From: Xanthomonas bonasiae
GTDB lineage: Bacteria; Pseudomonadota; Gammaproteobacteria; Xanthomonadales; Xanthomonadaceae
NCBI RefSeq assembly: GCF_017163705.1
Contig: NZ_JAFIWB010000004.1
Span: 62,001 to 126,000, forward strand
Length of the DNA stretch: 64,000 nucleotides
Direction: 5' to 3'
The notes under the pieces were generated by a model, which worked only from the letters and a program-made list of their open reading frames with translations, was not told the DNA's origin and searched no databases. Shown here in pieces: positions 1-64,000 of the stretch (positions are counted from its first letter, which is position 1; each line of letters starts with the position of its first letter). Both the position numbers and the translations under genes were made by a program.

Positions 1-617
1 CCGATGCTCAGGCTCTTGCTGTCCCATTGGTCGACCAGCGCCTGCGAGGCATCGGCGATCGGGACCAGGCGCGCACGCGCATAGGTGCCGCCGATCGAGA
101 CGAAGCCTTCGCGGCCGATGTTCTGTTGCGCGAACACGGTCAGATCGTTCTGCTCCATGCGCAGCGCGGGCGTCTTGTTGGGGCCCGCCAGCCACGCCGG
201 CATGTTCTCGCGGCCGGTGCCGGCCGACAGCGACACGCGCCCGCCGGGGCGGTTGAAGGTGGTGGTCGCGGCAACGTGGTGGCCGACATCGTTGTCGTCG
301 TCGCCGAGGCTGGCGAGCATGCAATGGCTGGCCAGCCCGCTGATGCTGCTGCCACTGGCGCTGTTGCACAGCAGCCCGAGCGAATCGCCGGAGGACAGGC
401 CGAAGGCGGCGTCGAGCGAGTTGCGGCCGAAGTGCCAGCGCGCGCCGACCGCCTGTTCGCCGGTCGGCTCCAGGTACAGCAGCGCCTCGACCTTGCCGCT
501 GCCCTTGTTCCAGACCGGCAGCACGGTACGGTCCGCGGGCTTGCTCTGCGCATGCGCGCCCGTGCTCGCCGCAAGGGCGATCAGCAGGGCAAGTGGCAGG
601 CGCAGTAAGGCTCGCAT
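1..617 (-). CDS. Exported hypothetical protein, 3' end outside the window
   Basis: The first 205 codons of a gene that reads off the left edge. It opens with a clear Sec signal peptide (MRALLRLPLALLIALAASTG, then AHAQ), with cleavage expected after AHA near residue 23. The mature part is rich in Gly, Ser and Asn with alternating hydrophobic residues, and it has phrases such as GARWHFGRNSLDAAFGL that resemble outer-membrane beta strands, plus two cysteines about 20 residues apart. I do not recognise a named family. An outer-membrane or cell-surface role is inferred from composition only. The start at 617 is the only ATG that gives a signal peptide, and a sigma-70-like promoter lies about 55 bases upstream of it. 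It is transcribed in the same direction as hslO but from its own promoter. Confidence 0.7.
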   Translation of the reverse strand, partial: MRALLRLPLALLIALAASTGAHAQSKPADRTVLPVWNKGSGKVEALLYLEPTGEQAVGARWHFGRNSLDAAFGLSSGDSLGLLCNSASGSSISGLASHCMLASLGDDDNDVGHHVAATTTFNRPGGRVSLSAGTGRENMPAWLAGPNKTPALRMEQNDLTVFAQQNIGREGFVSIGGTYARARLVPIADASQALVDQWDSKSLSI

Positions 618-672
618 CGGCAGTCTGTGACTCTCGGGCGGGGACTAAAGTTCCCGCCGTGCAGGGTGAACG

Positions 673-701
673 ATACTAGGGGGTTTATGTTTCTTTAACA
701 A
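673..701 (-). promoter_or_regulatory. Sigma-70-like promoter of the exported protein gene
   Basis: On the minus strand a -35 box TTGTTA (701-696) and a -10 box TAGTAT (678-673) are separated by exactly 17 bases. Each matches four of six consensus positions. The region is much richer in A and T than its surroundings. The transcript would have a leader of about 50 bases before the ATG at 617. Confidence 0.5.
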
Positions 702-734
702 GTCGGACTCCCCGGTCCTAGTCCTCGCCCCTGC

Positions 735-1631
735 CTATTGCAAGCGCTCCGAGGACGCCGGTTCAGCCGGGGTTACAGCGAACAATACGCCGAATTCCGT
801 CAAGGGGAAGTCATAGTGTCGGCCGCAGAACTCGCACCGTATCTCAACTTGGCCGGTTGCCTCGGCCGCGGCGCGCGCTTCTTCCTCGCCCAGCGAGCGC
901 AGCATGGCGGCCACCCGCTCGCGCGAGCAGGAGCAGCCGAAGCGCAGCGGCTTGGTGCCCAGCAGCTCCGGCGCTTCCTCGTGGAACAGCCGGTGCAGCA
1001 GCGTGTCGGCCGGCAGCGCGAGCAGTTCGGCCTCGCTCACCGTCTCGAACAGGGCGCCGGCGCGGTTCCAGCCGTCCTCGTCGCCGCTGTCGCCGGGCAA
1101 CTTCTGCAGCAGCAGGCCGGCCGCCTGGTGGCCGTCGGCGGCCAGGATCAGGCGCGTCGGCAGCTGTTCGGACTGGCGGAAATAGTCCTCGAAGGCCTCG
1201 CCCAGCTCGGCCGCCGACAGCGCCACCAGGCTCTGGTAGCGCTGCGGCTCGCGCGGGTCCAGGCCGGGGTTCTCGATGGTGATCGCCAGCAGCGCGCCGC
1301 TGCCCAGCGCGCGCAGGTCGCGCGGGGCGTCGCTGCCCTCGCCGAGCTGGACGATGCCGCGCAGGGTGCCGGCCGCGGTGCACTCGGCGAACAGGGTGCG
1401 CAGCGCGCCCTGGCTGCGCAGTTGCACCGACAGGCGTCCGTCGACCTTGGTGTGGCCGGTGAACAGGGCCGCGGCCACGCAGGCCTCGCCCAGCAACTCG
1501 GTCGCCGCGGCGGGATAGCTGGCTGGCGCGAGGATGTCGCGCCAGGCGGACTCAAGGCGCACGTGCACGCCGCGCACGCCGGCGCTGGGCAGCAGGAAGC
1601 GGGTCAGGTGATCGTGATCGGAAGAACTCAT
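735..1631 (-). CDS. hslO: Hsp33 redox-regulated molecular chaperone
   Basis: A 298-residue protein matching the usual Hsp33 length. Hsp33 is a cytoplasmic holdase that is switched on by oxidative unfolding. The C-terminal zinc centre is complete: a C-X-C pair (Cys233, Cys235) followed 30 residues later by C-X2-C (Cys266, Cys269). These four cysteines form disulphides on activation in the family. The N-terminal part carries the chaperone core, including HDHLTRFLLPSAGVRGVHVRL near the start. An alternative ATG six codons upstream (1649) is possible; I chose 1631 because it gives the usual N-terminus. Its 5' end faces the divergent mtgA, leaving about 80 bases for both promoters. Confidence 0.95.
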   Translation of the reverse strand: MSSSDHDHLTRFLLPSAGVRGVHVRLESAWRDILAPASYPAAATELLGEACVAAALFTGHTKVDGRLSVQLRSQGALRTLFAECTAAGTLRGIVQLGEGSDAPRDLRALGSGALLAITIENPGLDPREPQRYQSLVALSAAELGEAFEDYFRQSEQLPTRLILAADGHQAAGLLLQKLPGDSGDEDGWNRAGALFETVSEAELLALPADTLLHRLFHEEAPELLGTKPLRFGCSCSRERVAAMLRSLGEEEARAAAEATGQVEIRCEFCGRHYDFPLTEFGVLFAVTPAEPASSERLQ

Positions 1632-1712
1632 CGCGGCCTCGCTGCGCATGGGAAGATGGCGACCGCAGGATAGTGGGTCATCTCGGTGGACAAAGTCGAA
1701 GAAGGCATAGCA

Positions 1713-2450
1713 ATGGGGGCGACGCGGGGCGTTGCAAGTGGCGCGGCCGTGCCGCGGCGACGGCGCTGGCTGCGTTGGCTGCTGGCGGCGCCGCTGTTGT
1801 TCGCGCTGGCGAGCACGTCGCAGGTGATCATGCTGCGCTTCGTCGATCCGCCGTTCTCGGCGATGATGCTCGAGCGCCAGCTCGGCGCCTGGGGCGAGGG
1901 CGACTGGTCGTTCCGCGTCGCCTACGACTGGCGCGACAGCGCGCAGATCGCTCCGAGCCTGCCGATTTCGCTGGTGGCCGCGGAGGACCAGCGCTTCCCG
2001 AGCCACCACGGCTTCGATCTGGAGGCGATCGAGAAGGCGCGCGACCACAATGCGCGCGGCGGGCGCCTGCGCGGCGCCAGCACGATCAGCCAGCAGGTGG
2101 CCAAGAACGTGTTCCTGTGGCAGGGCCGCAGCTGGCTGCGCAAGGGATTGGAGGCCTGGTACACGGTGCTGATCGAGGCGCTTTGGTCCAAGCAGCGGAT
2201 CCTGGAGGTGTACGCCAACGTCGCCGAGTTCGGCGACGGGGTCTACGGCGCGCAGGCGGCGGCGCGCAGTTTCTGGGGCAAGGATGCGGCGCAACTGAGT
2301 CCGGCGCAGAGCGCGCTGCTGGCGGCGGTGCTGCCGGCGCCGCAGCGCTACAACGCCGCGCGCCCGGGACCGTATGTGCAGCGCCGCGCCAACTGGATCC
2401 AGCGGCAGACGCGGCAGCTGGGCGGGCCGGCCTATCTGCAGGCGCCCTAG
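1713..2450 (+). CDS. mtgA: Monofunctional biosynthetic peptidoglycan transglycosylase
   Basis: A 245-residue inner-membrane enzyme of glycosyltransferase family 51, which polymerises lipid II into glycan strands. After a basic N-terminus there is one membrane anchor ([15 protein letters not shown]). The GT51 signature [12 protein letters not shown] contains the catalytic Glu, and [13 protein letters not shown] is the second conserved block. There is no transpeptidase domain, so it is the monofunctional type and not a class A PBP. The ATG at 1713 is preferred over an in-frame GTG at 1686 because GAAGAAGG lies about 8 bases before it. It is divergent from hslO. Confidence 0.94.
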
Positions 2451-2840
2451 GAACATTCGAGCAATGGCGCGTGCGACGTTGGCCGCTTTTGCATATGTGC
2501 GTAGCGACGTGAGCGCTCGGGCACCAGCCCATGGGCCTGCCTGAGCCGTCCGTGCGTGAGGCGGACACTGCCTGCCAGGAGGCGGTCGAGGGTTTCGGCA
2601 TGGCGCTGCGCAGGCGCCGCGTTTTAGCCCCTCTCCCATCGGGAGAGGGGTTGGGGTGAGGGTACGGCCTTCCATGAAGTTGGGGTCTTCGGCGGCAGGC
2701 GTGTCCTCATCCGCTTCTTCGAGGCACCTTCTCCCGAAAAGGCGGCCATGGTCCCGGTGAGAGAAGGGAGTGGCTCCGGATCCTCGTCGGGTGATGCGCT
2801 GCCGCTGGTGAACGCGCAGGCCGCTCCGTACCATCGGCAC
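2451..2840. repeat. Gene-free stretch with two dispersed hairpin repeats
   Basis: There is no convincing gene here. A perfect 10-bp hairpin CCCCTCTCCC-ATC-GGGAGAGGGG lies at 2628-2650 and is followed by TTGGGGTGAGGGTAC, the pattern of a short palindromic repeat seen scattered between genes in xanthomonads. A second imperfect palindrome with arms CCTTCTCCC and GAGAGAAGG spans about 2728-2768. They separate mtgA from the following glycosyltransferase, and the first could act as a transcript end although it has no T run. Confidence 0.6.
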
Positions 2841-3863
2841 ATGGAACCCGAGCGCCTGACCGTCGTCGTCACTGCCTTCAACGAGGCGCAGACCCTGCCG
2901 CTGCTGCAACCGCGGATCCTCGCCGCGCTCGATGGCGTGGATGGCCTGGAGGGGCGGGTGCTGTACGTGGACGACGGCAGCCGCGATGCGACCTGGGAGG
3001 TGATCCTGGCGCTGGCCGCGGCCGATCCGCGGGTCGGGGCGCTGCGTCTGTCGCGCAATTTCGGCAAGGAGCTGGCGCTGACCGCGGGCCTGGATTTCGT
3101 CGAGCGCGGCGCGGCGATGCTGCTGGACGCCGACGGCCAGGATCCGCCGGAACTGATCGCGCAGTTCGTCGCGCATTGGCGCGCCGGCTACGACGACATC
3201 TACGGCACCCGCATCGCGCGCGACGGCGAAGGCTGGCTCAAGCGCGGCACCGCGTCGCTGTTCTACCGGGTGATCGGACGCCTGTCGAAGACGCCGATTC
3301 CGGCCGACACCGGCGATTTCCGTCTGCTGTCGCCGCGCGCGCTGGCAGCGCTGGCGCAGTTGCGCGAGCGCCATCGCTTCATGAAGGGGCTGTTCGGCTG
3401 GGTCGGGTTCCGGCAGATGGCGTTGCCGTACCGGCGTGCGCCGCGGCTGGCCGGGCGCAGCAAGTTCGGCCTGTGGCGGTTGTGGAACTTCGCGCTGGAA
3501 GGCATCACCAGTTTTTCCACCGCGCCGCTGCGGGTGGCGACCTATCTGGGCCTGGCGACCGCGGTGGCCGCGTTCGTGTTCGGCACCTGGATCGTGATCA
3601 AGGCGGCGCTGTGGGGCGATCCGGTCGCAGGCTGGCCGACGATGATGGCGGTGATCCTGTTCCTGGGCGGCGCGCAGCTGATCGCGCTGGGCCTGATCGG
3701 CGAATACCTGGGCCGGCTGTACGAGGAATCCAAGCAGCGGCCGCTGTATCTGGTCGACAGCTGGCGCGCACCGGGCGGAGGAGTATCCTCGGCCGTACGA
3801 TCCAGCGAACCGGGAGGCAGCGATGCGTACGGTACGACAGTTGTTGGGCGACAAGGGCGGTGA
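2841..3863 (+). CDS. Glycosyltransferase family 2, GtrB/DPM-like, membrane-anchored
   Basis: A 340-residue polyprenyl-phosphate sugar transferase. The N-terminal GT-A domain shows the nucleotide-sugar motifs VVVTAFNEAQTL, YVDDGSRDATW and LDADGQDPPE, the last holding the metal-binding DXD-type acidic cluster. Two hydrophobic helices follow, near VATYLGLATAVAAFVFGTWI and MMAVILFLGGAQLIALGLI, as in GtrB and DPM synthases that charge undecaprenyl phosphate on the cytoplasmic face. The sugar and final acceptor cannot be read from the sequence, and no flippase (gtrA) is adjacent. The ATG at 2841 starts exactly at the domain. The last 41 bases overlap the next gene in another frame, and the tail (about 30 residues after SWRAPGGG) looks non-conserved. 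Confidence 0.88.
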   Translation: MEPERLTVVVTAFNEAQTLPLLQPRILAALDGVDGLEGRVLYVDDGSRDATWEVILALAAADPRVGALRLSRNFGKELALTAGLDFVERGAAMLLDADGQDPPELIAQFVAHWRAGYDDIYGTRIARDGEGWLKRGTASLFYRVIGRLSKTPIPADTGDFRLLSPRALAALAQLRERHRFMKGLFGWVGFRQMALPYRRAPRLAGRSKFGLWRLWNFALEGITSFSTAPLRVATYLGLATAVAAFVFGTWIVIKAALWGDPVAGWPTMMAVILFLGGAQLIALGLIGEYLGRLYEESKQRPLYLVDSWRAPGGGVSSAVRSSEPGGSDAYGTTVVGRQGR

Positions 3864-4251
3864 GATCCACGCGGTGTCGCCGGATGCGGCGGTGGTCGAT
3901 GCGCTGCGGCTGATGGCCGACAAGGGCATCGGCGCAGTGCTGGTGATGCAGGACGGGCGTCTGGCCGGCATCCTCTCCGAGCGCGACTACGCGCGCAAGG
4001 TGGTGCTGCAGGACCGCTCTTCGGCGACCACGCCGGTGCGCGACATCATGAGCGCGAAGGTGTACACGGTGGAGCCGTCGCAGAGCGTGCAGCAATGCAT
4101 GGAGCTGATGACCGGGCAGCGCATCCGCCATCTGCCGGTGGTGCAGGCCGGCGCGGTGGTCGGGGTGATCTCGATCGGCGATCTGGTCAAGGCGGTGATC
4201 GAGGAACAACAGCAGGAGCTCGATCAGCTGCAGCGCTATATCAGTAGCTGA
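3823..4251 (+). CDS. CBS-domain pair protein
   Basis: A 142-residue protein made of two CBS motifs (about residues 10-60 and 75-130), for example GIGAVLVMQDGRLAGILSER and RIRHLPVVQAGAVVGVISIG. Tandem CBS motifs form a Bateman module that usually binds adenine nucleotides and signals energy state. No catalytic domain is fused, so its partner is unknown. It begins inside the end of the glycosyltransferase gene, which suggests translational coupling. Its stop lies five bases before a long inverted repeat (4255-4369). Confidence 0.9.
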   Translation: MRTVRQLLGDKGGEIHAVSPDAAVVDALRLMADKGIGAVLVMQDGRLAGILSERDYARKVVLQDRSSATTPVRDIMSAKVYTVEPSQSVQQCMELMTGQRIRHLPVVQAGAVVGVISIGDLVKAVIEEQQQELDQLQRYISS

Positions 4252-4254
4252 CGC

Positions 4255-4369
4255 GGGATTGGGGATTCGGGATTCGGAAAGTCAAAAGCACATCAGCCGC
4301 TCTTGCTTTTACGAATCCCCAATCCCGGCTTTCCACAGCCGAATGGCTGGTCATCCCCAATCCCGGCTA
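4255..4369. repeat. Long intergenic inverted repeat, GGGATTCGGGATT family (copy 1)
   Basis: The left arm at 4255-4277 reads GGGATTGGGGATTCGGGATT and continues with CGG. The right arm at 4311-4329 contains CGAATCCCCAATCCCGGC, and a further half copy, ATCCCCAATCCCGGCTA, lies at 4353-4369. The element sits between two convergent genes. Its last bases are the stop codon of the AsmA-family gene, where TAGCCGGGATTGGGG reads on the minus strand. The arms could form a long stem and act as a two-way terminator. Related copies are at about 31566-31660 and 47152-47243. Confidence 0.75.
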
Positions 4370-6346
4370 CTTGGCGTAATGACCGCCGCAATCGGCGTCC
4401 TTGCCCGGGCCGGTTTCCAGCGTGGCGAGCAGGGCCGCCGGCGGGGCGATGCTGCCCAGCGCCAGGGCGATCGCGCCGCGCATGCCCAGGGCCTTGAAGT
4501 CGGGGCGGAAGGTCGGATCCTTGAAGGTGCCGCCGACGCGCAGCGGCGAGCGCAGCGACAGGATGCTGCGGTCCTTCGGGCGCGCCTTCAGCAGCAGGTC
4601 CAGCGTCTCGTCGCCCAGGTCGATGTCGCCGCTGCCGATCAGCAGCGTATCGGTACTGTCGAAGGCCAGGGCGCGCGACGCCATCACCCCGTCCCTGACC
4701 GCGAAATCGCCGAACGCGCAGCGCACCGGAATCTCGCGGTCCTTGGTGACCAGGAATTTCAGCGATTCGGCGATGTCCAGTCCGGCCAGTTCCATGATCA
4801 GGTTGCTGATGTGGCCCTTGCCCATGCCGATGGCGACGCTGCCGTCGGCGCTGCCGAGCATCTGTGCGATCGAGTTGCCGGTGCCGGCGAGCGCGATCTC
4901 GCCGCCGATCGCGCCGGAGGCTTCCTTGGCCAGTTGCCCGTCCGGGAACAGCTTGCCCAGTTGCATGCCGCGCACCGAGATCTGCGCGCGGGTGGCGATG
5001 GTCGGCTTGCGCGCGTCCATGCGGATGTCGGAGCGGATGTTGCCGCCGGCCACGCCGAAGTCGAGCGGCTGCAGCAGCAGGACGCCGTCGTTGAGTTTGA
5101 GGTGCGCGTCCATGTCGTCCAGCGGCAGCGTCTGCGCGTTGATCCGCTGCGCCTTCCAGCGCACGTCGGCGTCCATCGCGCGCAGCTTGCCCAGGTCGTA
5201 CGGGGTGGAGGGCAGCACCTTGCTGTTGGCGGCGAGCTTGGCCGCCTGCGCCTTCTGTTCGTCGTTGGCGGTCTCGCCGGCGCCGGTGCGCGGCGGCGCA
5301 CCGACGAAGCCGGCCAGGTCGTCGAAGTCCAGGCGCCGCGAACGCAGGTCGGCGCGCAGGAACGGGCGCTGCCCGGCGGTGTCGATCTGCACGGTGCCGG
5401 CCAGGTCGCTGTCGCCGGCGCGGCCGCTGAACTCCTCGTAGCGCCAGATTTCGCCATTGCGCTTGAGCCGGCCGTCGAGCTGGTAGGGCGGGGTGGAGGG
5501 AATGGCGATGCCGAGCAGTGGATACAGGTGTTCCATGTCGGTACCGGCCAGGCTCAGCTGCAGGTCGAACACACGCAGCTGGAACGGATTGGTCAGCGTG
5601 CCGCGCATGTGCGCCCGGGTGCTGCCGGCGCTGCCGCGCAGGTCGATCTTGAACGGATGGTCGCTCTCGCTCAGTTCCAGCGGCGAGGCGGTGCTGCCCT
5701 TGAGCGTGAACGGGTTGCCGCGCCAGCGGCCATCGCCGGCGACCGCGATCGGCGGCGCGGCGTCGCCGCGGCGGCGCTGCGAGGTCAGGCTGTCCACGCT
5801 GACGTCGATGTCGGTGCGGCCGGGGATGTCCTGGAAGCGCAGCCGCCCCTGCTGCACCAGCATGCGGCCCAGGACCACCTGCGTGCCGCCGTCGTTGCTG
5901 CCGAAGCTCCAGTTGCCGGGTTGCCCGTTCGGTCCGGTTTCCAGCAGCAGCGTTGGCTGGGTCAGGCGGATCTCCGGAATGCGTACCTTGCCGCGCAGCA
6001 ACGGCCACAGCGACAGGTCGATCTCGGCACGCTGCGCGCTGGCCATCTGCGCTTGTTTCGACCAGTCCGCGTTGGCGAAGCGCAGGCGATCGCCGCGGAT
6101 GGTGACGGTGCTGCCGAGGTCGACGTCGAGATTGCCGTCGATATGGAATGCGCGGCCGGTCTTGGCCTGCACCGCGCGTTCTACCGGACCTTTGAACCAG
6201 TTCCAGTCGAAGATCAGAATGACCACCAACAGCACCAGTACCAGTGCGCCGAGGACCAGCGGCCAACGCCGCAAGCGGCCGTCGGGCCGGCGCCAGGGCC
6301 AGGAGCGGCGCCGGCCACGTGACGCAGAAGTGGGTTCGCGATCCAT
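4367..6346 (-). CDS. AsmA family protein
   Basis: A 659-residue inner-membrane protein. After an Arg-rich cytoplasmic N-terminus there is one membrane helix (LVLGALVLVLLVVILIF, about residues 30-46). A long beta-rich periplasmic region follows and ends in the typical AsmA C-terminal segment with LLIGSGDIDLGDETLDLLLK and PTFRPDFKALG. AsmA-like proteins are bridge-type proteins linked to outer-membrane biogenesis and lipid transport between membranes. The exact role of this paralogue is not shown by the sequence. It is convergent with the CBS gene and its stop codon is embedded in the inverted repeat at 4255-4369. Confidence 0.88.
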   Translation of the reverse strand: MDREPTSASRGRRRSWPWRRPDGRLRRWPLVLGALVLVLLVVILIFDWNWFKGPVERAVQAKTGRAFHIDGNLDVDLGSTVTIRGDRLRFANADWSKQAQMASAQRAEIDLSLWPLLRGKVRIPEIRLTQPTLLLETGPNGQPGNWSFGSNDGGTQVVLGRMLVQQGRLRFQDIPGRTDIDVSVDSLTSQRRRGDAAPPIAVAGDGRWRGNPFTLKGSTASPLELSESDHPFKIDLRGSAGSTRAHMRGTLTNPFQLRVFDLQLSLAGTDMEHLYPLLGIAIPSTPPYQLDGRLKRNGEIWRYEEFSGRAGDSDLAGTVQIDTAGQRPFLRADLRSRRLDFDDLAGFVGAPPRTGAGETANDEQKAQAAKLAANSKVLPSTPYDLGKLRAMDADVRWKAQRINAQTLPLDDMDAHLKLNDGVLLLQPLDFGVAGGNIRSDIRMDARKPTIATRAQISVRGMQLGKLFPDGQLAKEASGAIGGEIALAGTGNSIAQMLGSADGSVAIGMGKGHISNLIMELAGLDIAESLKFLVTKDREIPVRCAFGDFAVRDGVMASRALAFDSTDTLLIGSGDIDLGDETLDLLLKARPKDRSILSLRSPLRVGGTFKDPTFRPDFKALGMRGAIALALGSIAPPAALLATLETGPGKDADCGGHYAK

Positions 6347-6407
6347 CCCGCCATACTAGGCAGCGTGCGTGCACGGGGCGCGAAAGCGCGCCCTCCGGCA
6401 AACCGGT

Positions 6408-7052
6408 CTACAGGACTTGCCCGGTCACCGCGACGAAGTGGCAGACGCTGCCGCCGAGCACGAACAGGTGCCAGATCGCATGGAAGTAGCGCACCGTGTC
6501 GCGCTGGTAGAAGTAGGTGCCCAGCGTGTAGAACAGGCCGCCGGCCAGCAGCCAGCACAGGGTGCGGACATCGACCGAGTGCAGCAGCGGTTCGATCGCC
6601 ACCACGATCAGCCAGCCCATGGCGAGGTAGAGGATGGTCGACAGCAGCCGGAAACGGCCGGTGAAGAACAGCTTGAAGATCACCCCGGCCAGGGCGATGG
6701 TCCAGATCGCCGCGAACAGGCCCCAACCCCAGGGGCCGCGCAGGCCGATCAGGGTGAAAGGCGTGTAGGTGCCGGCGATCAGCACATAGATCGCGCAGTG
6801 GTCCAGCACCTGCAGCCGCGCCTTGGCGCCGGGATGCGGAATGGCGTGGTACAGCGTGGAGGCGGTGTACAGCAGCAGCAAGGCGACCCCGAACACGATC
6901 GCGCCGGCCAGTTGCCAGCCGTCGCCGTAGATCGCGGCCAGGGTGATGAGCACCGAGCTGCCGGCCAGTGCGGCGACCGCGCCCAGGCCGTGGGTCAGCG
7001 CGCTGGCGAGTTCGTCGCGCCAGTCCGTAGAAGGCGGCGCGTCGGCGTTCAT
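6408..7052 (-). CDS. trhA: Hemolysin III / PAQR-family membrane protein
   Basis: A 214-residue protein with about seven transmembrane segments. Family signatures are visible: an early Glu and His (ELASALTHGLGAV), STLYHAIPHPGAKARLQVLDHCAIYVLIAGTYTPF in the middle, and FHAIWHLFVLGGSVCHF near the C-terminus. The conserved His and Asp residues are the presumed metal ligands of PAQR proteins. Despite the name, bacterial members are linked to membrane-fluidity homeostasis rather than proven haemolysis. An in-frame ATG nine codons upstream (7079) is an equal alternative start; neither has a strong ribosome-binding site. Confidence 0.88.
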   Translation of the reverse strand: MNADAPPSTDWRDELASALTHGLGAVAALAGSSVLITLAAIYGDGWQLAGAIVFGVALLLLYTASTLYHAIPHPGAKARLQVLDHCAIYVLIAGTYTPFTLIGLRGPWGWGLFAAIWTIALAGVIFKLFFTGRFRLLSTILYLAMGWLIVVAIEPLLHSVDVRTLCWLLAGGLFYTLGTYFYQRDTVRYFHAIWHLFVLGGSVCHFVAVTGQVL

Positions 7053-7179
7053 GAGCGAGGACCGCGGGTCTGCTTCCATGACCCGAAACGGTACCGCAAT
7101 TGCGAGCGGTTCGCATCCGTTGCGATGCAGCACTTGGCGCGCGGTTCATGCCCGCGCGCTGCCGCCTCGGTTCCTCGCG

Positions 7180-8784
<1,605 letters not shown>

Positions 8785-8829
8785 GGCAACGGCGCCCACT
8801 GGGCGATCACGGCTACAGGGAAGATCGCA

Positions 8830-8835
8830 ATTATA
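8830..8835 (-). promoter_or_regulatory. Candidate -10 box upstream of prfC
   Basis: A perfect TATAAT on the minus strand overlaps the stop codon of the upstream M23 peptidase gene, about 46 bases before the prfC start. No good -35 box is visible at the right distance, so the call rests on the -10 element alone. Confidence 0.3.
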
Positions 8836-9850
8836 GCGCCGCGGCGGCGGACACGGGTTGCGCGGCGGCCGCGGCGTCCTCGCTGCGCGGCAATTTGAGT
8901 TCGCCGAGCGCGCCGGCCATGCGGAACGGGATCGAGTCCAGGCGCATGCCGCGGTTGACCTGTACGGCGAAGTGCAGGTGCGGCGCGGTGCTCAGGCCGG
9001 TGTTGCCCGACAGCGCGAGGCGTTGCCCGGCGACGACGCGCTGGCCCGGCTGCACCGCCACGCCGCTCGGCGCCAGGTGCGCGTACAGCGCCATGCTGCC
9101 GTCGGCGTGGAGGATGCGCACGAAGTTGGCGCGGCCGCCGAAGGTCTCGCGGTCCAGTCCGGCCTCGGCGAAGCCCGCTTCCACCTGCATCACCGTGCCG
9201 GCGCGCGCGGCCAGTATCGGGGTGCCTTCGGCCAGGGCGAAATCCAGCGCGTAGTAGTTCTGCGCGTCGTGGTGGCTGAAGTGGCCGCCCACGCCCTGGT
9301 CCACGCGCACCGGCGCCGCAGCGAACGGCAACCTGTACAGGGCGTCCTGCGGCTTGGCGGCCGGGTCGCCGGGCACCGCCTCCAGTACCAGCTCGAACGG
9401 ACTCGCGTAGCGCGGGTCGCTGGCGTAAAGCCGCGACAGCAGCGCGCTGCCGCGGGCCGGCAGCACCGCGCGCAGCGGCAGTGCCGGGACCGCGGCGAGG
9501 TTGTCGGCGCGGCGGGAGCGCAGTTGCACCTGCAGCGGCCCGTCCAGGCGGTTGTCGGCCCAGGCCTGTTGCCGTGGAGGTTGGCCATCCAGGCGCAACT
9601 GCGCCAGCGGCGGCTCGGCGCTCGCCGACGCCGGCGGCGGTTCGGGCGCCGCAGCGCGCTGCGGATCGGCCACGTGGTCGCCGTAATGGGCGATGCCGTT
9701 GGCGTCCTTCCACGCATACAGCGTCCCGGCTGCGCCTGGGGTGGACGCGACACCCAGCGCCCAGGCGACCAGCAGCGGCCAGCGTGGCGCGGCGCGGAAC
9801 GGAGCGAGGGCGTTGTGGGCGGTGGCGGGGGCCGGGCACTGGCCGGGCAT
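8831..9850 (-). CDS. M23 (LytM) peptidase with N-terminal DUF4124
   Basis: A 339-residue exported protein. After a hydrophobic segment ([16 protein letters not shown], about residues 24-39) comes a short DUF4124 module with [16 protein letters not shown]. The C-terminal half is a LytM/M23 domain with the zinc-ligand region [16 protein letters not shown] and the catalytic HLHF motif in [10 protein letters not shown], so it looks active. M23 enzymes cleave peptidoglycan cross-links or activate other hydrolases. The signal segment is preceded by a 23-residue N-terminus, so a shorter start is possible. It is divergent from the riboswitch-controlled metX operon. Confidence 0.88.
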
Positions 9851-9947
9851 CGGGGCTCCTGGCGCCGGCGTGGGAGCGCCGTGGGTGCGGAGTATGCGGC
9901 AGCCGCGGCCCGGGCTCTCTTATATCGCTCCATCCGAATAAAGAGAT

Positions 9948-9976
9948 TTGACAACGCCGAAAAACGCTGGCATCGT
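9948..9976 (+). promoter_or_regulatory. Probable promoter of the metX operon
   Basis: A perfect -35 hexamer TTGACA lies at 9948-9953. Seventeen bases on is a poor -10 (CATCGT, 9971-9976). Transcription from here would begin at about 9983, which is where the riboswitch aptamer starts. The spacing supports the call more than the -10 does. Confidence 0.4.
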
Positions 9977-9982
9977 GGCGTC

Positions 9983-10097
9983 ACCATCGAGACCGGCGGA
10001 GGGACAGGCCCTTTGATGCCGGGGCAGCCAGCGGACGCGCAAGCGACCGTGTAGGTGCCAAATCCTGCGGGGACCACCGCGTCCGCCGAAAGATGGT
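9983..10097 (+). ncRNA. SAM-I (S-box) riboswitch aptamer
   Basis: The conserved core of the S-box class is easy to read: GGAGGGACAGGCCC at about 9998-10011, GATGCCGGGGCAGCC at about 10014-10028, and GGTGCCAAATCCTGC at about 10054-10068. P1 closes with ACCATC (9983-9988) pairing with GATGGT (10092-10097), next to the conserved AAAGAT. SAM-I aptamers bind S-adenosylmethionine and lower expression of methionine genes when it is abundant, which fits the metX-metB-hom operon immediately downstream. Confidence 0.9.
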
Positions 10098-10149
10098 TCG
10101 ATTCGTGCCTCCCGCACGTCGAACGCGAGCTCCGCGAAGCTCGATGGCC
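10096..10149 (+). promoter_or_regulatory. Expression platform of the SAM-I riboswitch
   Basis: Two stems follow the aptamer. GTTCGA-TT-CGTGC pairs with GCACG-TCGAAC (about 10096-10124) and shares bases with the 3' strand of P1, so the two are mutually exclusive. A second stem, GAGCT/AGCTC, lies at about 10130-10145. Neither is followed by a T run, which argues for control of translation or Rho access rather than an intrinsic terminator. The start codon is 20 bases further on and lacks a strong Shine-Dalgarno sequence. Confidence 0.5.
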
Positions 10150-10169
10150 GTTCCTCCCCGGATACCGCC

Positions 10170-11219
10170 ATGAGCCTCGTGAATACGCCAAACCGCCCCC
10201 TTACTGTGAATGCCCCGCTCGACCGCTATGCCGCCGCCGTTGCGCCGGCCGCCGACGGCGTGCTCGCGCTGCGCGGCGAAGTGGCGGTGGCGCTGCCGCT
10301 GCGCCACGCCGGCGTGCAGTTGCTGCGCCTGCGCTACGAGCTGACCGGTCCGGCGGACGCGCCGGTGGTGTTCGTCGCCGGCGGCATCTCCGCGCATCGC
10401 CATCTCGCCGCCAACGCGAGCTTTCCCGAGAAGGGCTGGGCCGAAGGCCTGGTCGCGCCTGGGCGGGCGCTGGACCCGAGCCAGCGGCGGCTGCTGGCGT
10501 TCGATTTCGTCGGCGCCGACGGCAGCCTGGACGCGCCGATCGACAGCGCCGACCAGGCCGATGCGATCGCCGCGCTGCTGGATGCGCTGGGCATCGCCCA
10601 GTTGCACGGCTTCGTCGGCTATTCCTACGGCGCGCTGGTCGGCCTGCAGCTGGCGGTGCGGCATCCGCAGCGCTTGCTGAAACTGGTCGCGGTCAGCGGC
10701 GCGCACCGCGCGCATCCGTATGCCGCGGCGTGGCGCGCGCTGCAGCGCCGCGCGGTGGCCCTGGGCCAGTTGCAGTGCGCCGAGAGCCACGGGCTGTCGC
10801 TAGCGCGGCAGTTCGCGATGCTCAGCTACCGCACCCCGGAAGAATTCGGCGAGCGCTTCGATGCGCCGCCGGAAGTGATCAACGGCCGCGTCCGCGTCGC
10901 CGCCGAGGACTACCTGGATGCCGCCGGCGCGCAGTACGTGGCGCGCACCCAGGTCAACGCCTACCTGCGCCTGTCCGAATCCATCGACCTGCACCGCATC
11001 GACCCGGCCGCCGTCGCCGTGACGACCGTGGTGGTCGCGGTCGAAGGCGACCGCCTGGTGCCGCTGGCCGACCTGGTCACCCTGGTCGAGGGCCTGGGCC
11101 CGCGCGGCAGCCTGCGCGTGCTGCGTTCGCCGTACGGCCACGACGCCTTCCTGAAAGAAACCGACCGCATCGACGCGATCCTCGCCACCGCCCTTCGCCC
11201 CACCGGAGCTACCGCATGA
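10170..11219 (+). CDS. metX: Homoserine O-acyltransferase, MetX-like
   Basis: A 349-residue alpha/beta-hydrolase-fold enzyme that acylates L-homoserine, the first committed step to methionine. The nucleophile elbow is GYSYG (Ser152), and the other triad members are Asp294 (VEGDRLVPL) and His324 (PYGHDAFL). Many proteobacterial MetX enzymes use succinyl-CoA rather than acetyl-CoA, and I cannot decide the donor from sequence alone. It is somewhat shorter than typical MetX. It is first in an operon behind a SAM-I riboswitch, and its stop overlaps the metB start (ATGA), so the two are translationally coupled. Confidence 0.88.
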   Translation: MSLVNTPNRPLTVNAPLDRYAAAVAPAADGVLALRGEVAVALPLRHAGVQLLRLRYELTGPADAPVVFVAGGISAHRHLAANASFPEKGWAEGLVAPGRALDPSQRRLLAFDFVGADGSLDAPIDSADQADAIAALLDALGIAQLHGFVGYSYGALVGLQLAVRHPQRLLKLVAVSGAHRAHPYAAAWRALQRRAVALGQLQCAESHGLSLARQFAMLSYRTPEEFGERFDAPPEVINGRVRVAAEDYLDAAGAQYVARTQVNAYLRLSESIDLHRIDPAAVAVTTVVVAVEGDRLVPLADLVTLVEGLGPRGSLRVLRSPYGHDAFLKETDRIDAILATALRPTGATA

Positions 11220-12433
11220 GCACTGCCCACGACAACGATCTGCCCTGTAGCTCCGCCACCGCCGCGGTGCGCGCCGGCATCGATCGCGATACCGCCTACG
11301 GCGCGGTGACCCCGCCGATCGTGCTGTCGTCGAACTTCAGCTTCGACGGCTTCGGCAACAAGCGCCAGTACGACTACACCCGCAGCGGCAATCCGACCCG
11401 CGACCTGCTCGGCGAAGCGTTGGCGGAGCTGGAAGGCGGCGCCGGCGGCGTGATCACGGCCACCGGCATGGGCGCGATCAACCTGGTGCTGAACGCGCTG
11501 CTGCAGCCGGGCGACAAGCTGGTGGTGCCGCACGATGCGTACGGCGGCAGCTGGCGCCTGTTCAACGCGCTGGCCAAAAAGGGCCATTTTGAACTGATCA
11601 CCGCCGACCTGACCGACCCGCGCTCGCTGGCCGAGGCGCTGGCGCAGTCGCCGCAGCTGGTGCTGATCGAGACCCCGTCCAATCCGCTGCTGCGCATCAC
11701 CGACCTGCGCTTCGTCATCGATGCCGCGCACAAGGCCGGCGCGCTGGCGGTGGTCGACAACACCTTCCTGTCGCCGGCGCTGCAGAAGCCCATCGCCTTC
11801 GGCGCCGACCTGGTCATCCATTCCACCACCAAGTACGTCAACGGCCACAGCGACGTGGTCGGCGGCGCGGTGATCGCCGCCACCGCCGAACTGCACCAGC
11901 AACTGGTGTGGTGGGCCAACGCGCTGGGCCTGACCGGTTCGCCGTTCGATGCGTTCCTGACCCTGCGCGGCCTGCGCACGCTGGATGCGCGCCTGCGCGT
12001 GCACCAGGAGAACGCACAGGCGGTGGTGGCGCTGCTCGACGGGCATGCCGCGGTCAACCAGGTCTATTACCCGGGCCTGGCCACGCATCCGGGGCATGCG
12101 GTGGCGGCGCGGCAGCAGACCGGCTTCGGCGCGATGATCAGCTTCGAGCTGGCCGGTGGCGAAGCCGAGGTACGTGCCTTCGTCGATGGGCTGCGCTATT
12201 TCACCCTGGCCGAGTCGCTGGGCGGGGTCGAGAGCCTGGTCGCGCATCCGGCGTCGATGACGCACGCGGCGATGACCGCCGAGGCGCGCGCCAATGCCGG
12301 CATCAGCGATGGCCTGCTGCGGCTGTCGGTGGGCATCGAGTCCAGCGAGGACCTGATCGCCGACCTGCAGGCAGGTCTGCTGCGTGCGCAGCAGGCGGGC
12401 GAGGCGGTGGCGCGCAAACGGGTGGACGCGTGA
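11216..12433 (+). CDS. metB: Cystathionine gamma-synthase / O-acylhomoserine lyase, PLP-dependent
   Basis: A 405-residue Cys/Met-metabolism PLP enzyme. The internal aldimine lysine is Lys206 in HSTTKYVNGHSD, and the cofactor-binding GMGAINLVLNALLQPGDK segment is present. It should join O-acylhomoserine with cysteine to give cystathionine; a direct sulfhydrylase activity (MetZ type) cannot be excluded, since the two are hard to separate by motif. It starts in a 4-nt overlap with metX and ends in a GTGA overlap with hom, so the three are co-translated under riboswitch control. Confidence 0.92.
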   Translation: MSTAHDNDLPCSSATAAVRAGIDRDTAYGAVTPPIVLSSNFSFDGFGNKRQYDYTRSGNPTRDLLGEALAELEGGAGGVITATGMGAINLVLNALLQPGDKLVVPHDAYGGSWRLFNALAKKGHFELITADLTDPRSLAEALAQSPQLVLIETPSNPLLRITDLRFVIDAAHKAGALAVVDNTFLSPALQKPIAFGADLVIHSTTKYVNGHSDVVGGAVIAATAELHQQLVWWANALGLTGSPFDAFLTLRGLRTLDARLRVHQENAQAVVALLDGHAAVNQVYYPGLATHPGHAVAARQQTGFGAMISFELAGGEAEVRAFVDGLRYFTLAESLGGVESLVAHPASMTHAAMTAEARANAGISDGLLRLSVGIESSEDLIADLQAGLLRAQQAGEAVARKRVDA

Positions 12434-13518
12434 GCAGCAGCGTCGCCGATGCAATAGCGCCGGCGCCGGCGCAGGCCGCCGATGCCGCATTGCCGCGACT
12501 CGGTCTGCTCGGCACCGGCACGGTCGGCCGCGCCTTCGTCGCGCGCTACCAGGTGCTGCAGCAGCGCCGCCCGGGCTTGCCGACGTTCGCCTGGCTGGCC
12601 AATTCGCGGATCCTGCAGGAGTGTCGGCAAGCGCCGGCGCAGGCGTTGGCCGTGGCCAATGCCGCCGTGCGTGGCAATCGCGGCAGCGCGCCGCAGCCCG
12701 CCGACCTGCGTGCCGGCGACATCGTGGTCGACGCTACCGCCAGCGAGGCGGTGGCGCAGCGGCATGCCGAGTGGCTGGCGCGCGGGGTGCATGTGGTGAC
12801 CGCGAACAAGCTCGGCCAGGGCGCTGCGTTGGCGCGCGCCGAACAGATCCATGCCGCGCGGCATGCCGCCGGCGCGCACTACGGCGACAGCGCCACGGTC
12901 GGTGCGGGCCTGCCGTTGCTGAGCAGCCTGCGCGCGCTGGCCGCCGGCGGCGACCATATCCACGCGGTGGAAGGCGTGCTGTCCGGCTCGATGGCGTGGC
13001 TGCTGCATCGCTACGACGGCAGCCGTGCGTTCTCCGCGTGCGTGCGCGAGGCCGCGGCGGCCGGCTACACCGAGCCCGATCCGCGCGAGGACCTGTCCGG
13101 CGAGGACGTGCGCCGCAAGCTGCTGATCCTGGCGCGCGCGGCCGGGCTGTCGTTGCGCGCCGAGCAGGTGCAGGTCGAATCGCTGCTGCCGGCGGCGCTG
13201 GCCGCGGCGGCACCGCGGGACGTGGATGCCGCGTTGTCGGCGCTGGATGCGCCGCTGGCGACGCGCCTGGCGCAGGCGCACGCGAACGGCGCCTGCCTGC
13301 GGTTCGTCGGCCGTTTCGATGCGCACGGCGCGTCGGTGGGATTGCGCGAGCTGCCGCTGGCGCATCCGCTGGCCAGCGGTGCCGGTACCGACAACCGCGT
13401 CGCCATCCACAGCGACCGCTACCTGCAGCAGCCGTTGCTGATCCAGGGCCCCGGCGCCGGGGCCGAGGTGACCGCGGCGGCCTTGCTCGACGACGTGCTG
13501 CGCATCGCGGTGCGCTGA
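12430..13518 (+). CDS. hom: Homoserine dehydrogenase
   Basis: A 362-residue NAD(P)H-dependent enzyme that reduces aspartate semialdehyde to homoserine, the acceptor for metX. The nucleotide-binding loop is GLLGTGTVGRAF (about residue 28), and the catalytic core contains GAHYGDSATVGAGLPLL and VEGVLSGSMAWLL. There is no ACT domain and no aspartokinase fusion, so it lacks the usual threonine feedback module. It starts with GTG inside the metB stop (GTGA). Another homoserine dehydrogenase fused to aspartokinase is common in this family, so this copy is probably dedicated to methionine. Confidence 0.92.
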   Translation: MSSSVADAIAPAPAQAADAALPRLGLLGTGTVGRAFVARYQVLQQRRPGLPTFAWLANSRILQECRQAPAQALAVANAAVRGNRGSAPQPADLRAGDIVVDATASEAVAQRHAEWLARGVHVVTANKLGQGAALARAEQIHAARHAAGAHYGDSATVGAGLPLLSSLRALAAGGDHIHAVEGVLSGSMAWLLHRYDGSRAFSACVREAAAAGYTEPDPREDLSGEDVRRKLLILARAAGLSLRAEQVQVESLLPAALAAAAPRDVDAALSALDAPLATRLAQAHANGACLRFVGRFDAHGASVGLRELPLAHPLASGAGTDNRVAIHSDRYLQQPLLIQGPGAGAEVTAAALLDDVLRIAVR

Positions 13519-13532
13519 GGCGCCGGCATCCG

Positions 13533-13551
13533 CTGCGCCGCTACGGCGCAG
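13533..13551. terminator. Hairpin between the convergent hom operon and hydrolase gene
   Basis: A perfect 8-bp stem CTGCGCCG-CTA-CGGCGCAG spans the stop codon of the hydrolase on the minus strand (the CTA loop is TAG) and lies 14 bases after hom. It has no T run on either strand, so it is at best a weak two-way terminator. Confidence 0.35.
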
Positions 13552-14575
13552 TGCTCGGTGCGGCGCTCGGCGCGGCCAGCGCCTGCAGCAGCGCGGCGTT
13601 GAAGCGCTGCGGCGCTTCGACCTGCGGGGAGTGGCCCAGGTCGGCGAATTCGACCAGCGTCGCGCCGGGAATCGCCGCCGCCGCGCGCTTGCCCAGCGCC
13701 GGATAGTCGCCCAGGGTCCTGGCCAGCGCCGGCGGCGCCAGGTCCTTGCCGATCGCGGTGCGGTCGCGCTGGCCGATGAACAGCGTGGTCGGTACGCGCA
13801 GTTGCGCGAACTGCTGCACCACCGGCTGGTTGAACACCATGTCCGAGGTCAGCGCCTGGTTCCAGGCCACGCGCGCGTGGCCGGGGCCGGCATACAGCCC
13901 GGCCTGCATCGTCACCCAGCGGTCGTACTCCGGTTTCCATTGCCCGCCGTAGTAGACGCTCTGCTGGTACTGCTTGATCGAAGCGGCATCGGTCTTGAGC
14001 TCCTTCGCGTACCAGTCGTCGACGCTGCGCCACGGCACGCCGGCCGCCTTCCAGTCCTCCAGCCCGATCGGATTGACCAGCAGCAGCCGGCTCACGTCCT
14101 GCGGATACTGCAGCGCGTAGTGCGCGGCGAGCATGCCGCCCATCGAGTGGCCGACGAACACCGCCCGGGTGACCCCGGCGTGTTGCAGCAGCGCATGGGT
14201 GTTGGCCGCCAGTTGCGCGAAGGAGAACTGGTAGGCCTGCGGCTTGCTCGACTTGCAGAAACCGATCTGGTCCGGCGCGATCACCCGGTAGCCCGCGGCG
14301 ACCAGCGCGGCGATCGCCGACTCCCAGGTCGCCGCGCAGAAGTTCTTGCCGTGCAGCAGCACGACCGTGCGGCCGTTCGGCGTGCCGCTCGGGGCCACGT
14401 CCAGATAGGCCATCTGCAACGGCTGGCGCTGCGAGGCGAAGTCGTAGCGCGCGACGGGGTACGGATAGTCGAAGCCTTCCAGCTGCGCGCCGTAGCGCGG
14501 TGCGGGCGTGGCGGCGTGGCAGGGCGGCAGCAGGAGCGCGGCGGCGAGCGCGGCGAGGAGCGTGTGTCGGCGCAT
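13541..14575 (-). CDS. Exported alpha/beta hydrolase
   Basis: A 344-residue protein with a signal peptide (MRRHTLLAALAAALLLPPCHA). The hydrolase fold is clear: LLHGKNFCAATW near the oxyanion strand, nucleophile elbow GHSMGG, and a late His in DLGHSPQVEAPQRF. It resembles periplasmic or secreted prolyl-aminopeptidase-like and haloalkane-dehalogenase-like hydrolases; the substrate cannot be told from the sequence. It has no apparent operon partner: hom converges on one side and the propeller cyclase lies 69 bases upstream in the same direction. Confidence 0.85.
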   Translation of the reverse strand: MRRHTLLAALAAALLLPPCHAATPAPRYGAQLEGFDYPYPVARYDFASQRQPLQMAYLDVAPSGTPNGRTVVLLHGKNFCAATWESAIAALVAAGYRVIAPDQIGFCKSSKPQAYQFSFAQLAANTHALLQHAGVTRAVFVGHSMGGMLAAHYALQYPQDVSRLLLVNPIGLEDWKAAGVPWRSVDDWYAKELKTDAASIKQYQQSVYYGGQWKPEYDRWVTMQAGLYAGPGHARVAWNQALTSDMVFNQPVVQQFAQLRVPTTLFIGQRDRTAIGKDLAPPALARTLGDYPALGKRAAAAIPGATLVEFADLGHSPQVEAPQRFNAALLQALAAPSAAPSTAP

Positions 14576-14644
14576 GCGGGCTGGAGCGAGTGCGGGGATG
14601 CCGCGACTCTAGCCCGGGCCATGCACGGGCCGCGTCAACGCGCT

Positions 14645-17600
14645 TCAGCAGCGCGAGTGCACCAGGCTCAGGCAGGCGTGGTGCTGCATGCGCTCGGGCG
14701 GCTCCTGCAGCGCCGCCAGCACCTGCTCGGCCTGCGTGCCCAGCACCGGCCGGTACGCGGCCCAGCCGTTGCGGCCCTTGGCCTTGGCCTGGTACAGCGC
14801 GCGGTCGGCGAGGATCAGCAACTGCTCCCAGCCCAGGCGGTTGTCGGGATCGTGCACGAACGGGAATTCGGCCAGGCCGATCGAGCAGGTGACCTGGCTG
14901 TGGCGGCCATGATCGAGCGCGAAGGAGTGCGCGGCGATCGACCGGCACAGGCGCTCGGCGGCCACGGTCAGGTTCTCGCGCGGCGCCGAGCGCAGCACCA
15001 GCAGGAATTCCTCGCCGCCCCAGCGCACCACGTAGTCGCTTTCGCGGGTCAGCTTGACCAGCAGCTGCGCCATCTGCTGCAGCACCGCGTCGCCGGTGTG
15101 GTGGCCGCCGCTGTCGTTGATCGACTTGAAATGATCGATGTCGATCAGCGCGAACAGCATGCCCGAGGACAGCATGTCCTGGTCGTTGGCGGCCATGCGC
15201 CGGTACAGCGCGATGTCGCTGGGGATGTGCAGCGACAGGTAGCGGCGATTGCGCAGCTGGGTCAGGTCGTCGGTGAAGCTGGCTTCTTGCAGGCGCTGGT
15301 TGGCCGCCTGCAGCGCCTCGGTGCGCTGGCGCACCTGCCGTTCCAGGGTTTCGCGCTGGCGCTGGTTGACCACGCGCGCGATGCCGATGCCGAGCAGCGC
15401 CAGGGCCAGCACGCCCAGCACCAGCAGCAGCTTGTAGTACAGCGTCTCCTGGAAGCGCAGCCGGATCCGCAGCGGCAACTGCGCCGGCGCCTGCGCCCAG
15501 ACGCCGGCGTTGTTGCTGCCGCTGACCTCGAACACGTAGTCGCCGCCGGGCAGGTTGGTATAGCTGGCCACGCGCTGGCGGATGTCGTCCAGGCTGCGCC
15601 ACTGCGTGTCGTAGCCGACCAGGCGGTAGCGCAGTTCCACGTTCTCCGGGGCCTGGAACGAGGCCGCGGTGAACTCGAAATCCAGGTCGCGCGCCTGCGC
15701 CGGCAGCGGCGTGTCGCGCAGCGCCTGCGGCGCCATCCAGCGGCCCTGCGCGCGGATCCGTTCCACCACCGGCTGCGGCGCGACCGGATTCTTGACGATG
15801 CCGGCGGTGTCCATGGTCACCACGCCGTCGCGGCTGGGCAGCCACAGCGTGCCGTTGTCGATGAAGCCCTTGCCGTTGCCGGCGCCGTTGCAGCACAGGC
15901 CCTGCACGCCGCCGTGGCGCTGGCCGCGCTCGTTGAGCAGCAGTTCGGCCTGCAGCGGCGTGCCCGGCACCGCGATGCGCTTGAGCAGGCTCGCCAGCGG
16001 CACCCGGTACACGCCGCGCAGGCCGGCCACCCACAGGCTGCCGTGGCCGTCGTCGGCGATGAAGAACGCGGCGTTGGCGGGCAGCCCGTCGTGTTCGTCG
16101 AACATGGTCCAGCGCTTGCCGTCGAACACCCACAGCTGGTCGGACAGGGTGCCGATCACCCACTGTCCGCCGGGCAGTTCGTGGATCGCGGTGACGTCGG
16201 CGTCGGCCAGCGCCGAACCGGCCTCGGCGAGCGCCAGCAGGCGCTCGCCGCGCACTTCGTACAGGCCGGCCTGGGAGCCGATCAGCAGGCGCCCGGCGCG
16301 GGTTTCGTGGATCAGGCGGACCCGCGGGTCGCGCAGGCCCTCGCTGTTGCCATAGTGCTGCAGGCGCACGCCGTCGCTGCGGAACAGGCCGTCGCTGGTG
16401 GCGAACCACAGCCGCTGCGCGCGATCGCGGACGATGCCGTTGACCTGCAGTTCGTGCAGCGGCGCCAGCAGTGGCGGCTCGGCCGCGCGCCCGTCGCGGT
16501 ACAGCAGTGCGCCGCGGCGGGTGCCGATCCACAGGTGGCCGGGTTCGGCGAGCAGGGTGTAGGGAACGTCGCCGGGCAGTTGGTCGCGGCTCAGCACTTG
16601 CTGATAGCGGCCGGCGCGCAGCCGCGCCAGGCCGCTGCCGGTGCCGACCCACAGCGAGCCGTCGGGGTCGCGCGCCAGCGTCCACACCAGCGGATCGGTC
16701 AGCCCTTCGTAGCTGCTGTAGCGGCGGGTCCAGCCGTTCCACAGCCTGGTCACGCCGCTCAGCTGGGTGCCCAGCCAAAGGTTGCGCTCGCGGTCCTCGA
16801 AGACCGCGCTGACGACGGTATTCTGACCGTGCTGGAGGGATTGCTCGACGATGCCGCCGTCGCGCACGCGCAGCAGATAGCCGGGCAGGCCCACCCACAG
16901 GTTGCCGTCGCTGTCCTGGAACAGCGCTTCCACTGCGCGTCGGGTCACCGCCGGGTCGCCGGGCAGCCACTGCCAGCGGCCGTCGCGGCGGAACAGCAGG
17001 CCGTCGCGGCTGCCGGCCCACAGCCGTCCCTGCGCGTCCAGCAGCTGCCGCACCGGCGCTGCGTGCGCGTCGGCCGGCAGCGGCAGCGGCTCCTCGTCGC
17101 CCTCGGCGAAGCGCAGCACGGCGCCGCGCGTACCGACCCACAGCTCGCCGCCGCGCGGCAGCAGCGCATAGGCGCCATCGGCGATGCGATGACGCAGGCG
17201 CAGGCCGTCGCCGACCACGGCATAGACGCCATCCTGCGCGGCGACCAGCACCGTGCCTTGCGCGTCGACCGCGATCGCTTCGATGTTCAGCAGCGGGGCT
17301 TGCGGGTCCAGCGGCAGCAGATTGCGGAAGCGGCCGTCGCGGTAGCGCGCCAGGCCGCGATAGGTGCCGATCCACAGGTCGCCGCGCGGGTCCACCTGCA
17401 AGGCCTTGATCCACGGGCCGGGCAGGTTGGCGGGGGCTTTCTCGCCGAAGGTGGTCATGCGCACGCCGTCGAAGCGCGCGAGCCCGCCCATCGTGCCGAT
17501 CCACAGGTAGCCCTGCCGGTCCTGCGCGAAGGCCTGCACGCTCAGCTGCGGCAGGCCTTGTTCCAGGCCCCAGCCTTGGCGTTCGTAGTGGTTGAACTGC

Positions 17601-17713
17601 TTGTCCGGCTGCAAGGCGGCCGCCGTCGGCACGAGCGAGATCCACACTCCCAGGAGCATGGCCAGCTTTAGCGCACAGGTGCACCAGGAAGCGGGGTGGG
17701 ACTGCAAGGGCAT
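14645..17713 (-). CDS. Propeller sensor diguanylate cyclase (Reg_prop, Y_Y_Y, GGDEF)
   Basis: A 1022-residue membrane sensor. A signal anchor (KLAMLLGVWISLVPTAAA) is followed by about 700 residues of repeated propeller motifs of the form GYLWIGT, DLWIGTYRGLARY and NLWLGTQLSGVTR. A Y_Y_Y domain comes next (ELRYRLVGYDTQWRSL), then a membrane helix (LLLVLGVLALALLGIGIA), a coiled coil and a GGDEF domain. The active-site loop is GGEEF at residues 899-903, which is compatible with cyclic-di-GMP synthesis. The propeller probably senses a periplasmic ligand, perhaps carbohydrate, as in related Bacteroides sensors. An upstream start at 17938 would destroy the signal sequence. Confidence 0.92.
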   Translation of the reverse strand: MPLQSHPASWCTCALKLAMLLGVWISLVPTAAALQPDKQFNHYERQGWGLEQGLPQLSVQAFAQDRQGYLWIGTMGGLARFDGVRMTTFGEKAPANLPGPWIKALQVDPRGDLWIGTYRGLARYRDGRFRNLLPLDPQAPLLNIEAIAVDAQGTVLVAAQDGVYAVVGDGLRLRHRIADGAYALLPRGGELWVGTRGAVLRFAEGDEEPLPLPADAHAAPVRQLLDAQGRLWAGSRDGLLFRRDGRWQWLPGDPAVTRRAVEALFQDSDGNLWVGLPGYLLRVRDGGIVEQSLQHGQNTVVSAVFEDRERNLWLGTQLSGVTRLWNGWTRRYSSYEGLTDPLVWTLARDPDGSLWVGTGSGLARLRAGRYQQVLSRDQLPGDVPYTLLAEPGHLWIGTRRGALLYRDGRAAEPPLLAPLHELQVNGIVRDRAQRLWFATSDGLFRSDGVRLQHYGNSEGLRDPRVRLIHETRAGRLLIGSQAGLYEVRGERLLALAEAGSALADADVTAIHELPGGQWVIGTLSDQLWVFDGKRWTMFDEHDGLPANAAFFIADDGHGSLWVAGLRGVYRVPLASLLKRIAVPGTPLQAELLLNERGQRHGGVQGLCCNGAGNGKGFIDNGTLWLPSRDGVVTMDTAGIVKNPVAPQPVVERIRAQGRWMAPQALRDTPLPAQARDLDFEFTAASFQAPENVELRYRLVGYDTQWRSLDDIRQRVASYTNLPGGDYVFEVSGSNNAGVWAQAPAQLPLRIRLRFQETLYYKLLLVLGVLALALLGIGIARVVNQRQRETLERQVRQRTEALQAANQRLQEASFTDDLTQLRNRRYLSLHIPSDIALYRRMAANDQDMLSSGMLFALIDIDHFKSINDSGGHHTGDAVLQQMAQLLVKLTRESDYVVRWGGEEFLLVLRSAPRENLTVAAERLCRSIAAHSFALDHGRHSQVTCSIGLAEFPFVHDPDNRLGWEQLLILADRALYQAKAKGRNGWAAYRPVLGTQAEQVLAALQEPPERMQHHACLSLVHSRC

Positions 17714-17992
17714 TCCAGTGCCGGTTCGGCGGATCGTCAATGTCGCTATCGGCGCAGGCGCGCCGATCTTTATCCGTAGCGCAACAAAGGCCTGCGCGGC
17801 GTCGGCGATCGCGACGGCCGCAAGGCCTGTCATCCAGGCAGGTCCGACCCGTGGCACGCGGTGGCGCGCCGCCCATGCAGCGTCGCCGTGCGGGCGCTGC
17901 GCGCTGCGCGGGACCGCGCCCCGGCCTGGTCCGCGCATGCGCCGCGGCGGCGCGATGTGCTCGGACAGGGAGGACGCGCCGGCGCCATCATC

Positions 17993-19375
17993 TCAGCACT
18001 CGATCACGTTCACCGCGAGCCCGCCGCGGCTGGTTTCCTTGTACTTGTCCTGCATGTCGCGGCCGGTGTCGCGCATGGTCCGGATCACCTTGTCCAGCGA
18101 CACCTTGTGCTTGCCGTCGCCGCGCATGGCCATGCGGCTGGCGTTGATCGCCTTCACCGCGCCCATCGCATTGCGCTCGATGCACGGGATCTGCACCAGC
18201 CCGCCGATCGGATCGCAGGTCAGGCCGAGGTTGTGTTCCATGCCGATCTCGGCGGCGTTCTCGATCTGCCCCGGCTTGCCGCCGAGCGCGGCGACCAGGC
18301 CGCCGGCGGCCATCGAGCAGGCCACGCCGACTTCGCCCTGGCAGCCGACTTCGGCGCCGGAGATGGACGCGTTTTCCTTGTACAGGATGCCGATCGCCGC
18401 GGCGGTCAGCAGGAAATCGAAGATGCGCTGCTCGTCGCTGCCCGGGCAGAACCGGTCGAAGTAGTGCAGCACCGCCGGAATGATCCCGGCCGCGCCGTTG
18501 GTCGGTGCGGTGACCACGCGCCCGCCGGCGGCGTTCTCTTCGTTGACCGCCAGCGCATACAGGTTGACCCAGTCCAGCGTGGTCAGCGGATCGCGCATCG
18601 CCGCTTCCGGCTTGGACGACAGTTCGCGGTACAGCGCCGGCGCGCGGCGCGACACGTGCAGGCCGCCGGGCAGCGTGCCTTCCTCGCGGATGCCGCGCGC
18701 CACGCAGGCCTGCATCGCGTTCCACAGCTCGCGCAGGCCGTCGCGGATCTCGTCCTCGCTGCGCCAGCACTTCTCGTTCTCGAACATCAGCGCGGCGATG
18801 CTCAGGCCGCTGCGCGCGGCCTGCGCCAGCAGTTCGTCGCCGCTCTTGAACGGGTAGGGCAGCGGCGTCTCGTCGGCGACGATGCGGTCGTCGGCGGCGT
18901 CGTCCTGGTTGACCACGAAGCCGCCGCCGACCGAGTAGTAGTCGCGCGTGGCGATCACCTCCTCGTCGGCGGCGTAGGCGGTGAAGCGCATGCCGTTGGT
19001 ATGGTAGGGCAGCTTCTGGCGCTTGTTCAGCGCCAGGTCGCGCTTCTCGTCGAAGGCGATGCTGTGCTGGCCCATCAGGTTGATGCGCTTGCTGCTGCGG
19101 ATGCGCTCCAGCGTGCTCGGAATGATGTCCGGGTCGATCAGGTTCGGGCGCTGGCCTTCCAGGCCCAGCAGCACCGCCTTGTCGGTGCCGTGGCCGCGCC
19201 CGGTCAGCGCCAGCGAACCGAACACCTCGGCGCGGATCCGCACCACCTCGCCGAGCCGGCCCGGATCCAGCAGCCAGCGGTGCACGAAGCGCTCGGCCGC
19301 GCGCATCGGCCCCACGGTATGCGAGGAGCTCGGCCCGATGCCGATCTTGAACAGGTCGAAGGTGCTGACAGCCAT
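17993..19375 (-). CDS. sdaA: L-serine ammonia-lyase (iron-sulfur type)
   Basis: A 460-residue enzyme that deaminates L-serine to pyruvate and ammonia, close to E. coli SdaA in length. It opens with the typical [24 protein letters not shown] motif. The cysteines that hold the oxygen-sensitive [4Fe-4S] cluster are seen in [15 protein letters not shown] and [12 protein letters not shown]. Both the beta and alpha parts are in one chain. The ATG at 19375 matches the family start. The 279-bp gap downstream (17714-17992) holds the leader of the propeller cyclase and no gene. Confidence 0.96.
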
Positions 19376-19465
19376 ACGTGCCGGAGAGGTGGAAGGCCAA
19401 AGACCGTCTATTCTATGCCCCTGGCGCATTGCGCACGCCCGCAACGCAGCATCGGAGCCGCGGCC

Positions 19466-19696
19466 ATGTCCCTGACCCTGTACCAGCGCGACGACTGCCA
19501 TCTGTGCGACCAGGCCCTGCTGGTCCTGGCGCAGGCGCGCGTGGGCGACCTGGACAGCATCTTCATCGACGGCGACCCGGCATTGGAAGCGCGCTACGGC
19601 GAGCGGGTGCCGGTGCTGCGCGACGCGGCGGGGCGCGAGCTGCAATGGCCGTTCGATCCGGCGGAGGTCACGGGCTGGCTGACCGCCGCGCAGTAG
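19466..19696 (+). CDS. Small glutaredoxin-like (DUF836) protein
   Basis: A 76-residue thioredoxin-fold protein with an N-terminal CHLC redox motif (DDCHLCDQA) and the cis-proline region [11 protein letters not shown]. This matches the short glutaredoxin-family proteins of gamma-proteobacteria. The dithiol site suggests a disulphide reductase or a regulatory redox role. It is divergent from sdaA, with 90 bases between the two starts. Confidence 0.85.
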
Positions 19697-19778
19697 CCTG
19701 GCGGGTAGCGGCGCCTGGCGCGGCGGCATCACAATGCAAGTCATCCCCAGTCATGGCGACAAACGCAGAGGCGGCGAC

Positions 19779-21383
19779 ATGAGGGTTCCTTATCGTGCGG
19801 GCCTGGCAGTGCTTGCGCTGCTGTGGAGCGTCGCCGCAGCGCACGACCAGGCGCAGCGCCGTTTCGATCTGGAGACCGCGAGCATCGCCGAGATCAACCG
19901 CGCGATCGACAGCGGCGCCCTGGATTCGGAGCGGCTGGTCGCGCTGTCGCTGGCCCGGATCCGGGCCTACGATCCGCAGCTGCATGCGGTCATCAGTCTC
20001 AATCCGCACGCGCTGGAGCAGGCCCGCGCGCTGGACGCCGAGCGCCGCGCCAGCGGACGCCGCTCGCCGCTGCACGGCATTCCGGTGCTGCTGAAGGACA
20101 ACATCGATACCCGCGATCTCCCCACCACGCTCGGCTTCTACGGCCTCCGCGGCGCGGTGCCGTATGCGGACGCCGCGGTGGTCGTGCGCTTGCGCGAGGC
20201 GGGCGCCATCATCCTGGCGAAGGTCAACCTGAGCGAGCTGGCGTCGGGGCCGGCGCTGAGTTCGCTGGGCGGGCAGACGCGCAATCCGCACAATCTCGCC
20301 TACAGCCCGGCCGGCTCGTCCAGCGGGACCGCCGTGGGCGTCGCGGCCGGCTACGCGCCGGTGGGCATCGCCACCGACACCACCGGCTCGGCGCGCTGGC
20401 CCGCGGCAACCAACGGCGTGGTCGGCCTGCGTCCGACCACCGGCGCGATCGGCTATGCCGGCATCCAGCCGAATGCGCCCACGCTCGATGCGGTCGGTCC
20501 GATCGTACGTTCCGTCGCCGATGCGGCGCTGGTGCTGAGCGTGCTGGAAGATGCGGACCGGCGGCCAGCGGCGGCGCGCGACGCGGACGGCCGCGCTCCC
20601 GCCGATTCCATGCTCGGGCTGCGCGCCGATGCGCTGCGCGGGGCGCGCATCGGGTTCCCGCGGCGCGACTTTTCCGGGGACGATCCGCAGGTGGACGCGG
20701 CGATGGAGGCGGCCCTCGACGCGCTGCGGGCGAGCGGCGCGTCGGTGGTGGAGATCGAACTGCCGCCGTGGTTGCTGCGCCTGAGCGGCGAGCTGCAGGC
20801 GATCCTCGTGCGCACCGAAGCCGCCCCCAGTCTCGATGCGTATCTGCCGGCGGCTTTTCCGCCGCGGTATCCGCAGCGCCACGCCGACATCCTGGCGCTG
20901 AGCGAAGCGCTCAACGCGGCCACGCCGGCCGGCGCCTTCCCCAATCCGGGGCGCCGCGACGGATACCGCGAGGAGGCCGCCGCGCCGCCGCCGACCGATG
21001 CGGTCTATCTCGCGGCCCGCGAACAGGGCCGCCAGTTCCTCAAGGCGTCGATGCAGGCGGTGCTGGCCCGGAACCGTCTCGATGCGATCGTCTATCCGAC
21101 CCAGACCATGCGCATCAACCGGATCGGAGAACCCGCGCAGCGCAATGCGCGTGGTCTGTTCGGCAACTTCGGTCCGGGTCTGGCGAGTGTGGCGGGCTGG
21201 CCCGAGCTGACGGTACCGGCGGGTTTCACCGCGGACGGCCTGCCGGTGGGGGTGTCGTTCCTGGGGCCGGAGTTCAGCGAGCGGCGGCTGTTGGGCTACG
21301 GCTTCGCCTTCGAGCAGCGCACGCACGCGCTGCGCCAGCCGGCGGCGACGCCGCCGCTCGCAGGCGACCGTTTCGTCTATTGA
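19779..21383 (+). CDS. Exported amidase (amidase signature family)
   Basis: A 534-residue enzyme with a signal peptide (YRAGLAVLALLWSVAAAHDQ). The Ser-Ser-Lys triad is present: Lys106 in LLKDNID, a Ser in the AGSSSGTAVG run (180-182), and the nucleophile Ser204 in DTTGSARWPA. Family members hydrolyse a range of amides. An exported form cannot be a GatA subunit, and no GatB or GatC is nearby. The substrate is unknown; amino-acid amides or peptide amides are plausible. The ATG at 19779 is chosen because it starts the signal peptide. Confidence 0.9.
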   Translation: MRVPYRAGLAVLALLWSVAAAHDQAQRRFDLETASIAEINRAIDSGALDSERLVALSLARIRAYDPQLHAVISLNPHALEQARALDAERRASGRRSPLHGIPVLLKDNIDTRDLPTTLGFYGLRGAVPYADAAVVVRLREAGAIILAKVNLSELASGPALSSLGGQTRNPHNLAYSPAGSSSGTAVGVAAGYAPVGIATDTTGSARWPAATNGVVGLRPTTGAIGYAGIQPNAPTLDAVGPIVRSVADAALVLSVLEDADRRPAAARDADGRAPADSMLGLRADALRGARIGFPRRDFSGDDPQVDAAMEAALDALRASGASVVEIELPPWLLRLSGELQAILVRTEAAPSLDAYLPAAFPPRYPQRHADILALSEALNAATPAGAFPNPGRRDGYREEAAAPPPTDAVYLAAREQGRQFLKASMQAVLARNRLDAIVYPTQTMRINRIGEPAQRNARGLFGNFGPGLASVAGWPELTVPAGFTADGLPVGVSFLGPEFSERRLLGYGFAFEQRTHALRQPAATPPLAGDRFVY

Positions 21384-21458
21384 AGCGGCGCGCTGCAAGC
21401 GGCGATCGCGCTCGTGCGGCGAGGTCGATCCGGTGTGGCCACAGCAAGCGCCGTGCGC

Positions 21459-22031
21459 CTATTCCGCCGCCAGGCCGGCCGCGGGCGCAGTGCCGTGCGG
21501 TTGCTCGGTCGCCGGCGGCGCGTCCGCATGCCATGCGAAACAGCAGATCACCGTGCCTTCGGCGTCCGTGCGGGTCGGCGCCGGATGCATGCCGGCCTTG
21601 CGCAGCACGCGCAGCGAGGCCAGGTTCTGCGGATACGCGGTGGCGATCGCGTGCTGCAGGCCCAGTTCCTCCCGCGCATACGCCAGCATCGCCTGCGCCG
21701 CTTCGGTGGCCAGTCCGCGTCCCCAGTGTTCGCGCCGGAACGCGTATTTCAGTTCGGCCTCGGCCTGGCCGGCCGGGTGGACCAGCCCGCAGAAACCGAT
21801 GGTCTGGCCATCGGCGCGGTCCACCAACGCAGACATGCCGTAGCCGCGCGTGCGGTAGTTGCGTTCGGAGACGGCGACCCATTCCCTGCACTGCGCGCGA
21901 TCCAGCGGCTCGCCGTCGCCGACCCAGCGCATGGCCTCGGCATCGCCGTAGACCGCGAACAAGGCATCGACGTCGGATGGGCGCAAGTGGCGGCCGATCA
22001 GGCGCGCGGTCCTGAAGATGTCCTTTTCCAT
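21459..22031 (-). CDS. GNAT N-acetyltransferase (RimJ/RimL-like)
   Basis: A 190-residue acetyltransferase. It begins with the RimJ/RimL-like pattern TARLIGRHLRPSD and has GDAEAMRWVGDGEPLD. The acetyl-CoA loop is REHWGRGLATEAAQAM, with a final NLASLRVLRKAGM. Members acetylate N-termini of ribosomal proteins or small amines; this one cannot be assigned more closely. The start at 22031 matches the usual N-terminus, and a longer reading to 22169 would add unconserved sequence. It lies on the same strand as the yceI operon, after that operon's terminator. Confidence 0.85.
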   Translation of the reverse strand: MEKDIFRTARLIGRHLRPSDVDALFAVYGDAEAMRWVGDGEPLDRAQCREWVAVSERNYRTRGYGMSALVDRADGQTIGFCGLVHPAGQAEAELKYAFRREHWGRGLATEAAQAMLAYAREELGLQHAIATAYPQNLASLRVLRKAGMHPAPTRTDAEGTVICCFAWHADAPPATEQPHGTAPAAGLAAE

Positions 22032-22169
22032 GCCGCAAGTGTGGCATGCGTGGCGAAGCGCGCCGTTGGCCGGCCTCGGCACGCGAGCGCTCAGCGCGTG
22101 GCCTGCCAGCGAGCCGGGCATCGCTGGCCAAGACGGCAGGCCATGCCCTTGCTGCACCCCTCCAGGCAC

Positions 22170-22205
22170 AAAAAAAGCGGCGGACCCGACGAGGGAATCC
22201 GCCGC
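22170..22205 (-). terminator. Intrinsic terminator of the yceI-b561-yceI operon
   Basis: On the minus strand the stem GCGGCGGA / TCCGCCGC is followed at once by seven T residues. It lies about 35 bases after the stop codon of the last yceI gene. This is the clearest rho-independent terminator in the window. Confidence 0.85.
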
Positions 22206-22239
22206 CCAGTGGCCGCATGCCGCTGCGGCCTGTGGCGAA

Positions 22240-22806
22240 TCACTTCGCCTTGAACACCACCTTGGTGCTGATCGCGGTTTCGTTGGGGATGGTCTTGGTG
22301 TCGGCCCAATCGCCGCCGCCGACGCCGAAGTCCAGGCGCTTGACGGTGGCCTTGCCGGCCAGCACCGGCTGCGCGCCGGGGGTCCAGGTGAAGGTCAGGG
22401 TCACCGGCTTGGACACGCCGCGCAGTTCCAGGGTGCCGTCGGCGGCGTACTGGTTGTTGCCCAGCGAACGGAACTTGTCGGCGCGGTAGTGGGCGGTGGC
22501 GAACTTGGCCACGTTGAAGAAGTCCGGCCCCTGCAAGGTGGAGTCGCGGTCGCCATTGCCGCTCTTGGCGCCGGCCAGCGGGATCGCCACGTCGAGCCTG
22601 GCGTTGGCCAGGTTGGCCGGGTCGAAGCTGAGCTTGGTATCGAAGCCGGGGAACTGGCCGGTGAACACTTCGCCGTCGTACTTGCTGGCGAACACCAGGC
22701 TCGAGCCCGGCGCCTGCACGTAATCGGCGGCGAACGCGGGGGCGGCGGCGAGCATCGCCACCAGGCTGGCGGCAACGGCGGCGGGGGAGGCGAAACGGGA
22801 CGACAT
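22240..22806 (-). CDS. YceI-family periplasmic protein
   Basis: A 188-residue protein with a cleavable signal peptide (AAVAASLVAMLAAAPAFAA). The lipocalin-like YceI fold is evident in DYVQAPGSSLVFASKYDGEVFTGQFPGFDTKLSF and GTLELRGVSKPVTLTFTW. YceI proteins bind polyisoprenoid lipids or quinone-like molecules in the periplasm. It is the last gene of a three-gene operon with cytochrome b561 and a second YceI, with 11 bases to b561, and is followed by a strong terminator. Confidence 0.93.
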   Translation of the reverse strand: MSSRFASPAAVAASLVAMLAAAPAFAADYVQAPGSSLVFASKYDGEVFTGQFPGFDTKLSFDPANLANARLDVAIPLAGAKSGNGDRDSTLQGPDFFNVAKFATAHYRADKFRSLGNNQYAADGTLELRGVSKPVTLTFTWTPGAQPVLAGKATVKRLDFGVGGGDWADTKTIPNETAISTKVVFKAK

Positions 22807-22817
22807 GATGGAACTCC

Positions 22818-23384
22818 TCAGGACTTGGGGGTCAGCCAGCCGCGCGGCAACATCCGCGCCAGGGTGGCATCGCGTTGGAACAGGTGGTGGTAGAAGGCGG
22901 CGCCGGCATGCGCCAGCACCACCGCGATCAGGATCCAGAAGCCCCATTCGTGCACCGCATGCGACAGGTCGCGCAGGTGCGTGTCGGGCGCGCTGAGCTT
23001 GGGCACGGCGACCAGGCCGAACCAGCGGAACGGGCGCAGGCCGCTGCTGGAGTCGTACAGCCAGCCGGACAGCGGCATGGCGAAGATCAGCACGTACAGC
23101 AGCGCGTGGGTGGCGCTGGCGATGCGTTCCTGCCAGCTTGGCGTGCCCGGCACCGGCTTGGGCGCGCCGGCGTACAGACGCCAGCCCAGGCGCGCGATCA
23201 CCAGCGCCAGCACGGTCAGGCCGAGCGACTTGTGCGCGGTGTAGACCCAGAAGTACTTGGGCGTCTTCGGCAGCTCGCCCATGGTCAGGCCGACCACGCC
23301 CAGCAACAGGATCAAGGCGGCGATCAGCCAATGCAGGGTCTGGCTGACGCCACCCCAACGCTCGGCGGTGTTCTTGGCGGTCAT
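22818..23384 (-). CDS. Cytochrome b561
   Basis: A 188-residue four-helix di-haem b membrane protein. The four expected haem-ligand histidines are visible, one in or near each helix: [27 protein letters not shown] and [10 protein letters not shown]. It could pass electrons between the quinone pool and a periplasmic partner. It is flanked by YceI genes, a common arrangement in which YceI may carry an isoprenoid substrate to the cytochrome. Its ATG overlaps the TGA of the upstream yceI (ATGA). Confidence 0.93.
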
Positions 23385-24040
23385 GGCGTGGATTCCTGGC
23401 TGGCGCTGGGCGAGGGAGTGGGGGTGTCGGCGGGTGCGTCCGCCGGCGGCGGGTCGGGGTCGGCGCGGCCGTCGCGGGTGGCCTCGGCCTCGATGCGCAA
23501 CTCGACCGTGGCGCCGATCACCGACGGCCAGGCGGCGATGCCGAAGTCGGCGCGCTGCAACGTGGTGGTGGCGGAAAAGCCCACGGTGCGGCGGAACGGC
23601 GGCAGCGGATGCCGCTTCAGCGCGTTCAGGGTCACGTCCAGCGCGATCTCGCGGCTGACCCCGTGCAGGGTCAGCGTGCCGAACACCTTGGCGTGGGTGG
23701 CGTCGACCGGCTCGATCCGGGTGGAGACGAAGCGCGCCTCGGGGAAATGTTCGCCATCGACCAGGTTGTGCGCCAGCGCGGCGCGGTTCCATTTGTCGTC
23801 GCCCAGGTCCAGGCGCTGCAGCGGCACCCGCGCGTCCAGCCGCGCGCTGCGCCAGTCGTCGGGGTCGAACGACAGCGTGCCGGTGCTGCCGGACACGGTG
23901 CCCAGCGCCTTGGAGAAGCCGGCGTGCTCGATCGCGAACAGCACGCGGGTGTGCACCGGATCCAGCGCGTACTGCGCCGGGGCGGCCAGCGCGGCGGTCG
24001 GCAAGGTCAGCAGCAGGGCGATCAGGCAGCGCTGGAGCAT
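23381..24040 (-). CDS. YceI-family periplasmic protein (second copy)
   Basis: A 219-residue protein with a signal peptide ([20 protein letters not shown]) and a YceI domain ([19 protein letters not shown], then [16 protein letters not shown] and [16 protein letters not shown]). A low-complexity C-terminal tail rich in Pro, Asp and Thr (about residues 190-219) is unlike its neighbour. It is the first gene of the operon and overlaps cytochrome b561 by four bases. It is divergent from the first hybrid kinase, and a TATAAG element at 24161-24166 lies in the 232-bp gap. Confidence 0.92.
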
Positions 24041-24272
24041 GGGTGGGCCAGGCAGGAGGGGTAGGCGGGATTCTAGGCGCAGTCCGCGGCGCTTGCGCCA
24101 GCGCGTGGCGCAATGGTTCGTTGCGTTGCGCGGCGGGTGGGATTTTGCGGCCCCCCGCGGTATAAGAACGCTGCCGCATCAAGGCGGCACGGAGCGGTCG
24201 CGCTGTCTGCGGCCGGCCCCGGCAGTGCGCCGGTGTTCATCCGCCGCCGATCGTTCACTGCCGCTGGAGCCG

Positions 24273-27200
24273 ATGTCGATGCAAATCCCATGTCCTCGAC
24301 GCCTGCGCCGCGGCTGGACGCTCGCCTGGCTGCTGCTGGTGCTGGCCGGTTGCTGCGCCGGTGCGCTGGCGTCGGTGCCGGAGCTGCCGCGGTTCCGCGT
24401 GCTGGGCGCCGAGCACGGGCTGCCGTCCAGCGAGATCTCGCGGCTGGCGCTGGACCGCGACGGCTACCTGTGGATCGCCAGCGGCGACGGCCTGGCCCGC
24501 TACGACGGGCGCGAGTTCCGCATCTGGCGCCACGACCCGGACGATCCGCAGTCCCTGCGCTGCAACTACGTGCAGGAACTGCACATCGATGCGCGCAACC
24601 GGGTCTGGGTCGCCTGCGAAGGCGGCGGCCTGAGCATGCTCGATGCCGCGCGCCGCGGGTTCCGCCACTTCAACATGGCCACGCAACCGGCGATGCGCAG
24701 CGACGAGGTGTTCGCGATCGCCAGCCGCGGCGACGAGGTGGTGTTCGGCACCTATGCCGGCGGCCTGTACCGGGTGCCCGCGGACGGACGCGTGCAGCGC
24801 ATCCAGGCCGGCGACGGCGAGGTCGACGCGATGCTCGACGGCGCGATCGTCGGCCTGGGCTTCGACGCGGCCGGGGTGCTGTGGATCGGCACCTTCAAGG
24901 GCATGGTGCGCTACGACGGCACGCGCGCCAGCGCCTACCGCCTGCCCGGTCCCACGGATGCGCCGCAGAAGGTCGCGGCGGTGATCGCCCTGTCCGATGG
25001 CCTGTGGGTCAGCACCAACGGCGAGCTGTACCGGCTCGGCCACGATGGCCGCTGGCAGCGCGCCGACTGGACCGGCGCGTTGCAGCGCGGGGTGCTGTGC
25101 ATGGCCGAGGACGGCAACGGCGGCTATTGGCTCGGCAACGGCCAGGGGCTGTGGCACAAGCCGGTCGACGGCGCGTTGCGCCGCATCGCCGAGGGCGAGG
25201 CGGCGGTGGCCGGCGCCAACGTGGTGGTGAGCATGCTGCGCGACAAGGAGGGCGGACTCTGGGTGTCGTTGCCGACCCGCGGCCTGGGCTATCTGCGCCC
25301 GGGCTGGCGGCGGCTGGCGGTGCTGGGGCCGGCGCACGGCCTGGCGCCGGACCTGTATGCCAGCCTGGCGCCGGCCCGCGACGGCGGGGTATGGCTGGCC
25401 GGGACCGGCGGCAATGTGTACCGGCTGCAACCGTCCAGCGGCGAGCTGAGCAAGCCGCGCTGGACGCCCAGCCTGCCCGGCGTGCGCGTGCTGTCGGTGC
25501 TGGAAGATACGGCCGGCGACCTGTGGCTGGGCAGCAGCGCCCAGCTGCTGCGCGGTCCTGCCCACGGCGGCGCGCTGAAGGGGTGGGGGCGTGCGTCGGC
25601 GGCCGACGCGACCCCCGACATCGGCGTCAACAGCTGGTTGCGCCAGCGCGCCGACGGCACCTTGTGGGTGGCCGCGCCCGGGTTCGGCGTGCAGGTGCGC
25701 GCGCTCGCCGACGGCCACGTGCTGGACAACATCCACGGCCCGCAACGCGGCCTGGCCGCTGCCGCCGATATCGCCGCGTTCGACCTGGCGCCGGACGGCA
25801 CGCCGTGGCTGGCCGCCGAGCGCCTGCACTATTGGGACACCGCCGCCGGCCAGTTCCGCGCCCCGCCGGAGTTCGCCGGCGAGCGGGTGCAGTCGTTCGC
25901 CTTCGCCGATGCGCAGACCCTGTGGCTGCATCGCCTGTCCGGACTCGAGCTGTGGCGCCGCGAGGGCGGGCACTGGCAGCAGGCGCACCGCTATGCGGCG
26001 GCCGAGGGCGTGCCGGCGACCGAGTCGCAGGGCCTGGTCGTCGATCAGCAGGGACGCGCCTGGCTGGGCACGCGCCGCGGCCTGTTCCGGATCGATCCGC
26101 GGCACATGCCCGCGGTGCGCGCGTTCGGCACCCGCAACGGATTGAGCAGCCAGGAAGTGGTCAAGCGCGGGCTGTTGATGGCGGCCGACGGGGTGCTGGT
26201 GGCGGCCGCCGCCGATGGCAGCGTGGCGCTGCTGGATACGCGGCTGCCGGACCCGCCGCCGGTGCCGCTGACGCTGAGCGTGGAGAGCGTGCAGGTGCGC
26301 CGCGGCGAGCGGCTGCTGGCGCTGCCGGTGAGCGGCCGCTTCGCCCTGCAGCCGGACGATCGCGATCTGCGCGTGGTGGCGCGGCTGCTGTCGTTCGTCG
26401 ATCCGGAGGGCATCGTCTACCGCTTCCGCCTGGCCGGCTACGACCGCGACTGGGTCGCGGTCGGCGCCACCGGCGAGCGCACGCTGCCGCAGTTGCCGGC
26501 CGGCGCGCACGTGCTCGAGGTGCAGGCGCGCACCCGCAACGGCGCCTGGTCGCCGACGCTGCGGCTGCCGTTCCGGGTATACCCGCCGTGGTGGCGCAGC
26601 GTCTGGGGCATTGCCGGGCTGCTCGCTGCCGCCGCGCTGCTGTTGCTGGCCTCGCTGCGCGCCTACCGCCGCCGCCTGCGCCGCCAGCATGCCTGGCAGC
26701 TGGCGCTGCACAAGCAGGAAGTGGCCGAGCAGGCGTCGCTGGCCAAGACCCGTTTCCTGGCCACGCTCGGACACGAGGTGCGCACGCCGATGACCGGCGT
26801 GCTCGGCATGAGCGAACTGCTGCTGGCCACGCCGCTGGATCCCAGGCAGCGCGGCTATACCGAATCGATCCGCCGCGCCGGTACGCACCTGCTGCACCTG
26901 GTCAACGATGCGCTGGACCTGGCGCGGATCGAGGCCGGGCGGCTGCAGCTCGACCTGCAACCGTTCGCGTTGCAGGCGCTGATCGCCGACGTGGTCAACC
27001 TGATGGCGCCGCTGGCGCAGGCGCGCGGCTTGCGCTTCGAATGCCACGACACCTTGCCGGGCGCGGTGACCGTCAACGGCGATGCGGTGCGGGTGCGGCA
27101 GATCCTGCTCAATCTGATCGGCAATGCGATCAAGTTCACCGCCAGCGGCTCGGTGACCTTGCACGTGTCGCCGCTGCACAGCGGGCACGGGCTGTGCGTG

Positions 27201-27881
27201 GAGGTCGCCGACACCGGCCCGGGCATCAGCGCCGAGCAGCAGGCGCGGCTGTTCCAGCGTTTCGAGCAGGGCGAAGGCCCGCGCACCGCCGCCCGCTACG
27301 GCGGCAGCGGGCTGGGCCTGGCGATCAGCCAGGAACTGGCGATGGCGATGGGCGGGCGCATCCAGGTCGACAGCCGGCTCGGGCACGGCGCGCGCTTCCG
27401 GGTGACGCTGCCGCTGCGCTGGCAGGCGCGGCCTGCCGAAACGGCGACGGTGGTGCCGCTGCCGGCGCGGGCACAGGCGCCGCTGCGGATCCTGCTGGTC
27501 GAGGACGAACCGACCGTGGCCCAGGTGATGGCCGAACTGCTGCGCAGCCGCGGCCATCATGTGGCCTGCGCCGCGCATGGCCTGGAAGCGTTGACCGAAG
27601 TGACACAGGGCACGTTCGACCTGGGCCTGCTGGACCTGGACCTGCCGGCGCTCGACGGCCTGGCGCTGGCGCGGCAACTGCGCGCGCTCGGCTACGACTT
27701 CCCGCTGATCGCGGTGACCGCGCGTTCCGACGGCGAGGCCGAGGCCGCAGCCAAGGCGGCCGGTTTCGCCTCTTTCGTGCGTAAGCCAGTCACCGGCGAC
27801 ATGTTGGCCGAGGCGATCGGGGAAGTGATGGAGGTTGAGGCCGGGACCCGGGACGCGGGACCCGGGACCCGGAAAGCGTAA
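24273..27881 (+). CDS. Hybrid sensor histidine kinase with propeller domain (copy 1)
   Basis: A 1202-residue membrane sensor: signal segment ([18 protein letters not shown]), a periplasmic propeller of Reg_prop repeats ([16 protein letters not shown]), a Y_Y_Y domain ([16 protein letters not shown]), a membrane helix ([16 protein letters not shown]), HisKA, HATPase_c and REC. The phospho-accepting His is His834 in LGHEVRTPM, the ATP lid has [12 protein letters not shown], and the receiver Asp is Asp1121 in LLDLDLP with Lys in VRKPV. No DNA-binding output is fused. ATG at 24279 is a near alternative with better ribosome-site spacing. The last 14 or so residues come from a GGGACCCGGGA repeat. 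Confidence 0.93.
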
Positions 27882-27949
27882 GGTCTCGCTCGATTGCGCA
27901 GCGGGGTCGCAAGCCAGGGCCTGTGACGCTTCGAGTCCCGGGTCCCGCG
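27841..27949. repeat. GGGACCCGGGA inverted repeat at the end of kinase 1
   Basis: The left arm (about 27841-27871) is four runs of GGGACCC/GGGACGC. The right arm (about 27931-27949) reads GAGTCCCGGGTCCCGCGC. The layout matches the GGGATTCGGGATT family, with arms of about 20-30 bases and a spacer of about 60, but the core sequence differs. The left arm lies inside the 3' end of kinase copy 1 and includes its last codons. The element sits in the 160-bp gap before kinase copy 2. Confidence 0.65.
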
Positions 27950-28041
27950 CCCAGCGTCCGTCTGTTGCCAGCGGCGGCGCTTATCGCCGACGATGGCAGC
28001 GGGCATCGGGGGACACGGCGCCCATGCACAAGGGGACGAGG

Positions 28042-31000
28042 ATGCGGTCGAGACGGATCTTGGGATGGCTACTGCTGCTGTGGTCGATGGCGGTCGCCGC
28101 GGCGGTGCCGCCGACGCCGCAGCCGCGCCAGCTGACCGTGGCCGACGGTTTGCCGTCCAACAGCATCAACGGCTTCGCCGAAGACCAACTCGGCTATTTG
28201 TGGCTGGCCAGCAGCGACGGCCTGGCCCGGTTCGACGGGCGCGGCTACCGCATCTGGCGGGTCGAGGACGGGCTGCGCGACAACAAGATCTGGACCGTGC
28301 ACGTCGATGCGCAGAACCGGGTCTGGTTCGGCACCCAGAACGCCGGCATGGGCATGCTCTCGGCGGACCGGCGCACGTTCCGCTACTACGACCGCAGCAA
28401 CTATCCGCAGATCGGCGGCGGCACGGTCTGGGCGATCGCCTCCACGCCCGACGGCAGCATCTGGTTCGGTACCGCCAACGGCGGCCTGGACCGGCTGCGG
28501 ACGGACGGCACGCTGAATCGCTACATGCCGATGCCGGGCGACGAGCGCAGCCTGCCGTCGCCAGCGGTGATCTCTCTGGCGACCACGCCCGACGGCACGC
28601 TGTGGGTGGGGACGCGCGGCGGCGTGGCGCGCTGGACCGGGCACGACTTCGAACGGCTGCCGGCCTCGGCGCTGCCGCGGCCCGAGGTGCTGGGCCTGAC
28701 CCCCGAGCGCGACGGCACGCTGTGGGTGGCCAGCCAGGGCGGTGCGCGCCTGCTGCGCGCCGACGGCAGCGTGGTGGCGCCGTACTGGAGCAACATGCCG
28801 AGCGAGAGCGTGCTGGGGATGCTGGTCCACGACCGCCACGGCAATCGCTGGTTCGACACCCTGGACGGCCTGGGCCGCGAGAGCGAAGCCGGGCAGATCC
28901 ACAACGTGCCGCTGTACAGCAACTCCGCGCACGGCTTGGTCAAGCCCAATTGGTCGCTGGCGTTCGAAGACCGCGAGGGCGATCTGTGGTTCGCCAGCTT
29001 CAACGCCGGCCTGTGGTACCTGCCGGCCAATTGGCGGCAGTTCTCGGTGCTGTCGTACCGGGTGGACGATCCGGACTCGATGGGCAATCCCTACGTCATC
29101 GCGACCGCCGCCTCGCGCGATGGCGGGGTGTGGCTGGCAGGGACGCGCGGCGTGCTGGACAAGCTGGATCCGGCCACCGGTACGGTGCGCCACCACATCA
29201 TGGCGCTGTTCGGGCGCGATTGGTCGCGCACGCTGGTCGAGGACGGCCAGGGTCGGGTATGGGCGTCGGCGTTGGCCGGAGTGCTGCGCTACGACCCGGT
29301 CAGCGGCGAGGTGCGGCGCTGGGGCAAGCAGGACGGTGCCGATGCGCCGATGCCCGGTGACGTCGATCGGGCGATGCTCAGCGGCGACGGCCGCCTGTGG
29401 CTGTTCGGCGAGGTCGGCGGTGCGCAGGTCCGCGATCTGGACGGACACGTGTTGCGCAACATCGCCCCAGGCGCCGACGGGCTGCCGGCGGAGCTGACCG
29501 TGGACGATGCCCGGCCCGGCCCGCTGGGCCAGCCCTGGGTGCTCGGCCAGCACGGCGTGCTGGCCTGGGATGCGACCAGCGAGCGCTTCGCGCCGGTGCC
29601 GGGTGCGCCAACGCGGCCGCTGAGCGCCTTCACCCTCACCGACGGCAACGTGGTGTGGCTGGCCAGCCTCGGGCGCCTGGAACGCTATCTATGGGACGGC
29701 GAGCGGCTGAGCCTGCTCGACCGCATCGACGCCGAGCAGGAGTTCCCGTCGCTGGCGCCGAACGGCATCGTGGTCGATGCCAGCGGCGTGGCCTGGCTGA
29801 GCAGCGTGCGCGGCCTGATCCGGGTCGACCCGGCGAGCAAGGCGATCCGCTCCTACAGCGTGCACGACGGCCTGCCCAACCAGGAATTCCGCGCCCAGAC
29901 CCTGATCCAGGCGCGCAGCGGGCAGATCCTCGGCGGCACCCCCGACGGAGTGGTGCTGTTCGAGCCGGCGCAGGTGGTGCCGTCGCGGCGGCAGCCGCCG
30001 CTGGTGATCGAACGCATCGGCGTGCGCCGCGGCGAGCGCGCGCTGGATCTGCTGCATGCCGGCAGCATCGCGCTGCAGGAAGGCGACCGCGACCTGCATG
30101 TGGTCGCGCGCCTGCTGTCGTTCTCCGACACCGACGCCAACACCTACCGGTTCCGGCTCAGCGGCTACGACCCGGACTGGGTCGACGTCGGCGCCAGCGG
30201 CGAGCGCCTGTTCTCGCGCCTGCCGTCGGGCCACTACACCCTGGAAATGCAGGCGCGCACCGCCGACAAGGTGTGGTCGAAGGTCACCACGCTGCGCTTC
30301 CGCGTGCTGCCGCCGTGGTGGCGCAGCCCCTGGGGCATGGCCGGGCTGGCCTTGCTGGCGCTGTTGGCGCTGTGGCTGGCGTCCTACCTGTACCGGCGTC
30401 GTTTGCGCCGGCGCAACGCGTGGCAACTGGCCCTGCACAAGCAGGAGCTGGCCGAGCAGGCCTCGCTGGCCAAGACCCGCTTCCTGGCCACGCTCGGCCA
30501 CGAGGTGCGCACGCCGATGACCGGCGTGCTCGGCATGAGCGAACTGTTGCTGGCCACGCCGCTGGATCCCAAACAGCGCGGCTATACCGACTCGATCCGC
30601 CGTGCCGGCGCGCACCTGCTGCGCCTGGTCAACGATGCGCTGGACCTGGCGCGGATCGAGGCCGGCCGCCTGGAGCTGGACCAGCAGCCGTTCGACCTGA
30701 TCCAGCTGATCGCCGAACTGGAGGCGATGATGGCGCCGATGGCGCACAGCCGCGGCCTGGCCTTCGCCCTGGACAACGCGATGCCCGCGGCGGTGACCGC
30801 CAGCGGCGATGCGACCCGGGTGCGGCAGATCCTGCTGAACCTGCTCAACAACGCGATCAAGTTCACCGACCACGGCGGCGTGACCCTGCGCGTGGCGCCG
30901 CTGCACGAGCGCCACGGCGTGCGTTTCGAGGTCGCCGACACCGGTCCTGGCATCAACGCCGAGCAGCAGGCGCGGCTGTTCCAGCGCTTCGAGCAGGCCG

Positions 31001-31575
31001 ACGGCCCGCGCACCGCCGCCCGCTACGGCGGCAGCGGCCTGGGCCTGGCGATCTGCCAGGAACTGGCGGTGGCGATGGGCGGCCGCGTGGAGCTGCACAG
31101 CAAGCTCGGCGTCGGCACCCGTTTCATCGTCGATCTGCCGTTGCCGTGGACCCCGGACGCGCTGCATCCCGCGACGCGCGGCGAGCGCGAGGCCCTGGCG
31201 GCGACGCAGCCGCTGCGCATCCTGCTGGTCGAGGACGACCCTACCGTCGCCGAAGTCGTCAGCGGCCTGCTCAGCGCGCGCGGGCACCACATCACCCATG
31301 CCGCGCATGCCCTGGCAGCGCTGACCGAAGCGGCCGGCAACCGCTTCGACGTGGCCTTGCTGGACCTGGACCTGCCCGGCCTGGACGGCCTGGCGCTGGC
31401 GCGGCAACTGCGCGTGTTCGGTTACGAGATGCCGCTGATCGCAGTCACCGCCCGCGCCGACGCCGACGCCGAACCGCAGGCCCGCGCGGCCGGCTTCGAC
31501 GGCTTCCTGCGCAAGCCGGTGACGGGAGACATGCTGGCCGAGGCGATCGAGGCAGTGCTCGGAGGCCGGGATTAG
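28042..31575 (+). CDS. Hybrid sensor histidine kinase with propeller domain (copy 2)
   Basis: A 1177-residue paralogue of the preceding kinase with the same order: signal sequence (WLLLLWSMAVAAAVP), propeller repeats (GYLWLASSDGLARFDG), Y_Y_Y (TYRFRLSGYDPDWVDV), a membrane helix, HisKA (His820 in LGHEVRTPM), HATPase_c ([12 protein letters not shown]) and REC (Asp1108 in LLDLDLP, Lys in LRKPV). The kinase core is nearly identical to copy 1 at DNA level while the propellers are much more different, so the two probably sense different ligands and share a downstream partner. The ATG at 28042 has AGGGG at good spacing; an ATG at 28024 is also in frame. The stop codon lies in an inverted repeat. 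Confidence 0.93.
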   Translation: MRSRRILGWLLLLWSMAVAAAVPPTPQPRQLTVADGLPSNSINGFAEDQLGYLWLASSDGLARFDGRGYRIWRVEDGLRDNKIWTVHVDAQNRVWFGTQNAGMGMLSADRRTFRYYDRSNYPQIGGGTVWAIASTPDGSIWFGTANGGLDRLRTDGTLNRYMPMPGDERSLPSPAVISLATTPDGTLWVGTRGGVARWTGHDFERLPASALPRPEVLGLTPERDGTLWVASQGGARLLRADGSVVAPYWSNMPSESVLGMLVHDRHGNRWFDTLDGLGRESEAGQIHNVPLYSNSAHGLVKPNWSLAFEDREGDLWFASFNAGLWYLPANWRQFSVLSYRVDDPDSMGNPYVIATAASRDGGVWLAGTRGVLDKLDPATGTVRHHIMALFGRDWSRTLVEDGQGRVWASALAGVLRYDPVSGEVRRWGKQDGADAPMPGDVDRAMLSGDGRLWLFGEVGGAQVRDLDGHVLRNIAPGADGLPAELTVDDARPGPLGQPWVLGQHGVLAWDATSERFAPVPGAPTRPLSAFTLTDGNVVWLASLGRLERYLWDGERLSLLDRIDAEQEFPSLAPNGIVVDASGVAWLSSVRGLIRVDPASKAIRSYSVHDGLPNQEFRAQTLIQARSGQILGGTPDGVVLFEPAQVVPSRRQPPLVIERIGVRRGERALDLLHAGSIALQEGDRDLHVVARLLSFSDTDANTYRFRLSGYDPDWVDVGASGERLFSRLPSGHYTLEMQARTADKVWSKVTTLRFRVLPPWWRSPWGMAGLALLALLALWLASYLYRRRLRRRNAWQLALHKQELAEQASLAKTRFLATLGHEVRTPMTGVLGMSELLLATPLDPKQRGYTDSIRRAGAHLLRLVNDALDLARIEAGRLELDQQPFDLIQLIAELEAMMAPMAHSRGLAFALDNAMPAAVTASGDATRVRQILLNLLNNAIKFTDHGGVTLRVAPLHERHGVRFEVADTGPGINAEQQARLFQRFEQADGPRTAARYGGSGLGLAICQELAVAMGGRVELHSKLGVGTRFIVDLPLPWTPDALHPATRGEREALAATQPLRILLVEDDPTVAEVVSGLLSARGHHITHAAHALAALTEAAGNRFDVALLDLDLPGLDGLALARQLRVFGYEMPLIAVTARADADAEPQARAAGFDGFLRKPVTGDMLAEAIEAVLGGRD

Positions 31576-31660
31576 GGATTCGGGATTGGGGATTCGCAAG
31601 AGCGGCAGTGGTGGCAATTCGCTTTTGCGAATCCCCAATCCCGAATCCCCAATCCCGGCC
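31566..31660. repeat. Long intergenic inverted repeat, GGGATTCGGGATT family (copy 2)
   Basis: The left arm, about 31567-31596, reads CGGGATTAGGGATTCGGGAT and continues TGGGGATTCGC. The right arm, about 31626-31658, is its near-perfect complement. The loop is about 30 bases. The TAG stop of kinase copy 2 is part of the left arm. The element lies between two convergent genes (kinase 2 and the MFS exporter) and could end both transcripts. Confidence 0.8.
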
Positions 31661-31666
31661 ACTCAG

Positions 31667-33097
31667 CTACTCAGCCACTTCCTCCACCTTGTCCGGATGC
31701 GGCCGCGTATCGGGCAACTGCCAGAAGATCAGGGTCGAGGTCAGGGTGATCGCGCCGACGCAGACGAAGGTCGCGTGCAGTGCGGCGGTGGCGCCGTGGC
31801 TGTCGCCGAGGTGGTCGTTGAAGGCCGCCAGCAGGCTGCCCGCGGCGGCGGCGCCGAAGCCGGTGGCCAGCATCATCACCATCGACAGCAGGCTGTTGCC
31901 GGCGCTGGCCTGGTCGCGGTCCAGGTCGCGCAGCGTGACCGTGTTCATGACCGTGAACTGCAACGAATTGACCGCGCCGAACAGCGCCAGCTGCAGCAGC
32001 CGCCAGCCCAGCGGCTGGCCGGCGTCGAACAGCATGAAGCTGGCCATCGCGACGCCGACCAGCACCGTGTTGCTCATCAGCACCCGGCGATAGCCGTAGT
32101 TCTCCACCAGTTTCACCGCTGCGCGCTTGGCGGCCATGCCGGCCAGCGCCACCGGGATCATCATTAGCCCCGCGCGCATCGGACTCATGCCCAGGCCGAC
32201 CTGCAGCAGCAGCGGGATCAGGAACGGCATGCTGCCGCTGCCCACGCGCGCGAACAGATTGCCGAGGATGCCGATGCGGAAGCTGACCACCTTGAACAGG
32301 TGCAGCGGGAACAGCGCCGCCGGCGCGTTGGCCGCATGCAGCCAGTAGCCGATCAGCGCGGCCAGGCCGGCGATGGCCAGCAACATCACGAACGCATGGC
32401 GCAGGCCCAGTTCGGAAATCCCGTCCAGCGCCAGCGACAGCGCGATCATGCCGAAGGCCAGCATCGCGTAGCCGATCAGGTCGAAGCGGGTGCGCTGCTC
32501 GCCGTGGAAATCGGGCATCACCTTCAGCGCCGCGGCGAAGCCGATCGCGCCGATCGGCAGGTTGATCAGGAACACCCAATGCCACGACGCCACCTGCACC
32601 AGCCAGCCGCCGAGGGTCGGCCCGACCAGCGGCCCGATCAGCGCCGGGATCGCGATGAAGCTCATCGCGCTCAGGAACTGCTCGCGCGACACCGAGCGCA
32701 TCACCGCCAGGCGCCCGACCGGCAGCAGCATCGCCCCGCCGATGCCTTGCAGCACGCGCGCGGCGACCAGGTAGGGCAGGCGCGGCGCCGCCGCGCACAG
32801 CAGCGAGCCGAGGGTGAACAGCACGATCGCGGCCAGGAAGGTGCGGCGCGTGCCGTAGCGGTCGGCGATCCAGCCCGAGGCGGGGATGAACATCGCCACC
32901 GCCAGCGCATAGCTGAACACCACCGACTGCATCTGCAGCGGGCTCTCGCCCAGGCTGCGCGCCATCGCCGGCAGCGCGGTGTTGACGATGGTCGCGTCCA
33001 GCATCTGCATGAAGATTGCCAGCGACACCAGCCACAGCAGCGGCCGGAAACTGCGGTAGTTCGGAACGGAGATCGGATCGGGGGAGGGCGCGGACAT
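31667..33097 (-). CDS. MFS drug exporter, DHA2 family (MdtD/HsrA-like)
   Basis: A 476-residue multi-pass transporter. The opening FMQMLDATIVNTALPAMARS with the DHA2 motif D1-type residues and GWIADRYGTRRTF (motif A), plus RVLQGIGGAMLLPVGRLAVM (motif C region), closely resemble E. coli MdtD/HsrA as I recall it. It should export drugs or metabolites by proton antiport. Substrate unknown. A GTG 31 codons upstream would lengthen it; the ATG at 33097 gives the typical N-terminus. It converges with the second kinase and is preceded by the repeat array. Confidence 0.9.
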   Translation of the reverse strand: MSAPSPDPISVPNYRSFRPLLWLVSLAIFMQMLDATIVNTALPAMARSLGESPLQMQSVVFSYALAVAMFIPASGWIADRYGTRRTFLAAIVLFTLGSLLCAAAPRLPYLVAARVLQGIGGAMLLPVGRLAVMRSVSREQFLSAMSFIAIPALIGPLVGPTLGGWLVQVASWHWVFLINLPIGAIGFAAALKVMPDFHGEQRTRFDLIGYAMLAFGMIALSLALDGISELGLRHAFVMLLAIAGLAALIGYWLHAANAPAALFPLHLFKVVSFRIGILGNLFARVGSGSMPFLIPLLLQVGLGMSPMRAGLMMIPVALAGMAAKRAAVKLVENYGYRRVLMSNTVLVGVAMASFMLFDAGQPLGWRLLQLALFGAVNSLQFTVMNTVTLRDLDRDQASAGNSLLSMVMMLATGFGAAAAGSLLAAFNDHLGDSHGATAALHATFVCVGAITLTSTLIFWQLPDTRPHPDKVEEVAE

Positions 33098-33912
33098 CGG
33101 CACGCACGGCAACGCGAGGGATGCATAGGATCGCGCAGATCGCGTCGCGGCGTCGTGCAGCAGCGGGCGGTTGTGGCGCATGGCGAGCACGGCAGCCCTG
33201 CTGCGACGGCGGAGCGAGGCGCGTCGCGCGGCGTGTCGTCTTCGGTTCTGTGCGGGGCTTCGGTGCCGAAGCTGTCCGCAGCCGTTGGGTTAACCGCTGC
33301 TTTCGTCGCGACTGAAGTCGCTCCCACAGGGATTTGCGGCGAGTTGGCTGGTCCACTGTAGGGGGCTTCAGCCCCGACCTGTGTCCGCAGCTGTCGGGTC
33401 CGCCACTTCGCTCGTCGCGGCTGAAGCCGCTCCTACAGGGATTTGCGGCGAGTTGGCTGGCGCACTGTAGGAGGTGCTTCAGCCCCGACCTGTGTCCGCA
33501 GCTGTCGGGTCCGCTACTTCGTTCGTCGCGGCTGAAGCCGCTCCTACAGGGATTTGTGGCGAGTTGGCTGGTGCACTGTAGGAGGGGCTTCAGCCCCGAC
33601 CTGTGTCCGCAGCTGTCGGGTCCACCACTTCGTTCGTCGCGGCTGAAGTCGCTCCTACAGTGAGCTTGCGGCAAGTTGGCTGGGTGCACTGTAGGAGGGG
33701 CTTCAGCCCCGACCGATGCTCGCAGTCGTCGGGTTCGCCACTTCGTTCGTCGCGGCTGAAGCCGCTCCTACAGGGAGCTTGCGGCGGGCCGGCTGGGTTC
33801 TGTGGGAGGGACTTCAGTCCCGACTGCAAGATGTTGGAAGTGCGTGTTGCGCCACTCCCCGCATCCGAGGGACGCAAGGCGCCCAGCGGATGCGACGGCT
33901 CGGCGCGCGGCG
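33098..33912. repeat. Tandem array of about five 111-bp REP-like units (33301-33826)
   Basis: An 815-bp gene-free stretch. From 33301 to 33826 there are five units of 109-113 bp. Each holds two opposite half-elements: GTCGCGGCTGAAGCCGCTCC (starts at 33305, 33414, 33525, 33636, 33749) and CTGTAGGAGGGGCTTCAGCC (about 33356, 33465, 33576, 33689, 33800). The core resembles the GTAG-type REP elements of Stenotrophomonas and Pseudomonas. The spacer between half-elements is also repeated, so this is not a CRISPR. The remaining 33098-33300 and 33827-33912 hold no recognisable feature. Confidence 0.85.
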
Positions 33913-34983
33913 CTATGCCTGCCCGCGGCGGCTGTGCCGCTGCACCGCGGCGACCAGCGCGCCGACGTGCTCGGGCTGCATGTCCGGCGACAGCCCGTGG
34001 CCGAGGTTGAACACATGGCCTTCCGCCGAGCCGTTGCCGTCGGCATAGCTGCGCAGCACGCGCTGCACCTCGCGTTCGATCGCCGCCGGCGAGCCGTACA
34101 GCATCGCCGGATCCAGGTTGCCCTGCAACGCGACGCGGCCGCCGGTGCGGCGCGCGGCATCGGCCAGGTCGATGGTCCAGTCCACGCCCAGGCCTTCGGC
34201 GCCGGACGCGGCCAGCTCTTCCAGATACGGCGCGTTGCCCTTGCCGAACAGGATCAGCGGGGTGCGCTCGGCGCCGTCGCCGCGCGGCAGTTCGCGGGCG
34301 ATGCGCTGCAGGTAGGGCAGCGAGAACTCGCGGTACATCGCCGGGCTGAGCACGCCGCCCCAGGTGTCGAATACCTGCAGCGCCTGCGCGCCGGCCGCGC
34401 GCTGCGCCGCCAGGTAGGCGATCACCGCGTCGGTGTTGACCGACAGCAACTGGTGCAGCGCCGCCGGTTCGTTCAAGGCCAGCGCCTTGATCCGCGCGTA
34501 GTTGTCGCTGCCGCCGCCCTCGACCATGTAGCAGGCCAGCGTCCACGGGCTGCCGGAGAAGCCGATCAGCGGCACGCTGCCGTCCAGCTCGCGGCGGATC
34601 ACCCGCACCGCGTCCATCACGTAGCGCAGTTCGGTCTCCATGTCCGGCACGCCGAGCCGGGCGATCGCCGCCGCGTCGCGCACCGGGTGCTTGAACTTCG
34701 GGCCTTCGCCCTCGACGAAATACAGCTCCAGGCCCATCGCATCGGGGATGGTGAGGATGTCGGAGAACAGGATCGCCGCGTCCAGCGGGAACCGCGCCAG
34801 CGGCTGCAGGGTCACTTCGCAGGCCAGTTCCGGGGTCTTGGCCATCGCCAGGAAGCTGCCGGCGCGGGCACGGGTGGCGCGGTACTCGGGCAGGTAGCGC
34901 CCGGCCTGGCGCATCAGCCACACGGGGGTCTGGTCCACGGGCTCGCGGCGCAGGGCGCGCAGCAGACGGTCGTTCTTGAGCAT
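33913..34983 (-). CDS. hemE: Uroporphyrinogen decarboxylase
   Basis: A 356-residue cytosolic enzyme that decarboxylates uroporphyrinogen III to coproporphyrinogen III in haem synthesis. The family signature [12 protein letters not shown] is at residues 24-35, and [20 protein letters not shown] is the second conserved block. The length is normal. It starts 11 bases before the stop of a small WGR gene, since the two overlap: the start at 34983 is just downstream of the WGR stop at 34994 on the minus strand, so the genes are probably one transcript. Confidence 0.97.
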
Positions 34984-34993
34984 GGGGGTTTCC

Positions 34994-35248
34994 TTAGCGC
35001 GGGGCGTCGGCGCCGCGAGTGAACATGACCTGGAAGCCGCGCTTGATTTGCGCATCGCGGGCTTTCTCGAAGGCGGCGTGGGCCTCGTCCTGCAGCAGGT
35101 ATTGCTCGCGCTTGAGCTGCGCGCGGCCGCCGATCTGGCCGCTCTCGCGCAACAGCTCCCAGCTGCCGAACAGGTCCGGTTGCAGGGTCAGCTGGATGTA
35201 GCGGGGCGGCTCGTTGCCGCCGGGGCGTTGCTGTAGGAAGACGCGCAT
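34994..35248 (-). CDS. Small WGR-domain protein
   Basis: An 84-residue protein consisting almost wholly of one WGR domain. The signature region is [20 protein letters not shown], a variant in which the W-G-R core reads SGQIGGR, followed by the helix [22 protein letters not shown] domains occur in PARP-type and molybdate-regulator-like proteins and are thought to bind nucleic acid. Stand-alone copies have no known function. It precedes hemE by 10 bases in the same direction and is likely co-transcribed with it. Confidence 0.8.
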
Positions 35249-35618
35249 GGGCCGATTGTACCCATCGCGGGTCGCCGCGGCGTCGGCGCCGGCCGCGCGT
35301 TATGGGACGGGTGGGGAAGCCGGCAGGGCGTCCGGGCCGCGGTCGGCGGGCGGCTGGCGCGATGCGCGCATTTGCCGGCGCGCTGAACCATGGACGACGC
35401 GCGACGTCCGGGGCGCGCGCGTCTTGGCGCAGGCCTGCGCCCCGGGCGCGGTGCAGGGCACGCGCGCATGCTGGTTCCAGCTGGGGGCACTGTGGGAGGT
35501 CCGACGTGGTGAGACTGACACCCACCACGTCGCTCGTCGCGACTGACATCGCTCCCACAGGGACTTGCGGCGCGCCGGCGGCCGAGGGCGGATGGATGCC
35601 GCGGCGCGACGGGGTGCG
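35249..35618. repeat. Gene-free stretch with a solo REP-like palindrome (35489-35561)
   Basis: The outer arms CTGTGGGAG and CTCCCACAG and inner arms CGACGTGGTG and CACCACGTCG form a strong stem at about 35489-35561. The 3' part (GTCGCGACTGACATCGCTCC) is a diverged copy of the unit tandemly repeated at 33301-33826. The rest (35249-35488 and 35562-35618) is GC-rich and shows no gene or motif that I can support. Confidence 0.7.
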
Positions 35619-36743
35619 CTACGCCGCGGCGCGCACGGCGGCGTCCAGCACCGCCAGCACCGCCGCCTCGTCCACGTCAGGCACCACCTCGGCCCGGCCG
35701 ATGCCGCGCCACAGCACCAGCCGCAGGCGCCCGGCGATGTTCTTCTTGTCCAGCCGCATCCGCGCCAGCAGCGCCTGCGGCGCCAGTCCGGCCGGCAGCG
35801 CGGTGGGCAGGCCGTAGTCGGCCAGCAGCGCGCGCAGCCGTTCGGTGTCCTGCGCCGTGGCCATGCCCAGCTGCGCCGACAGTTCGGCCGCCAGCACCAT
35901 GCCCACCGCCACCGCTTCGCCGTGGTTGAGGTTGGCGTTGCCGGGCGCGCCGTAGCCCTGTTCGGTCTCGATCGCATGGCCGAAGGTGTGGCCGAGGTTG
36001 AGCAGGGCGCGCTCGCCCTTCTCCAGCGGGTCGCGGGCCACGATCTCGGCCTTGTGCTCGCAACTGCGCGCGATCGCCTGCGCCAGCGCGGCCGGCTCGG
36101 CGCCCAGCAGCGCGTGGCGTTCGGCATGCAGCCATTCGAAGAACAGCGGGTCGCGGATCGCGCCGTACTTGATCACCTCGGCCAGGCCGGCGCGCAGTTC
36201 GCGCGGCGGCAGGCTGCGCAGGGTGGCGGTGTCGGCCAGCACCGCGCGCGGCGGATGGAACGCGCCGACCAGGTTCTTGCCCTGGGCGATGTCCACCGCG
36301 GTCTTGCCGCCGACCGACGAATCGACCATCGCCAGCAGCGTGGTCGGCAGCTGCACGCAGTCGACCCCGCGCATCCAGCACGCGGCGGCGAAGCCGGCCA
36401 GGTCGCCGACCACGCCGCCGCCCAGCGCCAGCACGCAGGCGTCGCGGGTCGCGCCGAGCTCGGCCAGCGCGGCGATCGCCGCGCCGAAATTGTCCAGGGT
36501 CTTGGAGGCCTCGCCGGCGGGGATCGTGAAGGCGCCGATCTGCAACTGCGGGCGCGCGGCCAGCAAGGCCTGGCGGACCTGCGCCGCGTACAGCGGGGCG
36601 ACGTTGCTGTCGCTGAGCAGCAGCACATGGCGGCCGCGCACGTGCTCGGCCAGAAGCGCGCCGTCGTCGAGCAGGCCGGGGCCGATGCGGATGGTGTAGG
36701 CCGGGTCGCCTTCGACCGCGACGCTGCGTTGGGAGACAGTCAT
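35619..36743 (-). CDS. aroB: 3-dehydroquinate synthase
   Basis: A 374-residue NAD- and zinc-dependent enzyme, the second step of the shikimate pathway. Clear blocks are [14 protein letters not shown] (NAD binding), [15 protein letters not shown] and GHTFGHAIE, which holds zinc-ligand histidines. The start at 36743 overlaps the stop of aroK (ATGA), the usual aroKB order, so the two are translationally coupled. Confidence 0.97.
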
Positions 36744-37282
36744 GCAATGGGGTCCGGAAGTTTCCACGACGCGGCCAGGCGCACGACCAGCTGCGCGGTG
36801 GCTTCGGCGGGATTGAGGTGGTCGGTGTCCAGGATCAGGTCGGCGACTTCGCGGTACAGCGGCTCGCGCACCGCGTGCAGGTCGTGCAGCACCCGTTCGC
36901 GGTCGCCGCGCTGCAGCAGCGGGCGGCTGCGGTCGCGTTGCAGGCGCTGCAGCTGCGAGGCCACGCTGACCCGCAGGTAGACCACGAAACCGTGCTCGCG
37001 CATCTCGCGGCGGCTGTCGGCGTCGAGCACGGCGCCGCCGCCGGTGGAAATGAGGTGGCCGGGGGTGCTGAGCACGCTTTCCAACACGGTGCGCTCGTGC
37101 TCGCGGAAACCGGCTTCGCCGGCATGCTCGAACAGCGAGGCGATGCTCGCGCCGGTGCGTTCGACGATGGCCTGGTCGCTATCGACGAAGGCAAGGCTGA
37201 AGCGCTCGGCCAGGCGGCGGCCGATGACGCTCTTGCCGGCTCCCATCGGGCCGACCAGCACGAGATTGGGGGCGGGATTCAT
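36740..37282 (-). CDS. aroK: Shikimate kinase
   Basis: A 180-residue P-loop kinase that phosphorylates shikimate. The Walker A motif is GPMGAGKS (residues 11-18), followed by the shikimate-binding DSDQAIVER and [10 protein letters not shown] segments. It is first in aroKB. The stop TGA overlaps the aroB start. Confidence 0.97.
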
Positions 37283-37658
37283 CCGCCGATGCTAGCAGAC
37301 GCGCCGCGTGCGCAGGCCGGTCGCGCTGCTTGCATGCATTGCGCCGAGCGCGTGCCGGCGCGCTTGCGGCACGAGCGCGTCGCGGCGCTGGCCGGCGCCT
37401 CTGCGCGTCGCGCGGCGTTGGCGGCCAGTCAGCTGGGACGGCCAGCGCGCCGGTCGCGGCGGCCATGCCCGCGCGGCCCTGCGCACGGCATGTGTGGCGC
37501 GGTGCTGCGGGCCGCAGCGAAGGCTGGCGAGCGCGCAGCCGATCGCGGCACGCGGTCCGGGCCGGTAGGACCGGCGCCATGGCAGCCCCGCGCTGCCGCG
37601 TGCGTCGCGCCGTGCATGGCGCGACAATGGGGCATCGTCCGCCGAGTGCCTTGCCGCC
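37283..37658. other. Gene-free GC-rich intergenic region between aroK and pdxH
   Basis: This 376-bp stretch separates the divergent aroKB and pdxH operons. It is rich in CG-type words, as in low-complexity GC-rich DNA, and open frames across it lack any family likeness. I see no hairpin repeat, promoter or small gene that I would defend, though promoters for both operons must lie here. Confidence 0.5.
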
Positions 37659-38258
37659 ATGCCCGATCTCTACGCCGAAGCCCTGTCCACGTTCGCCGAC
37701 CTGTTCGCGGAGGCGCGGACCAGCGACGAGGCCGAATACAACGCCATGGTCGTCGCCTCGGCCACGCTGGAGGCGCGTCCGTCCTCGCGGGTGGTGCTGC
37801 TGAAGTCCTACGACGCGCGCGGTTTCGTGTTCTACACCCACCTGGACAGCCAGAAGGGCCGCGAGCTGCAGGCCAACCCGCAGGCCTCGCTGCTGTTCCT
37901 GTGGCGGCGCATGCGCGAGGACGGGGTGCAGGTGCGCATCGACGGCGAGGTGCAACTGGTCGCCGCGGCCGAGGCCGATGCGTATTTCGCCTCGCGTCCG
38001 CGCATGAGCCAGATCGGCGCGTGGGCGTCGGCGCAGTCGCGCACCTTGCAGTCGCGCGAGGAGTTCGAGCAGCGCGTGGCCAAGGCCGAGGCCAGCTTCG
38101 AAGGCCGCGAGGTGCCGCGCCCGGACGGGTGGGGCGGGTTCCGCGTGGTGCCGCGCAGCTTCGAGTTCTGGTACGGCGGCAAGTACCGCCTGCACGAGCG
38201 CTGGCACTACGCCGCCGACGCCGCCGGCCACTGGTCCAAGCGGATGCTGTTCCCGTGA
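37659..38258 (+). CDS. pdxH: Pyridoxamine/pyridoxine 5'-phosphate oxidase
   Basis: A 199-residue FMN enzyme that makes pyridoxal 5'-phosphate. Typical regions are [29 protein letters not shown] (FMN binding) and the C-terminal [14 protein letters not shown] and [10 protein letters not shown] segments. The stop TGA overlaps the GTG start of the following acetyltransferase. Supplying PLP fits the several PLP enzymes in the window (metB, yggS product). Confidence 0.95.
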
Positions 38259-38707
38259 CCGAGCGGTTCTCGATCCGCGCCGCCGCTGCCGCCGACCTGC
38301 GCGCCTGGGCGGCGCTGCGGATGGCGCTGTGGCCGGACGAGCGCGATGCCTTCGGCGGCGTGGCCGAGGCGCTGCAGCGCGAGGACGCGGCCAATTTCCT
38401 GGCCTTCGCCGGCGATGGCCAGGCGATCGGCTTCGCCGACGTCACCCTGCGCCAGGACTACGTCAACGGCACCGACAGTTCGCCGGTGGCGTTTCTGGAA
38501 GGCTGGTACGTGGCGCCGGCGTGGCGTGGCCACGGCATCGGCCGCGCGCTGCTGCGCGAGGTGCGCGAGTGGACCCGCGCGCAGGGCTGCAGCGAGCTGG
38601 CCTCCGATGCGCTGATCGACGACGCCGCGGCGCAGGCCGCGCACCGTGCCTGCGGGTTCGAGGAAACCGAGCGCGTGGTGTATTTCCGCATGCCGGTCGA
38701 GGACTGA
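38255..38707 (+). CDS. AAC(6')-like GNAT acetyltransferase
   Basis: A 150-residue GNAT protein that resembles the chromosomal aminoglycoside 6'-N-acetyltransferases of Stenotrophomonas (the AAC(6')-Iz type, as I recall it). Likeness covers the opening [20 protein letters not shown], the [20 protein letters not shown] block, the acetyl-CoA loop [14 protein letters not shown], and the end [20 protein letters not shown]. The family modifies the 6' amino group of aminoglycosides; the substrate of this copy is unproven. It starts with GTG inside the pdxH stop (GTGA), and the next gene begins one base after its stop. Confidence 0.82.
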
Positions 38708-38708
38708 C

Positions 38709-39500
38709 GTGGGTCCGCAGCGCATCGTCTGCCTGACCGAGGAACCCACCGAGACGCTGTACGCGCTCGGCGAACAGGCGCGCATCGTCGGCATCAGCGG
38801 TTTCACCGTGCGTCCGCCGCAGGCGCGCCGCGACAAGCCCAAGGTCAGCGCCTTCACCAGCGCCAAGATCGGCGAGATCCTCAAGCTGCAGCCGGATCTG
38901 GCGATCGGCTTTTCCGACATCCAGGCCGAGATCGCCGCCGAGCTGGTGCGCAACGGGGTGGAGGTGTGGATCGCCAACCACCGCAGCGTCGAGGGCATCC
39001 TCGACTACATCCGCCGGCTCGGCGCGCTGGTCGGCGTCGGCGCGCGTGCCGCGGCCTACGCCGACGAGCTGCAGCGCGGGCTGGACACGGTCGCGGCACA
39101 GGCGGCGGCGCTGCCGCGGCGGCCGAAAGTGTATGTCGAGGAATGGGACGAGCCGATCATCACCGGCATCCGCTGGGTCGCCGAACTGGTGCGCATCGCC
39201 GGCGGCGACGACGTGTTTCCGGAGCTGTCGGTGGAACCGCTGGCCAAGGCGAGGATCCTGGCCAACGGCGACGAAGTGGTGCGGCGCGCGCCGGACATCA
39301 TCCTCGGCTCGTGGTGCGGCAAGCGCTTCCGCCCCGAGCGCGTGGCCGCACGGCCGGGCTGGGCGGCGATCCCGGCGGTGCGCGACGGCCAGCTGTTCGA
39401 GATCAAGTCGCCGCTGATCCTGCAGCCGGGACCGGCGGCCTTGACCGACGGCGTGCGCGCGATCGCGGCGATCGTGCAGGCCTGGGCGCAGCGCCAGTAG
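38709..39500 (+). CDS. BtuF-like substrate-binding protein without a signal peptide
   Basis: A 263-residue protein with the fold of periplasmic iron-siderophore and cobalamin binders: RIVCLTEEPTETLYALGEQARIVG, then LKLQPDLAIGFS and AAELVRNGVEVWIANHRS, with VYVEEWDEPIITGIRWVAELVRIAGG in the second lobe. There is no hydrophobic N-terminus and no lipobox, so export by Sec is not predicted. No ABC permease or TonB receptor is nearby. GTG at 38709 is one base after the acetyltransferase stop. Often annotated as a cobalamin-binding protein; what it binds is unknown. Confidence 0.8.
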   Translation: MGPQRIVCLTEEPTETLYALGEQARIVGISGFTVRPPQARRDKPKVSAFTSAKIGEILKLQPDLAIGFSDIQAEIAAELVRNGVEVWIANHRSVEGILDYIRRLGALVGVGARAAAYADELQRGLDTVAAQAAALPRRPKVYVEEWDEPIITGIRWVAELVRIAGGDDVFPELSVEPLAKARILANGDEVVRRAPDIILGSWCGKRFRPERVAARPGWAAIPAVRDGQLFEIKSPLILQPGPAALTDGVRAIAAIVQAWAQRQ

Positions 39501-39516
39501 CCGCGCCCACGCGGGC

Positions 39517-40941
39517 TCAGCGCGCCGGCACCGCCTGGGTGCGGCCGGCGATGCCCACGCCGAGCAGCGCCAGCAGCGCGGCCACTGCGAAGGTAGACAG
39601 GTACGCGGCGGCCACCGACCGGGTCAGCAGCGCCGCGAACAGCGAGCCGCCCACCGCCAGCGTGGTCGCCACCGCGATCGCCTCGCTCAACTGCAGCGCC
39701 GAACTGTTCGCGCCCTGCTGCGCCGGCGGCGACAGGGTCAGGGTCAGCACCGACAGGGTCGGATAGATCAGGCCCATGCCCAGGCCGGTGGCGGCCCAGC
39801 CGCCGATCGCGACCGCCGCGGGCAGCGCCGGCCACAGCGCCAGCGCGGTGATCGCCACGCCCAGCGTCATCAGTGCGCAGCCCACGCGCAGCCGGCGCAG
39901 GCGGGTGCCGTCGCGGCCGTAGTGGCCCTGGTACCAGGAGCCGGCGAACCAGCCCAGCGCGCCCACGCTCAAGGCCACCCCGGCCCAGGTCGGCGACAGG
40001 CCGCGTTCGCGCGACAGCAACAGCGGCAGGAACGCCTCGCAGCCGAAGAACGCCGATCCGGCGATGCCGCGCAGCGCGATCACGCTGGGCAGCCCGCGTG
40101 CCGCGCGCAGGGTGCCGCGCGGCAGCAGCCGCCATGCGCAGGCCAGCAGCAGCGCCAGCGCCGGCAGCACCGTGGCCGCCGCCCAGGCGCCGCGCTGCTG
40201 GCCGCCCAGGTACAGCAGGCAGATCCCGGCCGCAGCGCCGATCGACCACAGCAACGGCGCCGCGCTGGAACGCGCCGCTGCGGCCACGCGCGGCAGGCTG
40301 CGCAATGCCGGCTGCAGCAGCGCCGCCGAGGGCAATGCCAGCAGCGGCACCGCCAGGAACACCCAGCGCCAGCCGACGTGTTCGACGATCAGCCCGCTGA
40401 TGCTCGGCCCGATCAGCGACGGCACCACCCAGCCGGCGGAGAACGCGGCGAAGATGCGCGGCCGCAGCGCCTGCGGATACAGCCGTGCGACCAGGACATA
40501 CAGCGCCACCGAGATCGCGCCGGCGCCAACGCCCTGCACCAGCCGCCCGGCCAGCAGCATCGGCATCGACAGCGCGAAGCCGGCCAGCAGCAGGCCGCAC
40601 ACGAAGCACAGCAGGCCGGCCCACAGCGGCGCCGCCGGACCGCGCAGATCGCTCCAGCGCCCGGCCACGGTCATGCCGATCGCGCTGGTGGCCAGGCTGC
40701 CGCCGAACGCCAGCGCATACAGCCGCAGACCGTCCAGCTCGCGCGCCACGGTCGGCATCGCGGTGGCCACCGCCAGCGCTTCGAAGGCGATCAGCGAGAC
40801 CAGCGCGACCATGCCCAGCGTGGTCGCGCGGTAGCGCGGTGCCAGCACCGAATCGGCGGCGGACGCTGCGGGTGCGGTGGCGTCCGGCAGCGCCGGTGCG
40901 GCGCCTTGGGATTCGTTGCTGGAAGACGTGGCGTGGTTCAT
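39517..40941 (-). CDS. MFS exporter, probable SoxR-controlled (MfsA-like)
   Basis: A 474-residue multi-pass transporter. An N-terminal Ala/Ser-rich tail of about 40 residues is followed by GMVALVSLIAFEALAVATAM and many hydrophobic segments, including SFRVASNS-like gaps between helices. It diverges from soxR and the shared region contains a SoxR box. In Stenotrophomonas a divergent soxR-mfsA pair confers resistance to paraquat and other drugs, so this is the probable orthologue. The orthology is inferred from arrangement and family, not from alignment. Fourteen rather than twelve helices are possible. Confidence 0.82.
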   Translation of the reverse strand: MNHATSSSNESQGAAPALPDATAPAASAADSVLAPRYRATTLGMVALVSLIAFEALAVATAMPTVARELDGLRLYALAFGGSLATSAIGMTVAGRWSDLRGPAAPLWAGLLCFVCGLLLAGFALSMPMLLAGRLVQGVGAGAISVALYVLVARLYPQALRPRIFAAFSAGWVVPSLIGPSISGLIVEHVGWRWVFLAVPLLALPSAALLQPALRSLPRVAAAARSSAAPLLWSIGAAAGICLLYLGGQQRGAWAAATVLPALALLLACAWRLLPRGTLRAARGLPSVIALRGIAGSAFFGCEAFLPLLLSRERGLSPTWAGVALSVGALGWFAGSWYQGHYGRDGTRLRRLRVGCALMTLGVAITALALWPALPAAVAIGGWAATGLGMGLIYPTLSVLTLTLSPPAQQGANSSALQLSEAIAVATTLAVGGSLFAALLTRSVAAAYLSTFAVAALLALLGVGIAGRTQAVPAR

Positions 40942-41014
40942 CGAAAAGCCTTGTGCGGGGCAAACGGGCCGGCAGCGGCCGCTTGCGCGGCGGGGAGCGG
41001 ACGCGCAGCATGCA

Positions 41015-41034
41015 ACCTCAACCGGACTCGAGGT
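41015..41034. promoter_or_regulatory. SoxR box
   Basis: ACCTCAACCGGACTCGAGGT at 41015-41034 matches the 20-bp SoxR site of enterobacteria (ACCTCAAGTTAACTTGAGGT) at the outer arms, ACCTC and GAGGT, with a 10-bp spacer as required. It lies in the 99-bp divergent region between the MFS exporter and soxR. SoxR proteins bind such sites in promoters with an over-long spacer and activate transcription when their iron-sulfur cluster is oxidised. Confidence 0.8.
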
Positions 41035-41040
41035 CAAGCG

Positions 41041-41478
41041 ATGCACGAGGAACTGAGCGTGGGGCAGGTGGCCGAACGCAGCGGCGTGGCGGTGTCCGCG
41101 CTGCATTTCTACGAGAAGAAGGGCCTGATCCATAGCCTGCGCACAGCCGGCAACCAGCGCCGCTATGCGCGCGACGTCCTGCGCCGGCTGGCGGTGATCC
41201 GCGTCGCGCAGCGCGTCGGCGTGCCGCTGGACAGCATCAAGGCCGCGTTCGCGCAGCTGCCCGATGCGCGCACGCCCACGCGCGCGGAGTGGGCGCGGAT
41301 GTCGGCGGCCTGGCGCCAGGAGCTGGACGCACGCATCCTGCAGCTGACCCAGCTGCGCCACCAGCTCACCGATTGCATCGGCTGCGGCTGCCTGTCGCTG
41401 CGCCGCTGCCGCTTGAGCAACCCCGCCGATGCGCTGGGCGCGCAGGGCGAAGGCGCGCAGCGCTGGACAGCGCCGTGA
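41041..41478 (+). CDS. soxR: Redox-sensitive transcriptional regulator SoxR
   Basis: A 145-residue MerR-family regulator. The winged helix begins LSVGQVAERSGVAVSALHFYE. A dimerisation helix follows, and the [2Fe-2S] cluster ligands are Cys112, Cys115, Cys117 and Cys123 with the exact C-X2-C-X-C-X5-C spacing of E. coli SoxR. It senses redox-cycling drugs and superoxide. A SoxR box sits 7 bases before its start, so it probably autoregulates. Confidence 0.95.
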   Translation: MHEELSVGQVAERSGVAVSALHFYEKKGLIHSLRTAGNQRRYARDVLRRLAVIRVAQRVGVPLDSIKAAFAQLPDARTPTRAEWARMSAAWRQELDARILQLTQLRHQLTDCIGCGCLSLRRCRLSNPADALGAQGEGAQRWTAP

Positions 41479-41521
41479 GCCACGCCGATGCTGGGCGCTG
41501 CGTAACCAGCGGAGCGGTGTG

Positions 41522-42547
41522 ATGAAAGTGGCGGTCTACAGCGCGCGACGCTACGACATGAAGTTGCTGGCGCAGGCCAATGCCGCGCATGGCCACGACC
41601 TGGTGTTCGTGCAGGACGCGCTGAGCGCGGCGACGGTGCCGTTGGCGGCCGGCTGCGGCGCGGTCTGCGTGTTCGTCAACGACCGGGTCGACGATGCCGT
41701 ACTCGCGCTGCTGGCCACGCTGGGCGTGGGCCTGGTCACCACCCGCTCCACCGGCTTCAACCATGTCGACGCGCTGGCCGCGCAGCGCCACGGCATCGCC
41801 ACCGCGCGGGTCAGCGACTATTCGCCGTACTCGGTGGCCGAGTTCGCGGTGGGGCTGCTGATCGCGGTCAACCGGCGCATCGCCCGCGCCAGCCAGCGCA
41901 CCCGCGACGGCAACTTCGAGCTGGACGGGCTGATGGGCTTCGATCTGCACGGGCGCACCGTCGGCGTGGTCGGCACCGGCAAGATCGGCCGCATCTTCGG
42001 CCGCATCATGGCCGGCTTCGGCTGCCGCATCCTCGGCTTCGATCCGTTCCCGCATGCCGAGTTCCTGGCCCAGGGCGGCACCTATGCGGACCTGCCGACC
42101 CTGCTGGCGCAGAGCGACGTGGTCTCGCTGCACTGCCCGCTGACGCCGCAGACCCAGCACCTGATCGACGCGGCCGCGCTGCAGCGGATCAAGCCCGGCG
42201 CGCTGCTGGTCAACACCAGCCGCGGCGGCCTGGTCGATACCGAAGCGGTCATCGCCGCACTGAAATCGGCACGGCTGAGCGGCCTGGCGATCGATGTCTA
42301 CGAACAGGAAGCGGACCTGTTCTTCCACGACCTGTCGGCCACGGTCATCACCGACGACGTGATCCAGCGCCTGGTGTCGTTCCCGAACGTCATCGTCACC
42401 GGCCACCAGGCGTTCTTCACCGAAGAGGCGATCGGCCAGATCATGGCGGCGACGCTGGACAACATCAGCGCCTTCGAACGCGGCGCGCCGGTGCCGAACC
42501 CGGTTCCGTTGCCGCTCCCGCCCGGCGCTGCGAGCGGCGGCGCCTGA
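41522..42547 (+). CDS. D-2-hydroxyacid dehydrogenase (D-lactate dehydrogenase-like)
   Basis: A 341-residue NAD-dependent dehydrogenase. The nucleotide-binding motif is GVVGTGKIGRIFGRI. The active-site residues are visible as Arg in NTSRGGLVD, Glu in YEQEADLFF and His in VTGHQAFFT. The YEQEADLFFHDLSATVI segment is close to fermentative LdhA, so D-lactate dehydrogenase is the best guess. It starts 43 bases after soxR in the same direction, so it may be co-transcribed with it. Confidence 0.88.
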   Translation: MKVAVYSARRYDMKLLAQANAAHGHDLVFVQDALSAATVPLAAGCGAVCVFVNDRVDDAVLALLATLGVGLVTTRSTGFNHVDALAAQRHGIATARVSDYSPYSVAEFAVGLLIAVNRRIARASQRTRDGNFELDGLMGFDLHGRTVGVVGTGKIGRIFGRIMAGFGCRILGFDPFPHAEFLAQGGTYADLPTLLAQSDVVSLHCPLTPQTQHLIDAAALQRIKPGALLVNTSRGGLVDTEAVIAALKSARLSGLAIDVYEQEADLFFHDLSATVITDDVIQRLVSFPNVIVTGHQAFFTEEAIGQIMAATLDNISAFERGAPVPNPVPLPLPPGAASGGA

Positions 42548-42559
42548 CCCGAAAACGCG

Positions 42560-43015
42560 CTAGAAGCTGCGGCTGAAGCGCACCGTGCCGGCGCCGTCGG
42601 CGCTGCGCACGTCCACCACGAAATTCAGCTGGTCGTGCTCGCTGGTGCGCACCGTGCCGACATAGTCGGTGTAGGCGTCGGTGACCGCTTCGCGCAAGGC
42701 GATGGGTTGCCGGCGGCCGCTCAGGTCGGCGGCCACGGCACGCACCTCGCCGGTGGCCGGGAGTTCTTCGCTGCCGTGCACGCGGCGCAGCGCGATCATC
42801 ACCAGGGCGGTGTCGGCGGCGCGCACGATGCCGTAGCGGCGCGCCACGCTGTCGCTCATCGCCAGCGTCGGCAGCGCGTTGTAGTGCACCCGCAGCGCAC
42901 CCAGGTCGGCCTGCGCGGGCGTGGCCGCGACCAGCGTGGCGGGGCGCGGCGCGTCCTGCGCCGAGCAGGCGGCCAGGGTCAGGCACAACAGCGCGGTGGC
43001 AGGCAGGCGGCGCAT
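42560..43015 (-). CDS. DUF4426 lipoprotein
   Basis: A 151-residue protein with a lipoprotein signal (ATALLCLTLAACS; lipobox cysteine in LAAC at about residue 18). The remainder matches DUF4426, with RVHYNALPTLAMSDSVARRYGI near the start and the beta-rich end. The domain occurs in proteobacteria, often beside proC and yggS, but its function is unknown. It lies 12 bases after proC in the same direction and is likely in the same operon. Confidence 0.85.
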   Translation of the reverse strand: MRRLPATALLCLTLAACSAQDAPRPATLVAATPAQADLGALRVHYNALPTLAMSDSVARRYGIVRAADTALVMIALRRVHGSEELPATGEVRAVAADLSGRRQPIALREAVTDAYTDYVGTVRTSEHDQLNFVVDVRSADGAGTVRFSRSF

Positions 43016-43027
43016 GGCGGCTCCGGG

Positions 43028-43861
43028 TCAGTCGTTGGCGGCGGACAAGGCGCGGCCGCGGGCGGCGGCGGCGGCGATGGCGGTGGCGGTCAGCGCCTCG
43101 AAGCCGCCGGCCTGGAAGGTCTCGATCGCGGCCTGGGTGGTGCCGTTGGGCGAGGTCACCCGGCGCCGCAGTTCGCTCGGCGCCTCGCCGGATTCGGTGA
43201 GCATGCGCGCCGCGCCGAGCACGGTCTGCAGCACCAGCGTGCGCGCCGCCGCGGCCGGCAGGCCTTGCGCGATGGCGGCCGCCTCCATCGCTTCGGCGAG
43301 CAGGAACACATAGGCCGGGCCGCTGCCGGAGACCGCGGTGACCGCATCGATCAGCGCCTCGTCCTCGACCCAGACGGTGACGCCGGCGGCGGCCAGCAAC
43401 TGTTCGGCCTGGCGCTTGTGCGCGGCGCTGGCCTGCGCGTTGGCGAACAGCCCGGTGACGCCGGCGCCGAGCAGCGCCGGCGTGTTCGGCATCGCCCGCA
43501 CCACCGCGTGCGCGCCGCCCAGCCAGCGGTCGATCTGCCGTGCGGTGATGCCGGCGGCGATGGACAGCAGCAGCGGCCGCTGCGCCTGGGCCAGCGTGGC
43601 CAGTTCGTTGCAGACGCTGCGCAGCACCTGCGGCTTGACCGCGAACACCCACAGCGGCGCGCCGTCGGCCGCTTCGGCCGCCTCGGCGACCGCGTGCACG
43701 GCGTAGTCGGCGGCCAGCGCCTCGCGCAGCGCCGGCACCGGCTCGGCGACGCGGATGGTGTCCGGCGCGATGCCCTGCCGGACCAGTCCGGCGATCAGGC
43801 TGCGGGCCATGTTGCCGCCGCCGATGAAGGCGATGTCGGCGCTGGAATGGGCAGGAGGCAT
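43028..43861 (-). CDS. proC: Pyrroline-5-carboxylate reductase
   Basis: A 277-residue NADPH enzyme, the last step of proline synthesis. The N-terminal Rossmann motif is IAFIGGGNMARSLIAGL, with RAMPNTPALLGAGVTGLFAN in the middle and VSGSGPAYVFLLAEAMEAAA and LRRRVTSPNGTT in the dimerisation half. The 150-bp upstream gap holds no gene. In many gamma-proteobacteria proC lies beside yggS and pilT; here a secreted protein gene separates it from yggS. Confidence 0.96.
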   Translation of the reverse strand: MPPAHSSADIAFIGGGNMARSLIAGLVRQGIAPDTIRVAEPVPALREALAADYAVHAVAEAAEAADGAPLWVFAVKPQVLRSVCNELATLAQAQRPLLLSIAAGITARQIDRWLGGAHAVVRAMPNTPALLGAGVTGLFANAQASAAHKRQAEQLLAAAGVTVWVEDEALIDAVTAVSGSGPAYVFLLAEAMEAAAIAQGLPAAAARTLVLQTVLGAARMLTESGEAPSELRRRVTSPNGTTQAAIETFQAGGFEALTATAIAAAAARGRALSAAND

Positions 43862-44011
43862 GGCGAGGCACCGAGGACGCGAGTGCGCCTATGGTAGCGG
43901 CTGCAATGCCGGCGGACAGCCTGTCGGTCGCTGGCCGGCGCGGCGAGCGGCCGCTGCTGCCGTTCCGGTGGCCCGCGCTGGCGACAGGCCGCATCGCCAG
44001 CGCGGGGTGGC

Positions 44012-45058
44012 TCAGTTGGCCTCGGTGAAGGCGATCGAGGGCGTGCTGCCGCCCGACGCGGTGCAGCTGCCCAGGTTCAGATTGTTGGTCTCGCCGGTGG
44101 TGCCGGCATTGGCGGCACAGGTCGGCGCGGCAGTGGAGCCGTTGGTCGCCGCCACCTTGACCGTGATCGACGAACCGGAATTGAAGTTCGCGCGCGAACC
44201 GCCGGCATTGCCCACCACATTGAACTCGGACGACTTCCACACCGTCGCCAGTTTCACCACGCTGTCCTTGGCGCTGATGCTGTAGGCGGTGCTGCCGTTG
44301 GTGAAGGTGATGCTGTCGTTGCCGTTGGCGGTCGCCGAGCCGGTCAGCTTGACGTTGGCCAGCTGCGTCGCCGGCACGTCGGGGGCGCTGACCGCATTGC
44401 TGTTGCGGTAGCAGTCGGTGCCGCCGTCGCTGAGCCAGCCGCTGGGGCAGCTGGAGCCGTAGCCGATCAGCCAGTACTGGATGAACACCGCCGCCTCGCC
44501 CTGGGTCTCGTAGTCGGTGGCGTAGACGAACTGCTGCCACACGGTGCAGCCGGAGTGTCCGTTGCACACGCTGGTGGTGCCGTCGTAGTTGGAGTTGATC
44601 TGCAGCGAGTATTCGTTGGGACCGAGAATGCCGCCGCCGCCGAAGGCGGAGACGCCGACGCCGGTTTCCGAGGTGACCCCGCTGACCTGCGGAAAGCTGC
44701 CCACGGTCTTGCTGATCAGGGTGCTGGACTGCAACGCGTAGTCGTAGCCGTTGCCGGTGGTTTCGGTGGCGCCCCAGTGCACGCGGTGCGGGATGGGATG
44801 GACATGCCGGGTCAGGGTCTTGCAGGTGTCCGCTTGCCAGTCGGTGCTGGGGTAGGTGGCGTGGAAGCAGCCTTCGGCCGGCGCCGGCAGGTGCGCCATG
44901 GTGTCGCGCCAGGCGCCGTGCGCGCGCACCTCGGCGGGCGTCATCAGCGATTCGTCGGTTGCCGACGCCGCAGTCGCCATTGGCGCGGCCATGGCGGCGG
45001 GGACCTGCAGCAAGCCGATGACACACGAAGCAAGCAGGAATCTGGTCGATGCATCCAT
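44012..45058 (-). CDS. Secreted protein of unknown function
   Basis: A 348-residue exported protein with a signal peptide (LLASCVIGLLQVPAAMAAPM). The mature part has no domain I recognise. It opens with ATDESLMTPAEVRAHGAWRD, has several cysteine pairs (GCFHATYPSTDWQADTCK, VCNGHSGCTVW, SSCPSGWLSDGGTDC and APTCAANA), and a Gly-, Ser- and Asn-rich second half with repeated phrases such as ITFTNGS and SSITVKV that suggest a beta-sandwich. It interrupts the usual proC-yggS arrangement and is preceded by an unusually AT-rich 278-bp leader. Low GC relative to its neighbours suggests possible acquisition. Confidence 0.8.
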   Translation of the reverse strand: MDASTRFLLASCVIGLLQVPAAMAAPMATAASATDESLMTPAEVRAHGAWRDTMAHLPAPAEGCFHATYPSTDWQADTCKTLTRHVHPIPHRVHWGATETTGNGYDYALQSSTLISKTVGSFPQVSGVTSETGVGVSAFGGGGILGPNEYSLQINSNYDGTTSVCNGHSGCTVWQQFVYATDYETQGEAAVFIQYWLIGYGSSCPSGWLSDGGTDCYRNSNAVSAPDVPATQLANVKLTGSATANGNDSITFTNGSTAYSISAKDSVVKLATVWKSSEFNVVGNAGGSRANFNSGSSITVKVAATNGSTAAPTCAANAGTTGETNNLNLGSCTASGGSTPSIAFTEAN

Positions 45059-45096
45059 TTGGTTGACCTCGTACGAGCCGATCTCATTCGGCGATG

Positions 45097-45117
45097 GGCC
45101 GCGGAAAGCCCGCGGCC
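45097..45117. other. Hairpin in the leader of the secreted protein gene
   Basis: A perfect 8-bp stem GGCCGCGG-AAAGC-CCGCGGCC lies 38 bases upstream of the ATG at 45058, within an otherwise AT-rich region (45059-45336). The segment further upstream holds TTGAAAAACATCG- and TTGAATATTCCG-like words on either strand that could be promoter elements, but I cannot choose one. Confidence 0.35.
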
Positions 45118-45336
45118 GGGGCCATGGAAACGGAGGTTTTCGAGGCAGGACTTTGACCGACTTAACGGTTATTGACCCGCTCTGCGGGCGGACGTTCGCG
45201 CACGCAGAAACGCGATGTTTTTCAACTGTTTGACCTACGACATCTTTCCGACGTCGCTTAATCGCGTTTGAATATTCCGTAGACAAGCGCGCGCCCGCGC
45301 TTGCCATCGCAACAGCGTTGGCCGCGCTGCGCGGTT

Positions 45337-46041
45337 TCAGGGCGCCGCGCGTGGCGCGCGGCTGCCGAACAGCGCGGTGCCGATGCGCACCATGGTCGCG
45401 CCGTCGGCGATCGCCGCGGCGAAGTCGCCGCTCATGCCCATCGACAGCGTGTCGGCGCCGGGGTGCCGCGCTTGCAGGCCGTCGAGCAGGGCGCGCATGC
45501 GTTGGAACGCCGCGCGCCGCAGCGCCTCTTCGGGAAACGGCGCCGGGATCGCCATCAGCCCGCGCAGGCGCAGCCTCGGTTGCGCGGCGATCGCCGCGGC
45601 CAGCGCGTCCACCTCGCCGGGGGCGCAGCCGTGCTTGCTGGTCTCGTCGTCGATGTTGACCTGGATCAACACGTTCAGCGGCGGCCGCTGCGCTGGGCGG
45701 CCGTTGGCCAGGGCGGCGACCAGCTTGATCCGGTCCACGCTCTGCACCCAGTCGAACAGCACGGCGGCCTGTTCGGCCTTGTTCGACTGCAGGTGGCCGA
45801 TCAGATGCCATTCCAGCTCCAGCCCCGCCAGCTCGGCGATCTTGCCGGCCGCTTCCTGCACGTAGTTTTCGCCGAACGCACGTTGTCCCTGCGCGGCCAG
45901 GGCCGCGATCGCCGCGGCCGGCTGGGTCTTGGACACGGCCAGCAGGCACGCCGGCGGGCGCTGTGCGCAGGCCGCGGCGCGGTCCATGTCCAGGCGGATC
46001 TGCTGCAAGGGGGAGAGGGGCACGGGCGGCGCTTCTGGCAA
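45337..46041 (-). CDS. yggS: YggS-family PLP homeostasis protein
   Basis: A 234-residue PLP-binding protein of the YggS/PROSC family, which controls the pool of free PLP and has no proven catalytic activity. The cofactor lysine is in LLAVSKTQPAAAI, with GENYVQEAAGKI, WHLIGHLQSNKA and SMGMSGDFAAAIADGATMVRIG as the remaining signature blocks. The reading begins with TTG at 46041; a later GTG is possible. It is divergent from pilT, an arrangement common across gamma-proteobacteria. Confidence 0.93.
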   Translation of the reverse strand: MPEAPPVPLSPLQQIRLDMDRAAACAQRPPACLLAVSKTQPAAAIAALAAQGQRAFGENYVQEAAGKIAELAGLELEWHLIGHLQSNKAEQAAVLFDWVQSVDRIKLVAALANGRPAQRPPLNVLIQVNIDDETSKHGCAPGEVDALAAAIAAQPRLRLRGLMAIPAPFPEEALRRAAFQRMRALLDGLQARHPGADTLSMGMSGDFAAAIADGATMVRIGTALFGSRAPRAAP

Positions 46042-46054
46042 TGGGGAAGGGCGC

Positions 46055-46060
46055 TATACT
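46055..46060 (+). promoter_or_regulatory. Candidate -10 box of pilT
   Basis: TATACT lies 52 bases upstream of the pilT ATG, within the region divergent from yggS. The segment 16-17 bases further upstream (TTCTGG) is a poor -35 match. Support is limited to the -10 hexamer and location. Confidence 0.3.
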
Positions 46061-46111
46061 GCCGCCCGGGGAATCATCCTTCCAGTCGCAGCCCAAGGGG
46101 AAAAGCAGCGT

Positions 46112-47149
46112 ATGGATATCGCTGAACTATTGGCGTTCTCGGTCAAGAACAAGGCATCCGACCTGCACCTGTCCGCCGGCCTGCCGCCGATGATCCGGGT
46201 CGATGGCGACGTGCGCCGCATCAACATCCCGGCGCTGGACCACAAGCAGGTGCACGCGCTGGTGTACGACATCATGTCGGACAAGCAGCGCCGCGACTAC
46301 GAAGAGTTCCTCGAAGTCGACTTCTCGTTCGAGATTCCCAGCCTGGCGCGCTTCCGCGTCAACGCGTTCAACCAGAACCGCGGCGCGGGCGCGGTGTTCC
46401 GCACCATTCCCTCGGAAGTGCTGACCCTGGAAGACCTGGGCTGCCCGCCGATCTTCCGCCAGCTGATCGACCAGCCGCAGGGCCTGATCCTGGTCACCGG
46501 CCCGACCGGCTCGGGCAAGTCGACCACGCTCGCCGGCATGATCGACTACATCAACAAGAACGAATACGGCCACATCCTCACCGTCGAGGATCCGATCGAA
46601 TTCGTGCACACCTCGCAGAAGTGCCTGATCAACCAGCGCGAGGTGCACCGCGACACGCACGGCTTCAACGAGGCGCTGCGCTCGGCGCTGCGCGAAGACC
46701 CGGACATCATCCTGGTCGGCGAGTTGCGCGACCTGGAAACCATCCGCCTGGCGCTGACCGCCGCGGAAACCGGGCACCTGGTGTTCGGCACCCTGCACAC
46801 CAGCTCGGCGGCCAAGACCATCGACCGCATCATCGACGTGTTCCCCGCCGGCGAGAAGCCGATGGTGCGCTCGATGCTGTCCGAATCGCTGCGCGCGGTG
46901 ATCTCGCAGGCGCTGCTGAAGAAGGTCGGCGGCGGCCGCACCGCGGCGTGGGAGATCATGGTCGGCACCCCGGCGATCCGCAACCTGATCCGCGAGGACA
47001 AGGTGGCGCAGATGTACTCGGCGATCCAGACCGGCCAGCAGAACGGCATGCAGACCCTGGACCAGCACCTGCAGGACCTGGTCAAGCGCAGCCTGATCAC
47101 CCGCAACCAGGCGCGCGAGTACGCCAAGGACAAGCGTGTGTTCGAGTAG
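46112..47149 (+). CDS. pilT: Type IV pilus retraction ATPase PilT
   Basis: A 345-residue hexameric ATPase that drives pilus retraction at the inner membrane. It has the Walker A GPTGSGKST (residues 130-138), the Asp box TVEDPIEFVH, Walker B IILVGELRDLETI and the His box LVFGTLHTSSAAKTIDRI. The C-terminal AIRNLIRE motif, typical of PilT retraction motors, is present. Start ATG at 46112. The stop lies two bases before a long inverted repeat that separates it from pilU. Confidence 0.97.
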   Translation: MDIAELLAFSVKNKASDLHLSAGLPPMIRVDGDVRRINIPALDHKQVHALVYDIMSDKQRRDYEEFLEVDFSFEIPSLARFRVNAFNQNRGAGAVFRTIPSEVLTLEDLGCPPIFRQLIDQPQGLILVTGPTGSGKSTTLAGMIDYINKNEYGHILTVEDPIEFVHTSQKCLINQREVHRDTHGFNEALRSALREDPDIILVGELRDLETIRLALTAAETGHLVFGTLHTSSAAKTIDRIIDVFPAGEKPMVRSMLSESLRAVISQALLKKVGGGRTAAWEIMVGTPAIRNLIREDKVAQMYSAIQTGQQNGMQTLDQHLQDLVKRSLITRNQAREYAKDKRVFE

Positions 47150-47151
47150 CC

Positions 47152-47243
47152 GGGATTGGGGATTCGGGATTGGGGATTCGCAACGGCGGGTTTCCGGTCC
47201 GGGCCCCGCTCTAGCGAATCCCGAATCTCCAATCCCGAATCCC
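47152..47243. repeat. Long inverted repeat between pilT and pilU, GGGATTCGGGATT family (copy 3)
   Basis: The left arm (about 47152-47182) reads CGGGATTGGGGATTCGGGAT, continuing TGGGGATTCGC. The right arm (about 47213-47243) is its near complement, with AATCTCC as the one clear mismatch. The loop of about 30 bases is GC-rich. It follows the pilT stop codon by two bases and ends about 20 bases before pilU, so a strong stem would form between two cotranscribed genes. Confidence 0.8.
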
Positions 47244-47262
47244 TGCTCCGAAGGAGCCCGCC

Positions 47263-48393
47263 ATGAGCACCATCGACTTCACCTCGTTCCTGAAACTGAT
47301 GGCGCACCAGAAGGCGTCGGACCTGTTCATCACCTCGGGCATGCCGCCGGCGATCAAGGTGCACGGCAAGATCACCCCGATCACGCAGACGCCGCTGACT
47401 TCGCAGCAGAGCCGCGATCTGGTGCTGAACGTGATGACCCCGGCGCAGCGCGAGGAGTTCGAGAAGACCCACGAGTGCAACTTCGCCATCGGCGTGGCCG
47501 GGGTCGGGCGCTTCCGCGTCAGCTGTTTCTACCAGCGCAACCAGGTCGGCATGGTGCTGCGCCGGATCGAGACGCGCATCCCCACGGTCGATGAGCTGAA
47601 CCTGCCGCCGGTGATCAAGACCCTGGCGATGACCAAGCGCGGCATCATCATCTTCGTCGGCGCCACCGGCACCGGCAAGTCGACCTCGCTGGCGGCGATG
47701 ATCGGCTACCGCAACCAGAATTCCACCGGGCACATCATCACCATCGAAGACCCGATCGAGTTCGTGCACAAGCACGAGGGCTGCATCATCACCCAACGCG
47801 AAGTCGGCATCGACACCGACAGTTGGGAGAACGCGCTGAAGAACACCCTGCGCCAGGCGCCGGACGTGATCATGATCGGCGAGGTGCGCACCCGCGAAGG
47901 CATGGACCACGCCATCTCCTTCGCCGAAACCGGCCACCTGGTGCTGTGCACCCTGCATGCCAACAACGCCAACCAGGCGATGGACCGCATCATCAACTTC
48001 TTCCCCGAGGACCGCCGCAGCCAGCTGCTGATGGACCTGTCGCTGAACCTGCGCGGCGTGGTCGCGCAGCAGTTGATCCCGACCCCCGACGGCAAGGGCC
48101 GGCGCGTGGCGATGGAGATCATGCTCGGCACCCCGCTGGTGCAGGACTACATCCGCGAGGGCGAGATCCACAAGCTCAAGGACGTGATGAAGGAATCCAC
48201 CAACCTGGGCATGAAGACCTTCGACCAGAGCCTGTTCGAGCTGTACCAGGCCGGCGAGATCAGCTACGAGGACGCGCTACGCCACGCCGACTCGCAGAAC
48301 GAAGTGCGCCTGCGCATCAAGCTCGCCCAGGGCGGCGACGCCAAGACCCTGGCGCAGGGCATGGACGGGGTGGAGATCGCCGAGGTGCGCTGA
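47263..48393 (+). CDS. pilU: PilT-like retraction ATPase PilU
   Basis: A 376-residue paralogue of PilT that supports retraction under load. Walker A is GATGTGKST (residues 133-141), with TIEDPIEFVHKHEGC, VIMIGEVRTREGMDHA (Walker B) and LVLCTLHANNANQAMDRI. The C-terminus VRLRIKLAQGGDAKTLAQGM is longer than PilT and typical of PilU. It is preceded by GGAG at a good distance. An intrinsic terminator follows at 48452-48496. Confidence 0.96.
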   Translation: MSTIDFTSFLKLMAHQKASDLFITSGMPPAIKVHGKITPITQTPLTSQQSRDLVLNVMTPAQREEFEKTHECNFAIGVAGVGRFRVSCFYQRNQVGMVLRRIETRIPTVDELNLPPVIKTLAMTKRGIIIFVGATGTGKSTSLAAMIGYRNQNSTGHIITIEDPIEFVHKHEGCIITQREVGIDTDSWENALKNTLRQAPDVIMIGEVRTREGMDHAISFAETGHLVLCTLHANNANQAMDRIINFFPEDRRSQLLMDLSLNLRGVVAQQLIPTPDGKGRRVAMEIMLGTPLVQDYIREGEIHKLKDVMKESTNLGMKTFDQSLFELYQAGEISYEDALRHADSQNEVRLRIKLAQGGDAKTLAQGMDGVEIAEVR

Positions 48394-48451
48394 GCCGGTC
48401 CGTCCGACAGGCGGTCGGGAGGGCAGGCGCAGGCAAGATGACAGGGAATCG

Positions 48452-48496
48452 ACACGACACCGGTTATATGCAGGTCCTCCGCTGGTGTCGTGTTTT
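48452..48496 (+). terminator. Intrinsic terminator of pilTU
   Basis: The 10-bp perfect stem ACACGACACC / GGTGTCGTGT, with a 22-base loop, is followed by TTTT at 48493-48496. It lies 59 bases after the pilU stop. The T run is short, so the confidence is moderate. Confidence 0.6.
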
Positions 48497-48554
48497 CAGC
48501 CAAATGCTCGCAGGAGTCCGTTGAGGACTCTTCAACCCAAGGGAGGGGATCCGC

Positions 48555-49820
48555 GTGAACGACGTGCCTGAGGTGCTCTGGTCGACACAGCCGCATGCCG
48601 GCTACTACATCAATTCGGTGGCGGTGTCCGGCGATGGCAATGTCATCGCCGCCGGTACCTTCTTCCACGAATACAGCAGCGCGTCGCAGAGTGCCGGGCT
48701 GGACGCGGTGCCCGTCGCCCAGCGCAAGATCTTCGAACGCATCGACCCTGCCGCCACGCGCAGCGATGTGCGCGGCAACCAGGACGGGACCTTCGGCACC
48801 TACGCCTGGGATCGCACCGGCAAGCCGCTGCTGGCGAAGGAATTCGACGGCTGGCAGGGCGTGTACTGGGTCGATGTCGCGGCGAACGGGAGCACCGTCG
48901 CCAGCTGCGGCTGGAGGAGCCAGAATCCGTACGCGGGCTTCATCGGGGCCTGGTCGGTGCCCGGCGGCGAGGAACTGCTGTCGTATCCGCTGACTGGGGG
49001 CCGCGGCAACATGGTGTCGCTGGATGGGCGTGGGCTGACCTTGCTGGCCGGTGCCGATCAGGGCTATCTGTTCTGCCGCGGCGCCGCCGCAGCCTTCCCC
49101 GCGCCTGTGTACATCGCGCTGAGCGCTGCCGGCGACACCGTCGTCGCCACGGGCCTCTCCATCGACGGCAGCACCGGGCTGGTGGCCAGCTATCACGGCG
49201 AGATCATCCTGTTCTCGATCGCCTCCGGACAGCCGACGGCGCTGGCGCGCTGGCAGTTGCCCAATGGCGCCTACACCCATACCGCGGCGCTGTCCGGCGA
49301 TGGGCGCAGGGCCTATGCCGGCGCCGGCGACGGCACGCTGTACGCCTTCGACGTGGCCGCGTTCCAGCGCACGCCCGCGCCGGCCTGGAGCGTGGCAGCA
49401 CCGGGTGGCGCGAAGACCATCTACGGGCTGGCCTGCGATGCCGCCGGGGACAAGGTCGCGATCGCCGGCAACGTCCCGCAAGGCGGCATCGTCGCCGTGT
49501 TCGCCGATACCGGCAGCGCGGCCCAGCCGCAGTGGACGGCGTCCAGCCAGTACTCGCCCAACTGCCTGGCGTTCGATCCTGGCGGGCGCTGGTTGGGGCT
49601 GGCCGATGGCCACCCCGACGGTACGCCTGGCGGGTTCACCCTGTGGGATGCGAGCGATGGCGCGCTGCAATGGAACTGGGCCGCGGGCAACATGAGCTGG
49701 CCGATCCGGCTGAGCGGCGATGCGTCGGTGGTGGTGGGCGGCAGCGACGACAGTTCGGTCACCGCGTTCGTCGGCCCCGGTTCGGCCACCGTCCGGAGCC
49801 GGCCGGAGGCGGATGGATGA
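48555..49820 (+). CDS. Cytoplasmic beta-propeller (WD40/quinoprotein-like) protein
   Basis: A 421-residue protein with no signal peptide or membrane segment. It is built of repeated blade-like strands such as INSVAVSGDGNVIAAGTFF, VYWVDVAANGSTVASCGW, TAALSGDGRRAYAGAGDGTLYAFD and CLAFDPGGRWLGLADG. This marks a propeller of about seven blades, as in PQQ-like or WD40-like proteins. No ligand residues can be assigned. It starts with GTG after a strong GGGAGGGGAT, and its stop overlaps the start of the MASE1 cyclase (ATGA). Partnership with that cyclase is inferred from the overlap. Confidence 0.85.
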   Translation: MNDVPEVLWSTQPHAGYYINSVAVSGDGNVIAAGTFFHEYSSASQSAGLDAVPVAQRKIFERIDPAATRSDVRGNQDGTFGTYAWDRTGKPLLAKEFDGWQGVYWVDVAANGSTVASCGWRSQNPYAGFIGAWSVPGGEELLSYPLTGGRGNMVSLDGRGLTLLAGADQGYLFCRGAAAAFPAPVYIALSAAGDTVVATGLSIDGSTGLVASYHGEIILFSIASGQPTALARWQLPNGAYTHTAALSGDGRRAYAGAGDGTLYAFDVAAFQRTPAPAWSVAAPGGAKTIYGLACDAAGDKVAIAGNVPQGGIVAVFADTGSAAQPQWTASSQYSPNCLAFDPGGRWLGLADGHPDGTPGGFTLWDASDGALQWNWAAGNMSWPIRLSGDASVVVGGSDDSSVTAFVGPGSATVRSRPEADG

Positions 49821-51313
49821 CAGGCTGGGACGCCGAGGCGCCGTTCCGCACGCGCGCCGCGGCGCCGCGCCGTCCCGGCGCGCTGCTGATGCTGTCGGTG
49901 GTGCTGGTGGTGGCGTGGTTGGCGGGCTTCGAGTTGGCGCGGGTGCTGGGCTATCAGACGCATGCGAGCCTGTGGTTCCCGCCGGTGGCGGTGACGCTGG
50001 CCGCCTTCATGGTGCTGGGCTGGCGCGGCGCGCCGGCGATCGCCATCGCCTGCGTGCTGGCCACGCTGCTCAGCTTCTATCGCACGACCGAGCATCCGGC
50101 CGTCCCCGGCCGGGCGGTCCTGTGGTACGCGCTGCTGTTCACCGCGCAACAGTTCTGCATCTGGGGCGGACTGGCCTGGCTGCTGCGGCGGGTCGGGCAG
50201 GGGATGTCCTCGACCAGCCTGCCGCGCGCGGTCACCTACTTCATCCTGGGCGGCGGGGTGGCCTCGCTGCTGTCCGCCTGCCTGGGCGGCGCGGGACTGG
50301 TCGTCACCGGCGCCATCGATCTGCCGGCCATGTTCGCCCAGTCGATCCCGTGGGCGATCGGCGACTACGCCGGTCTGCTGGCGCTCGGCCCGCTGGCGAT
50401 CCTCGCGGTGCTGCGTCTGGCCGAGTCCCTGGGGATCGCACCGCGGCCCGGCATCCCGCGCTTGTCGGGGATGATCGCGCCGAGCGGAAGCGCCGCGGGC
50501 TATCTGGTCAAGCTCGCGCTGCTGCTCGGCATCACCCTGGTGGTGATGTGGCTCGCGGCCGCGTTGCCGCGACAGCCGGCGGTGGTCTTCGCGTTGTTCG
50601 TGGTGGTGGTGATCCAGCTGTGGATCGTGCATACCCACGGAATGCTGCAGGCGCTGGTGGCGATCGCCGCCTTCAGCCTGATGATCGCACTGGCCACGCC
50701 GCTGCTGCGGCTCGAGGCGCAGGCGCTCGCGCTGCAGTTCGCCATGATCAGCCTGGCGGCGAACAGCTACTTCGGTTTGGCCGTCCCCGGGCTCTACGCC
50801 GACAACACGCGGCTGCGCCATGCGCTGGTGCGCGATCCCGTGACCGGGGCGCTGTCGCGGACCGGATTCCTGGAACAGGTGCTCAACGATCTGCAACTGG
50901 CCGCGCAGGAGCCACGTCCGTTGGCGGTGATCGTCGCCGACATGGACAACCTCAAGGCGATCAACGACCAGTTCGGACACGCCGCCGGCGATGCGGCCTT
51001 GCGTGCCTTCGTCAAGCGCTGCCGGAGCTGTCTGCGGCCGGGCCAGTTGCTCGGGCGCCGCGGGGGCGACGAGTTCGCGCTGTACCTGCCGCTGACCACG
51101 CCGGACAAGGCGCGCGGGCTCACCGATGCGCTGCGCGGGGCGCTTGCCAATCCCGGCGAGGACGACGGCTTCGCGACCGGGCTGTCGGCCAGCTTCGGCC
51201 TGGCCCTGTGCGACCGGCGGGATCTAGACGCGGAGGCGCTGGAGGAACTTCTCGAACGCGCCGATGCGGAGATGTACGCGGACAAGCGGCAGCGCCGCGC
51301 CTTCGCTCGCTGA
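49817..51313 (+). CDS. MASE1-GGDEF diguanylate cyclase
   Basis: A 498-residue membrane protein. The N-terminal 300 or so residues hold about eight hydrophobic helices of MASE1 type, including LWFPPVAVTLAAFMVLGWRG. The GGDEF domain has DPVTGALSRTGFLEQ and the intact active-site loop GGDEF at residues 416-420, so cyclic-di-GMP synthesis is likely. An inhibitory I-site RXXD is not obvious just upstream (RSCLRPGQLLGRR). It is translationally coupled to the propeller gene upstream. Confidence 0.9.
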   Translation: MTGWDAEAPFRTRAAAPRRPGALLMLSVVLVVAWLAGFELARVLGYQTHASLWFPPVAVTLAAFMVLGWRGAPAIAIACVLATLLSFYRTTEHPAVPGRAVLWYALLFTAQQFCIWGGLAWLLRRVGQGMSSTSLPRAVTYFILGGGVASLLSACLGGAGLVVTGAIDLPAMFAQSIPWAIGDYAGLLALGPLAILAVLRLAESLGIAPRPGIPRLSGMIAPSGSAAGYLVKLALLLGITLVVMWLAAALPRQPAVVFALFVVVVIQLWIVHTHGMLQALVAIAAFSLMIALATPLLRLEAQALALQFAMISLAANSYFGLAVPGLYADNTRLRHALVRDPVTGALSRTGFLEQVLNDLQLAAQEPRPLAVIVADMDNLKAINDQFGHAAGDAALRAFVKRCRSCLRPGQLLGRRGGDEFALYLPLTTPDKARGLTDALRGALANPGEDDGFATGLSASFGLALCDRRDLDAEALEELLERADAEMYADKRQRRAFAR

Positions 51314-51363
51314 CCGCGGTCGACGCGGCGCGATTCGACAAACGCATCGGCCGAGTGCCACGC

Positions 51364-51963
51364 ATGCAAATGGACAACCCCTACGCCGTCCCTGCCGCCG
51401 CGCTGGCGGACGCCGCGCCCGATGCCGCCCCGACCGATCCGCTGGCCGCGCTGTTCGCGCCGTCGGGCATCAAGCTGGCCCTGTTGTGCACGACCACGTT
51501 CGGCTGGTATGCGCTGTACTGGTTCTATCGCAACTGGCAGGCGATCCGCCTGATCTGCGGGCGCCGGCGCATCTCGCCGGTGTGGCGCTCGGTGTTCTCG
51601 CTGATCTGGATCTTCGCCTGCTTCCGCGCTCTGGATCGCTTGATCGGCGCGCACCGCCGCAGCGTACTGGGCTGGTGGGGACCGGCCCTGGCGTATGTCG
51701 GATTGAGCCTGCTGGCGGCGTGGCCGACCCGACTGTCGTTCCTGGCGCTGCTGTCCTGGACGCCGCTGCTCGCGATCAACCGGCGCCTGGTCCGCTTCAA
51801 GCGGGCGCGCGGCTTGCGCGAACGCCCGCAGGAGCGATTCACCGCGTGGACGTGGGTGTGGCTGGCGATCGTCGCACCGTTCTTTTCGCTGGCGCTCTTC
51901 ATGCTGGTGGTGAACGTGCTGCTGCAGCAACCGATCCAGGTGAACTTGCCCGCACCCCGCTGA
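51364..51963 (+). CDS. Small multi-pass membrane protein of unknown function
   Basis: A 199-residue protein with about four hydrophobic segments (for example FSLIWIFACF, WWGPALAYVGLSLLAAW, WLAIVAPFFSLALFMLVVNV). The part after residue 35, LALLCTTTFGWYALYWFYRNW, resembles the small DUF4234-like membrane module, but I would not assign it firmly. A short Ala-, Asp- and Pro-rich cytoplasmic N-terminus precedes it (MQMDNPYAVPAAALADA). An ATG at 51370 is an equal start. It follows the cyclase by 50 bases in the same direction. Confidence 0.75.
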   Translation: MQMDNPYAVPAAALADAAPDAAPTDPLAALFAPSGIKLALLCTTTFGWYALYWFYRNWQAIRLICGRRRISPVWRSVFSLIWIFACFRALDRLIGAHRRSVLGWWGPALAYVGLSLLAAWPTRLSFLALLSWTPLLAINRRLVRFKRARGLRERPQERFTAWTWVWLAIVAPFFSLALFMLVVNVLLQQPIQVNLPAPR

Positions 51964-52089
51964 GCCGGCGTCGCGGGGGGCGGCGCATCGCCGGTCCGGC
52001 ATGCGGTCGCGATCCGTGGATGAAGTTTCATCTGCAACCACCGCCCCGCTTGGTGTCTAATACCGCACCCCCGCGTCTTGCCTATTCCC

Positions 52090-52806
52090 GTGAGCCTCCC
52101 CGATTCCGATCTGCGTCCGGACCTGGACCCTTTGCCCGACGACGGCACCGTCGTCACTTCCGGGCCGCTGACGCCGCCGGCGGATTCGGCCGGCACCGCG
52201 CGCGATGCGCAGGCGCTGCGGCACAGCGTGGCCGAAGACATCCAGGGCATGCTGCTGGCGACGCTGGTGGCCTCGCTGGGCCTGGCGGTGTTCGCCAAGG
52301 GCGGACTGATGATCGGCGGCATGGCCGGGGTGGCGTTCCTGCTGCACTACGCGCTGGGCTGGAACTTCGGCCTGATGTTCGTGCTGGTGAACCTGCCGTT
52401 CTACTGGCTGTCGGTGCGGCGCATGGGCTGGGAGTTCACCCTGAAGACCTTCGTCGCGGTCGCCGCCTGTGGGGTGCTGACCGATCTGCTGCCGCGCTGG
52501 GCGCAGTATTCGGCGATGACGCCGCTGTATTCGGCGCTGGTCGGCGGCGCGCTGGTCGGGCTGGCGATCCTGTTCTTCATCCGCCATCGCGCCAGCCTCG
52601 GCGGCGTCGGCATCCTGGCGGTCTACCTGCAGCGCAGCCGCGGCTGGAGCGCGGGCAAGGTGCAGATGAGTTTCGACGGGGCGCTGATGCTGATCGCGTT
52701 CTTCGTGCTGGCGCCGCCGCAGGTGCTGTACTCGGCGATCGGCGCGGTGGTGCTGAGCCTGGTGCTGATGTTCAACCACCGCTCCGGGCGCTACATGGGC
52801 GTGTGA
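52090..52806 (+). CDS. YitT-family membrane protein
   Basis: A 238-residue membrane protein with five or so helices after a soluble N-terminus of about 45 residues. The Gly-rich GGLMIGGMAGVAFLLHYALG, followed by GLMFVLVNLPFYWL, and GGVGILAVYLQRSRGWSAGK are typical of YitT proteins, whose function is not known. A GTG start at 52090 is preferred; a TTG at 52078 is also open. It is not obviously part of an operon with the upstream membrane protein, from which it is separated by 126 bases. Confidence 0.85.
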   Translation: MSLPDSDLRPDLDPLPDDGTVVTSGPLTPPADSAGTARDAQALRHSVAEDIQGMLLATLVASLGLAVFAKGGLMIGGMAGVAFLLHYALGWNFGLMFVLVNLPFYWLSVRRMGWEFTLKTFVAVAACGVLTDLLPRWAQYSAMTPLYSALVGGALVGLAILFFIRHRASLGGVGILAVYLQRSRGWSAGKVQMSFDGALMLIAFFVLAPPQVLYSAIGAVVLSLVLMFNHRSGRYMGV

Positions 52807-53334
52807 GCGGCACGCCGCTGCGCCTGCGTTGCGCGACGCGCGCAATGCGCGGCGCGTCGGTCTGCGTTGGACGCAGGCGGCGAATGCCGACACCATCGCC
52901 AGGCGGCGCTCGATGCCGTGCCGATCCCATGTGCGTGCAACCGCCTTTGCGGTAGTGGGCGTCCGATCCACCTTTCGCACTTTCATGATGCGCATTCCAT
53001 GCGCTGCGGGCGCGTGACCGCAGCAACAGTTGGAGTCAGGACGCCATGCCTCGGGTGAAGGCATGGCCCGTTCGCAACTGTCTACGGGAGATCCCGCGTG
53101 TCTACGAAATGGCCTTGTCGGCGCGTTCGCCGGCGGCGCATGCTGGTTGCGCAGGCGAGGGGCAATACGCGCGAATGACGTGACGCGATCCACGGGAGTC
53201 ATCGTGCCTGCGATGGGGGAACCGAACTAGATTTTCCAGCGCTTGCCGGTCGGCATCGTGAGCTGCCGCATGGCCGCGCGCCGTCATGGAATGTGGCGTT
53301 TTCAGCTGTCTTTCGCGTACCGAAGGAGAATGCG
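52807..53334. other. Gene-free stretch with two hairpins before the lod-like cluster
   Basis: There is no convincing gene in 528 bp. A 10-bp stem GCGTTGCGCG / CGCGCAATGC (52826-52848, one wobble pair) lies shortly after yitT and may end its transcript. A second perfect 8-bp stem GCCATGCC / GGCATGGC (53043-53067) lies further on. The cluster promoter must be in the remaining part, but no clean -35/-10 pair stands out. Confidence 0.5.
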
Positions 53335-54768
53335 ATGAAGCGTGCGATAGGGTTCGCGGCGTTTGTCTGTGTCTTGATCGCGGCGTGTTCGGCCGTGAAT
53401 CCCGGTCCCGGTCCGGGACCGCAACAGGGCAGTGGCGGCGTGCTGCCGACCAAGCCGGGATCCGTGGCCGGCGCCTGCGTGCCGCCCGGGTCGCCGAATT
53501 CGAACTGGTTTCCGCACGCGAACACGCCGGCGCCGGATTCGACGGATTTCGGTTCCGACAGCACCAATTGCGACTTCCACATCTGGTCGTGGAATGCGTT
53601 CCTGTGGCTGACCCAGGACGTGGGCGGCCAGCCGCGCTTCCTGACCATGACCACCGACGGTATCGGCGGTGTCGCCGACGGCGTGCTGGACCCGTTGATC
53701 GGCCGCGCGCAGCAGGCGCGCACCGTGGAACTGATCGATCAGGCCGGGCCGGACGGGGTGTTGGTGGATCGCAACGGACGCGCGGTCTACTACTCGATCC
53801 ACTCCAACGACGTCTTCGGCCAGTTCATCGCCAGCAACGGCCTGCAGGACCCCAAGCGACTGCGCGCATTCAATCCCGACACGGCCTTTCCGGTGGGCAG
53901 CATGACCCTGAAGGCGGCGTGGAAGGTGGTGCAGCCGGGCGAGGACGTCTCGACGTTCTATACCCGCCAGGCGCAGATCGCGAAGCTGGGCATGCGCAAG
54001 GGCAAGATCGTGGCCACCGCCGACACCGAAACCCAGACCGTGGCGCTGGTCGGCTTCCATATCGGCGGCACGGTCAACGGGCATCCGGAAATGATCTGGG
54101 CCACCTTCGAGCACCAGGACAATGCGCCGGACCTGCCGCAGCCGATGGAGAAGATGCAGCCGAACGACATCGTCTCCGCCAGGGATTGGACGTTCTATCA
54201 GGCCAATACCCCGCTGAAGCAGTGCAACGTCAACGCGGCCGGTTCCGGTGCGCTGACCCTGAACGCGCAGACGCAGACCCTGAGCCCGGTCACCCAGGTG
54301 TGCCGCATGGTGCCTTACGGCGGAGAAAAGCCGTGCCCGAGCGGACAGGACTGCAACATCGACAACATCAAGTCGATGAACGCCTCGGTGGATGGCCAGT
54401 TGAACGATGTGTGGAAGAACTACTTCGAGGTCGGCGCGATCTGGTTCAACCAGATGGACGCGCTGCAGCCCAACTGCACCTTCCAGCCCGGCTCGTCGCT
54501 GGAGTGCGTGCCGCCGGACAAATCGCCGCTGCTCACCGGCTCGATGCGGCTGTCCAATTCCACCATCGAGACCTTCACCCAGGTGCAGAGCACGCAGGAC
54601 AACTGCTTCGCCTGCCACAACACCACCCAGGTGATTTCGCCCGATCCGCGCGCGCAGTCGTTGCCGGGGCTGAACGTCAATCTCAGCCATGTGGTGATCA
54701 ACGATTACTTCCAGGCGCAGCTGCCGCAGAAGGCGCCGCCGGCGCCGCGGCCGGCCGCGCAGCGCTGA
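53335..54768 (+). CDS. Mono-haem c-type lipoprotein upstream of the lodAB-like pair
   Basis: A 477-residue exported lipoprotein. The signal MKRAIGFAAFVCVLIAAC ends in a lipobox. A Pro- and Gly-rich linker follows. One haem c motif, CFACH, is at residues 424-428 near the C-terminus (QDNCFACHNTT). Other cysteine pairs may form disulphides. The rest resembles no family I can name; the middle has a long segment with VELIDQAGPDGVLVDRNGRAVYYS and a late IWFNQMDALQPNCTF. It starts after AAGGAG at good spacing. It lies 36 bases before the LodA-like gene, so an electron-transfer or maturation role for that oxidase is plausible, but unproven. Confidence 0.82.
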   Translation: MKRAIGFAAFVCVLIAACSAVNPGPGPGPQQGSGGVLPTKPGSVAGACVPPGSPNSNWFPHANTPAPDSTDFGSDSTNCDFHIWSWNAFLWLTQDVGGQPRFLTMTTDGIGGVADGVLDPLIGRAQQARTVELIDQAGPDGVLVDRNGRAVYYSIHSNDVFGQFIASNGLQDPKRLRAFNPDTAFPVGSMTLKAAWKVVQPGEDVSTFYTRQAQIAKLGMRKGKIVATADTETQTVALVGFHIGGTVNGHPEMIWATFEHQDNAPDLPQPMEKMQPNDIVSARDWTFYQANTPLKQCNVNAAGSGALTLNAQTQTLSPVTQVCRMVPYGGEKPCPSGQDCNIDNIKSMNASVDGQLNDVWKNYFEVGAIWFNQMDALQPNCTFQPGSSLECVPPDKSPLLTGSMRLSNSTIETFTQVQSTQDNCFACHNTTQVISPDPRAQSLPGLNVNLSHVVINDYFQAQLPQKAPPAPRPAAQR

Positions 54769-54804
54769 TGCGCGCCCCCTCATCCGGATCAGGAGCAGAT
54801 CATC

Positions 54805-56913
54805 ATGTCCAGCAACGTGTTTCGAGTGCATCCGGCGATCGGCATCGGCCGCGTCGGCGATAGCCAGGCGTTCTATCTGGCGCCGGTGACCGCGGCCGGC
54901 GTGCGCGGCGCCGACGGTCTGATGGGCGGGTTGCCGGTGCAGCCCGGTACCGAGTCCACGCCGATCACCGCCGAGCAGTTCCGCGATGCCGACGGCAACG
55001 TCAAGCGCCAGGCCGCGCGTTTCCACATCTACGCCTATCCCGGCGGCAGTTCCGGCACGTATCCCAACGGCGGCGGCACGCGCGTGGACGTGGGCAGCAC
55101 GATCGACGGCAAGACGGTGAAGGACATCGTCTGGACCGTGCATGTGGCCAACAAGAAGCTCAACAACTATTCGACGGTGAGCAAGGGCGAGCAGTTTCGT
55201 GGCATCGCCGCGTACGAGTCGCCGGGCCTGTTGCAACTGCGCAATCCGGACTACACCGGTTCGGGCGACCCCGACGATCCGGTGCGCCTGCAGCAGTTGG
55301 TCATCGACCCCGGTCCGCGCGCGATCAGCGTCGCTGCCGGCAGCGCGGCGGCGCTCGGTTTCGATATGCAGACCACTCCCAGCTACGCCGATGCCGCCGG
55401 CACGATCCAGCCGGTGCCGGACTATCCGGTCAGCTTCCCGTTGATGTTCCATACGCTTCACGAGCCGCTGGGCACGCTCGACTCGTTGGGCGACATGCGC
55501 GTGGAAGCCAACGGCGCGTTGATCGTGGCCGGCGGCTTTGCGCGGACCTCGGCGGTCGTGCAGGCCGACGGAAGCTATCCGCCGTTGACGGATGCGACCG
55601 AGAACGGCCTGTGGTACGACGATGCCGCCGACGGCCCGGTCAATGCCGTGCTGATCTTCAGCGACGGCTCCAGCGCCAGCGTGCAGGGCGCCTGGTACGT
55701 CACCGGCGATCCGGGCTACGCGCCGCAGACCCGCAATGTGGTCTCCACCTGGGACGACGTCTACGACGTGTGGGTGCGCGAACTGGGGCTGGTGCCGTCG
55801 CTGTACGCCAACAACGCCTTCGTCGGCACCTACCAGCCGTCCTTCAGCGACGACATCCAGCCGATCTTCCACGCGGCCATGCTGCAGCGCTGGAACACCA
55901 ACCTGCCGTCGGGCGCGATCAGGGGCCACGACATGATCGGGCAGATCCAGCCGACCGACGACCCGACCGCCAAGATCCCCAACCTGAAGACCCTGATCCG
56001 CGATCCCGCCTCCGCGGCCGACACCCAGACCGGCTCGCCGATGATGCCGCTCTCGCTCGGCGATGCGCAGAAGAGCTTCCTCAGCGTCAGCGCGACCCAG
56101 TACTTCCTGCTCAACCAGTGGCATGGCAACAACTACGTGCAAGGCGGCGCACCGACGCTGGGGCCCGGCGAGCTGCTGGACCGGGTCACGCTGCAGAACT
56201 GCCTGGGCGGCCGCTACAGCCCGGGCATCGAGGTGTCGTTCCCGATCCGCGACACCAACCTCTATGTGACGCAATGGCAGCAACAGGATTGCGGGCCGTT
56301 CCGCATCAACCAGGCGTCGCTGGACTACGGCGCCGCGCAGAAGGGCAAGCCGTTCCTGAGCTTCGGCTACGTGCCGCTGCAGTCGTACCCGGTGGAACCA
56401 GGCGATCTGTCCAAGTTCATGTCGGTGCCGTGGCATACCGACTACAACTCCTGCGCCACCCATCTGCCCGATCCCAATCCGGGAGCCGGCAGCAGCAACC
56501 CGAACATCCCCCCGAACAACACCTTGTTCTGGTCGTGGCCGGCGGAGCGGCCCTTCGCGGTCTATCCGGTGGCGTTGTGCCAGGTCGATCCGGAAGACGA
56601 GACATGGTACCCGGGCCCGCAGGTGTATTCCGTGCGCGGCACCGGCACCGACAGCGACTATCCGGCGCAGGTCGGGCGCTTCCAGAACTACGCGGATTTC
56701 GTCGCCAACTGGGCCAAGGTCGGCTTCGTCGTCAGCGGTGCGCAGATCGCGCCGCCGGCGGGGCAGCCGCCGTATCCGGCGGACATGTTCCTGGAGGTCG
56801 CGAGCCAGTTCGACGTGGGCCAGGAATTCGTCGCGCCCTGGCCGATGGCCAACATTCCGGCCTATCCGCCGCCGTCGGCAGCGGTGACCGCCGATGCCGA
56901 TGGTCTCGGCTGA
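54805..56913 (+). CDS. LodA-like CTQ-dependent amine oxidase
   Basis: A 702-residue protein that resembles LodA (lysine epsilon-oxidase) and GoxA (glycine oxidase). The family opening is VFRVHPAIGIGRVGDSQAFY with LAP following. The Cys for the cysteine tryptophylquinone cofactor should be Cys466 (LQNCLGGRYSPGIE). The partner Trp is probably Trp543 in SVPWHTDYNSC; Trp576 and Trp578 (FWSWPAERPF) are alternatives. These residues are inferred from memory of the motif, not from an alignment. There is no signal peptide; LodA itself is secreted without one. Its 3' end overlaps the flavoprotein gene by 20 bases. The substrate amine is unknown. Confidence 0.88.
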   Translation: MSSNVFRVHPAIGIGRVGDSQAFYLAPVTAAGVRGADGLMGGLPVQPGTESTPITAEQFRDADGNVKRQAARFHIYAYPGGSSGTYPNGGGTRVDVGSTIDGKTVKDIVWTVHVANKKLNNYSTVSKGEQFRGIAAYESPGLLQLRNPDYTGSGDPDDPVRLQQLVIDPGPRAISVAAGSAAALGFDMQTTPSYADAAGTIQPVPDYPVSFPLMFHTLHEPLGTLDSLGDMRVEANGALIVAGGFARTSAVVQADGSYPPLTDATENGLWYDDAADGPVNAVLIFSDGSSASVQGAWYVTGDPGYAPQTRNVVSTWDDVYDVWVRELGLVPSLYANNAFVGTYQPSFSDDIQPIFHAAMLQRWNTNLPSGAIRGHDMIGQIQPTDDPTAKIPNLKTLIRDPASAADTQTGSPMMPLSLGDAQKSFLSVSATQYFLLNQWHGNNYVQGGAPTLGPGELLDRVTLQNCLGGRYSPGIEVSFPIRDTNLYVTQWQQQDCGPFRINQASLDYGAAQKGKPFLSFGYVPLQSYPVEPGDLSKFMSVPWHTDYNSCATHLPDPNPGAGSSNPNIPPNNTLFWSWPAERPFAVYPVALCQVDPEDETWYPGPQVYSVRGTGTDSDYPAQVGRFQNYADFVANWAKVGFVVSGAQIAPPAGQPPYPADMFLEVASQFDVGQEFVAPWPMANIPAYPPPSAAVTADADGLG

Positions 56914-58042
56914 GCCGATCGACGCGATGGCCGCGAACGCACGCCATGCCGTGGCGATCGTCGGCGGCGGCGCGGCCGGATGCGCCACCGCACTGGCGCT
57001 GGCCGCGCGCGGTATCGAGGATGTCGTGGTGGTCGACATGGGCCGCGCGCCGGGCTGGCGGCTGGGCGAGGCGCTGGCACCGACGGCCAGCGCGGCGCTG
57101 CAGCGCCTGGGCGTGTGGGATGCGTTCCTGGCGCAGCGGCCGCTGGCGTCGGCCGGCAGTTGCGCCAGTTGGGGCGCGCCGGAACTGGGCTACAACGACT
57201 TCATCGTCGCCGGCCAGGGCAAGGGCTGGCACGTGGATCGCGCCGCCTTCGACGCGATGCTGGCGGCGGCGGTTCCGGCGCGGGGCGGCACGCTGTTGCG
57301 CGGACTGCGCCTGGGCGCGATCGGCCGCGACGCGGACGGCGGCCATGTCCTGGAACTGCATGGCCAGCACGGCGATGCGCGCCGCGTGCGTGCCGGATTC
57401 CTGGTGGATGCCAGCGGCATCGCCGCCGTCGCGGTGCGGCGGCTGGGCGTGGCGCGCAACGAAGTGGACTGCCTGGCGTTCGTCGCCGGCGTCTTCGCGC
57501 TGGAGCGCGCGGACGCGATTCCGTCGCAGGCCTTGCTGGAGGCCTGTCGCGATGGCTGGTGGTACGCGGCGAAGTTGCCGGGTGGGCGCATGATGCTGGC
57601 CCTGGCGCTGGAGCCGCGCCGGCAGCGGCAGTTCCTGGACACGGCGGCGTGGCTGGCGGCGGCGCAGCAGACCCAGCACGTCGCGCGCTGGCTGGCGCAG
57701 GGCGGTGCGACGTTGCCCGATGCCGGCGGCCTGATCGCCGCACTCGGGCCGTCGGCGATCCTCAGCCGCGTGGTCGGCGAGGATTGGCTGGCGGTGGGCG
57801 ACGCGGCCAGCGCCTACGACCCGCTGACCGCGCACGGCATCGTCAAGGCCCTGCAGGACGGCGAGGCGGCGGCGCACGCCCTGGCGGCGCGGCTGCAGGG
57901 CGGCGGCGCGGCACCGCTGGCGGCCTACCAGGACGGGGTGTTCGCACGCTTCCGTGCCTATCTGCGCGAGCGCGGGGCGTTGTACGCGCGCGAGCGGCGT
58001 TGGGCGCAAGCGCCGTTCTGGCAGGCGCGGCTGGCGGCTTGA
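56894..58042 (+). CDS. LodB-like FAD-dependent maturation protein
   Basis: A 382-residue flavoprotein with the FAD motif VAIVGGGAAGCATALALAARG near the N-terminus and the second motif LAVGDAASAYDPLTAHGI late. It resembles LodB/GoxB, which are needed to build the CTQ cofactor in their partner oxidase, and more distantly tryptophan halogenases and geranylgeranyl reductases. No halogenase KWW-type lysine motif stands out. The overlap with the oxidase gene supports a role in its maturation. ATGs at 56900 and 56927 are alternative starts. Confidence 0.85.
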   Translation: MPMVSAEPIDAMAANARHAVAIVGGGAAGCATALALAARGIEDVVVVDMGRAPGWRLGEALAPTASAALQRLGVWDAFLAQRPLASAGSCASWGAPELGYNDFIVAGQGKGWHVDRAAFDAMLAAAVPARGGTLLRGLRLGAIGRDADGGHVLELHGQHGDARRVRAGFLVDASGIAAVAVRRLGVARNEVDCLAFVAGVFALERADAIPSQALLEACRDGWWYAAKLPGGRMMLALALEPRRQRQFLDTAAWLAAAQQTQHVARWLAQGGATLPDAGGLIAALGPSAILSRVVGEDWLAVGDAASAYDPLTAHGIVKALQDGEAAAHALAARLQGGGAAPLAAYQDGVFARFRAYLRERGALYARERRWAQAPFWQARLAA

Positions 58043-58121
58043 TCCGCCGCACGGCGGCGCTGCATGTGCGCTGCGGCGCAACGACCGTGTCGGGGCATGC
58101 CGTCGCGTGCTGGTGCCGGCG

Positions 58122-59024
58122 TCAGCCGTCGCGTTCGTCGCGATCCGGGCACGGCGTCGCGATGCCGAGCCGTTGCGCCAGGCGCCGCGCGTCGAACGGC
58201 GCATGCACCTTCATGTCGTTGTCGAAGTAGCAATACACGTCGCGGCGCGTGCGCCGCGCGGCGGCAGGACCCGCGCGTTGCGCCGCGGCCGGCTCGCCGC
58301 CGCGGTGCCAGGCGTCGATCCGTGCGGCCCAGGCGTCCAGCGCCTGGTCGCTGTAGCCGCTGGCATACAGCTGCGCGTCGCCGTGCAGGCGCAGGTACAG
58401 GAAATCGGCGGTCACGTCTTCCAGGTACGGCCATTTGCCGGCGGTGTCGGCCTGCACCAGGGCGACGCGGTGCTTGCGCAGCAGCGCGATCGCCGCGGGC
58501 GTGGCGAAGCTGGGATGGCGCACCTCCAGCGCGTGGCGCAGGCGCCGGTTGCGGTCGATATGCAGCAGGCTGCGCTCGCGCATGCGTGCGGCGTCGCGCT
58601 TGCTGGCCAGGGTCAGCGCCGCTGCGTGGCTGCGCGGCAACAGCGACAGGAACTCGTCCAGCAATGCAGGGTCGAAGGCCAGCGACGGCGGCAGTTGCCA
58701 CAGCAACGGTCCCAGCTTCGGCCCCAGCCCGAGCAGGCCGGAAGCGAAGAAGTTGGCCAGCGGCTGCTCGCAATCGCGCAGCCGTTTCAGGTGGGTGACG
58801 AAACGCGGACCCTTGACCGCGAACACGAAGCCGCGCGGCGTCGCAGCGTGCCAGGCGGCGTAGCTCTTCGGCGTCTGCAGCGAATAGAACGAGCCGTTGA
58901 GTTCGACCGAGCGGAAGCAGCGCGAGGCGTATTCCAGTTCGCGCCGCTGCACCAGGTCGGGCGGATAGAACACGCCGCGCCACCGGGGGTAGCGCCAGCC
59001 GGAGATGCCGATACGCAGGCTCAT
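58122..59024 (-). CDS. DUF72 family protein
   Basis: A 300-residue protein with a DUF72 TIM-barrel-like fold: LRIGISGWRYPRWRGVFYP, YASRCFRSVELNGSFYSL, FVFAVKGPRFVTHLKRL and RDVYCYFDNDMKVHAPFDA are all typical blocks. The family is widespread and of unknown function. The ATG at 59024 starts the conserved N-terminus. It converges with the LodB-like gene across 79 bases without a clear terminator. Confidence 0.92.
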   Translation of the reverse strand: MSLRIGISGWRYPRWRGVFYPPDLVQRRELEYASRCFRSVELNGSFYSLQTPKSYAAWHAATPRGFVFAVKGPRFVTHLKRLRDCEQPLANFFASGLLGLGPKLGPLLWQLPPSLAFDPALLDEFLSLLPRSHAAALTLASKRDAARMRERSLLHIDRNRRLRHALEVRHPSFATPAAIALLRKHRVALVQADTAGKWPYLEDVTADFLYLRLHGDAQLYASGYSDQALDAWAARIDAWHRGGEPAAAQRAGPAAARRTRRDVYCYFDNDMKVHAPFDARRLAQRLGIATPCPDRDERDG

Positions 59025-59128
59025 GCGCCGACCATGCCGGCGGCGGCGTTCAAGCGCCGTGCATGCCATGGCAAGACCGCGTCGGCCGTGGCGTGGCCGG
59101 CGTGGCGCAGACGGTCAGCCGGCGGCGT

Positions 59129-60304
59129 TCATTGCCCAGCCGGCGTGGCCGCGATCACTGCGACGCCGGCGCGCGCGCGAATGGACAACAACGGCAACGC
59201 CACCGCCTGCTGGCCGGGCGCGGCGTACAGCCACAGCGCGCAGCAGGCGGCGTAGGAGGTCAGGTAGCTGCTGCGGAAGGCGACGATGCTGGCGCTGTAG
59301 CAGTCCGATCCGTGCCGCAGGCGCAGGTCGGCGACGTAGTCGAAGGTGTAGTGGCCGGCGTCGCGCCACGGCCATTGCGCGCGTTCCTCGGGGTCGCCGA
59401 TCCCGGCCGGAACCGGGCAGCGCGCGTTCGGGTCCGGGCTGCGCTGACGACCCTGCGCATCGAAGCCGAGGCGCTGCAGTTCCTTGTCCGCGACCGCGCG
59501 CCACTGCGGGTGCTGTGCCAGCCAGCGCGCTGCGTCCTGGTCCTCGGGCGTGGCCTGCGCCGGATCCTGCGGCGGCGCCAGCGTGTGCCGGTAGCGGTAG
59601 CGCACCTGCAGCACGCGCGGGCTGCTGCGCTCGCCGGGCAGCGGCGACAGCGGGCGCGACAGGGTCAGCATGTCCTGGAAGTAATCGCCGTCGCGATACG
59701 CCGCATAGCTGCGGCCGTCGATGCGCAGCCAGTACAGGGCCTGGTCGCCGCCGCGGCCATTGATGCTGAATACCCCCGTCGCCGGTTCCGCTTCGGATGC
59801 GGCATTGGGCGGGGCGAGGAAGCCGTGCGCGGCGTCGCGGCGCAGCACCGCGATCTCGGTGAACAGACCGGTGCCGCCGACGTAGGCGGTGTCCAGCAGG
59901 TCGCGTTGCCCGTCTTCGTCCAGGTCGAGCAGGGTGTAGTGGTGGTTGCCGTTTTCGGAGACGTCGTCCTGCACGGTGCTCGCGGGACCCAGGTATGTAC
60001 GCAACGCCTGCCATTCGGCGGCGCTGACGCCGGCCGGTTGCTTGGGCGGCGGCGCCGCGGCGCCGTCCGCGTCCGCCGTGGCGATGTCGAAACTCAGCCC
60101 GGTGGTGTCCGCATGGCGCTGCAGCACCGTGTCGATCGGGGTGGGGTCGGTGGCCGGTTCGGCCTCGATCTCGCGGCGCAGCTGTTCCAACACCTGCGGC
60201 AGCGTCGTCGTCCCGCCATCGGCTACATGCGCCTGCGCCGCGCTGAAGGCGGCCAGCGCAAGCAGCGTTGCCGCAATCCACGATGTCGGCCGTGTCCGTG
60301 GCAT
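59129..60304 (-). CDS. Secreted hypothetical protein
   Basis: A 391-residue protein with a signal peptide (PTSWIAATLLALAAFSAAQA). The remaining sequence has an acidic EF-hand-like stretch (LLDLDEDGQRDLLDTAYVGG), which may bind calcium, and a Cys-rich end (SYAACCALWLY). No known domain is recognised. A GTG at 60352 would overlap the tag stop (GTGA) and add 16 residues before the signal, so coupling to tag is possible; I prefer the ATG at 60304 for the cleaner signal. It is on the same strand as tag. Confidence 0.75.
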   Translation of the reverse strand: MPRTRPTSWIAATLLALAAFSAAQAHVADGGTTTLPQVLEQLRREIEAEPATDPTPIDTVLQRHADTTGLSFDIATADADGAAAPPPKQPAGVSAAEWQALRTYLGPASTVQDDVSENGNHHYTLLDLDEDGQRDLLDTAYVGGTGLFTEIAVLRRDAAHGFLAPPNAASEAEPATGVFSINGRGGDQALYWLRIDGRSYAAYRDGDYFQDMLTLSRPLSPLPGERSSPRVLQVRYRYRHTLAPPQDPAQATPEDQDAARWLAQHPQWRAVADKELQRLGFDAQGRQRSPDPNARCPVPAGIGDPEERAQWPWRDAGHYTFDYVADLRLRHGSDCYSASIVAFRSSYLTSYAACCALWLYAAPGQQAVALPLLSIRARAGVAVIAATPAGQ

Positions 60305-60348
60305 CCGCTGCGAGGCGGCGCCGGCGACGCACGCAGGCGCGGCATGGT

Positions 60349-60888
60349 TCACGCGCTGCGCATCCACGCCGGATCCAGCCGCGCGATGCGCGCGAAGGCC
60401 GGGCAGTCTTCGCGGTGCGCGCCGCGCAGGTAGCCCAGGCTCATCAGGAACTCGCCGGTGATCTCGCCGCCGGTGAAGCGGAAAGTGCGCTTGAACAGCT
60501 TGATCCACTCGGCCTTGGCGCGCGGATGGTGCGCGTCCAGCCAGGCGGCGAAACCGCCGTGCGAGGCGCGCAGGCCCTGGATCACCTGCGCGTTGTGGAT
60601 CGCCGCGTGCACCTTGAGCCGGTTGCGGACGATGCCGGGGTCGGCGAGCAGGCGCAGCACGTCGGCCTCGCCGTAGCCGGCGACCGTGTCCACATCGAAC
60701 CCGGCATAGGCGGCACGGAAGCCGGCGCGTTTCTTCAGCATCAGCTCCCAGCTCAGTCCGGCCTGGTTGATCTCCAGCACCAGCCGTTCGAACAGGTCGG
60801 ATTCGGCGCGCTGCGGAACCCCGTATTCGTCGTCGTGATAGGGGCCGTGCAGCGCGTGGCCGGGGGCGATGTCGCAATAGCTGGTCAT
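60349..60888 (-). CDS. tag: DNA-3-methyladenine glycosylase I
   Basis: A 179-residue base-excision repair enzyme that removes 3-methyladenine. It matches the family in CDIAPGHALHGPYHDDEYGVP, LFERLVLEINQAGLSWELMLKKR and GYLRGAHREDCPAF. The Cys and His residues in the first and last of these are the zinc ligands in the E. coli protein. The gene sits 15 bases after the DUF4153 gene on the same strand. Confidence 0.95.
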   Translation of the reverse strand: MTSYCDIAPGHALHGPYHDDEYGVPQRAESDLFERLVLEINQAGLSWELMLKKRAGFRAAYAGFDVDTVAGYGEADVLRLLADPGIVRNRLKVHAAIHNAQVIQGLRASHGGFAAWLDAHHPRAKAEWIKLFKRTFRFTGGEITGEFLMSLGYLRGAHREDCPAFARIARLDPAWMRSA

Positions 60889-60903
60889 GTCGGGCGGACT
60901 CCG

Positions 60904-62724
60904 TCAGTCGTCCTGGTCGTTGTCTTCGGGGGAGATTTCGGCGCGCTGCGCATCCGGCAAGGTCAGGTCCGGCCAGCGCCGCGGCGCCAGTTGCAGCTTG
61001 CCGGCGCGCAGCGCGTCGAACGGCGCATCCGCGCGATCGGGCGAGCTGGGCGAGAAATGCACGCGCGCCACGTCCTGCCAGCGGTCCTGGCGGTGCGCAT
61101 GGATCCGGCATTCCATGCCGAAGTTGTCGGTGTCGTTGCACAGCAGCGCTTCACCGCTACCGTCGCCGTCCAGGTCGCGCACCAGCAGCACGCAGTGGTC
61201 CTCGCGCTGGCGACAGCCGCCGTCATGCAGGGTGCCGGCGAGCACCGCCTGCCACCAGCCATCGCCGGGATCGGCGCTGCCGGCGGCGAGCGGGATGTGC
61301 TGGCGCAGTTCGGCCGGAGCGGCGATGCGCTCCTGCGCGCGCTTCTCGTCGCTGGCGTCGCCGTCGTCGCCCCAGCGCTGCGTGCGCTGCAGGATGCGTT
61401 GCAGCCGTTCGCGCTGCGCCGGGTCCTCGGCGAAGCCGGGCGCATCGCGTAGCGACTGCGCCGCCCGGTAACCGCGGCGGCCGCTGTCGAAGCGCAGGTA
61501 ATACAGATCCACGTCAGCGGCCGCGGTGCGGCCGTCGGCGAAGCGTTGCAGCTGGTCGCCGGCCACGATGCGGTACGGGTCCAGCAGCGGCGAAGCGGTG
61601 GCCAGCGCCAGCGCGATCACCACCCAGGACATGACCCGGTTGACCGGCGCCAGCGGCCGCAGCCAGCGCCCGTCCGGGCGCAGTACCGCCCACGCGTAGC
61701 CGAACGCGTAGCCGCAGGCGACCACCGCCACCAGCACGCCGTTGAAGCGCTCCGCGCTCCAGCCGTACTGGTCGATGCGCAGCCACAGCGCGTACAACGC
61801 CAGCAGCGCGTACAGCGACAGGCTCAGCAGGCCGGCGTCGATCAGCCGCCGCAGCCATTGCGGATAGGGCGCGGTGGCGGCGCCGTCCTGGTAGACGGCA
61901 TTGACGAACACCACCAGCGCCGCCACCAGCGCGATCAGGATCTTGGCCGCGGCGCGGGTTTCCCACAGCGGCTGCAGGCCGGTGAACGGCAGGCTCAGCG
62001 CGAACAGCACCGCCACGAACGCCAGCAACGGCAGCAGCCCGGTGCAGATCGCGAACAGGATCTGCCGCATCACCTGCACCGCGCGCTGCTGGGTGCGGCC
62101 GATCAGCAGGCCCAGGCCGAACATGATGCCGGTGGCGAGATAGACGAACGCGCTCTGGCGGAACAGCTCGCGGAAGAACTCCAGCTTCACCAGCGCGAAC
62201 AGCGCGCCCCACAGCCACAGCACCAGCCAGCAGATGCCGACGAACAGCCAGGCCAGGGCCAGGGTCAGCGCGTTCTGCCAGGCATGTTCGAACAATTCGC
62301 GGTACGGCGCCTGCCAGTGGCCATGCTGCAGCCGGCACTGCAGCCACGGCAGCAGCACGAACATGCCCAGCGCGATGGCCATGCCGAACGGCACCAGCAC
62401 CTTCTCGCTGCGCAGCCCGGGCGCGCCGGTGGCGCTCCACGCGGCCCAGGCCGACAGCGCCGCCACCAGCAAGGCCAGGGCGATCGCGTGCTGCCACAGG
62501 CGCAATTCGCCCAGGCGCCGCACCGACAGCAGGATCAGCGTCGGCACCGTCAGCACCAGGGTGTACCAGCACACCCGGCCGCCCAGCGCCGCGAACGGCC
62601 ACCACCCGGCATCGGCGCCACGCTGGGCCAGGTACAGCAGCGCGCCCTGCAGCAGCGCCACCAGAACGATGAAGGCGCGGGTCTGGCGCGGCAGATCGGG
62701 GGCGGTTTCCATGCGAGACAGCAT
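60904..62724 (-). CDS. DUF4153 membrane protein
   Basis: A 606-residue protein with about twelve hydrophobic helices up to residue 370 or so, then a soluble C-terminal domain of about 200 residues with an acidic DLDGDGSGEAL stretch that could bind calcium. The N-terminal part is typical of DUF4153, whose function is unknown. An ATG at 62712 (METAPDL) is an alternative start. It is first of a possible operon with tag and the secreted protein gene, and divergent from yqgE. Confidence 0.83.
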   Translation of the reverse strand: MLSRMETAPDLPRQTRAFIVLVALLQGALLYLAQRGADAGWWPFAALGGRVCWYTLVLTVPTLILLSVRRLGELRLWQHAIALALLVAALSAWAAWSATGAPGLRSEKVLVPFGMAIALGMFVLLPWLQCRLQHGHWQAPYRELFEHAWQNALTLALAWLFVGICWLVLWLWGALFALVKLEFFRELFRQSAFVYLATGIMFGLGLLIGRTQQRAVQVMRQILFAICTGLLPLLAFVAVLFALSLPFTGLQPLWETRAAAKILIALVAALVVFVNAVYQDGAATAPYPQWLRRLIDAGLLSLSLYALLALYALWLRIDQYGWSAERFNGVLVAVVACGYAFGYAWAVLRPDGRWLRPLAPVNRVMSWVVIALALATASPLLDPYRIVAGDQLQRFADGRTAAADVDLYYLRFDSGRRGYRAAQSLRDAPGFAEDPAQRERLQRILQRTQRWGDDGDASDEKRAQERIAAPAELRQHIPLAAGSADPGDGWWQAVLAGTLHDGGCRQREDHCVLLVRDLDGDGSGEALLCNDTDNFGMECRIHAHRQDRWQDVARVHFSPSSPDRADAPFDALRAGKLQLAPRRWPDLTLPDAQRAEISPEDNDQDD

Positions 62725-62818
62725 CCTTGGCGGCGCGGCGGTGCGCGATCGGGGCGATTATGGCAGTCCGCCCCGGCCCGGCGCAGCGCCGGCGCGGGAG
62801 GGACGATAGAATGGGGCC

Positions 62819-63385
62819 ATGTCCGCTTTGCCTACCCCCCTGGCCAACCAACTGCTGATCGCGCTGCCGGCGCTGTCCGATCCCAATTTCGCGCGCGGTG
62901 TGGCCCTGATCTGCCAGCACGACGCCAACGGCGCGATGGGCGTGCTGGTCAACCGCGCCTCCGAATACACGCTGGGCGAAGTGCTGGCGCAGATGGGCAT
63001 CGACACCATCGACGACACGCTGCGCGAGCAGGTGGTGCTCAGCGGCGGGCCGGTGCATCCGGAACGCGGCTTCGTGATCCACGACGGCGAACGCGCCTGG
63101 GATTCGAGCCTGGCGTTCGGCGACGGCCTGTTCCTGACCACCTCGCGCGACGTGCTCGAAGCGATGGCGCGCGGCGACGGTCCGCGCAACGCGGTGGTCG
63201 CGCTGGGCTGCGCCGGCTGGGGCGCCGGACAGCTCGAATACGAACTGGGCGAGAACAGCTGGCTGACCGCGCCGGCCGACGCCGAACTGCTGTTCGAGCT
63301 GCCGCTGGAGCGGCGCTGGCAGACCGCGGCCGGCCGCATCGGCGTGGACCTGTTCCGCCTCACCGACTACAGCGGACATGCCTGA
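62819..63385 (+). CDS. yqgE: YqgE/AlgH family protein (UPF0301)
   Basis: A 188-residue protein with the family blocks [50 protein letters not shown] and [14 protein letters not shown]. Its function is unresolved (AlgH was tied to alginate regulation in Pseudomonas). It overlaps ruvX by 8 bases, the usual yqgE-ruvX-pyrB order. Confidence 0.95.
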
Positions 63386-63875
63386 GCCCGGCGCGCCCGC
63401 TGCGGACAGCGCCGCCGCCGGCACGATTCGCCGCGACGGCACCGTGCTCGGTTTCGACGTCGGCAACCGCCGCATCGGCGTGGCCGTCGGCAGCAGCTTC
63501 GGCAGCGGCGCGCGCGCCCTGGCCGTGGTCGATGTGCACGCGCAGGGGCCGGACTGGCCGGCGCTGGACCGCCTGCACGCCGAATGGCGCCCGCACGGCC
63601 TGGTGGTCGGCGACCCGCTGACCCTGGAAGGCGCCGACCAGCCCAACCGGAAGCGCGCGCATGCCTTCGCCCGCGAACTCGGCGCCCGTTACAAGCTGCC
63701 GGTGGTGCTGGTCGACGAGCGCTCCAGTTCGGTCGAGGCGGCCAAGCGCTTCGCGGTGGACCGCGCCGCCGGCCGCAAGCGCCGCCGCGATGCCGCCGCG
63801 CTGGACGCGGTGGCCGCCGCGGTGATCATCGAGCGCTGGCTGGCCGCGCCCGACGACGCCACTCCCATTTCCTGA
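63378..63875 (+). CDS. ruvX: Holliday junction resolvase-like RuvX/YqgF
   Basis: A 165-residue RNase H-fold protein. The catalytic Asp lies in [13 protein letters not shown], with [25 protein letters not shown] and [17 protein letters not shown] as the other conserved blocks. YqgF proteins act in ribosomal RNA maturation in several bacteria and were proposed as resolvases. About 20 extra residues precede the domain. The pyrB ATG follows its stop by 19 bases. Confidence 0.93.
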
Positions 63876-63894
63876 TTCCCTGCCCGGACCCGCC

Positions 63895-64000
63895 ATGACT
63901 GACCCGCAACTCGATTCGAACGGGCGCCTGCGCCACCTGCTGACCCTGGAAGGCCTGCCGCGCGCGACCTTGCTGCAACTGCTGGACCGCGCCGGGCAGA
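63895..64000 (+). CDS. pyrB: Aspartate carbamoyltransferase, 5' end only
   Basis: Only the first 35 codons are in the window. They read [20 protein letters not shown], continuing [15 protein letters not shown], which matches the opening helix of PyrB. The gene order yqgE-ruvX-pyrB supports the call. PyrB makes carbamoyl aspartate in pyrimidine synthesis. Confidence 0.85.

Follow-up and report, generated by a model that had tools for sequence, protein, structure and literature searches.

A conserved haem c protein gene ahead of a LodAB-like pair in Xanthomonas bonasiae: a candidate variant quinoprotein system

A LodA-like oxidase gene and a LodB-like flavoprotein gene of Xanthomonas bonasiae are preceded by a gene for a haem c protein, here called HLP, which raises the question of whether this third gene belongs with the pair and what its haem might do there. 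The window, i.e., the whole 64,000-nt stretch that was analysed, carries the following features:

53335..54768, + strand: HLP, an exported haem c protein, likely P460/c'-beta-like (ORF, 477 aa; from a predicted model, fold match and conservation)
54769..54804, + strand: 36-bp HLP-lodA spacer containing an AGGAG-like ribosome-binding sequence (read directly)
54805..56913, + strand: LodA-like CTQ oxidase (ORF, 702 aa; from Pfam, NCBIfam and alignments)
56894..58042, + strand: LodB/GoxB-like flavoprotein, predicted cofactor maturase (ORF, 382 aa; from Pfam and NCBIfam)

The locus and its cofactor residues

All three ORFs lie on the plus strand, and their order, the 36-bp gap and the overlap of the last two are as the initial annotation described. 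The overlap measures 20 bp given the first ATG as start of the lodB-like gene; from an alternative in-frame ATG at 56927 there would be none. AGGAG-like sequences were read directly ahead of both the HLP and lodA-like starts, and a promoter and terminator scan gave no signal above shuffled sequences. The window's own genome contains one match each for HLP and LodA.

The LodA-like protein matched the Pfam families LodA_N (E 9e-44, 150.5 bits; cut-off 26.3) and LodA_C (E 1.4e-33, 116.1 bits; cut-off 25). It remained below the cut-offs of the NCBIfam equivalogs for LodA lysine oxidase (218.6 of 600 bits) and GoxA glycine oxidase (120 of 750 bits). The best two NCBIfam families for the third protein were GoxB (1.8e-63, 214.8 bits) and LodB (1.4e-61, 208.6 bits), neither reaching the equivalog cut-off of 400 bits, and QhpG was also matched below its cut-off (5e-41).

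Using phmmer and a profile alignment to LodA (3weu/2ymw) and PlGoxA, we found that LodA C516 and PlGoxA C682 align on window Cys550, and LodA D512 and PlGoxA D678 on Asp546; the profile alignment placed LodA W581 and PlGoxA W697 on Trp578 (numbers counted from the printed alignments, with C682 and W697 being the PlGoxA numbering that we assume). The three window residues are invariant in 41 LodA-like rows. In LodA, C516 and W581 form CTQ (PMC4417212), and Asp678 is the PlGoxA number used in PMC7876137. The oxidase therefore has the Cys and Trp expected by the initial annotation, and absence of the pair is ruled out. The annotation had taken Cys466 as the CTQ Cys; both alignments exclude that residue, which is another conserved Cys.

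Distribution of the HLP gene beside lodA

A scan of a genome collection with an HLP-family alignment gave 430 matches, of which the best 80, from records titled with six bacterial phyla, were kept. LodA was nearby in 47 of these best 80 of 430, directly downstream on the same strand in 46 and divergent in one (L097). By record title, the linked hosts among the best 80 are alpha-, beta- and gammaproteobacteria, Bacteroidota and one Verrucomicrobia bin. Of the 46 same-strand loci, 39 also contain lodB; in the remaining seven a contig end cuts the locus. Pairwise distances of HLP and LodA correlated at 0.886, compared with 0.783 for LodA and LodB (38 units), and a haem-family tree of 87 rows, from which 15 named near-copies or cut rows had been removed beforehand, placed 44 of the 46 linked HLPs in one group (support 88), with a Pseudomonas pair apart. 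Across 398 genomes sampled evenly from the phylum, a LodA_C match occurred in 12, an HLP-family match in 16 and both in three, and only in the window's genome were the two genes adjacent. The concern that the family might occur mostly apart from lodA is thus borne out for the wide family in this sample, but not for the window's subfamily, where 43 of the 44 nearest loci (L053-L096; best 80 of 430) are linked and the sole exception, L089, has a contig end inside HLP.

Searches from the LodA side agreed. Among 20 genomes of the genus, LodA was present in 13, HLP in 11 and neither in seven; in each of the 11 with HLP, lodA begins 38-42 bases past the end of the HLP match, a distance that counts the HLP stop codon, and the two genomes with LodA but without HLP have a ferritin-like gene at that place. 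LodA-first searches collected 18 LodAs of the same clade: the 13 of the genus, those of genomes G048, G037 and G587, and two on plasmid records of Pseudoalteromonas xiamenensis and X. sacchari, the latter perhaps conspecific with one of the genus genomes. HLP lies upstream in 15 of the 18 and a ferritin-like gene in three, leaving none with neither. At 18 LodA loci outside the clade, HLP was found in none within the stretch fetched, and a ferritin-like match (own profile) in three. The order of G587 (109 genomes) yielded no clade LodA besides that of G587 itself, with four weak partial matches in G804.

A quick maximum-likelihood tree of 79 LodAs placed 57 HLP-linked and three ferritin-linked rows in one group (SH-aLRT 100, stem 1.46), outside which the divergent L097 falls; a 71-row tree gave the same grouping. 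These trees were built without bootstrap, after removal of cut rows and of four LodAs shorter than 560 aa (L059, L064, L066, L095), and the 57 haem-linked rows represent 56 different ones since L093 and L033 share one contig. Because most haem-linked rows were drawn from the HLP scan, the link itself is judged from the LodA-first counts. The motif PWHTDYNSC occurs in 57 of the 60 clade rows and in none of the 19 others. Chance neighbourhood is ruled out by the recurrent gene order, the genus genomes, the LodA tree and the distance correlation; the HLP-lodA association is real and wider than the initial annotation could show.

The nearest unit outside the genus, among the best 80 of 430, is that of the alphaproteobacterium Acidisphaera sp. 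S103 (L053; 65% identity for HLP, 71% for LodA), pointing to horizontal transfer of all three genes together. The X. sacchari R1 unit (L153, NZ_CP010410.1) belongs to a record of 508 kb that is labelled a plasmid, and, like that of the window, it has a YitT-family gene upstream. In both plasmid records NCBI lists the gene preceding lodA as a hypothetical protein. The LodA of one genus relative (L006 / G013) is reported with an in-frame TGA, which may be due to decay of this copy or to a shift of its start or end. Two tandem haem genes precede lodA at L059:2910-6076 and L099:4049-7209.

When the longest ORFs beside the units were clustered, the 25 widest clusters showed no further recurring family in the linked loci, many of which had less than 6 kb per side; one cluster, from six linked loci, was interpreted as ORFs antisense to the HLP and lodA genes. 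Around distant HLP relatives, 20 hand-picked neighbouring proteins were run through Pfam, a choice from which no frequency follows. GMC oxidoreductases adjoin L042 and L108, an FAD amine oxidase lies near L129 (Bradyrhizobium), a multicopper oxidase lies some kilobases from L098, PF12902 proteins occur near L103 and L105 (the latter from Paracoccus, without lodA), and unrelated genes adjoin such relatives as well.

The three clade LodAs without HLP (L046, L047, L048) have a PF12902 ferritin-like gene exactly at HLP's place, identified by Pfam in L046 and L048 and in L047 by a profile built from those two. From these loci we propose an exchangeable metalloprotein slot upstream of lodA. We take VioB to belong to PF12902. 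In the violacein pathway VioB follows an amino acid oxidase; a haem b-dependent catalase activity has been described for it, and its best structural template was a ferritin-like protein (PMC9705886). By analogy, the swap and the catalase activity would fit a place occupied by proteins that handle oxidase products, but L055, L103 and L105 have both the haem gene and a ferritin-like gene.

Sequence, predicted fold and haem site of HLP

HLP begins with a lipobox, MKRAIGFAAFVCVLIAAC, with Cys18, and has a single CxxCH near its C-terminus (Cys424-Cys427-His428, 'NCFACH'). The initial annotation's term haem lipoprotein is apt for the haem c and lipobox of the window protein, but the lipobox is not a conserved trait. 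Among the linked loci in the best 80 of 430, a rough pattern found it in 16 of 46 HLPs, and 29 of the other 30 have a hydrophobic N-terminal stretch without it. CxxCH was present in 100 of 101 HLP-family rows (one row being gapped there), and K193, H242, W255 and E259 in all 101; near-copies were retained in these counts, and L093, from the same contig as L033 of G048, was left out of the conservation and N-terminus counts. No signal peptide was seen in the window LodA-like protein. In 45 of the 46 linked loci (among the best 80 of 430) the first domain motif of LodA begins within 18 residues of its N-terminus; the remaining one is an ORF on a truncated contig, and its start has probably been placed wrongly. 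LodA of Marinomonas is extracellular and lacks a classical signal.

No Pfam or NCBIfam family matched HLP above its cut-off, the family profile found no match among PDB sequences up to E 1, and phmmer with the single protein returned just two unrelated matches at E about 1. Pfam P460 (PF16694) scored E 0.012 and 16.4 bits, below the 27-bit cut-off. The predicted model and a fold ranking nevertheless point to a likely P460/c'-beta-like fold. An FPxG...K motif is shared with cytochrome P460/c'-beta, and in a weak alignment K193 falls on K106 of NsP460, the P460 cross-link position; the C-terminal CxxCH is also shared. In contrast, HLP at 477 aa is about three times larger, a long insert separates its core strands from CxxCH, and it is the genetic partner of a CTQ oxidase. 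In L044:4638-7232 a weak P460 domain match with its own CxxCH is followed by an HLP-type part with a second CxxCH and then by a CVNH domain.

If the predicted fold is right, HLP would bring into the P460/c'-beta superfamily a large family whose members are mostly exported. According to PMC11928373, the superfamily has so far been studied for nitrogen-oxide and gas-binding chemistry. HLP appears more interesting than an ordinary cytochrome, and the unit would be a variant among CTQ oxidase operons, with a putative function.

Possible roles of the haem and relation to known systems

Our preferred, still tentative reading (probability about 0.4) is of a three-gene quinoprotein unit in which HLP would serve the oxidase as a dedicated envelope partner and its haem would react with oxidase products. 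It builds on the gene order, co-inheritance, CTQ residues, maturase identity, likely fold and Lys position obtained by computation. The LodB-like flavoprotein would mature the LodA-like oxidase by converting Cys550 and Trp578 to CTQ, and the oxidase would deaminate an amine or amino acid to H2O2, ammonia and a carbonyl product. HLP, a putative large, insert-bearing P460/c'-beta relative in which a cross-link between the invariant Lys193 and the haem is expected, would presumably contact LodA, and its haem would most likely react with the products, H2O2 first, by peroxidase-like oxidation or detoxification, and not be a mere electron carrier. Characterised members of the superfamily bind or oxidise small ligands, with the haem held by the CxxCH His; H2O2 converts NeCP-beta to a ferryl form, and the cross-links of P460 are likewise formed with peroxide (PMC11928373). 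Peroxide release has been reported for the lodA-bearing Caulobacter crescentus and Chromobacterium violaceum. A haem meeting the oxidase's peroxide is therefore our first choice. Against the peroxide reading, the cross-link of NeP460, or its Lys70, prevents peroxidase-like activity (PMC11928373). The main gap concerns compartments, HLP having an exported-type N-terminus and LodA apparently no leader. An extended version, which seems to us distinctly improbable, would be a three-component quinohaemoprotein of a CTQ oxidase and a Lys-cross-linked P460-type haem, where the oxidase's H2O2 would both install the cross-link and serve as oxidant, coupling two self-made cofactors.

The initial annotation had suggested electron transfer to a respiratory chain; in this reading the LodA-like protein would be a quinohaemoprotein dehydrogenase passing electrons from CTQ through the HLP haem to that chain. 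Tight co-inheritance with LodA, the gene order and the export of HLP would suit such a relay, as would the GMC oxidoreductases beside L042 and L108 and the FAD amine oxidase near L129; some enzymes of these kinds are known to use cytochrome partners. QHNDH, too, pairs a CTQ subunit with haem c (PMC7876137). We consider the relay unlikely. The modelled P460/c'-beta-like fold would argue for haem chemistry over simple transfer, the compartments of HLP and leaderless LodA are uncertain, and the ferritin-like gene in HLP's place in three clade members is unlike an electron relay. Judged by the potentials of tryptophylquinones, a haem at about -200 to -430 mV would also be low for accepting their electrons. 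This is the range tabulated for wild-type P460/c'-beta members, whose characterised haems are ligand-binding (PMC11928373, Table 3).

A part in building CTQ, at the early Trp hydroxylation or the final oxidation, strikes us as quite improbable. MauG, which acts on TTQ, is a precedent, and an oxidising role was proposed for the QHNDH haems (PMC7876137); the strict link of HLP with one LodA clade, and the ability of another metalloprotein to occupy its place, would also be in keeping. MauG is di-haem, however, and HLP single-haem, HLP is exported and LodA leaderless, the HLP gene was found at none of the 18 LodA loci outside the clade within the stretch fetched, and CTQ of LodA and GoxA is described as made by LodB or GoxB after an autocatalytic first hydroxylation (PMC7876137). 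More doubtful still is a non-catalytic HLP whose task is to anchor the oxidase to the envelope or to act as a peroxide or NO sensor. The finding that 45 of 46 linked HLPs (among the best 80 of 430) have a lipobox or some different hydrophobic N-terminus and the gas binding proposed for c'-beta proteins (PMC11928373) would agree with it, but the lipobox is not general among them, and the conservation of CxxCH (100/101) and of K193, H242, W255 and E259 (101/101) points to a working haem.

The unit can be set beside known systems. Like the LodAB and GoxAB pairs of Marinomonas and Pseudoalteromonas, it has an oxidase with the CTQ Cys, Asp and Trp and a flavoprotein maturase gene directly downstream; it differs in having a third gene, which encodes an exported haem c protein, in an oxidase below the LodA and GoxA equivalog cut-offs and in the clade motif PWHTDYNSC. 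The haem c protein and the LodAB-like pair named by the initial annotation form a conserved unit that looks like a variant quinoprotein system, and the occurrence of the third gene, coding for an exported haem protein with a predicted fold that was unexpected, in many unrelated bacteria suggests a three-part enzyme system. Open-access literature searched by titles and abstract openings contained no description of the third gene, and the words 'cytochrome', 'lipoprotein' and 'upstream' are absent from the main text of PMC4417212 (Campillo-Brocal 2015). That paper lists Oceanospirillum beijerinckii DSM 7166 with LodA-like copies in groups IB and III and places all catalase-fused LodA-like proteins in group III. 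This strain has the three-gene unit at L063; since its catalase-fused 973-aa copy belongs to III, the 692-aa LodA copy of L063 is, by elimination within that classification, group IB. As of 2015, oxidase activity was unreported for groups IB, IC and ID (PMC4417212). A dedicated haem partner marks a coherent LodA clade and offers a handle on the fate of the oxidase's peroxide or electrons. Other LodA-like enzymes also have an iron or haem protein joined or adjacent, as catalase-fold fusions, PF14518 fusions or PF12902 neighbours (PMC4417212); these partners are of families unrelated to HLP and were not seen as exported haem c proteins.

QHNDH (QhpABC) resembles the unit in combining CTQ, haem c and a flavoprotein monooxygenase, QhpG being matched by the third protein below cut-off. 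The CTQ pair of the window lies in a 702-aa LodA-domain protein and that of QHNDH in a small gamma subunit; the window unit has one haem and another likely fold, and QHNDH two haems in its alpha subunit. Compared with the qhp operon, no recurring extra genes were seen beside window-type units, and QhpD (radical-SAM), QhpE (protease) and QhpF (exporter) were not among the annotated neighbours of the X. sacchari unit. The P. xiamenensis unit has an ABC transporter and an HlyD-type adaptor encoded upstream on the other strand.
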